Part shown: in pieces, positions 1-32,403 of the stretch
Position numbering within the stretch: the stretch's first letter is position 1
Layout: every line of letters begins with the position of its first letter
Assembly: GCA_026400425.1 (NCBI GenBank)
Contig: JAPLPC010000482.1
Span: forward strand, 1 to 32,403
DNA: 32,403 nucleotides
Source: Hyphomicrobiales bacterium
GTDB taxonomy: Bacteria; Pseudomonadota; Alphaproteobacteria; Rhizobiales; Xanthobacteraceae
Reading direction: 5' to 3'
Program-made: the position numbers and the translations under genes
Notes under the pieces: model-generated
Seen by the model: only the letters and a program-made list of their open reading frames with translations
Told to the model about the DNA's origin: nothing
Databases searched by the model: none

Positions 1-14
1 TCCCGGTGACAGTT

Positions 15-51
15 CTTTCCCGCCTGCGCAAAGCTTTCGCAGGCGGGAAAG
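15..51 (-). terminator. strong hairpin downstream of the ParA-like gene
   Basis: Perfect 14-bp inverted repeat: the arm CTTTCCCGCCTGCG at 15-28 and its complement at 38-51 enclose a 9-nt loop. It lies 10 nt past the stop codon of the minus-strand ParA-like gene. No T-tract follows on the minus strand, so it is either a non-canonical terminator or a 3'-end stabilising hairpin. Confidence 0.5.
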
Positions 52-61
52 GCTGGGACGC

Positions 62-817
62 TTACTGTTCGCCCGGCGTGCGTGCGCTGGGCTTGTCGTG
101 CACGATATCGGTCAGCTTGATGCGGTCGAATTCGCTCCAGACATTGGCCAGCCAATGCCGCACATAGCCGCGCAGTACGAAGGAGTAATTCGCTGCCTCG
201 TCGTTCGGCCCCTTGTTGGCGACGAATTTCAGGAACGGCACGTGGGAGACTTCGACCTGCTCATAGGCCATTTCGTTGAGCTTCGGGATCGTGATCTCGG
301 TGGCACCCTTGATCTTGTGGAAATACGAGTTGTAGGTCGCCTGATCCCATTCGAAGAAACTGGTATTGTTGATGAAGTTCTTCACCAGGATATACTTGGC
401 ACCGTCCATGAAGGCGGTCGTTTCGGCGATTTCGTCCAGCGAGGCGATCGAGGGGCCGAGGATATGGAACACCGCAAAGGTGATCTGGCCGGACTTCGCC
501 GCATCGAGGAAGCCGATGTCGCGCAGCGAGGCGAGGGCCGGGGACAACAGGCCTGCGCGGACGTCGATCACGGTGACGGACGGCGCAGCGGTATTCAGCG
601 TGTCGAAGATCTTCATCTGGTCCGAGGTGGTCGTCATATCGACGATCTCGGTGATGTCTGGGTGGAATCGCTTCAATGTTCCGCGTGGCGATTCGGTGTC
701 GAAGGCACGGGTGGCGACATTGTTGGCGCTGAAATAATCCAGAACGGTGCGCGACACCGTGGTCTTGCCGACCCCGCCTTTGTCCGCGCCGACGACGATC
801 ACTGCTGGCTTCGCCAT
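62..817 (-). CDS. ParA/MinD-family P-loop ATPase, orphan
   Basis: A 251-residue ATPase of the ParA/MinD superfamily. The N-terminus carries a deviant Walker A motif (GADKGGVGKTT, about residues 10-20, with the extra signature lysine), then a Walker A'-like DTE near residue 41 and a hydrophobic Walker B strand (VTVIDVRAG, about residues 81-89). Such proteins usually dimerise on ATP and position DNA or protein cargo. No ParB, MinE or other partner lies beside it, so the cargo is unknown. A good ribosome site (AAGGGAAG) precedes the ATG. Downstream is a 14-bp hairpin. An 8-bp inverted repeat (847-854 and 860-867) lies 30-50 nt upstream and could be an operator. The fold is certain and the role is not; it is not an obvious MipZ. 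Confidence 0.85.
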   Translation of the reverse strand: MAKPAVIVVGADKGGVGKTTVSRTVLDYFSANNVATRAFDTESPRGTLKRFHPDITEIVDMTTTSDQMKIFDTLNTAAPSVTVIDVRAGLLSPALASLRDIGFLDAAKSGQITFAVFHILGPSIASLDEIAETTAFMDGAKYILVKNFINNTSFFEWDQATYNSYFHKIKGATEITIPKLNEMAYEQVEVSHVPFLKFVANKGPNDEAANYSFVLRGYVRHWLANVWSEFDRIKLTDIVHDKPSARTPGEQ

Positions 818-1172
818 GAACTTCCCTTAACTGCTCGAAATCCCCACGCGCGAGCGTGACTCGCGCGCCGCCACTGTAACCCATGGCTGCCCCGGGCGCG
901 AACATGGCAGAATGATCGGGAAATTCAATCGCCGGGTCGCGAAGGCGACGGAAACATTGGGTAATTTCTGGGCGGATCTGGCGTTCTCCACCTGTTGTCA
1001 CAGCGCGATCAGGTACCCCGGCGCGCACCGGCCAGCGGCTAAGGGGGCCCTCGGTCGAAGCCGGGCAACTGCGTAGAAGATCGGTTGTTGGGGACGTGGC
1101 AGGCGTTCAAAGGAGAATGCCCTCTCTCGCATGCGAGAGAGGGCAAGAGCGATATAGATCAATAGTGCGCAA
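818..1172. other. intergenic region, 355 nt, no gene seen
   Basis: No convincing coding sequence on either strand. It holds an inverted repeat with 8-bp arms (CGCGCGAG at 847-854, CTCGCGCG at 860-867) just upstream of the ParA-like gene, and a perfect 28-bp palindrome at 1118-1145 downstream of the secreted repeat gene. The rest shows no recognisable element. Confidence 0.6.
1118..1145 (-). terminator. perfect 28-bp palindrome, probable terminator
   Basis: The half TGCCCTCTCTCGCA is followed directly by its exact reverse complement. As RNA this gives a stem of about 12 bp with a tight central loop. It lies 27 nt after the stop of the minus-strand secreted repeat gene and is followed on that strand by the pyrimidine-rich TTCTCCTTT, as expected of an intrinsic terminator. 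Confidence 0.65.
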
Positions 1173-1553
1173 TCAAGGCTTGGCGACGTGCCAGGCGCCG
1201 TTCAGGAAGCCGTCGCCATTGGTCTCGCCGGCGGCCATGTCCTTCTTGAAGGTGTAGAGCGGCTTGCCTTTGTAGGCCCACATCTTCTTGCCGTCGTCGC
1301 GCACCACGATGGTCATGTCGGCGGTCGGCTTGGCGTCGTCGGCGGCCATCAGCGCCGGCCAGTTTTCTGCGCACGGGCCGTTGCACATCGACTTGCCGCC
1401 GGCGTCCTTGTCGAAGGTGTAGAGCGTCATGCCCTTGGCATCGACGAACACTTTACCTTTCGCAGTGTCGGCGGTCTTGAGCATCTGCGCGGAGGCCGCC
1501 GATGCGGTGAAAACGATGGCCAGTGCCGCAGCGGCGGCGAATGATTTGATCAT
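1173..1553 (-). CDS. secreted repeat protein of the COG4315 type
   Basis: A 126-residue exported protein. Residues 1-23 form a typical Sec signal peptide (basic start, Ala-rich core, cleavage after ASA-Q). The mature part has two copies of the YTF(D/K)KD motif of the COG4315 'secreted repeat of unknown function' family, plus the family's C-x-G-x-C-A-x-N-W-P-A-L segment containing the only two cysteines. The function of this periplasmic or surface family is not established. The start is supported by GGGAG about 8 nt upstream. An EcfG-like promoter lies 50-74 nt upstream and a strong palindromic terminator lies downstream, so it is probably monocistronic and possibly stress induced. Confidence 0.85.
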   Translation of the reverse strand: MIKSFAAAAALAIVFTASAASAQMLKTADTAKGKVFVDAKGMTLYTFDKDAGGKSMCNGPCAENWPALMAADDAKPTADMTIVVRDDGKKMWAYKGKPLYTFKKDMAAGETNGDGFLNGAWHVAKP

Positions 1554-1602
1554 GAGCAGTACTCCCTGATGAACGATGCAACGCAGTCGCGTCAGGAGTA
1601 GG

Positions 1603-1627
1603 AACGCCGGGGGTGGATGATTATTCC
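1603..1627 (-). promoter_or_regulatory. candidate EcfG (general stress sigma) promoter
   Basis: On the minus strand GGAAT (1627-1623) is followed after exactly 16 nt by CGTT (1606-1603). The alphaproteobacterial EcfG consensus is GGAAC-N16-17-CGTT, so one base differs. It sits 50-74 nt upstream of the secreted repeat gene ATG, a suitable distance for its promoter. Confidence 0.4.
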
Positions 1628-1676
1628 CGCGCTCGCGATCATCCTGGAAATCGCCCTCTATCTGACGATTGAGAGG

Positions 1677-2642
1677 TCAGACAACCGCATCGCCCCAGTC
1701 GAGCTTGCGGAATTTGCCGTAGAGCGCCTTGTCGCGCTTCGGCGCAATGGCGGTGATCACACCGTCCGGCGTACAGAGTTTCGCCGTGATCGCGATCTTC
1801 GTCGTCACCGGCTGCGCCAGCACGCGCGAAGGCCGCTGTGCAACGGGCATGCGCGTCACGGCGAGGTAAATGAATTTCTCGTCCTCATAGGGAAGTTCTG
1901 CGGATTTAAGTTGTTTATGCACGCGGGAGCGCTGCAGCCGCTGGCTGAAATGGCACCAGTCCGGCTTCATCAGCGGACATGCCGCGTCATGCGGGCAGGG
2001 CGCGATCACATGCGCGCCAGCCTCGATGAGCTGTGTGCGGGCATCGAGGATGCGAGCGTATCCGGCCGGCGTGCCGGGCTCGACGATGACCAGTGTGTCG
2101 TTCGTCTTGGCCCACATCGCGGCGACCAGTCTTGCGCGTGCGATGTCGGTGAGTTCGTTGATGACGTAGCTGGCGATGACGAGATCGGCGGAAGGCGCCT
2201 GGGCGATGGTCGCATCGCCATCGCCGAGCGTGTAGGCGATGCTGCGATCGTTGTCGCGCGCCAGCTCCATTGCCAGCGCGCGGAGCGCCGGGTTTGCATC
2301 AAGCAGAGCAAACGAGGCCAGAGATTCGAACGCTTCCGCGCAGGCCCATGTCGCGGTACCCGGGCCGGCGCCGCAATCGAGCAGCGAACGAGGCGCGAAA
2401 TCCGGCCGGATCTCCTGCAGCGCATTGAGGCTGGCGATGACGGCCGCATAGGTCGCGGGCATGCGCGCGAGCGCATAGGCCAGCGCGTCGCTTTCCGTGC
2501 GGATAGCTGTTGAGCCGCCGCCGGCGCGATAGGTTTTGGAGATGGTGTCGGAACGCTGAGCGGCATCGCTGCGCGACACGCCATGCAGGCGCACGGCGAG
2601 GGCGGCGGAGATCGATGCGGGCAGATCTGGCGAGGTGGCCAT
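1677..2642 (-). CDS. Rsm22-type ribosomal small-subunit methyltransferase
   Basis: A 321-residue SAM-dependent methyltransferase of the Rsm22 family (PF09243), relatives of the mitochondrial small-subunit assembly factor. The SAM-binding motif I is LLDCGAGPGT (about residues 87-96), followed by an acidic LLDANPA strand and an INELTD segment. The C-terminal part has the Cys cluster expected of the family (C216, C222 and C230 in APCPHDAACPLMKPDWC), compatible with a metal or Fe-S site. The open frame runs 53 codons further upstream, but that extension translates a repeat element and has no protein-like character; the ATG at 2642, starting MATSPDLP, is therefore chosen. Substrate is inferred from the family. 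Confidence 0.8.
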   Translation of the reverse strand: MATSPDLPASISAALAVRLHGVSRSDAAQRSDTISKTYRAGGGSTAIRTESDALAYALARMPATYAAVIASLNALQEIRPDFAPRSLLDCGAGPGTATWACAEAFESLASFALLDANPALRALAMELARDNDRSIAYTLGDGDATIAQAPSADLVIASYVINELTDIARARLVAAMWAKTNDTLVIVEPGTPAGYARILDARTQLIEAGAHVIAPCPHDAACPLMKPDWCHFSQRLQRSRVHKQLKSAELPYEDEKFIYLAVTRMPVAQRPSRVLAQPVTTKIAITAKLCTPDGVITAIAPKRDKALYGKFRKLDWGDAVV

Positions 2643-2659
2643 CTTTACAGCGACGCTCC

Positions 2660-2816
2660 TCTGATCCCTCCCCGGAGCGAAGCGAATGGGGAGGGTGGAT
2701 CGAACGCGCAGCGTTCGAGACGGGTGGGGTGGTGCCACAAACGCCGACGTCACGTGGGGCACCCCCCACCCGGTCGGCCTTCGGCCGCCCACCCTCCCCA
2801 CAAGGGGAGGGTAAAC
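2660..2816. repeat. multi-hairpin intergenic repeat element
   Basis: A cassette of consecutive inverted repeats between the Rsm22-type gene and smc: CCCTCCCC/GGGGAGGG (2666-2673, 2688-2695), CGAACGC/GCGTTCG (2701-2717), a long GGGTGGGG...CCCCCACCC pair (about 2722-2773), CGGCC/GGCCG near 2780, and a final CCCTCCCC/GGGGAGGG (about 2793-2813). Its outer ends mirror each other. This architecture resembles the REP-like dispersed repeats common between genes in Bradyrhizobium and relatives (from memory, not searched). Confidence 0.7.
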
Positions 2817-2821
2817 GGAGC

Positions 2822-5800
2822 TTACGCCACTTCCTGGTCGAGGATCTTCACTGCGTTTTCGAGATCCACCGACACCAGCTGCGACACGCCGCGTTCCGCC
2901 ATGGTCACACCATACAGGCGATGCATGCGGGCCATGGTGATCGGATTATGCGTGATGGTGATGAAGCGCGTTTCGGTGGTCGCGATCATTTCGTGCAACA
3001 GGCTGCAGAACCGCTCGACATTGTGGTCGTCCAGCGGCGCGTCGACTTCGTCCAACACGCAGATCGGCGACGGGTTGGTCAGGAACACCGCGAAAATCAG
3101 GGCCAGCGCGGTCAGCGCCTGCTCGCCGCCCGACAGCAGCGACAGCGACTGCGGCTTCTTGCCCGGCGGCTTGGCGATGATGTCGAGGCCGGCTTCGAGC
3201 GGATCGTCGCTCTCGATCAGCTTCAGCTCGGCTTCGCCGCCGCCGAACAGTTCGACGAACATCCGCTTGAAGTGACCATTGACCACTTCGAACGACGTCA
3301 TCAGCCGCTCGCGTGCTTCCTTGTTCAGGCTCTGGATGCCGGTGCGCAGCTTCTTGATCGCTTCGACCAGATCGTCGCGCTCGGTGGCGAGATTGTTGTG
3401 CGAGCCCTCGATCTCGTTGAGCTCTTCCTCGGCGCGCAGATTGACGGCGCCGAGCCGCTCGCGGTCGCGCCGCATCTTCTCCAGCTCGACTTCCACCTCG
3501 TGCAGATCGGGCAGCTTGTCGTCCTGGCGCACTTCGGCCATGGCCGCGACGCCGTCCGGCTCCACTTCCAGCATGTCGCGGATTTCGCGCTCGATGTCTT
3601 CGAGGCGGCGTTTGCCGCTTTCCATCCGCTCTTCGGAACGCGCACAGGCCTCGCGCGCCTGCGACAGGAACTCGATCGAGGTGCGAGCCTCGCGGTCGGT
3701 CTCGCGCATCATGTTCTCGGCCGCCTGCAACGCATTGGCCGCGAGCTGTCGCGCCTGCTCGGCATTCTCGACTTCCGAGATCAGCGCGCGGCGCTTCTGC
3801 AGGAACAGCGCCGGGGCGTCTTCCAGCTCTTCGCGCTCGCGCAGCAGTTCGGCCTGCCGCGAGGCTACCGTCTCGATCTGCGATGCGGCCGAAGACTTGC
3901 GGTTCTGCCAGTCGGCGCGCTCGGCGATGATCGCCTGCAGGCGGCGATCGGCGAGCTCTGCCTCGCGAGCCAGCGCCTGCGCCTCGGCGCGCACCTGGGC
4001 GGCGGCACGGCGATGGCCGTCGATCTCGGTGCGCACATCCGACAGCTTGGCTTCGGCCTCGGCAGTGTCAGGCAGCTGCTCCAGCGCCATATGCGCGGAT
4101 TCGAGCCCGGCTTCCGCTTCCATGCGATCGTTGGAGAGGCGCGATTGCGCTTCGGTCAGCGTTGCGCGGCGCGCCGCGTGGCGGTTGATCTCGCGCTCGG
4201 CATTGGCATGACGTTCGCGGGCCTGATCGACGTCGCGACGGGCGTTGCGCAGCGCGTCGCGCGATGCGCCTTCGGCCGATGCCGCAGTTTTCAGCGCAGC
4301 TTCGGCGCTGTCCAGCGCTTCGCGCTTGGCGATGGCGTCGAGCTTGGCGTTTTCCAGATCGGCTTCGATATCAGTGAGGCGGGCGCGTTCGGCGAGGCGA
4401 CGCGCAGCACCGGTCGGCGCATGCGCACCGGCGACAAAGCCGTCCCAGCGCCAGACGTCACCTTCCAGCGTGACCAGACGCTGGCCGGTCTTGAGCTGCG
4501 CGACGAGGGCGGCGCCCTGGTCCTTGGTGACGATGCCGATCTGCTTCAGGCGGCGCTGCAGCTCCGGCGGCGCGGTGACATGCTGCGCCAGCGATTCCAC
4601 GCCGTCCGGCAGCACCGGATCGTCGGCGGGCAGGCCGGCATCGGTCCAGCGCATCGGCGCAGAGGGATCGACGGGGGCATCGAGATCGTCGCCGAGCACG
4701 GCGCCGATGGCCTTTTCATAGCCCTTGGTGACGCTGACGCCGTCGATGATCGGCGGCCACAGATTCTTGGTCTCGCCGTTGAGAATCTTCGAAATCGTGC
4801 GCGCTTCGGTCTCGAGGCGCTGCACCTTCTTGTCGGCTTCGGTCAGCGGCGCGCGCGAGGCTTCCAGCGTCTGCCGGGCGGCCACATGCGCGGTCTCGTT
4901 GTCGCTGACGGCAGTTTCGGCGTGCAGCAGGATTTCCTGCGCGGTCTCCATCAGGGCTGCGAGTTCGTCGAGATCGCCGAAGCCGGAGGTCTGCGCCGTC
5001 AGCGCATCGATCTCGCTCTCGACGCGGCGGATCTCTTCGGAGAGGCGCGTCAGTCGATCGGCCTGGCTGCGCACGTTGGACTGCAGCTGGTTGCGCTTCG
5101 CCGTCATGTCGGCATGCGCGGTGGTGAGTTCGGTGAATGTGCGCTCGGCCGCAGCCAGCACCTGCTCAGCCTCGGAGACGCGGTCATCGACGCCGCCACG
5201 CAGCTCGACGCGCTGCATGATCTCCTCTTTGAGCATCTCGTCTTCTTCGTCGAGCCGCAGCAGCGCGAATTCGGCGTCTTCCGACTGCTTCATTTCGCGG
5301 GCGACGTCGGCCTCGAACTGGTTGAGGCGGCGATCGAGCTCAGCCGCCCGCTCCTTGGCGCGCACTTCTTCGCGGTCCAGCAGATCGCGGGCATTGGTCA
5401 GGCGTTGCAGCCCGGCTGCGGCCGCAGCTTCCGCCTCGCGCATCGCTGGCAGCTCACTGGCGCGGATCGCCTGGATGCGCGCCGATTCGCCCTGGATGCG
5501 TGTCGCTTCGGCGAGTTCGAGCACGTTGCGGTCATGGGTCGATGCAGCATCGGCATTGTCCGCATGCGCCTGGATCCAGCGCAGATGAAACAGCATGGCC
5601 TCGGCCTTGCGCACCTTGGCGGCCACTTCGCGGAAGCGTGTGGCCTGGCGCGCCTGCTTCTTCAGGCCTTCCATCTGGCCGGACAACTGCCCGATCACGT
5701 CCTCGACGCGGGTTAGGTTGGTCTCGGCCGCCTTGAGGCGCAGCTCGGCCTCGTGGCGGCGCGCATGCAGGCCGGCAACGCCGGCGGCGTCCTCCAGCAC

Positions 5801-6286
5801 CCGGCGGCGCGCTTCCGGCTTGGCCTGGATGATTTCGCCGATCTTGCCCTGGTGAACCAGTGCCGGCGAGCGCGCGCCGGTGGCGGCGTCGGCGAACAGG
5901 ATCTGGACGTCGCGGGCGCGGACGTCGCGACCATTGATGCGATAATTCGAGCCGTTGTCGCGCTCGATGCGGCGAGTGATTTCCAGCACTTCGGAATCGT
6001 TGACCATGGCCGGCGCGGTGCGGTCGGCATTATCGATGGTCATCGTCACTTCGGCATGGTTGCGCGAGGCGCGGTTGCCGGAGCCGGCGAAGATCACGGC
6101 TTCCATGTCAGTGGCGCGCAGCGACTTGTGCGACGTCTCGCCCATCGCCCAGCGCAGCGCCTCGACGAGGTTCGACTTGCCGCAGCCATTGGGACCGACG
6201 ACGCCGGTGAGGCCGGGCTCGATCATGAAGTCGGTCGGTTCGACGAACGACTTGAAGCCGTTCAGGCGCAGGCGCGTGAGTTTCAT
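2822..6286 (-). CDS. smc: chromosome segregation ATPase SMC
   Basis: Full-length 1154-residue condensin subunit. It has the N-terminal Walker A (GPNGCGKSN, residues 31-39), two long coiled-coil arms rich in E/A/R/L, a central globular hinge (about residues 500-620), and a C-terminal ABC signature LSGGEQ (from residue 1051) followed by Walker B ICVLDEVDAPLDD (about residues 1075-1087). It compacts and segregates replicated chromosomes with the ScpA and ScpB partners, which are not in this window. Length matches the family. In related genomes, as remembered, dsbA and DUF721 sit directly upstream; here about 2.7 kb of small accessory genes separates smc from dsbA, so smc probably needs its own promoter. 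Confidence 0.97.
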   Translation of the reverse strand: MKLTRLRLNGFKSFVEPTDFMIEPGLTGVVGPNGCGKSNLVEALRWAMGETSHKSLRATDMEAVIFAGSGNRASRNHAEVTMTIDNADRTAPAMVNDSEVLEITRRIERDNGSNYRINGRDVRARDVQILFADAATGARSPALVHQGKIGEIIQAKPEARRRVLEDAAGVAGLHARRHEAELRLKAAETNLTRVEDVIGQLSGQMEGLKKQARQATRFREVAAKVRKAEAMLFHLRWIQAHADNADAASTHDRNVLELAEATRIQGESARIQAIRASELPAMREAEAAAAAGLQRLTNARDLLDREEVRAKERAAELDRRLNQFEADVAREMKQSEDAEFALLRLDEEDEMLKEEIMQRVELRGGVDDRVSEAEQVLAAAERTFTELTTAHADMTAKRNQLQSNVRSQADRLTRLSEEIRRVESEIDALTAQTSGFGDLDELAALMETAQEILLHAETAVSDNETAHVAARQTLEASRAPLTEADKKVQRLETEARTISKILNGETKNLWPPIIDGVSVTKGYEKAIGAVLGDDLDAPVDPSAPMRWTDAGLPADDPVLPDGVESLAQHVTAPPELQRRLKQIGIVTKDQGAALVAQLKTGQRLVTLEGDVWRWDGFVAGAHAPTGAARRLAERARLTDIEADLENAKLDAIAKREALDSAEAALKTAASAEGASRDALRNARRDVDQARERHANAEREINRHAARRATLTEAQSRLSNDRMEAEAGLESAHMALEQLPDTAEAEAKLSDVRTEIDGHRRAAAQVRAEAQALAREAELADRRLQAIIAERADWQNRKSSAASQIETVASRQAELLREREELEDAPALFLQKRRALISEVENAEQARQLAANALQAAENMMRETDREARTSIEFLSQAREACARSEERMESGKRRLEDIEREIRDMLEVEPDGVAAMAEVRQDDKLPDLHEVEVELEKMRRDRERLGAVNLRAEEELNEIEGSHNNLATERDDLVEAIKKLRTGIQSLNKEARERLMTSFEVVNGHFKRMFVELFGGGEAELKLIESDDPLEAGLDIIAKPPGKKPQSLSLLSGGEQALTALALIFAVFLTNPSPICVLDEVDAPLDDHNVERFCSLLHEMIATTETRFITITHNPITMARMHRLYGVTMAERGVSQLVSVDLENAVKILDQEVA

Positions 6287-6533
6287 GGACAGGGTACTCT
6301 AGTTCAGGCCAGTCACCGGCAATGCGAATCCCCAGCGCAAACAGTACCATAAAGGCACCGCCCGCGCGCCCCGGGACTCACGGGCACGGCTGTCAATTGA
6401 GCCCGACAATGGCGAGACGAGGGCAGTGGGGCAACGGCGGAACCCGGGTTGTCCCAAGGGTTTTGCGGGGGATAAGGGGCGGGGAGGGTGGGGGAAGGGC
6501 TTGTTTTGTAGGAGGGTTATGAAGTCCGGCGGA

Positions 6534-6719
6534 TCAGCCAATGCCCGAGTAGGCTTGAGCAATGCTGAGCGAAACCGATAGGCATCCTTCAATTGCTTCG
6601 CGCAGATTGACCATCAACTCGTCCATGGACTCGCCCTGGCTGGCGCAGCCGGGCATGGCTGGGACCTCTGCCCAGTACCCGCCTTCCTCGGCGTCATGCA
6701 CGATGATCTTGATCTGCAT
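6534..6719 (-). CDS. orphan HicB-like antitoxin protein
   Basis: A 61-residue protein with the HicB partial RNase-H-like fold: IKIIVHDAEEGGYWAEVPAMPGCASQGES followed by MDELMVNLREAIEGCL, very typical of type II HicAB antitoxins. The last 13 residues (SVSLSIAQAYSGIG) do not resemble the usual HicB C-terminus, which suggests a changed or clipped end. No HicA toxin ORF lies on either side, so it is an orphan or a decayed module. The ATG at 6719 is preferred because AGAAG lies 6 nt before it; an in-frame ATG two codons upstream (6725) is possible. Confidence 0.75.
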   Translation of the reverse strand: MQIKIIVHDAEEGGYWAEVPAMPGCASQGESMDELMVNLREAIEGCLSVSLSIAQAYSGIG

Positions 6720-6758
6720 GGTCATCTTCTAATTCAAAGAGCGTGGATCGTATTTGAG

Positions 6759-7103
6759 TTACTTCGGCGTCGCCGCCACGAGCCAGCCGAGCCGCGACAT
6801 GATCGTCAGAACTGCGACTGTCACAGCAAGCCCACCGCTGATCCACCAGCCGATATAGCCTTTGCTCGGCAGATGAGCGATCCGCTCCACGACGGTGGCT
6901 TGGCCGACCTTGAGTTCGGATATGTCCTTGCCGGCGTCCTTGATGACGCTTTTCATCTCGGTGATATCGCTCCTGATATGAGCGACGTCGGCTTCAAGAC
7001 GGGCGACGCGGGCTTCGATCATGGCGTCGAATGTGCTCCCCCTGCCGGGCGGCTGCAAGGGCGGCGCCGGGCGTGCGGCGTGTTGGTCGGAATCGTCCGG
7101 CAT
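6759..7103 (-). CDS. small coiled-coil membrane protein, XhlA-like
   Basis: A 114-residue protein with a Pro-rich N-terminus (residues 1-25), a heptad-like helical segment (about residues 27-80, including IEARVARLEADVAHIRSDITEMKSVI), and one membrane helix near the C-terminus (GWWISGGLAVTVAVLTIM, about residues 87-104). This order resembles haemolysin XhlA and phage holin-associated proteins, but no lysis genes lie nearby. It stands in the accessory block between dsbA and smc and is transcribed away from the ParD-like/MetAP pair. No precise function can be assigned. Confidence 0.65.
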   Translation of the reverse strand: MPDDSDQHAARPAPPLQPPGRGSTFDAMIEARVARLEADVAHIRSDITEMKSVIKDAGKDISELKVGQATVVERIAHLPSKGYIGWWISGGLAVTVAVLTIMSRLGWLVAATPK

Positions 7104-7194
7104 GCAATCTCCCCATCACGCGAGATTAGCGCCTCATGAGAGTCGCACAATCTAAAGTAGATTTCGCGGTTGTGCGGAATTCGACTTTTCCTGT

Positions 7195-7224
7195 TTGCCT
7201 CGGCTCCTGATGTGGATATACGAT
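7195..7224 (+). promoter_or_regulatory. candidate sigma-70-type promoter of the ParD-like/MetAP pair
   Basis: A -35-like TTGCCT (7195-7200) and an overlapping -10 candidate TATACG (7217-7222, 16-nt spacing) or TACGAT (7219-7224, 18-nt spacing). Each box matches consensus at 4 of 6 positions. The -10 lies inside the palindrome at 7216-7243, which would allow repression by a protein bound there. Confidence 0.4.
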
Positions 7225-7243
7225 ACATATATGAATCGTATAT
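7216..7243 (+). promoter_or_regulatory. 28-bp near-perfect palindromic operator
   Basis: Arms ATATACGAT (7216-7224) and ATCGTATAT (7235-7243) surround a central palindrome CATATATG (7226-7233); only one base per half, at 7225 and 7234, breaks perfect symmetry. It ends 9 nt before the ATG of the ParD-like gene and abuts the ribosome site GGAG (7244-7247). Ribbon-helix-helix antitoxins often repress their own operons from such sites, so autoregulation is inferred. Confidence 0.7.
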
Positions 7244-7252
7244 GGAGCCCCC

Positions 7253-7465
7253 ATGGGCATCGTGAGCATCGACGACGATTTGCATGAGCAACTGCGCAAG
7301 GCGACCAAGGTGTCGTGCCGATCGATCAATGCGCAGGCGGCTTACTGGATCAAGATCGGGATGCTCTGCGAGGCCAATCCCGCGCTGTCGTTCACCGAGA
7401 TCCTTGCGCGCGAGATGAGTGCTGCGGGCGTGGCGACGCCGTCGCTGGTGGCGACTGCGGCATGA
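7253..7465 (+). CDS. ParD-like antitoxin-family protein
   Basis: A 70-residue protein resembling the ParD-like family (PF11903): a short beta strand (GIVSIDDDLHEQLRKA) followed by two helices (CRSINAQAAYWIKIGMLCEANPALSFTEI), as expected of a ribbon-helix-helix DNA-binding dimer. The start is well supported by GGAG 5 nt upstream. Its stop overlaps the next gene's start in ATGA (7462-7465), so translation of the two is probably coupled. The downstream partner is a methionine aminopeptidase, not a RelE/ParE toxin. It probably binds the 28-bp palindrome just upstream. Whether it acts as an antitoxin or only as a repressor is unknown. Confidence 0.75.
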   Translation: MGIVSIDDDLHEQLRKATKVSCRSINAQAAYWIKIGMLCEANPALSFTEILAREMSAAGVATPSLVATAA

Positions 7466-8223
7466 CCAAGAAGCCTGAGGAACTGGCGCTGCTGGCAGAA
7501 TCCGGCCGGCTCCTGGCATCGGTGTTTGCGCTGCTGGATCGCACGGAGCTGGTCGGCCGCTCGACGCTCGCCATCAATGACATGGTCGAGCGCTTCATCA
7601 CCCAGGATCTGGCGGCGCGGCCGGCGAGCAAGGGGCAGTATGGCTTTGCATTCGTGCTCAATGCCTCGATCAACGAGGTGGTCTGCCACGGCATTCCCTC
7701 CAGTGCAGATGTGCTGAAGGAGGGCGACATCGTCAACTTCGACATCACGCTGGAGAAGAACGGCTATATCGCCGATAGCAGCAAGACCTATTGCGTGGGC
7801 GCGGTGAACACCGCCGCGAAGCGGCTGGTCGAGGCCACCTATGAGGCCATGTGGCAGGGTATCCGCGCGGTGCGGCCGGGCGCGCGGCTCGGCGATATCG
7901 GCTTTGCCATCGAGCGCCACGCCAAGCGCTGCGGCTATTCGGTGGTGCGCGATTATTGCGGCCACGGCATCGGCCGCGAGATGCATGAGGCGCCGCAGGT
8001 GATGCATTTCGGCAAGCCGAACACCGGGCTCACGTTGCGCGAGGGCATGGTGTTCACCATCGAGCCGATGCTCAATCGCGGCCGCGCCAAGGTCCGCACC
8101 GAGGATGACGGCTGGACTGTCGTGACCGACGACGGTTCGCTGTCGGCGCAGTTCGAGCACACGGTAGCGGTGACGGCAAAGGGCGTGAAGGTGCTGACAT
8201 TGCGGCCGGATGAGCGACGTTGA
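7462..8223 (+). CDS. map: type I methionine aminopeptidase
   Basis: A 253-residue metal-dependent peptidase that removes the initiator Met from nascent proteins. All expected ligands and catalytic residues are visible: His in VCHGIP, Asp in NFDITL, Asp in IADSSKTY, His in CGHGIG and MHEAP, Glu in FTIEPML and Glu in QFEHT. There is no N-terminal zinc-finger extension. The ATG overlaps the stop of the ParD-like gene (ATGA), forming a two-gene unit. Alphaproteobacteria usually carry a housekeeping map elsewhere, so this is likely a second copy with specialised expression (inference). The ORF is open 49 codons further upstream, but that would read through the ParD-like gene in another frame. Confidence 0.93.
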   Translation: MTKKPEELALLAESGRLLASVFALLDRTELVGRSTLAINDMVERFITQDLAARPASKGQYGFAFVLNASINEVVCHGIPSSADVLKEGDIVNFDITLEKNGYIADSSKTYCVGAVNTAAKRLVEATYEAMWQGIRAVRPGARLGDIGFAIERHAKRCGYSVVRDYCGHGIGREMHEAPQVMHFGKPNTGLTLREGMVFTIEPMLNRGRAKVRTEDDGWTVVTDDGSLSAQFEHTVAVTAKGVKVLTLRPDERR

Positions 8224-8262
8224 AGAAGGCGCGTCCGGTGACGTCAGGTTCCGATGCCAGCG

Positions 8263-8376
8263 CTAGATATCGCGCGCCACGCTGTCGGGCCGCGATTGCT
8301 GCGGCGCGCAGAGGGCGGCGATGCACAGGGCCACAAAAGCCAGGCCGATGAAATTCACGACGAGATTTTCAAACAT
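8263..8376 (-). CDS. 37-residue single-pass membrane protein
   Basis: A small ORF supported by a perfect Shine-Dalgarno AGGAGG (8387-8382) 5 nt before the ATG. The product starts MFENLVVNFIGLAFVALC, has one hydrophobic segment (about residues 5-24) and a short polar tail ending SVARDI before TAG. No family is recognised. Upstream features argue it is real: a 16-bp perfect palindrome overlaps the Shine-Dalgarno, a perfect CtrA box lies 43-57 nt upstream and a CtrA half-site at 8456-8463. Genes of this size are often missed by annotation. Function unknown; small single-pass proteins commonly modulate larger membrane complexes. Confidence 0.6.
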   Translation of the reverse strand: MFENLVVNFIGLAFVALCIAALCAPQQSRPDSVARDI

Positions 8377-8384
8377 GAGCACCT

Positions 8385-8400
8385 CCTGAAATATTTCAGG
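8385..8400 (-). promoter_or_regulatory. 16-bp palindrome overlapping the ribosome site of the small membrane ORF
   Basis: CCTGAAATATTTCAGG is a perfect palindrome whose last AGG on the minus strand is the first half of the Shine-Dalgarno AGGAGG. It could be an operator, or an RNA hairpin (6-bp stem, AUAU loop) that limits ribosome access. Confidence 0.45.
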
Positions 8401-8418
8401 ACAATGCAAAGGCAGCGC

Positions 8419-8433
8419 TTAATCACTTCTTAA
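8419..8433 (-). promoter_or_regulatory. perfect CtrA-binding motif TTAA-N7-TTAA
   Basis: TTAATCACTTCTTAA matches the full alphaproteobacterial CtrA consensus exactly. It lies 43-57 nt upstream of the 37-codon membrane ORF, where the -35 region would be. A half-site TTAACCAT is on the minus strand at 8463-8456. Confidence 0.55.
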
Positions 8434-8471
8434 GCGGGCTTACCGAGCCGTTACCATGGTTAATTCCGGCG

Positions 8472-8723
8472 TCAGCGCACGCGCGCCTGCGCCGTCCGCG
8501 GCATTGGGATTTCTGCTTTTAGCGCGGTCTGGCCCTGTGGCGTGATGCGATAGCGCGCCATGCTGCCCGGCGGGGACTCGATCCAGCCCTTCTGCACCAT
8601 ATTGGCCAATGTCTTCTGACCGGCCGGCAGCAGATGGGTGGCGGGGAGTTCGGCAACGCTGCAGAGCTTCTGCAACGCTGTGCGTTCGATGTAATGCGGG
8701 AGGTGGGAAGCGCGTGCGGGCAT
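8472..8723 (-). CDS. small winged-helix-like protein, unknown function
   Basis: An 83-residue protein from the chosen start MPARASHLPHYIERTAL. The body (LQKLCSVAELPATHLLPAGQKTLANMVQKGWIESPPG, then ARYRITPQGQTALKAEIP) has the helix-turn-helix then beta-hairpin look of a MarR/PadR-like winged helix, ending with the common 'RYRITxxGxxALK' wing. It is too short for a complete classical regulator. An in-frame ATG ten codons upstream (8753) is an alternative; neither has a clear ribosome site. Proteins beginning in this way occur in related genomes as I remember, which favours a real gene. Target unknown. Confidence 0.55.
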   Translation of the reverse strand: MPARASHLPHYIERTALQKLCSVAELPATHLLPAGQKTLANMVQKGWIESPPGSMARYRITPQGQTALKAEIPMPRTAQARVR

Positions 8724-8922
8724 GGAGGTGATGCAACTGCGAGGTACGAGCATACAGATGGCCGCGCGATGGACGCAAAGCCGGTGGACTCAATCGTGCT
8801 CAACGCAGTCGAGTCCACTCCGTTCCCAACAAAAATGAAGCCGGCGTCGCTTGTTGTGAGTTGGCCTCAGCCGTTGGCTGATCACGGGCGCAGATCCAAT
8901 CGCAACCACGGCCATATCCCAT

Positions 8923-8953
8923 AAAAAAATGGCCGGAACCGTCCGGCCATTTT
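8923..8953 (-). terminator. intrinsic terminator of dsbA
   Basis: A 12-bp stem (8926-8937 with 8942-8953) closes a 4-nt loop; the core is TGGCCGGA/TCCGGCCA. On the minus strand it continues into a run of seven T (8929-8923), 25 nt past the dsbA stop. Confidence 0.85.
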
Positions 8954-8977
8954 CTACATCCCCGTTCGGCAGGCGCC

Positions 8978-9634
8978 TTAGCCCTTCAAGAGCGGCGTGA
9001 TCTTCTTTGAGAATTCTTCAAACGTCTGCTCGCCGCGCAGCATCTCGCCATTGATGAAGAAGGTCGGCGTCGAATTGACCTTAAGGACTTCGTTGGCGAA
9101 TTTCTGGTCGGCCGCGATCTTGTCGAGCAGCGCCTGATCCTTCAGGCACTCTTCGACCTGCTGCTGGCTGAGGCCGGCCTGCTTGCCGATGCGGGTCAGG
9201 GTTTCGGTGGTGTTCTTCATCACCCATTCGTTCTGCTGCTTGAACAGCATGTCGACCACGGCGAAATATTTGCCGGCATCGTCCTTGGCGATGCAGCGGG
9301 CCAGCATCGAGCCGGCAGCCGCCTTGATGTCGAGCGGGAATTCGCGGAACACGAAGCGGATCTTGTTAGTGTCGATGAATTCGGACTTGATCTTGGGAAA
9401 CACGGTTTCGGTGAAATTGGCGCAGTGCCCGCAGGTCATCGAGGCGAATTCCACCACGGTGACGGCCGCATCCTTCGGACCGAGCGCCATGTCCGGCAGC
9501 GACACCGGCTTGCTGACATCGGCCGCCGTCTGCGCCGATGCTTCGGAGATCAGCCGCAGCGGCGACAGACCGATGGCTGCAGCGGCGCCGGTCAAAGCGA
9601 GAGCAGCAGTAAATTGGCGGCGCGTGATGATCAA
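8978..9634 (-). CDS. DsbA-family thiol:disulfide oxidoreductase with Tat-like signal
   Basis: A 218-residue thioredoxin-fold protein, probably periplasmic. Residues 1-35 form a signal with a twin-arginine look (TRRQFTA then a long Ala/Leu/Gly core and ASA-Q cleavage). The redox centre is CGHC (residues 68-71) and the cis-proline loop is STPTFFING. The insert between them is all-alpha as in DsbA/DsbG-like proteins. There is no usable ATG: the start is TTG at 9634, preceded by CGGAG; the upstream open frame reads through the DUF721 gene in another frame and is discarded. It lies downstream of DUF721 on the same strand and carries its own terminator. It likely catalyses disulfide formation in exported proteins. 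Confidence 0.88.
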   Translation of the reverse strand: MIITRRQFTAALALTGAAAAIGLSPLRLISEASAQTAADVSKPVSLPDMALGPKDAAVTVVEFASMTCGHCANFTETVFPKIKSEFIDTNKIRFVFREFPLDIKAAAGSMLARCIAKDDAGKYFAVVDMLFKQQNEWVMKNTTETLTRIGKQAGLSQQQVEECLKDQALLDKIAADQKFANEVLKVNSTPTFFINGEMLRGEQTFEEFSKKITPLLKG

Positions 9635-9738
9635 AGGAGTGCTCCGAAGTGGCGGCGTGGCCGGATAAGTTCGCTTCGCTAACTTGAAACGCCAAATGTG
9701 GCAAGCGGATGCCGGAACCGCGGGCCCCCCGAAATCGC

Positions 9739-10239
9739 TCAACTTCGCTTGATCGCCGCGCCCAGGCGCGCCAGAGCTTCCTTCAGCGCGGCGTCCTCCA
9801 AGTCTGGCAAGGTCGCCGCGACCTGTGCCACCGCGGCGGGGTCGATCGGCTTGATCGTCCGCTTCGCCCGCGGTCGCGACAACGGCGCCTGGCGCAGCGC
9901 GATCTTGCCGACCGCGTTCCAGCCGAAGAAGCGGTTCACTTTCTCCAGGATGGTGTCCGACATGTGCTGGATCTCCAGCGCCATCGGGCCTTCGACGCGC
10001 AGAATGAGGGTCGCGCCTTGTTGCGGCTGGCCTTCCACCGGCCGCGGCCACTGGATCTTGAGCGGCTCAGAGAAATTGGCCACCTGGGTGCCGGCGATCT
10101 CGGCCCAGCGCGTCACCAGTTCGCGCGAGGCAAATCCCTGCTTGGCATAGGCGTCGGCGAACACGCCGCCCAGCAGCGCGGAGAGCGGTTTTGCGGAGAT
10201 CGGGCCGGGCTTGTTCATGAACGGGCGATTTGGATACAT
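9739..10239 (-). CDS. DUF721/DciA-like protein
   Basis: A 166-residue protein with the DUF721 domain (about residues 15-105: KPLSALLGGVFADAYAKQGFASRELVTRWAEIAGTQVANFSEPLKIQWP, then a second strand-rich part with TLILRVEGPMALEIQHMSDTILEKVNRFFGW). DUF721 relatives include DciA, which loads the replicative helicase in many bacteria; whether the alphaproteobacterial form does so is inferred. The start may instead be the in-frame ATG at 10218 (MNKPGPIS). With the first start only 6 nt separate it from the diverging mutY gene, so promoters must overlap coding sequence. The Lys/Arg-rich C-terminus could contact DNA. Confidence 0.82.
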   Translation of the reverse strand: MYPNRPFMNKPGPISAKPLSALLGGVFADAYAKQGFASRELVTRWAEIAGTQVANFSEPLKIQWPRPVEGQPQQGATLILRVEGPMALEIQHMSDTILEKVNRFFGWNAVGKIALRQAPLSRPRAKRTIKPIDPAAVAQVAATLPDLEDAALKEALARLGAAIKRS

Positions 10240-10245
10240 GTCGGC

Positions 10246-11370
10246 ATGAGCCTATCAGCCTCCGCCCGCGGACGAAAGAAAACCGACCCTGTCGAGCCCC
10301 GGGATAGCGGGGAAGCCGCTGCAGCGCGGCGACCCGCCCAGATCCTGGCCTGGTATGACCGGCATCGCCGCCGGTTGCCGTGGCGCGCTTTGCCGGGCGA
10401 GACGGCCGATCCCTATCGGGTCTGGCTCTCGGAAATCATGCTGCAGCAGACCACCGTTGCGGCGGTGGGGCCATATTTCATGAAGTTCCTGGCGCGCTGG
10501 CCGACGGTGAGCGATCTCGCGCGGGCCTCGCAGGACGACGTGCTGCGGATGTGGGCGGGGCTCGGCTATTATTCACGCGCGCGCAACCTGCATGCCTGTG
10601 CGGTGGCCGTGCTGCGCGACCATGGCGGGGTGTTTCCCGACACGGAAGCTGGCTTGCGCGCTTTGCCGGGCATCGGGCCGTATACGGCCTCGGCCATCGC
10701 TGCCATCGCGTTCGAGCGCCAATGCATGCCGGTGGATGGCAATATCGAACGCGTCACCGCGCGGCTCTATGCGGTCGAGGAAGCGCTGCCGAAATCGAAG
10801 CCGGCGATTGTGGCACTGGCGGCGACGCTGCTCGGCCCGTCACGCGCCGGCGACAGCGCCCAGGCCCTGATGGATCTCGGCGCGACCATCTGCACGCCGA
10901 AAAAGCCGGCCTGTGCGCTGTGCCCGGTCAACGACGATTGCGCCGCACAGGCCCGCGGCGATCAGGAGACGTTTCCGCGCAAGGCGCCGAAGAAGAGCGG
11001 AGCATTGCGGCGCGGTGCGGCCTTCGTGATCACGAGGGAGGGCGAGTTGCTGGTGCGCACGCGTGCCGAGAAAGGCCTGCTCGGCGGGATGACCGAAGTG
11101 CCGACCTCGGATTGGCTTGCCGGTCAGGATGATGCGGACGCGTTGGCGCAGGCGCCGGTGCTGAAGAGCGCGACGGCCTGGCATCGCAAATTCGGCACCG
11201 TCGCGCACGTCTTCACGCATTTCCCGTTGGAGCTCGTGGTTTATACCGCCTGCGTCGCTGCGCAAACGAAGGCGCCGAAGGGTATGCGCTGGGTGGCGAT
11301 TGCGACTCTGGACGGCGAAGCGCTGCCTAATGTGATGCGCAAGGTTATCGCTCACGGACTGGCGGATTAG
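10246..11370 (+). CDS. mutY: A/G-specific adenine glycosylase MutY
   Basis: A 374-residue base-excision repair enzyme that removes A mispaired with 8-oxoG. Visible: LPWR then the catalytic Glu63 in WLSEIMLQQT, the helix-hairpin-helix LPGIGPYTAS (about residues 140-149), the catalytic Asp164 in PVDGNIERV, the [4Fe-4S] ligands C216-x6-C223-x2-C226-x5-C232, and a C-terminal NUDIX-like 8-oxoG recognition domain with KGLLGGMTEVP. The open frame extends far upstream, but that part is antisense to DUF721; ATG 10246 gives a normal length. It diverges from DUF721 and its stop overlaps the end of the convergent diguanylate cyclase gene by two bases. Confidence 0.95.
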   Translation: MSLSASARGRKKTDPVEPRDSGEAAAARRPAQILAWYDRHRRRLPWRALPGETADPYRVWLSEIMLQQTTVAAVGPYFMKFLARWPTVSDLARASQDDVLRMWAGLGYYSRARNLHACAVAVLRDHGGVFPDTEAGLRALPGIGPYTASAIAAIAFERQCMPVDGNIERVTARLYAVEEALPKSKPAIVALAATLLGPSRAGDSAQALMDLGATICTPKKPACALCPVNDDCAAQARGDQETFPRKAPKKSGALRRGAAFVITREGELLVRTRAEKGLLGGMTEVPTSDWLAGQDDADALAQAPVLKSATAWHRKFGTVAHVFTHFPLELVVYTACVAAQTKAPKGMRWVAIATLDGEALPNVMRKVIAHGLAD

Positions 11371-13115
11371 GCTGCGCGGGCGCCGTGTTCGCTGCTGGCA
11401 GGCATCAGGACGCAACAGTTGCGGCCGGTGTTCTTGGCGACATAGAGCCCCTGATCGGCGCGTTCGATCATATCCTGCACGTCGCGGTCGCGGTCGGAGA
11501 CCAGCGATATGCCAACCGAAACGGTGGCCGCCAGGAGGGTCTTGCCTTCACCGATGACAGCGCGCTCGACGGCGTGGCGGATCCTGTCGCCGAGCGCGAG
11601 CGCGGTCTGCTCATCGGCCTCGCGCAGCAGCACCACGAACTCCTCGCCACCGAAGCGGGCTGCGCGGTCGGTGCTCTTGATGTTGCTCTGGATCACCTCG
11701 GCGATTTTCTTGATGGCGATATCGCCGATGGAATGACCATGCGTATCGTTGATTTTCTTGAAGTGATCGATGTCGATCATCAACGTCGCGAGGCTGCGCT
11801 TGTAGCGCAACGCGAATTCCATCGCGTCATTCGCGGCGACGACGAACGAGCGACGGTTCATCAGCCCGGTCAGGTAATCGGTATCCGCGAGCTGCCGCAG
11901 CCTGCTGAGGTCATCCTTGAGCTGCAGCGCATTCTCGGTGGCGCGCAATTCGGCTTCCTTGGTGCGCTCCTCCGCGAATCCGATGCGGCGAAGCAGGGAG
12001 CGTAGCGCCTGGGTTAACTGCACGACTTCCAGCGATCCCCGCTGCCGTTGCAGCATGGTGGGACCAGACGTCCGACCGATACGATTGGCTTCCAGCGTGA
12101 TGTCGTGGATCGGCGAAGATATTCGCCTGGCGATCAGGAAAGCGATGAAGACGCCCAACAGCCCGACGGCGGCACCGATGAGAAGGATGTTCTTTGCCGT
12201 ATGAAAGGCTGCAGCAAGTGCGATGTCGGCAGGCTGGCTCGCGGTGATGATCCAGTTCAGGCCCTGGTATTCGCGATGACCGCGGCTGACATAATAGGCA
12301 GTCAGCATGTCGCGGTCGCCGACCTTTTCGAAGGTCGTACCGGCGCGATTCTGCAGAATGACTGCTAGGCGCCGGTCGTCGAAGCGCTTGGTGTTGACGC
12401 CGTCGCCGGTCAACACGACTCCCTGTTTCGACATCACCATCAAGCGGGTGTCAGTGCCGCCGTCATTGGCCTCTGAACTGGCGATGATATTGCGCGCCCA
12501 ATCCCAATCGAGATGGGCGCCGAGCACGCCGAGCAATGTGCCGTTCGCGTTGCGAACCGGGAGGGCAATATCGACGAAGCGATGCGGCTCGCCGTCGGCA
12601 CGCTTGGCAAGAAGGGAAGCGAGCAAAGCTGCTTCATGGACGTCGCCGACATTGGAGTCGTGAAGTCCGGTGCGAAACCAGGGGCGCTGCGCAACCGATT
12701 TACCTTCGAGCATGCCCATCGTGGATGCCACAACGGTGCCGTCGGGATTGGCAAAGCCGATCCACGCGAAGTCGCTGAAGGAGCTCTGCAACTGTTCCAG
12801 GGCTGTGCGAAGCCCGGCATGGTCGCCCTGCCAGAGGCCCTGCAACAGTTCCAGTTTCGAAAATAGATGCACTTCCCGCTGCCGGGTCGCCATATAGCGA
12901 TCAAGACGTTCAGCGGTGATCGAGGCGGTCGCTGCGAGGCGGATGTTGATCAGTTCGGACGTGTGGCGATAGGCGATCGACGCCGCACCTGCGGCCAGTG
13001 CGCCGACCAACACCACGATCATCACGGCAAAAGCGATCGTGATATGTGACCGAACCGTCAGGCGATCTTCAATCGCGCGGACGCGCTCGGCAATCTTGTT
13101 GATCAGGTGACGCAT
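11367..13115 (-). CDS. membrane diguanylate cyclase (dCache-HAMP-GGDEF)
   Basis: A 582-residue sensor enzyme predicted to make cyclic di-GMP from GTP. Order: a membrane helix (about residues 24-50), a periplasmic double-Cache-like sensor with WIGFANPDGTVVAST and QRPWFRTG (about 60-300), a second helix (about 308-331), a HAMP region, a short coiled coil and a C-terminal GGDEF domain. The active-site loop is RFGGEEFVVLL (GGEEF at 489-493), so activity is expected. The inhibitory I-site, normally RxxD, reads KSTD, a conservative but possibly weakening change. ATG 13115 is chosen because AAGG precedes it; a GTG five codons upstream is possible. The ligand is unknown. Confidence 0.92.
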   Translation of the reverse strand: MRHLINKIAERVRAIEDRLTVRSHITIAFAVMIVVLVGALAAGAASIAYRHTSELINIRLAATASITAERLDRYMATRQREVHLFSKLELLQGLWQGDHAGLRTALEQLQSSFSDFAWIGFANPDGTVVASTMGMLEGKSVAQRPWFRTGLHDSNVGDVHEAALLASLLAKRADGEPHRFVDIALPVRNANGTLLGVLGAHLDWDWARNIIASSEANDGGTDTRLMVMSKQGVVLTGDGVNTKRFDDRRLAVILQNRAGTTFEKVGDRDMLTAYYVSRGHREYQGLNWIITASQPADIALAAAFHTAKNILLIGAAVGLLGVFIAFLIARRISSPIHDITLEANRIGRTSGPTMLQRQRGSLEVVQLTQALRSLLRRIGFAEERTKEAELRATENALQLKDDLSRLRQLADTDYLTGLMNRRSFVVAANDAMEFALRYKRSLATLMIDIDHFKKINDTHGHSIGDIAIKKIAEVIQSNIKSTDRAARFGGEEFVVLLREADEQTALALGDRIRHAVERAVIGEGKTLLAATVSVGISLVSDRDRDVQDMIERADQGLYVAKNTGRNCCVLMPASSEHGARAA

Positions 13116-13213
13116 GAACAGGCCTTGCACTAACGAATGTTAGACACCTGACATAGGTCAATTGGGCAATTCCTAACGCTGGCAGACCGACGTCGCACAT
13201 GTTGAACCATTGA

Positions 13214-13230
13214 TGAATCGAAATGATTCA
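13214..13230. promoter_or_regulatory. inverted repeat made of two GANTC sites
   Basis: TGAATC-GAAAT-GATTCA: two CcrM methylation sites (13215-13219 and 13225-13229) face each other in a perfect 6-bp inverted repeat. It lies about 100-115 nt upstream of the diguanylate cyclase start and 24 nt past the monooxygenase stop. It could be a methylation-sensitive operator or a weak hairpin. Confidence 0.35.
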
Positions 13231-13254
13231 ATACGATCGATCTCGCCAGCCGCT

Positions 13255-14544
13255 TTACCCCGCATTTGACAGGAGCGAGAGCGGCGGAACCGGCACGATC
13301 GGCGGCTTTGCGTTAAGGCCTTCGACCTGAAACCCGGCAACACGCTTGTAATTGGCCGCGATCGTCTCGAGTTCCTGCTGTGACAGCACGTCGGTGACGA
13401 CGCCATAACCATTCGGCGCGCGTTCCTCGACGATCTGCATCACCTGTTCCGGCCCGTTTTTGCGATTGAGCATGACAAGATCTGTGGTGGCCGGACGGCG
13501 TTCGGCTTCGAAGGCCTCCAGCGCCGCCGGGACTTCGCCCTGGGCGAGAATTTCGCGCGTCAGCACGCGGGCGTCGAGAATGGCCTGCGAGGCGCCGTTC
13601 GACCCGATCGGGTACATCGGATGCGCGGCATCGCCCATCAGCGTGACGCGGCCGAAGGTCCAGCGGTCGACCGGATCGCGATCCACCAGCGGATATTCGT
13701 AGGCATGCGCGCAGTTGCGGATCAGGCCGGGCACGTCGAGCCAGTCGAATGTCCAATTCTCGAACCACGGCAGGAATTCGTCGAGCTTGGCCGATCGGTT
13801 ATAGTCCTCGCGGCGCCACTGATAGGTCGGCGGCATATGTCGCTCGGCGATCCAGTTGATGTCGTAATTGCCGTCGGCATCCGGTGAGCGCGAGATCGGG
13901 TAGCAGACGAATTTCAGCACCTCATGACCGGCCATGATCATGGTACGGCCGCTGAGGAACGGTTTGCTCCGGGTGACGCCGCGCCAAAGGATGCGGCCGT
14001 TCCAGATCGGGGCGCCTTCCTGAGGATAGAGCTTTTGCCGGATCGCCGAGTGGATGCCATCGGCCGCGATCAAGAGCGTTCCATCATAGCTGCCGGCCGG
14101 CGCGCCGGTGGCGCGGTCGATGAAATCGGCGCGGATGCCGTCGGCTGACTCGGCCCAGTCGCTCAAATGATGGCTGGTCAGAATATTGTCGGCGCCGAGC
14201 CGCTCGATGGCGGTGTCCAGCAGGATCTGATGCAGCGCGCCGCGGTGGATCGAGAATTGCGGCCAACGATAGCCGGCCTCGATGCCGCGCGGCTCGCTCC
14301 AGATCGGCTTGCCGCTCTTGGAGAAATAAGCCAGTTCGCGGGTGCGCACGCCGGTGGCGTCGAGTTTGTCGAGGAGGCCGAGTTCGAGCAGTTCACGCAC
14401 CGCGTGGGGCAGCACATTGATGCCGACACCAAGCGGCTTCAGCGCCGGCACGCTTTCGAAAACGCGGCACGGAATGCCAATCTGATGCAGGCTGAGCGCG
14501 AGCGTCAGGCCGCCGATGCCTCCGCCGACGATGAGAACGGTCAT
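13255..14544 (-). CDS. FAD-dependent aromatic monooxygenase-like protein
   Basis: A 429-residue group A flavoprotein monooxygenase resembling salicylate hydroxylase and PhzS. Motifs: the Rossmann GGGIGG near the N-terminus (MTVLIVGGGIGGLTLALSL), the DG motif in LLIAADGIHSAIR, and the second FAD motif GDAAHPMYPIGSNGASQAI. Such enzymes hydroxylate an aromatic ring with NAD(P)H and O2; the substrate here cannot be told. The ATG at 14544 has a strong ribosome site (GGGGGAGG); the upstream open frame has no protein-like sequence. It is not in a recognisable catabolic cluster; neighbours are signalling genes. Confidence 0.9.
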   Translation of the reverse strand: MTVLIVGGGIGGLTLALSLHQIGIPCRVFESVPALKPLGVGINVLPHAVRELLELGLLDKLDATGVRTRELAYFSKSGKPIWSEPRGIEAGYRWPQFSIHRGALHQILLDTAIERLGADNILTSHHLSDWAESADGIRADFIDRATGAPAGSYDGTLLIAADGIHSAIRQKLYPQEGAPIWNGRILWRGVTRSKPFLSGRTMIMAGHEVLKFVCYPISRSPDADGNYDINWIAERHMPPTYQWRREDYNRSAKLDEFLPWFENWTFDWLDVPGLIRNCAHAYEYPLVDRDPVDRWTFGRVTLMGDAAHPMYPIGSNGASQAILDARVLTREILAQGEVPAALEAFEAERRPATTDLVMLNRKNGPEQVMQIVEERAPNGYGVVTDVLSQQELETIAANYKRVAGFQVEGLNAKPPIVPVPPLSLLSNAG

Positions 14545-14746
14545 GGTGTGCCTCCCCCTCTTATTGATCGAGGTCATGGCACGGGACGGCTCATCGGAGC
14601 AATAGATATGCCCGCCGCGGCTGGCCGCGCAGCGGCTGGTCGGGCCACGGCATGGTGGACCGAACCTTAATGCAAAATTCAACGGCTTTCCTCTAATACC
14701 GTCGTCTATCCAATCCAGATGACCTCGATCACCATCAGGGGCAAAG

Positions 14747-15283
14747 ATGTCCGAGACGATCAAACCAACAGGGCGGGAGATCTTTTTTCCCGCGTCCGAA
14801 CTCATCGTATCCAAGACGGATCTCAAGGGTCGTATGACCTATGTGAACCGGCTGTTCTGCAAGATGGCGGGCTACAGCGAGAGCGAGTTGATTGGCGAGC
14901 CGCATAGTCTCATCCGTCATCCCGACATGCCGCGCAGTGTATTCAAGCTGCTGTGGGACACCATCGAGGCGAGGCGGGAGATCTTCGCTTACGTGAAGAA
15001 CATGACGCGCACGGGCGATCATTACTGGGTGTTCGCGCATGTGACGCCATCCTACGACCTGCAGGGCAAGCTGGCCGGCTATCATTCCAATCGCCGCGTA
15101 CCGCCTCCGGATCTCGTCAAGAACACCATCGCGCCGCTTTATGCCGACGTGCTGGCTATCGAGAAGCGCCAGGTCAACGGCAAGGACGCCTTGGCCGCCG
15201 GCTACGCTGCGCTCTCCGACTTCATCGCATCCCAGAAAGCAAGCTATGACGAACTTATGTTTTCTCTCAAGAGCGCAGCTTAG
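14747..15283 (+). CDS. PAS-domain sensor protein, Aer-like
   Basis: A 178-residue soluble protein. Residues about 15-115 form a PAS domain closest to that of the aerotaxis receptor Aer: [45 protein letters not shown] and later [20 protein letters not shown]. Aer PAS domains bind FAD and read redox or oxygen status. The helical tail (about residues 125-178) ends inside the start of the next gene, a chemotaxis transducer, overlapping it by 38 nt. The pair looks like an Aer receptor split into sensor and signalling genes. A ribosome site AGGGG precedes the ATG. Confidence 0.9.
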
Positions 15284-16523
15284 CACGCTGCTGGTGATCG
15301 CCGGCCTGGTGCTGGGGGTGGTGCTGCAATGGGCCGGTCTCCCCACCGCGGCCTTGGTCGCGCATGGCGTCGCATTGGCGGCGGCCGTATTCGCCCTGCT
15401 GCTGATCGGCAAGACCGCGCGCCTGATCGAGCGCGCCCGTGTCGTTTGCCAGCGCATCGCGCAAGGCGATTTCGAGGCGCGCATCCTCGATATCCCGGTG
15501 AACGGCGTCACCGGCGAACTGCTGCATGGCATCAATGACATGATCGACGGCTGCGACGCCTTCGTGCGTGAGGCCACCGCCGCCATGAGTGCCCTCCACA
15601 ACAACAAATATTATCGCCGCATCATGCTCGGCGGCCTGCATGGCGGCCTGTTGCACGGCGCCAAGGCGATGAATGCGGCGACCGACCAGATCGCTGATCG
15701 AATCGTGGATTTCGAGAGGCAGACCGCGGAGCTCGAAACCGCGGTGGGCGGCATCGTCTCCGCACTCGACACCGGTGCGGCGGAGATGAACGGCACCGCA
15801 GGAAATCTGCGCACCGGCGCGTCCGCGACGTTATCGCGCGTCACTTCGGTCGCAGCGGCGGCAGAACAGGCGGCGGCCAACATGCAGTCGGTGGCTTCCG
15901 CCACGGCGCGATTGTCGTCGAGCGCCAGTGAAGTCGGCGCCGATGTCGACCGCTCGGCTGCGATCGCCGTCCGTGCGGTCGAACGTGTCGCCGATGCGGC
16001 CAGCAATGTCGATGTGCTGCGCCGGGTGGCGGCGCGCATCAGCGAGGTTGTCATCTCGATCAACGCCATTGCCAGCCAGACCAATCTGCTGGCACTGAAC
16101 GCAACGATCGAAGCGGCGCGCGCCGGCGATGCCGGTCGCGGCTTTGCCGTGGTGGCGCATGAAGTGAAAGCACTGGCGACGCAGACGGCCAATTTCACCG
16201 CCGAGATCGAACAGGAAATCGGCCAGGTGCAAGCGGCGACTGACAAGGTCAGCGAGTCCATCAGCGAGATCGGCACCGTGATCGCCGAGGTCAACGAGAT
16301 CACCGGCAAGGTCGCCGATGCGTCGGCCGCGCAGTCATCCGCGACGGCGGATATTTCGCGCAATATCGACGAAGCATTTGCCGTCGTGCGCGAGATTTCG
16401 GCCAATATTCAATCGCTGGCCGAGACTGCCCAGAACAACGAACAGCTCGCGGCTTCGACCATGGTGGCCTCGGACGACCTGTCATCGCAATCGGGGCTGC
16501 TGACCCACAAGATGCGCGGCTAG
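15246..16523 (+). CDS. methyl-accepting chemotaxis protein without periplasmic sensor
   Basis: A 425-residue transducer. Two membrane helices (about residues 10-27 and 34-55) are joined by only a few residues, so there is no periplasmic ligand domain. A HAMP-like region and a further helical linker follow, then the cytoplasmic signalling domain with the conserved hairpin tip [25 protein letters not shown] and [10 protein letters not shown]. It would control CheA/CheW and flagellar rotation, with input from the overlapping PAS protein encoded just upstream. ATG 15246 is chosen: it lies in the last codons of the PAS gene, indicating coupled translation; the longer open frame is PAS sequence out of frame. 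Confidence 0.92.
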
Positions 16524-16598
16524 CTCGGCGACGCACGTGACAGCCTGGTGCGTCAGGCGGGGACTGGATAGCGGCGGCCACTCGCGGCAACAGCAAGC

Positions 16599-16627
16599 AA
16601 AGCCGGCGCCGGATAGGCGCCGGCTTT
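16599..16627 (+). terminator. terminator hairpin after the chemotaxis gene
   Basis: A perfect 12-bp stem AAAGCCGGCGCC/GGCGCCGGCTTT with loop GGATA, followed by GTCGTTTT; it lies about 75 nt past the chemotaxis protein stop. Confidence 0.65.
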
Positions 16628-16662
16628 GTCGTTTTGGTGACGCGGCTTTGCTCGTGCGTCAC

Positions 16663-16690
16663 AAAAAAAAGCCGGGCAATGAGGCCCGGC
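16663..16690 (-). terminator. intrinsic terminator of ccrM
   Basis: Stem GCCGGGC/GCCCGGC (16671-16677, 16684-16690) with a 6-nt loop; on the minus strand it runs straight into eight T, 26 nt past the ccrM stop. Confidence 0.85.
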
Positions 16691-16716
16691 TTCTCGTCAG
16701 ATCGGTGAGCGAAAAT

Positions 16717-17961
<1,245 letters not shown>

Positions 17962-17988
17962 TCGCTAGGCAAGTTTTGCCCGGCGGGC

Positions 17989-18003
17989 TAATGATTATCA
18001 TTA
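17989..18003 (+). promoter_or_regulatory. Fur-box-like 7-1-7 palindrome
   Basis: TAATGATTATCATTA is a perfect 7-1-7 inverted repeat that matches 14 of 15 positions of the core of the classical 19-bp Fur box; only the central base differs. It lies about 94 nt before the metallopeptidase ATG and 139 nt before ccrM on the other strand. Confidence 0.55.
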
Positions 18004-18096
18004 ACGCGATGGAAAGATTGCGCTCTATCTGCGTTGTGTTGCGCCGGTTGTGCGCCATCGGCTGCACAGCGCGCATTGAATTGAAGGAATGGCCCG

Positions 18097-19023
18097 ATGC
18101 GTTACGATGATTTCCGTCGCAGCGACAATATCGACGACCGTCGCGACGATAGCGGCGGGGGCGGCGGCGGATTCGGTATTCCCGGCGGCGGTGGCGGTCT
18201 TGGCATCGGTACGGTGCTGGTGCTCGGCCTGGTCGGCTGGGCGCTGGGCATCGACCCCCGTGTTTTGATCAGCGGTGCGGAAATTTTCACCGGCGGCCAG
18301 CAGGCGCCGACGTACCAAACTGACCGCCGATCGGCGCCGAGCAAGTCGGGCCCGCCGACCGATGAAATGGGCAGCATGATCTCCGGTGTGCTCGGCGAAA
18401 TCGACGATCGTTGGAGCGAAATATTTCGCGAAAGCGGGCAGACCTATAAGGGTCCGCAGATCGTGCTGTTTCGCAACGCCACCAATGGCGGCCGCTGCGG
18501 CCAGGCACAGTCGGCGATGGGACCGTTTTATTGCCCGCCGGACAAGAAGATCTATCTCGACACCAGCTTTTTCCGCCAGGTCGAAACCAAGTTTCGCGGC
18601 TGCTCGGGCAATGCCTGCAAATTCACCACCGCCTATATCATCGCGCATGAAGCCGGCCATCACGTGCAGAATTTGCTCGGAATCATCCCGCGCGTGACGC
18701 AGGCGCAGGAGCGCGCGGGCAGCAAGGCGGAAGCAAATAATCTCCAGGTGCGCGTCGAATTGCAGGCGGACTGCCTGTCGGGCGTCTGGGTCAATCGTGA
18801 GGAGAAGAAGCGGCCGGGCTTCTTAGAGCAGGGCGATATCGATGCCGCCCTGCAGACCGCGGCCGCGATCGGCGACGACACGCTGCAGCGTCAGGCGCAG
18901 GGCCGTGTGGTGCCGGATTCTTTCACCCACGGCTCGGCCGCGCAGCGCAAGCGCTGGTTCATGGTCGGCTATCAACAAGGCACGATCCAGGCGTGCAACA
19001 CGTTTGGGACGGATCGGCTGTAG
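18097..19023 (+). CDS. YpfJ-type neutral zinc metallopeptidase
   Basis: A 308-residue member of the Zn_peptidase family (PF04228, E. coli YpfJ). Residues 1-20 are charged, 20-38 are a Gly-rich linker, and 39-52 form a membrane helix that probably anchors the protein. The catalytic zinc motif HEAGHH is at 184-189, and family Cys residues occur in GGRCGQAQSAMGPFYCPPDKKIYLD and the CxxxxC pair before the helix. Substrate unknown. The ATG has AAGGA about 8 nt upstream. A Fur-box-like palindrome lies upstream, and moaB follows after 2 nt, suggesting one transcript. Confidence 0.9.
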   Translation: MRYDDFRRSDNIDDRRDDSGGGGGGFGIPGGGGGLGIGTVLVLGLVGWALGIDPRVLISGAEIFTGGQQAPTYQTDRRSAPSKSGPPTDEMGSMISGVLGEIDDRWSEIFRESGQTYKGPQIVLFRNATNGGRCGQAQSAMGPFYCPPDKKIYLDTSFFRQVETKFRGCSGNACKFTTAYIIAHEAGHHVQNLLGIIPRVTQAQERAGSKAEANNLQVRVELQADCLSGVWVNREEKKRPGFLEQGDIDAALQTAAAIGDDTLQRQAQGRVVPDSFTHGSAAQRKRWFMVGYQQGTIQACNTFGTDRL

Positions 19024-19025
19024 CC

Positions 19026-19586
19026 ATGGCGCTCGACAAGACCAAAACCTTCGTCCCGCTTAACATTGCAGTGTTGACGATCTCCGACACCCGCGCGCTG
19101 GAGGATGACAAATCGGGCGCGACGCTGGCGGATCGGTTGACGTCTGCAGGGCATATACTGGCGAAGCGCGAGATTGTCACCGACGACATCGAGGCGATCC
19201 GCGCGGTAGTCAAATCTTGGATCGCCGACACCGGCGTCGATGCGATCATCACGACGGGGGGCACCGGTTTCACCGGCCGCGATGTTACGCCAGAAGCGAT
19301 CGAGCCGCTGTTCGAAAAGCGGATGGACGGTTTTTCGATCGCCTTCCATATGTTGAGCCACGCCAAGATCGGCGCTTCGACGATCCAGAGCCGCGCCACG
19401 GCGGGCACTGCTGGTACGACCTTCATTTTTTGCCTGCCGGGCTCGCCGGGGGCGTGTCGCGACGGCTGGGATGGCATCCTCGATGCGCAGCTCGATTATC
19501 GCACGCGGCCGTGCAATTTCGTCGAGATCATGCCGCGGCTCGATGAGCATCTGCGGCGTCCGAAGGCCAAGGGCACGTCGACGTGA
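19026..19586 (+). CDS. moaB: molybdenum cofactor biosynthesis protein MoaB
   Basis: A 186-residue MogA/MoaB-fold protein that binds molybdopterin and takes part in its adenylation for molybdoenzymes. Visible are the strand-opening ISDTRALEDDKSG, the pterin-binding loop TTGGTGFTGRDVTPEAI (about residues 75-91), and the conserved FCLPGSPGACRDGWDGIL near the C-terminus. Start ATG 19026 is 2 nt after the stop of the metallopeptidase gene, so the two are probably cotranscribed although no functional link is known. Its stop lies one base from the end of a convergent 52-codon ORF. Confidence 0.93.
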   Translation: MALDKTKTFVPLNIAVLTISDTRALEDDKSGATLADRLTSAGHILAKREIVTDDIEAIRAVVKSWIADTGVDAIITTGGTGFTGRDVTPEAIEPLFEKRMDGFSIAFHMLSHAKIGASTIQSRATAGTAGTTFIFCLPGSPGACRDGWDGILDAQLDYRTRPCNFVEIMPRLDEHLRRPKAKGTST

Positions 19587-19587
19587 G

Positions 19588-19746
19588 CTAACGTCGCCGG
19601 ATCTGCAACACCGTCCCGAGCCATCGTCGCAAGGCCTTCCGCATATCGCTGCAGGCCTGCCGGCGCAGCTCGGCTGCACGGGCCTTGTGAAACGCGAGCA
19701 ATTCTGCTGTCACGCGCCGCGAGACATCGCGGCGCGGCGGGGTCAC
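19588..19746 (-). CDS. 52-codon hypothetical basic protein, GTGA-coupled
   Basis: Not recognised. A GTG start at 19746 overlaps the stop of the upstream MarR-GNAT gene in GTGA (19746-19743), a hallmark of translational coupling. The product is short and very basic: TPPRRDVSRRVTAELLAF, then a helical HKARAAELRRQACSDMRKALRR and a basic end, with TAG one base from the convergent moaB stop. The exact fit between two genes argues it is coded. It may be an arginine-rich helical peptide that binds nucleic acid or a partner; this is speculation. Confidence 0.5.
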   Translation of the reverse strand: MTPPRRDVSRRVTAELLAFHKARAAELRRQACSDMRKALRRWLGTVLQIRRR

Positions 19747-20666
19747 AGCGCAAGCTCCCATGTCTCGCCGATCAGATTCTGCCCGAAGCTGCGATGTGGC
19801 TCGCTGGCGACGAGGGTGAAGCCCGCGCGTTCATAGATCTTGCGCGCCGCGACCAGGTTGCTTTGCGTCCACAGGGTGATTGTCCGATAGCCGCATTGCC
19901 GCGCAAAGCCGATGGCTTCCGAGGCTAACCGATGGCCGAGCCTCTGGCCGCGCGCGATGGGATCGATGATCAGCAGCCGGATTTTGGCGACATCGTCCGA
20001 AGATTTCACGAGAAAGATCGAGCCGACGGGTGCGCCGTCCATCTCGGCGATCCAGCAGCGCTCGCGCGAGGGGGCGAACGCCGCGAGATATTTCGCGACG
20101 ATATCGGCAACCAGCCCCTCGAACGAGGAATCGTAGCCGTATTCCGCCGCATAGAGCGCGCCGTGGCTTTGCACCACCCAACCCATGTCACCGGGGCGCG
20201 GGCTGCGGAGCGTTGCCTGCGACGTGTCACTGCCATCAATCAGTGTTTCAATCGTCGTCATAGCCTGCACCACGCGGGTGGCGCGAGGGCCGAGCGCGTC
20301 GAGCATCGCCGTCACCTGATGATGCGAGTCGCGATCGAGCCGATCGAAGGCAAGGCGGCCCTTTGAGGTCAGTCGCAACCTGTGCAGCCGACGATCCTCC
20401 GCCGAGGGCTTTCGCGAGATCAGCGCCTGTTCCGCGAAGCCTTTCAGAATGCGGCTGAGATAGCCGACATCGAGGCCAAGCGCGTCGCTGATCTCGCGCG
20501 CGGACAGATCATCTTGATGCGCGAGTTCGTACAGCACGCGGGCTTCCGCGAGCGAATAGGGGCTATCCAGCAAGTGCTGGTTCAGCACGCCGAGTTTGCG
20601 CGTGTAGAAGCGATTGAAGGCGCGAACGGCGGCGACGGGATCGGGGTGCTGGCGCAAGCTTGGCAA
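19743..20666 (-). CDS. MarR-family regulator fused to GNAT acetyltransferase
   Basis: A two-domain protein of about 307 residues. The N-terminal half is a MarR winged helix (DPVAAVRAFNRFYTRKLGVLNQHLL, LSAREISDALGLDVGYLSRILKGF, and RRLHRLRLTSKGRLAF for the wing). The C-terminal half is a GNAT N-acetyltransferase with IRLLIIDPIARGQRLGHRLASEAIGFA as the acetyl-CoA-binding loop and ARKIYERAGFTLV. Such fusions are common; ligand and acetyl acceptor are unknown. No in-frame ATG or GTG exists before the MarR domain: TTG at 20666, 20657, 20732 or 20762 are the options and none has a clear ribosome site. It follows the GT2-like gene closely and is coupled to a small ORF at its end. Confidence 0.85.
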   Translation of the reverse strand: MPSLRQHPDPVAAVRAFNRFYTRKLGVLNQHLLDSPYSLAEARVLYELAHQDDLSAREISDALGLDVGYLSRILKGFAEQALISRKPSAEDRRLHRLRLTSKGRLAFDRLDRDSHHQVTAMLDALGPRATRVVQAMTTIETLIDGSDTSQATLRSPRPGDMGWVVQSHGALYAAEYGYDSSFEGLVADIVAKYLAAFAPSRERCWIAEMDGAPVGSIFLVKSSDDVAKIRLLIIDPIARGQRLGHRLASEAIGFARQCGYRTITLWTQSNLVAARKIYERAGFTLVASEPHRSFGQNLIGETWELAL

Positions 20667-20774
20667 GTGTTTTGGCCATCGCTGATTATTGCCGACCTCG
20701 CGGGCGCAGCAAAGCCTTCCGGAAACGCGCAAGCGCTGACTGGATTGCTTCGATTTTTGCAACGACGAGAAGGT

Positions 20775-21344
20775 TCAGGCCACCATCATGATGCGGCTGC
20801 GCAGCATGGTGCGGGAGGCGCGGCCAAGCTGGCGCAACAGTTTTGCTTCGGCACGGCCAGCATCGGCATGGCCGCCGAGACGCTCATAATGGTCCCGCGC
20901 AATCAGCAGGCCCTGGTCGGCTTTGGGGCCAGAGACCTTGCGGAGCAGATGTTTCACCCCGTCGCGAAAGCCGGTCTCGTCATAAGGCGAGCGCGCATAG
21001 CGAAAAATGCCGGCACGCGGTCGGTCGCTGGCGCCGACGCGCTGGATGAATTGCTGGGTCTCCTCGATCCAGCCGCTATCCAGCACAGCGCCGGCATGCA
21101 GGAACATCAGCCAGGGCGAGCGCGCGACCCGGGCCCCGGCAGCCATCGCCGCGGCGCGTGAGCCTCTGGACGTCAGAAAGCCGCAGCCGGCCACGTCTGC
21201 GACCCGCTCGATCACATCGGTGCCGGCACGATCCACCAGCAACACCTCGCGGATAACGCCGGCAGCCGCGCCCGGCACCAGCGCCGCCAGAGTGGCGACC
21301 GCGGGCTGTTCGACACCGTCGGTGGGAATGATCACGCTCAGCAT
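20775..21344 (-). CDS. short family-2 glycosyltransferase-like protein
   Basis: A 189-residue protein with the start of a GT-A fold: MLSVIIPTDGVEQPAVATLAALVPG, VIREVLLVDRAGTD, GCGFLTSRGSRAAAMAAGARVARSPWLMFLHAGAVLDSGWI. Position and spacing match GT2 enzymes, but the usual DxD metal motif reads HAGAVLD, so the first acidic residue is lost. It is also shorter than typical GT2 proteins, so it may be a divergent or non-catalytic member. It is transcribed just before the MarR-GNAT gene (at most about 110 nt apart) and diverges from the LexA-box radical SAM gene. Confidence 0.7.
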   Translation of the reverse strand: MLSVIIPTDGVEQPAVATLAALVPGAAAGVIREVLLVDRAGTDVIERVADVAGCGFLTSRGSRAAAMAAGARVARSPWLMFLHAGAVLDSGWIEETQQFIQRVGASDRPRAGIFRYARSPYDETGFRDGVKHLLRKVSGPKADQGLLIARDHYERLGGHADAGRAEAKLLRQLGRASRTMLRSRIMMVA

Positions 21345-21467
21345 GGAAGTGGATAATACCTCAAGGCCAGTTCCACAGCGTTATCATTTCGTCATACTGA
21401 AAGCAGCCACCAATGCACGCTATGGCTAAGGTGGCGCCTGTGGAGCAGGTTATTATTTCAAAACGTT

Positions 21468-21482
21468 GTTCTTGATATGTTC
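21468..21482 (+). promoter_or_regulatory. exact alphaproteobacterial LexA (SOS) box
   Basis: GTTCTTGATATGTTC fits GTTC-N7-GTTC, the LexA-binding direct repeat known from Rhodobacter, Rhizobium and relatives, with no mismatch. It lies 24-38 nt before the ATG of the radical SAM gene, overlapping the expected promoter. Confidence 0.65.
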
Positions 21483-21505
21483 TGAAGAGGTGCTAGCCTA
21501 GCTGC

Positions 21506-22666
21506 ATGAATCAGAACGCCGCAGCCCTTCAGATGCCGACTGCTCCCGCGCCGTCCGAAATCGCGGGGGTGCCATCGCCGTTTCCGGCGATCGAGGTGGC
21601 GATCGACCGCCAGCGGCGGCGCGGGCGCGGCGCCCAGACCAATGACAGCGGCCGTTTCGAGAAAGAGGCGCGCGTCGTGTTCGACGACGGCTGGCAGAGC
21701 CTCGACGACCTGCCGCCATTCAAGACGACGGTGGCGGTGGACACGGCGCGGAAGGTCATCACCCGCAACGAGTCGCCGGATATCGGTTTCGACCGTTCGA
21801 TCAATCCCTATCGCGGCTGCGAGCATGGCTGCGTCTATTGTTTCGCGCGGCCGACCCACGCCTATCTCGGCCTGTCGCCGGGGCTGGATTTCGAATCCAA
21901 GCTGTTCGTGAAGCCCGACGCGCCGGCGCTGCTCGCCAAGGAACTGGCGGCGGCAGAATATGAGCCGAAGACGATCGCGATCGGCACCAATACCGATCCG
22001 TATCAGCCCATCGAGCGTGAACGCCAGATCATGCGCGGCATTCTCGAAGTGCTGGAAGCAGCGGGGCATCCCGTCGGCATCGTCACCAAGTCGGCGCTGG
22101 TGGTGCGCGATATCGATATCCTGGCGCGAATGGCGAAGCGCAATCTCGCCAAGGTGGCGCTGTCGGTGACATCGCTGGATCCGAAGCTGGCGCGCACCAT
22201 GGAGCCGCGGGCCTCGACGCCGCCGAAGCGGCTGGAGGCGCTGCGGCAGTTGTCGGAGGCCGGCATTCCGACCTCGGTGCTGGTCGCACCGGTGATCCCC
22301 GCGCTGAATGACAGCGAAATCGAGCGTATCCTCGATGCCGCCGCGCATGCCGGCGTGAAGGAAGCGAGTTACGTTCTGTTGCGCCTGCCACTGGAAGTGC
22401 GCGACCTGTTCCGCGAATGGCTGATGGCGAATTATCCGGATCGCTATCGTCACGTCTTTACGCTGATCCGCGAGATGCGGGGAGGTCGCGACTATGACTC
22501 GCAATGGGGCACGCGCATGAAGGGCACCGGGCCGATGGCCTGGATGATCGGCCGCCGCTTCGAGGTCGCCTGCGCCAAGCTCGGGCTCAACAAGAAGCGC
22601 GCGAAACTCACGCTCGAGCATTTCACGAAGCCGGCAGGCGCCGGCCAGCAACTGACTTTGTTCTAG
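21506..22666 (+). CDS. PA0069-family radical SAM protein (SplB-like)
   Basis: A 386-residue radical SAM enzyme of the PA0069/Rv2578c type, distantly related to spore photoproduct lyase. The [4Fe-4S]-binding motif is C105-x3-C109-x2-C112 (NPYRGCEHGCVYCFARPTH). Typical family stretches follow: GTNTDPYQPIERE, TKSALVVRDIDIL, APVIPALND and WGTRMKGTGPMAW. It would use SAM and reduced iron-sulfur cluster to form a 5'-deoxyadenosyl radical; no substrate is established for the family. The exact LexA box just upstream suggests DNA-damage induction and hence a repair-related role. A GAAGAGG lies rather far (15 nt) before the ATG. Confidence 0.92.
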   Translation: MNQNAAALQMPTAPAPSEIAGVPSPFPAIEVAIDRQRRRGRGAQTNDSGRFEKEARVVFDDGWQSLDDLPPFKTTVAVDTARKVITRNESPDIGFDRSINPYRGCEHGCVYCFARPTHAYLGLSPGLDFESKLFVKPDAPALLAKELAAAEYEPKTIAIGTNTDPYQPIERERQIMRGILEVLEAAGHPVGIVTKSALVVRDIDILARMAKRNLAKVALSVTSLDPKLARTMEPRASTPPKRLEALRQLSEAGIPTSVLVAPVIPALNDSEIERILDAAAHAGVKEASYVLLRLPLEVRDLFREWLMANYPDRYRHVFTLIREMRGGRDYDSQWGTRMKGTGPMAWMIGRRFEVACAKLGLNKKRAKLTLEHFTKPAGAGQQLTLF

Positions 22667-22716
22667 GTTCTGAAGTTTACTCCTGAAGGTCTCGCAATCT
22701 TGGGAGCAACTCGGGG

Positions 22717-22768
22717 AAGGGGCGTCGGCTGGAAACCAGAGCCGGCCGGCGACCCTTCTCCGCTTTTT
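22717..22768 (+). terminator. possible terminator after the radical SAM gene
   Basis: A bulged stem: AAGGG/CCCTT, CGGC/GCCG and TGG/CCA around an AAA loop (22717-22757), followed about 5 nt later by CTTTTT. It is 50 nt past the stop codon. Confidence 0.4.
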
Positions 22769-22841
22769 CAGAGATCGGGATAGCGGGCATTGTCCTGGAT
22801 TCCCGGTTGCGCCATCGGGGCGGGATGCGCACGATCCGCCC

Positions 22842-23597
22842 ATGATTCGGGACAGCACCACCTCACCTGCGAAAAAAGCGACCAAACTGGCGGGTTCCAA
22901 GCCTCGCAAGTCGATCGTCGTGGCGGGAGCGCCCAGCTTCAAGCGCGAGCGGGCGCTGTTGAAGCAGGGGATCTGGCCGGTGGCGGGCTGCGACGAGGCC
23001 GGTCGCGGGCCGCTGGCGGGGCCTGTGGTGGCTGCCGCGGTGATCCTGGATCCCAAGCGGATTCCCAAAGGCCTCGACGATTCCAAGAAACTGACCGAAG
23101 CCCGGCGTGAGGCCTTGTTCGAGGAAATCTGCGCCACGTCGTCCTTTGCCGTCGCTTATGCGTCTCCGGCGCGCATCGATCGCGACAATATCCTGCGGGC
23201 CTCGCTGTGGTCGCTGGCGCGCGCCGTCGCTGCGCTGCCGCAAGCACCGCGGCATGTGTTCGTGGATGGCCGCGACAGGATCGAAACCGACGCGGTCTGC
23301 GAAGCCGTGATCGGCGGCGACGCGCTGGTGCTGTCCATCGCCGCGGCCTCGATCATCGCGAAAGTCTCACGCGATCGGCTGATGTGCCGGTTGGCCGAGC
23401 AATGCCCCGGCTACGGATTCGAGGTCCATAAGGGCTATGGCGTGCCGCAGCACCTCCAAGCGCTGACCGAACTCGGGCCCAGCATCCACCACCGCAGCCT
23501 GTTCGCCCCGGTGGTCGCAGCGCGGATCCGCCGCGAGGGGCCGGCACCGCAGGCCGAGATCGTCGAGATGCAAGCGAGCCTCGACCTGTCAGCCTGA
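22842..23597 (+). CDS. rnhB: ribonuclease HII
   Basis: A 251-residue RNase HII that cuts RNA in RNA-DNA hybrids and starts removal of misincorporated ribonucleotides. The catalytic carboxylates are Asp51 and Glu52 in [13 protein letters not shown], Asp142 in VDGRD and Asp160 in [19 protein letters not shown] is the following helix. A basic N-terminal extension of about 35 residues ([15 protein letters not shown]) precedes the domain and is of unknown use. rnhB is often next to ccrM in alphaproteobacteria; here it is 5 kb away. It is in the same direction as the radical SAM gene but separated by a possible terminator. Confidence 0.95.
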
Positions 23598-23675
23598 GCG
23601 GCTGCGGTTGCCTGAACCGCCGGCGCCCCGTATCACCTGAAGCCATCCATCATTCGCGGGCCGGTTCGGACGTTC

Positions 23676-25184
23676 ATGCGTTTCACTTCCCTGATCGTCG
23701 AACTGATTCGCGCCCGGCCGCGGCTGGCGTTCTGGATCGTAGTGCTGTGTCAGGCGCTGCTCTGGCTGGTGGTCCCGCTGCTGCTCTATCGCGGGCCACC
23801 CGGCGATCTCGCCACCATGCTGGCTTACGGCCGTGAATATCAGGTCGGTACCGAACTCGGCCCGCCGCTCGCTTTCTGGCTCGCCGATATCGCGTTCCGC
23901 GCCGCCGGAAACCACATCTTCGGCGTCTATCTCTTGGCGCAGCTCTGTGCGGTTTTGACCCTGCGCGCCGTGTTCCAGCTCGGTCGTCACATCGTCGGTG
24001 GTCCGCAGGCGGTCATCGCCGTGCTGCTGACCATGACGATCACCGCATTCAGTTGGCCTGGCGTCGAATTTGGCCCCTTGGTAGTGGCGCGGCCGCTATG
24101 GGCGACGGTGCTGCTCTATGCCTGGCTGGCGATCGGCGAGGGGCGCCGCAGCGCATGGTTCGCACTGTCGATCGCCGCCGGCTTGCTGCTCCTGACCACG
24201 CCGCATGCGATGTGGCTGCTGCCGCTGCCATTGCTGTTCGCGCTGGCCACCTCGCGCGGCCGTCGCCATCTGGCATCGCTGGATCCGCTGTTCGGCATCG
24301 TGGTGATCGCGGCACTGGCATTGCCCTACGCGATCTGGCTGATGCGCGCCGGCATCGCCGTCCTGCCGGCGCCGCCGGTCCTGACCGATCCGGCCGGGAA
24401 GGCGAAGGCCTGGGGCGTTCTGCTCGGCTGGCTGATCGCTGCCACCGGTTTCGTGATCCTGCTCTGCGCGATGAACTGGCGCCGCCTGGTGCCGCCGTCC
24501 GACGATGCACCGATGATCTTCAGACCCGCGGTCGCGCCGACTGCGCGGCTCTATGTCTATGCCTTCGCGCTGGTGCCGGGACTGCTTGGCAGCCTCGCTG
24601 CGGCGCTGTACGGCCACGACGCCGTGATCGGTGGCTCCGGCATTGCGCTGGTGATGGTCGGTCTCGCCGTGGTGGTGGCGTCGGGCGACCTCATCGCGCT
24701 GCGGCGCCAGCGCTTGCTGCGCAAGGTCTGGCTGGTGGCCATCGTGGCGCCCGCCGTCGCCGTTTTGATCAATCTGGTGGTGACGCCGTGGATCGACGGA
24801 CCCGAGGATCGCACCAGCTTACCGGCCGCCGATATCGGACAGTTTTTCACCGACAGTTTCCAGCGCCGCACCGGACAGAAACTCGCCGCCGTCGCTGGCG
24901 ATCAGCAACTGGCGGCCTTGATCGCCATGAACCCGGCGCGGCCGCACGTCTTCAATGACGCGCAGCCGGCGCTGACGCCCTGGATCACGCCGGCGAGTTT
25001 CATCGTGACCGGTGGTGTGGTCGTCTGGCGCGCCGTCGATACGCTGGGCACGCCGCCGGCAGAGATCGTCGCCCGTTTTCCCGGTCTGGTGCCTGAGGTG
25101 CCTCGCGCTTTCGACCGACTGGTGAATGGCCGCCGGCCGCCGTTGCGGATCGGCTGGGCCATCCTGCGACCGAAAGCGCCTTAG
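23676..25184 (+). CDS. polytopic GT39-like membrane glycosyltransferase
   Basis: A 502-residue integral membrane protein with roughly ten hydrophobic helices and a soluble C-terminal part (about residues 370-502). Near the N-terminus an aromatic and acidic loop after the first helix (LLYRGPPGDLATMLAYGREYQVGTELGPPLAFWLAD) matches the first periplasmic loop of PMT/ArnT-like GT39 enzymes, which transfer sugars from polyprenyl-phosphate carriers. The invariant acidic pair is not obvious; E and D are separated, so catalytic status is unsure. It may modify lipid A, hopanoid or another envelope glycan. It is convergent with the TonB receptor gene, 22 nt apart. Confidence 0.75.
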   Translation: MRFTSLIVELIRARPRLAFWIVVLCQALLWLVVPLLLYRGPPGDLATMLAYGREYQVGTELGPPLAFWLADIAFRAAGNHIFGVYLLAQLCAVLTLRAVFQLGRHIVGGPQAVIAVLLTMTITAFSWPGVEFGPLVVARPLWATVLLYAWLAIGEGRRSAWFALSIAAGLLLLTTPHAMWLLPLPLLFALATSRGRRHLASLDPLFGIVVIAALALPYAIWLMRAGIAVLPAPPVLTDPAGKAKAWGVLLGWLIAATGFVILLCAMNWRRLVPPSDDAPMIFRPAVAPTARLYVYAFALVPGLLGSLAAALYGHDAVIGGSGIALVMVGLAVVVASGDLIALRRQRLLRKVWLVAIVAPAVAVLINLVVTPWIDGPEDRTSLPAADIGQFFTDSFQRRTGQKLAAVAGDQQLAALIAMNPARPHVFNDAQPALTPWITPASFIVTGGVVVWRAVDTLGTPPAEIVARFPGLVPEVPRAFDRLVNGRRPPLRIGWAILRPKAP

Positions 25185-25206
25185 AGGCCGAGCCGATCGC
25201 GCGGCC

Positions 25207-27456
25207 CTATAGCTCGACCTCCAGCGACAGCAGGATGACGCGGGGAGTCCCCAGCGCGATGGTGCCGAACGAGGCGGTCCCCGCCCAGTAATTGGTATCG
25301 GCGATATTCTGCACGGTGCCGCGGAGCGTCGTCTTGCGGCCTTCGACATAGGTCACATAGCGTGCGCCGAGATCGAGCCGGGTCCATTCCGGCAGGACCT
25401 GCGTGTTGGCGGCGTTGACGAACTGCCGGCCGGTATGAACCAGCGTGCTGGTCAGCGTCACGCCGTGGGTGCCCGGCAGATCCCATTCTCCGCCCAGATT
25501 GAATTGCGCGGATGGAATGCCGATTGGGGTGTTGCCGATATTGGCGGTGGTTGCCGTCTGCGTCACGGTGGCGTCGAACAGCGTCAGCCCGCCGACGGCC
25601 CGAATGCCCGGTGCGATCTCGCCGAACACGTTGAACTCGGCGCCGCGCACGCGTTGCTCGCCGCCGGCAGAATAGATGCCGGCGTTGAGTTCGCCGTTCG
25701 GTTTGGTGATCTGGAACAGCGCGAATGTCGCGCCGATCGTGCCATAGTCCAGCTTGATGCCCGTCTCGTATTGCCGGGTCTTGTAAGGCGCCAGGACTTC
25801 GCCGGCATTGATGGCGGTGACCGGAGCGGTATCTCCCCGGCTGAGACCTTCGATGAAGTTGGCGTAGAGCGACACATGATCGATCGGCCGCACCACCAGC
25901 CCGGCCATGGGGGTCGTGGCACTTTGATCATAGGCGGCGGTCTGCAAGCCGGTAGCTGGTGCGAAATTGTGCGCGATGATCTGTTGGCGTCGAACGCCCA
26001 GCGTCAGCGCGATGCGCTCGTCCAGTACGGAGAGCGTATCCGCGATGGCCACGCCGTTCAGGGTCGTGTCCGACAGCCGTGGCTTGAACGAGGGGACGGT
26101 AAAGCCCTGCTCGGGTTGAGAGATCGGGCTGTAGATGTTGGAGAGGTAGGATCGCCCGGCCGGAAACACCCGATATTGCTGTTCGTCGTAATGCGAGGCC
26201 TGGAAAGACAGCGCATGATGAACGAACCCCGTATCGACTTTGGCCCGGAAGCCGCCGTCGATGGTGAAGCGATCGACGTCGAGATTGTAGTATTGCGGCG
26301 TCGTGATCGTGTCACCGCGGGCATTGACGATGTTCGGCACCCCGAAGAAGCGCTCGACGTTTGTCTTTGAGCCGCCGACATTACCGAACATTGTGACCGA
26401 GTCGGACAGATCGAACTCGTTTTTCCACAGCACCGAGGATTCCTGAACCCGCGACCATTCCCAGGATTGTGTCAGGTTGGTCCGACCGTCCGGCGCGGCC
26501 GGCACGGCAAGGCCGCTGGCAACCGTGAAGGGGCGGGACGGCGCCTGGATGCGTTCGTTCTGCGTCAGCGCGTAGATCCAGGACCGGTAGCGTTCGCCCT
26601 GGTAGTCCAGCGCCAGCGAACCGACCTTGAAGCGATCCGACTGGTGATCAAGCGCGGTGTCGCCACCGCCGAGCTTGCCATTGAAGCGCAATCCGAATTC
26701 GCGATGCTCGCCGAAGCGCCGCGAGACGTCGATATTGGTCTCGGCGAAACCTTTGGAAGCGTAGCCAACGCCGATGCGGCTGAAATCGCCATCGGCCCGC
26801 TTCGGTACGACGTTGATCACGCCGCCGACACCGCCGTTCGGCGACACGCCGGAGAGCATGGCGGACGGTCCCTTGAAGACCTCGATCCTGTCCACATAGG
26901 TGTTGAAGACGCGAAAGTTCGGCGCGATGCCGTAGACGCCGTCAAACGCCACCTCGCCGGACGTGCCCTCGGCGATCGGAAAGCCGCGGATGTAGAACGA
27001 ATCGACGAGACCACCGACCGGGCTGGTCACGCGCACCGATGGATCGAGCAGCAGCGCATCGGCTGCTGTGGCGGCCTGCAGATTTTGGATGGTCTGGCTG
27101 GTGTAGCTTGCGGTCGCGAATGGGGACCGGAATGTATCGGTATTGCCGAGCATGCCGAGGCGGCTACCGCGCGCCACCTGGCCGCCGGCAAACATGGGCG
27201 GCCTGTCCGTCGTCGCCCGCGGTGTCGCTGTCGCATTCTCCGGCGCACGGACGGCGGCTGGCGTCGACGATCGCGGAGCGAGACCTGTCGAGACTCTCCG
27301 TCTGGTGGTCGGTTTGGCGCGTGATTGCTTTGGCGCTTCCACGGTGACCGCCGGCAGCGTCTGGCTCGGTGTCTGGGCGCGAAGATCGGAGGGCAAAACT
27401 GCGAAAGAGCCCGACAAAACGAGCAGGCTCACGCCGCCGAGAGAACAGCGAGACAT
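25207..27456 (-). CDS. TonB-dependent siderophore receptor
   Basis: A 749-residue outer membrane receptor. Signal peptide about residues 1-27 (LVLSGSFAVLPSDLRA-Q), a likely TonB box LPAVTVEAP, a Pro/Arg-rich spacer, the plug domain (SYTSQTIQNLQAATAADALLLDPSVRV, FYIRGFPIAEG and a GVSPNGGVGGVINVVPKRA core), then a beta-barrel of about 520 residues ending GTPRVILLSLEVEL. The final residue is Leu where outer membrane proteins usually end in Phe. There is no N-terminal signalling domain, so no FecIR-type regulation is expected. The ligand is probably a ferric hydroxamate or similar siderophore (inferred). The leader upstream is strongly structured and AGGA sits 6 nt before the ATG. Confidence 0.93.
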   Translation of the reverse strand: MSRCSLGGVSLLVLSGSFAVLPSDLRAQTPSQTLPAVTVEAPKQSRAKPTTRRRVSTGLAPRSSTPAAVRAPENATATPRATTDRPPMFAGGQVARGSRLGMLGNTDTFRSPFATASYTSQTIQNLQAATAADALLLDPSVRVTSPVGGLVDSFYIRGFPIAEGTSGEVAFDGVYGIAPNFRVFNTYVDRIEVFKGPSAMLSGVSPNGGVGGVINVVPKRADGDFSRIGVGYASKGFAETNIDVSRRFGEHREFGLRFNGKLGGGDTALDHQSDRFKVGSLALDYQGERYRSWIYALTQNERIQAPSRPFTVASGLAVPAAPDGRTNLTQSWEWSRVQESSVLWKNEFDLSDSVTMFGNVGGSKTNVERFFGVPNIVNARGDTITTPQYYNLDVDRFTIDGGFRAKVDTGFVHHALSFQASHYDEQQYRVFPAGRSYLSNIYSPISQPEQGFTVPSFKPRLSDTTLNGVAIADTLSVLDERIALTLGVRRQQIIAHNFAPATGLQTAAYDQSATTPMAGLVVRPIDHVSLYANFIEGLSRGDTAPVTAINAGEVLAPYKTRQYETGIKLDYGTIGATFALFQITKPNGELNAGIYSAGGEQRVRGAEFNVFGEIAPGIRAVGGLTLFDATVTQTATTANIGNTPIGIPSAQFNLGGEWDLPGTHGVTLTSTLVHTGRQFVNAANTQVLPEWTRLDLGARYVTYVEGRKTTLRGTVQNIADTNYWAGTASFGTIALGTPRVILLSLEVEL

Positions 27457-27873
27457 AGCAATCCTGACACCGGCGCACGGGCCGGTTTGCTGGTAAGTAT
27501 GAGGTGCGGATGGTCCGCACCGATAATGCGAGATGGAGGCGGCAGCCTGTGCTGTTGCGTTTCACGGGCAAGCGAGGTCGAGAACCTGGGTGCCCGTCAT
27601 GGCTCCGCTGCGAACAAGTGTAGTCCACTTGTTGCCTGTTGTTATGCGAGCTTCAAACGAAGTGTCGATATCCTCCGCGTCCAACGAGCATAATGCGCGA
27701 TCGCATCGTTTTAAATCGCTGACGGCTTCGCCAGGTTGATCGTGCTCGTCTTAATGTCGGAGCGAGATATGAAGGTCAATTGATCGCAGGCGGTATTGGA
27801 GGGCTTCTATGTTGGTCGCTCGATGCTGCCACATGACGACCAGCGCGACGACATCGCCTTCGGCAGTCGGCTA
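27457..27873. other. intergenic region, 417 nt, between the UDG and TonB-receptor genes
   Basis: No gene is seen. It holds the four-hairpin leader (27469-27633), presumably the receptor promoter near or beyond 27640, and a small palindromic motif ATGCG-CGAT-CGCAT (27693-27706). Nothing recognisable lies at 27710-27873 apart from the 3' side of the UDG gene. Confidence 0.55.
27469..27633 (-). promoter_or_regulatory. structured 5' leader of the siderophore receptor gene
   Basis: Four inverted repeats in a row on the minus strand, in transcript order: AACAAGTG/CACTTGTT with 5-nt loop (27633-27613); ACGGGCA/TGCCCGT (27597-27564) enclosing AGGT/ACCT; GGTGCGGA/TCCGCACC with 3-nt loop (27521-27503); ACCGGC/GCCGGT (27486-27469), ending 12 nt before the ATG and next to the ribosome site. 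No Fur box or cobalamin riboswitch core was recognised. It may be a regulatory RNA leader or a dispersed structured repeat. Confidence 0.5.
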
Positions 27874-28707
27874 TCAGGTCGTCTTGCCCGAGGCCGCTTC
27901 GAGAGCCACGGCGATCGATCGGAAGTCGATCCAGGCCATCCGCTTGTAGGATGGCGAGCGGAGCAGATAGGCCGGGTGGAACGTCGCGACGGCGCAAATC
28001 TTTCGGGTACCCGTGTCGTAGTCCACCCAACGGCCGCGCGACTTCATGATGCCGTCCCGGGTCTGCAATAGGGTCTGCGTCGAGGGATTCCCGAGCGTCA
28101 CCAGGATGTCCGGATCGACCAGTTCGATCTGGCGCTGAATGAAAGGCAGGCAGATCTGCGTCTCCTGCGGCGTCGGCGTGCGGTTGCCGGGCGGACGCCA
28201 TGGGATGACGTTGGCGATATAGACCGTCGTGCGGTCGAGGCCGATTGCCTTCAGCATCAGGTCGAGCAATTTGCCGGAGCGCCCGACGAAGGGCAGGCCT
28301 TCGATATCCTCGTCGCGACCGGGGGCCTCGCCGACCAACATCACCCGCGCCGTTGGATTGCCGTCGGCGAATACCAGCCGGGTCGCGGTTCCCTTCAGCG
28401 CGCAGCCCTCGAAAGTTTCCATGATGGCGCGCAGCGCCTCCAGGGTGGGCGCCGTCCGCACGGCATCGCGGGCAGCGGCCACGGCCACATCAGGGGCCAC
28501 TTCGGTCTTTGTCGGCGCAGGTCGCGGTGCGGCCGCTGGCATGCCAGTCAAAGGCGAACGCGTCGGTGCGGCTTCGGCGCGCGCGGGCAGGCCGATATCC
28601 TCGTCCAGCAGGCGATCGACCGGCTCGTCCATGACAGCGCAATCGACCCCGGCCTCCAGATAGAAGGCGAGCAGTTGCGCGACGGTGGGGGCAGGTTCAA
28701 GGATCAT
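27874..28707 (-). CDS. family-4-type uracil-DNA glycosylase lacking two Fe-S cysteines
   Basis: A 277-residue UDG that removes uracil from DNA. Motif A is GEAPGRDEDIEGLPFVGRSGKLLD (from residue 126) and motif B is HPAYLLRSP (244-252), both typical of family 4. An N-terminal extension of about 90 residues, Ala/Pro-rich in the middle, precedes the domain. Compared with the Thermotoga enzyme as remembered (CxxC, KCRPP, ACGHF), only the second and fourth cluster cysteines remain (C102, C186); the others are Phe99 and Trp170. A normal [4Fe-4S] cluster is therefore unlikely. The pattern seems shared by other alphaproteobacteria. It diverges from the ETF-QO gene with 152 nt between. Confidence 0.9.
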   Translation of the reverse strand: MILEPAPTVAQLLAFYLEAGVDCAVMDEPVDRLLDEDIGLPARAEAAPTRSPLTGMPAAAPRPAPTKTEVAPDVAVAAARDAVRTAPTLEALRAIMETFEGCALKGTATRLVFADGNPTARVMLVGEAPGRDEDIEGLPFVGRSGKLLDLMLKAIGLDRTTVYIANVIPWRPPGNRTPTPQETQICLPFIQRQIELVDPDILVTLGNPSTQTLLQTRDGIMKSRGRWVDYDTGTRKICAVATFHPAYLLRSPSYKRMAWIDFRSIAVALEAASGKTT

Positions 28708-28859
28708 GGCGATGGTTCAGGTATGCCAGCATCCGGCCGGGATCGCCACCCGTGGAAAGGGCCCCTGTGCATTTCGGTGGTTGTTCTTCCGCCAAAAATC
28801 GGAAACAACACCCTTAGAAGCGTTCTGAACGGGTTGGAAACGGGTCTGAGATCAACATT

Positions 28860-30518
28860 ATGAGCACTGAAGAACTTCCGCCGCGCGAAAGTATGGAATT
28901 CGACGTCGTCATCGTCGGCGCGGGACCAGCCGGTCTGTCGGCGGCGATCCGGCTGAAGCAGCTCAATGCGGATTTGTCCGTCGTCGTGGTGGAGAAGGGG
29001 TCCGAGGTCGGTGCCCACATCCTGTCGGGCGCCGTGATCGACCCGGTGAGCCTCGACAAGCTGATCCCGGATTGGCGTGAAGATGCGGATTGCCCGCTCA
29101 AGACTCAGGTCACGGACGATCAGTTCTATTTCATGACCAAGACCGGCGGTTTCAAGCTGCCGAACTTCCTGTTGCCGCCGCTGATGAACAATCATCACTG
29201 CTACATCACCTCGCTCGGCATGACGACGCGCTGGCTCGGCGCCAAAGCCGAGGCGCTCGGGGTCGAAATCTATCCGGGCTTCGCGGCGGCCGAGACGCTG
29301 TATGATGAGCAGGGCGCCGTGCGCGGCATCGCCACCGGCGACATGGGCGTCGGCCGTGACGGCAAGCCGAAGGATTCGTTCACCCGCGGCATGGAACTGC
29401 TCGGCAAATACACGCTGTTCGCCGAAGGCGCGCGCGGCTCCCTGACCAAGGAGTTGATCGCCAAATTCGCCCTCGACAAGGATTGCGAGCCCGGCAAATT
29501 CGGCATCGGCCTCAAGGAAATCTGGCAGATCGATCCCGCCAAGCACAAGAAGGGCACCGTCAAGCATTCGTTCGGCTGGCCGCTTGAGAACGACGTCGGC
29601 GGCGGCTCGTTCCTGTACCACTACGATGACAACTTGGTAGCTGTCGGCTTCGTGCTGCATCTGAACTACGAGAACCCCTATCTCTATCCGTTCGAGGAGT
29701 TCCAGCGCTTCAAGACCCATCCGCTGATCCGCGACACGTTCGAGGGCGGCAAGCGCCTCGCTTACGGCTCGCGAGCCATCACCGAAGGTGGCTATCAGTC
29801 GGTGCCGAAGCTGAGCTTCCCGGGCGGCGCGCTGATCGGCTGCGCCGCAGGCTTCGTCAACGTGCCCCGTATCAAGGGCGTCCACAACGCCATGGCGTCG
29901 GGTATGCTGGCAGCCGAGCATCTCGATGCTGCGCTGAAGGCCGGCCGCGCTAACGATGAGTTGATCGACTACGAAAACGCCTGGCGCTCATCCTCGATCG
30001 GCAAGGACCTCTATCCGGTTCGCAACGCCAAGCCGCTGTGGTCGAAATTCGGCACGCTGCTCGGTAACGCGCTGGGTGGTTTCGACATGTGGTGCAACAC
30101 GTTCGGTTTCTCGCTGTTCGGCACCCAGAAGCACGAAAAGCCGGATCGCAAGACGCTGAAGCCGGCGAAGGATTTCAAGCCAATCCCGTATCCGAAGCCG
30201 GACGGCAAGATCACCTTCGACCGCCTGTCCTCGGTGTTCCTGTCCAACACCAATCACGAGGAGGATCAGCCGGTCCATCTCAAGGTCGCCGACATGGCGC
30301 TGCAGAAGTCGTCGGAGCATGACGTGTTCGCCGGACCGTCGAACCGTTATTGCCCGGCCGGCGTGTATGAGTGGGTCGGCGAAGGCCAGGAGCCGCGCTT
30401 TCAGATCAATGCGCAGAACTGCGTCCATTGCAAAACCTGCGACATCAAGGACCCGAACGGCAACATCACCTGGGTCCCGCCGGAAGGCGGCGGTGGTCCG
30501 AATTACGAGGCGATGTAA
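28860..30518 (+). CDS. electron transfer flavoprotein-ubiquinone oxidoreductase
   Basis: A 552-residue inner-membrane-associated ETF-QO that passes electrons from reduced ETF (fatty and amino acid oxidation) to ubiquinone. The FAD site GAGPAG is at residues 20-25. The mid-region contains GMTTRWLGAKAEALGVEIYPGFAA and GCAAGFVNVPRIKGVHNAMASGM, characteristic of the family. The C-terminal [4Fe-4S] ligands are C498 (YCPAGVYE) and C521, C524, C527 (CVHCKTCDIKDP). Length matches bacterial and mature mitochondrial forms. The etfAB genes are not in the window. A hairpin-rich repeat follows the stop. Confidence 0.97.
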   Translation: MSTEELPPRESMEFDVVIVGAGPAGLSAAIRLKQLNADLSVVVVEKGSEVGAHILSGAVIDPVSLDKLIPDWREDADCPLKTQVTDDQFYFMTKTGGFKLPNFLLPPLMNNHHCYITSLGMTTRWLGAKAEALGVEIYPGFAAAETLYDEQGAVRGIATGDMGVGRDGKPKDSFTRGMELLGKYTLFAEGARGSLTKELIAKFALDKDCEPGKFGIGLKEIWQIDPAKHKKGTVKHSFGWPLENDVGGGSFLYHYDDNLVAVGFVLHLNYENPYLYPFEEFQRFKTHPLIRDTFEGGKRLAYGSRAITEGGYQSVPKLSFPGGALIGCAAGFVNVPRIKGVHNAMASGMLAAEHLDAALKAGRANDELIDYENAWRSSSIGKDLYPVRNAKPLWSKFGTLLGNALGGFDMWCNTFGFSLFGTQKHEKPDRKTLKPAKDFKPIPYPKPDGKITFDRLSSVFLSNTNHEEDQPVHLKVADMALQKSSEHDVFAGPSNRYCPAGVYEWVGEGQEPRFQINAQNCVHCKTCDIKDPNGNITWVPPEGGGGPNYEAM

Positions 30519-30839
30519 GGGTGGATGAAGCTCCGCTTCACCTCTCCCCGGCGGGGAGAGGTGAAGCAGCGCATTCACTCGCGCGTGACGTGTGGGCCAG
30601 CGGTCACGATCCCGCCACACTGAGAGCGTTTGCAAGCATATACGGCGCAATTCGATCGCCCGAACCTGAACAGGCTCCTTCGGTGCATCCGCACCCCGAT
30701 CCTTGCGGACGGCCGTCAAAACCGGCATTGTCGTGCTGCGCTATGGTGCCGGGTCGGCAGCGCTTTCGAGCTTGTGTCGCTGTTCAGGTCGCGTGGTGCT
30801 CGAACTCTCGCCAATCATTCCTGGAGCTAGGCGAATTTG
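30519..30839. other. intergenic region, 321 nt, with a hairpin repeat
   Basis: The first 50 nt hold the 14-bp hairpin repeat (30536-30566). The remainder shows no convincing small gene or RNA; the promoter of the TPR protein gene is probably in its second half but no clear -35/-10 pair was identified. Confidence 0.55.
30536..30566. repeat. 14-bp stem-loop repeat after ETF-QO
   Basis: CTTCACCTCTCCCC and its exact complement enclose the 3-nt loop GGC. It has the same CTCCCC/GGGGAG core style as the element at 2660-2816 and lacks a T-tract, so it is more likely a dispersed palindromic repeat than a plain terminator, though it may stop or protect the transcript. Confidence 0.6.
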
Positions 30840-32403
30840 ATGTCCTCACGTTTCAACCGCTTGACGCTCGCCGCCGCTACGCTCGCCGTTCTGGCCATGC
30901 CGGCGCAGTCCTTCGCACAGACCCCTGATCATGCCGGCGACAGCGCGGCACAGTTTCCGACGGCGAAAGATCTGCGGCAGATGACGACCGCGGGCAGCTA
31001 TCTGGCCGCGCGTCATGCCAGCGTTGAGCGCGATGCGACGTCGGCTGCGACCTTTTATCGCTCCGCTCTGCGTACCGATCCGAAGAACAACGAACTGCTG
31101 GATCGTGCTTTCATCTCGTCGCTGGCCGATGGCGATATCGACGAGGCGGTGAAGCTTGCCGCGCGGATCCTGGTGATCGACAAATCGAACCGCGTCGCCC
31201 GTCTGGTGGTCGGCGTGCGCGATCTCAAGATGAAGAAATACGCGGCCGCGCAGACCAATATCAATCAGTCGGTGCGCGGCCCGATCACCGATCTCGTCGC
31301 CACGTTGCTCGGCGCCTGGGCCAGCTACGGCGCCGGCGACACCAAGGCCGCCATCGCGAATATCGACAAGCTGGCCGGCCCCGAATGGTATCCGATTTTC
31401 AAGGATCTGCACGCCGGCCTGATCCTCGATCTCGCCAACAAGCAGAAAGAAGCCGGCGCACGCTATGAGCGCGCCTACAAGCTCGACGATTCCGCACTGC
31501 GTGTGGTCGATGCGTATGGCCGCTGGGCGTCGCGCAACAAGGATGAGGCGGCGGCGCTCGCGATCTACGAGACCTTCAACAAGAAACTCGCGCGTCATCC
31601 TTTGGTGCTGGAAGGCATTCGCGAAACCAAGGCTGGAAAGAAGCTGCCGGCGCTGGCGGATAGTCCGCAGGCCGGTGCGGCCGAAGCGCTTTACGGCATC
31701 GGTGCCTCGCTGACGCGCCGCGGCGGCGAGGATCTGGCACTCGTCTATCTGCAACTCGCGCTCTATCTGAAGCCCGATCACTCACTGGCTCTGCTTTCGC
31801 TCGCGGATCTCTACGAATCCGTCAAGAAGCCGGCCATGGCCATCAAGGTCTATGAGCGCATGCCGGCGGATTCCGCGCTGAAGCGCAATGCGCTGATCCA
31901 GCAGGCCACCAACCTCGACGCTGCCGATCGCAGCGACGAAGGCATCAAGATCTTGCATGAGGTTACGGCGAGCGATCCGAAGGACCTCGAGGCCATCATG
32001 GCGCTCGGCAATATCGAGCGTGCGCGCAAGAAGTTCGCGGATTGCGCCCAGACCTATACCAAGGGCATCGACGTGGTCGCTGCCAATCAGGACAAGCCAA
32101 ACTGGGTTTATCACTATTTCCGCGGCATCTGTCTGGAGCGCTCCAAGCAGTGGGCCAAGGCCGAAGTCGACATGAAGAAGGCGCTCGAATTACAGCCCGA
32201 GCAGCCGCATGTGCTGAACTATCTCGGCTATTCATGGATCGATCAGGGCATCAATCTCGACGACGCCATGAAGATGATCAAGCGCGCGGTCGAGCAGCGC
32301 CCGGATGACGGCTACATCGTCGACTCGCTGGGCTGGGCTTATTACCGCATCGGTAATTACGAAGACGCGGTGAAGAATCTTGAACGTGCCATCGATCTGA
32401 AGC
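30840..32403 (+). CDS. secreted tetratricopeptide-repeat protein, cut by the window end
   Basis: 521 codons are visible and no stop is reached. Residues 1-27 are a clear signal peptide (LTLAAATLAVLAMPAQSFA-Q). The rest is a chain of TPR and TPR-like repeats, for example AALAIYETFNKKLARHPLVL, LYLKPDHSLALLSLADLYESVKKPAMAI, VDMKKALELQPEQPHVLNYLGYSWIDQG and VDSLGWAYYRIGNYEDAV. Proteins of this design in alphaproteobacteria act as periplasmic or outer membrane assembly scaffolds; the exact role is unknown. ATG 30840 follows the sequence AGGCGAATTTG and is the only start that keeps the signal peptide. Confidence 0.88.
   Translation, partial: MSSRFNRLTLAAATLAVLAMPAQSFAQTPDHAGDSAAQFPTAKDLRQMTTAGSYLAARHASVERDATSAATFYRSALRTDPKNNELLDRAFISSLADGDIDEAVKLAARILVIDKSNRVARLVVGVRDLKMKKYAAAQTNINQSVRGPITDLVATLLGAWASYGAGDTKAAIANIDKLAGPEWYPIFKDLHAGLILDLANKQKEAGARYERAYKLDDSALRVVDAYGRWASRNKDEAAALAIYETFNKKLARHPLVLEGIRETKAGKKLPALADSPQAGAAEALYGIGASLTRRGGEDLALVYLQLALYLKPDHSLALLSLADLYESVKKPAMAIKVYERMPADSALKRNALIQQATNLDAADRSDEGIKILHEVTASDPKDLEAIMALGNIERARKKFADCAQTYTKGIDVVAANQDKPNWVYHYFRGICLERSKQWAKAEVDMKKALELQPEQPHVLNYLGYSWIDQGINLDDAMKMIKRAVEQRPDDGYIVDSLGWAYYRIGNYEDAVKNLERAIDLK

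Follow-up and report, generated by a model that had tools for sequence, protein, structure and literature searches.

A putative autorepressed operon joining an antitoxin-family protein to an accessory methionine aminopeptidase

What is a methionine aminopeptidase (MetAP) doing in a position that a toxin might be expected to occupy? The question is posed by a stretch of 32,403 nucleotides from a Hyphomicrobiales bacterium (GenBank assembly GCA_026400425.1, contig JAPLPC010000482.1; this whole stretch is called the window here), in which the gene for a small protein of the ParD-like family PF11903 runs into a complete MetAP gene behind a palindrome. In this report, we compare the locus with its relatives across the phylum. 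With a probability of roughly 0.6, we read the sequences as those of a self-contained, horizontally moving, autorepressed accessory-MetAP operon that has an antitoxin-type repressor and is not mainly a growth-inhibiting toxin. The two-gene unit is real, widespread and apparently undescribed in the open literature searched. No description of a PF11903-MetAP pair was found in the open-access sources covered, and one candidate, PMC3948609, was discarded, as both terms occur there by chance. The unit is a variant on antitoxin-type autorepressed operons and on second MetAPs.

The locus and its operator

The features of the locus are as follows.

7195-7200, plus strand: candidate -35 element TTGCCT, read from the sequence; it falls short of the sigma-70 scan threshold
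7215-7246, no strand assigned: operator with three TATA cores (7217-7220, 7228-7231 and 7239-7242) at 11-bp spacing, from the motif matrix and shuffles
7244-7247, plus strand: ribosome binding site GGAG, read from the sequence, directly after the palindrome and 5 nt before the ATG of the small protein
7253-7465, plus strand: putative PF11903 ribbon-helix-helix (RHH) repressor, 70 amino acids, starting MGIVSI (PF11903, E 4.3e-19)
7462-7465, plus strand: ATGA overlap between the end of the RHH gene and the start of the MetAP gene, read from the sequence
7462-8223, plus strand: accessory type I MetAP, 253 amino acids, of the group termed clade A below (TIGR00500, 290 bits)

A sequence-only reading of this DNA had proposed a palindrome ahead of a small DNA-binding protein whose gene overlaps that of a MetAP, and the open reading frames, family profiles and repeat analysis confirm that layout. 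The small protein scores 68.7 bits against PF11903 (ParD_like; gathering threshold 23). An AlphaFold2 model places an extended segment at residues 1-7 and helices at 8-21, 25-41 and 47-58, with a mean pLDDT of 74.5. A Foldseek search with the monomer model gave no significant match, so the RHH fold is not confirmed by that route, and a sequence search of the Protein Data Bank returned no relative of the protein. The MetAP gene of the window is an extra copy, because a second, housekeeping-type MetAP, 51% identical to it, is encoded in the same genome (G000:C460:53-754; the assembly has 4.9 Mb in 677 contigs and is 85% complete). The worry that the window might hold the only MetAP of the organism is thus removed. 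Immediately ahead of the pair, the minus strand carries a short HicB_lk/UPF0150-like gene (6534-6725). An Rfam search of positions 6700-8500 and a PADLOC run on the window returned no match.

The palindrome had been described as a 28-bp operator that covers the -10 region and abuts the ribosome binding site. The repeat itself stands: it (7216-7229/7230-7243) is free of gaps, matches at 13 of 14 pairs and ends directly before GGAG, and none of 5000 first-order shuffles of this upstream region reached 13 pairs. Its architecture is better described as three TATA cores than as one palindrome. Across 128 distinct upstream regions, a motif search yielded the consensus TATAYG-N3-CRTATAYG-N3-CRTATA, in which the cores lie exactly 11 bp apart, and TATA-to-TATA distances in the homologous upstream regions peak sharply at 11 and 22. 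Scored against first-order Markov samples, the operator exceeds 99.9% of shuffles in 126 of the 128 regions, which answers the question whether the palindrome is conserved in homologous loci; the window operator scores 42.8, compared with 12.4 for the 99.9th percentile of shuffles. The regular form of the operator, TATAYGNWNCRTATAYGNWNCRTATA, matches 7217-7242 exactly, and this is the sole site with two or fewer mismatches in the 4.9-Mb window assembly.

Combined with TTGCCT, two -10 candidates fall inside the window operator, namely TATACG at 7217-7222 (spacer 16) and TACGAT at 7219-7224 (spacer 18). The sigma-70 scan of this promoter region returned nothing at its threshold, and the promoter call is weak. 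Many of the 128 upstream regions have a TTG 19-21 bp before the operator begins; thus, the first TATA core is likely the -10 region.

The operator separates MetAP-linked PF11903 genes from the others. It was found in none of 36 PF11903 loci that lack a MetAP, where the best matrix score was -3.8 (the median for linked loci is 36.7), and so it belongs to the MetAP-linked clade of RHH proteins. It accompanies that clade even where the partner gene differs. It is present at three loci from the family of the window (L035, L036 and L037) in which the same RHH gene is followed by a small SnoaL/NTF2-like gene in place of the MetAP (a weak Pfam assignment, E 0.009), and also on a viral-collection contig (L198; IMGVR_UViG_2579778904_000002, 915-985) where the RHH gene is divergent from a housekeeping-type MetAP and the operator occupies the short intergenic stretch. 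In 11 of 12 genomes scanned, the operator occurs solely at the RHH promoter, and the twelfth contains no site with two or fewer mismatches. This confinement points to the protein's own operon as the target. From these sequence patterns, we infer that the RHH protein binds the operator; covariation of RHH residues with operator bases gave no clear signal beyond phylogeny. The autoregulation-type operator foreseen by the sequence-only reading is conserved across the phylum and specific to the MetAP-linked subfamily. The 36 loci without MetAP (L056-L091) have upstream repeats of their own, such as TACTACAAATGTAGTA in L056, which look like a different operator.

Pairing, distribution and mobility

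We assembled 177 loci from four sources: the family of the window, the genome collection (its 80 best-scoring places), plasmids and viral contigs. A MetAP lies directly downstream in 135 of the 139 loci whose RHH protein starts with MG[ILV][VI]xI, a proportion that is not a population estimate, since resemblance to MetAP-linked sequences was among the grounds on which these loci were chosen. The co-occurrence of PF11903 and map genes is supported. In 104 of the 139 loci the two genes are separated by -4 nt, as in the window, and in 133 they lie within 20 nt of each other. The pairing spans alpha-, beta- and gammaproteobacteria. The notion that an orphan antitoxin remnant merely came to rest beside a duplicated map gene, although orphan antitoxins are common, is refuted by such pairing across three classes, with two MetAP clades and one operator.

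A sample of 399 genomes of the phylum provides a less biased figure, with adjacency taken from coordinates. PF11903 occurs in 109 of these genomes and the RHH-MetAP pair in 48; the MetAP stands directly beside the RHH gene in all of the 30 best loci. All 48 pair-bearing genomes have at least two MetAP matches; the paired enzyme thus always comes on top of another. A second MetAP without such a pair is present in about 33 further genomes, and the paired kind therefore does not account for every second MetAP. Sinorhizobium megaplasmids (matches H103-H113) encode another group of extra MetAPs, of about 36% identity and without PF11903. Sequences that share 58% or more identity with the window MetAP lie at 35 places in the sample, and identity then drops to 53%. 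An RHH gene accompanies 34 of these 35 clade-A enzymes. The exception (L210; G279:C1:1600819-1601565) is an intact clade-A MetAP in a genome with no PF11903 match. A weak operator-like stretch lies upstream of it (score 11) and may be a relic. No third gene is conserved around the pair, and no metal, oxidative-stress or biosynthetic genes are linked to it.

The pair moves. In the window and two further genomes of one genus (G545 and G586) it lies between smc and dsbA; in two congeners (G289 and G516) the same interval lacks it, and in G460 it is found elsewhere. It is also carried by plasmids of Pantoea, Klebsiella, Rahnella, Acinetobacter, Salmonella, Novosphingobium and others. One such copy (L053; KY984047.1, pAb242_25, 4001-4979), on a mobilizable plasmid of Acinetobacter baumannii, is flanked by transposases and lies about 1.6 kb from blaOXA-58; its operator has diverged (score 4.2). 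In the E. coli genomes the Klebsiella-plasmid pair has no close copy, and the phage collection gave no match. Four IMG/VR contigs encode the RHH protein.

An antitoxin lineage and a remodelled enzyme

The toxin-antitoxin gene order attributed to the locus is indeed that of its relatives. Outside the MetAP-linked clade, a ParE-like toxin gene lies immediately downstream of the PF11903 gene in the majority of the 36 loci (PF15781 was matched at E about 1e-32 in the three examples tested), and a zeta-type P-loop protein does so in six. These toxin-paired genes are often from small-genome assemblies. Partners of zeta-like toxins of the PF11903 type have been reported in mycobacteria (PMC6362051, PMC5728571), by authors who doubted the ParD label, and in E. 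coli one such protein worked as antitoxin within an epsilon/zeta-like pair (PMC5728571). The known systems (M. tuberculosis Rv0366c-Rv0367c, PMC6362051; Mycobacterium sp. MHSD3, PMC5728571) resemble the MetAP pair in the family of the small protein, gene order and short overlaps. They differ in the partner and in the N-terminus of the small protein, which in the MetAP pair is one residue shorter and has a fixed Met-Gly; further, the three-core operator is absent from the 36 non-MetAP PF11903 loci checked. Given that sister groups precede toxins, the MetAP occupies the toxin slot of an antitoxin family. In a tree of few columns, and unrooted, the MetAP-linked RHH proteins form one clade apart from other PF11903 proteins (support 100/99). 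A change from toxin to MetAP is a plausible direction in that unrooted tree.

The paired MetAPs form two supported clades, A (100/100), which holds most of them, and B (100/99). A single origin of both is neither established nor rejected (AU p 0.41), and clade B adjoins housekeeping MetAPs that share its N59 and Y177. In the RHH tree, the partners of clade-B enzymes nest inside those of clade A, which would fit an exchange of the MetAP behind a single repressor lineage. Beyond its core, the RHH protein has a region that is conserved where the partner belongs to clade A and longer where it belongs to clade B. The conservation of this region could mean protein-protein contact with the MetAP, and direct contact is possible.

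The window MetAP retains, in E. coli numbering, the metal ligands D97, D108, H171, E204 and E235 and the catalytic histidines H79 and H178, as had been read from the sequence; all complete relatives have them as well. Judged by its profile score, far above the TIGR00500 cut-off of 171 bits, the clade-A enzyme is a variant member of that family. The variation lies in the P1 pocket that holds the first residue (pocket residues as listed in PMC10724148). In E. coli Map this is C59, Y62, Y65, C70, F177 and W221, whereas in clade A it is S59, Q62, Y/F65, N70, M177 and W221, with F65 in the window. The complete clade-A sequences all share Q62, N70 and M177, and all but one have S59. The window enzyme thus lacks the canonical Tyr62, Cys70 and Phe177 and keeps Trp221, where "canonical" denotes the usual set of residues and not the formal definition of TIGR00500. 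The P1' residues C78, Y/F168, E204, M206 and Q233 are unchanged. Clade A therefore shares with E. coli Map the fold family, metal ligands, catalytic histidines and P1' pocket, but differs by C59S, Y62Q, C70N and F177M, by an overall identity of about 50% and by its operon with the RHH gene. Because the clade-A pocket is at once so conserved and so different, it suggests that recognition of inhibitors or of the first residue has been altered under selection. The clade-B pocket (N59, Y62, C or L70, Y177) is closer to the ordinary one, with Y62 kept and C70 mostly so. The closest entry of the Protein Data Bank matches the window MetAP at 255 bits, well below the clade-A relatives (at least 329 bits), and hence no clade-A structure seems to have been solved.

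What the operon may do

We propose that the PF11903 protein would bind as cooperating dimers to the three TATA half-sites, thereby covering the -10 region and repressing its own promoter. The overlap of the MetAP start with the RHH stop would couple translation and hold repressor and enzyme at a fixed ratio. Loss of the repressor, through proteolysis, on arrival in a new host or upon some signal, could release a burst of extra MetAP, and the returning repressor would shut this pulse off. The accessory enzyme, presumably competent in catalysis, would add to N-terminal methionine excision, and in clade A it would probably do so with an inhibitor or substrate preference unlike that of the housekeeping enzyme. 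A precedent for part of this scheme is YflG of B. subtilis, a dispensable, weakly repressed second type I MetAP whose multicopy expression rescued map mutants (PMC1266368). YflG is likewise under negative transcriptional control, but its repressor, YvoA, is of the GntR type and is encoded elsewhere, with nagAB (PMC1266368), whereas the putative repressor of the window is an RHH protein in the same operon. Counting against the proposed scheme are the L035-L037 loci, where RHH gene and operator stand without a MetAP, the lack of a Foldseek match for the RHH model and the conserved stretch after the RHH core in clade A.

A sharper form of this explanation is that the spare MetAP is induced through the RHH protein when the housekeeping enzyme fails, be it from natural inhibitors, metal shortage or oxidation. 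The constant presence of a housekeeping copy and the spread on plasmids agree with such a role, as does a P1 pocket changed at four of six positions, with both cysteines lost and F177M gained, around intact catalysis and P1'. Yet clade B retains Y62 and mostly C70, and the absence of linked metal, oxidative-stress or biosynthetic genes also speaks against it; we hold this version as a tentative possibility.

The pair could instead be a true type II toxin-antitoxin system that stabilises plasmids, with a remodelled MetAP whose over-trimming or mis-trimming of N-termini is toxic and an RHH protein that blocks the enzyme by binding to it. We deem this unlikely. The toxins that follow sister genes, the demonstrated antitoxin of the epsilon/zeta-like pair, an RHH gene placed first with a short overlap and an apparently autoregulatory operator, the invariant non-standard pocket of clade A and the rarity of a MetAP without its RHH partner (one in 35) are all what such a system would predict, and the plasmid distribution and antitoxin relatives fit an addiction module as well as they fit the operon that we favor. 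But the partner has kept all of its catalytic residues and is closely homologous to an essential housekeeping enzyme, it lies outside the known toxin families and PADLOC does not recognize it, and multicopy MetAPs of B. subtilis rescue rather than kill (PMC1266368). Further, a MetAP is tolerated without the RHH protein at L210, and the near-ordinary pockets of clade B resemble those of some housekeeping MetAPs; both facts count against a killing module, and the first also for an accessory operon. Thus, of the toxin-antitoxin operon envisaged by the sequence-only reading, the gene order, operator and second MetAP endure, while the strict sense of the term is weakened by L210 and by clade B.

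The N-terminus of the repressor invites one more thought. All 135 MetAP-linked RHH proteins, and the four exceptions, begin with Met-Gly, directly before the strand predicted to read the DNA. Toxin-paired PF11903 proteins have one residue more before the strand, usually with S, A, P or T at position 2. A second residue that permits methionine removal was considered as a mark of linkage and rejected, for unlinked proteins are mostly small there too; linked proteins are set apart solely by their fixed Gly and shorter N-terminus. A Met-Gly peptide, MGMM, was the best substrate tested for the B. subtilis MetAPs (PMC1266368). With such a start, the repressor is itself a natural substrate of MetAP and might sense excision: as MetAP activity falls, the repressor would keep its (formyl-)methionine, bind DNA poorly or be degraded, and so turn on the spare enzyme. 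The coupling of one RHH clade to MetAPs of clades A and B and of the housekeeping type (L198) is as a generic activity sensor would allow. Gly at position 2 may also be structural, and that the repressor senses methionine excision in this way strikes us as speculative and improbable.

The accessory operon that we favor goes beyond the earlier reading in its remodelled P1 pocket, three-core operator, two MetAP clades and invariant Met-Gly start. It presents an antitoxin family whose toxin slot, in a large mobile clade, holds a paralog of an essential co-translational processing enzyme. Genes of the MetAP-linked class that are now annotated as "ParD-like" antitoxins are probably repressors. The unusual methionine pocket of clade A is relevant to work on MetAP inhibitors; Klebsiella and Acinetobacter have enzymes of this clade on plasmids, one of which encodes a carbapenemase. 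N-terminal methionine excision is usually treated as constitutive; these operons point to its regulation in bacteria.
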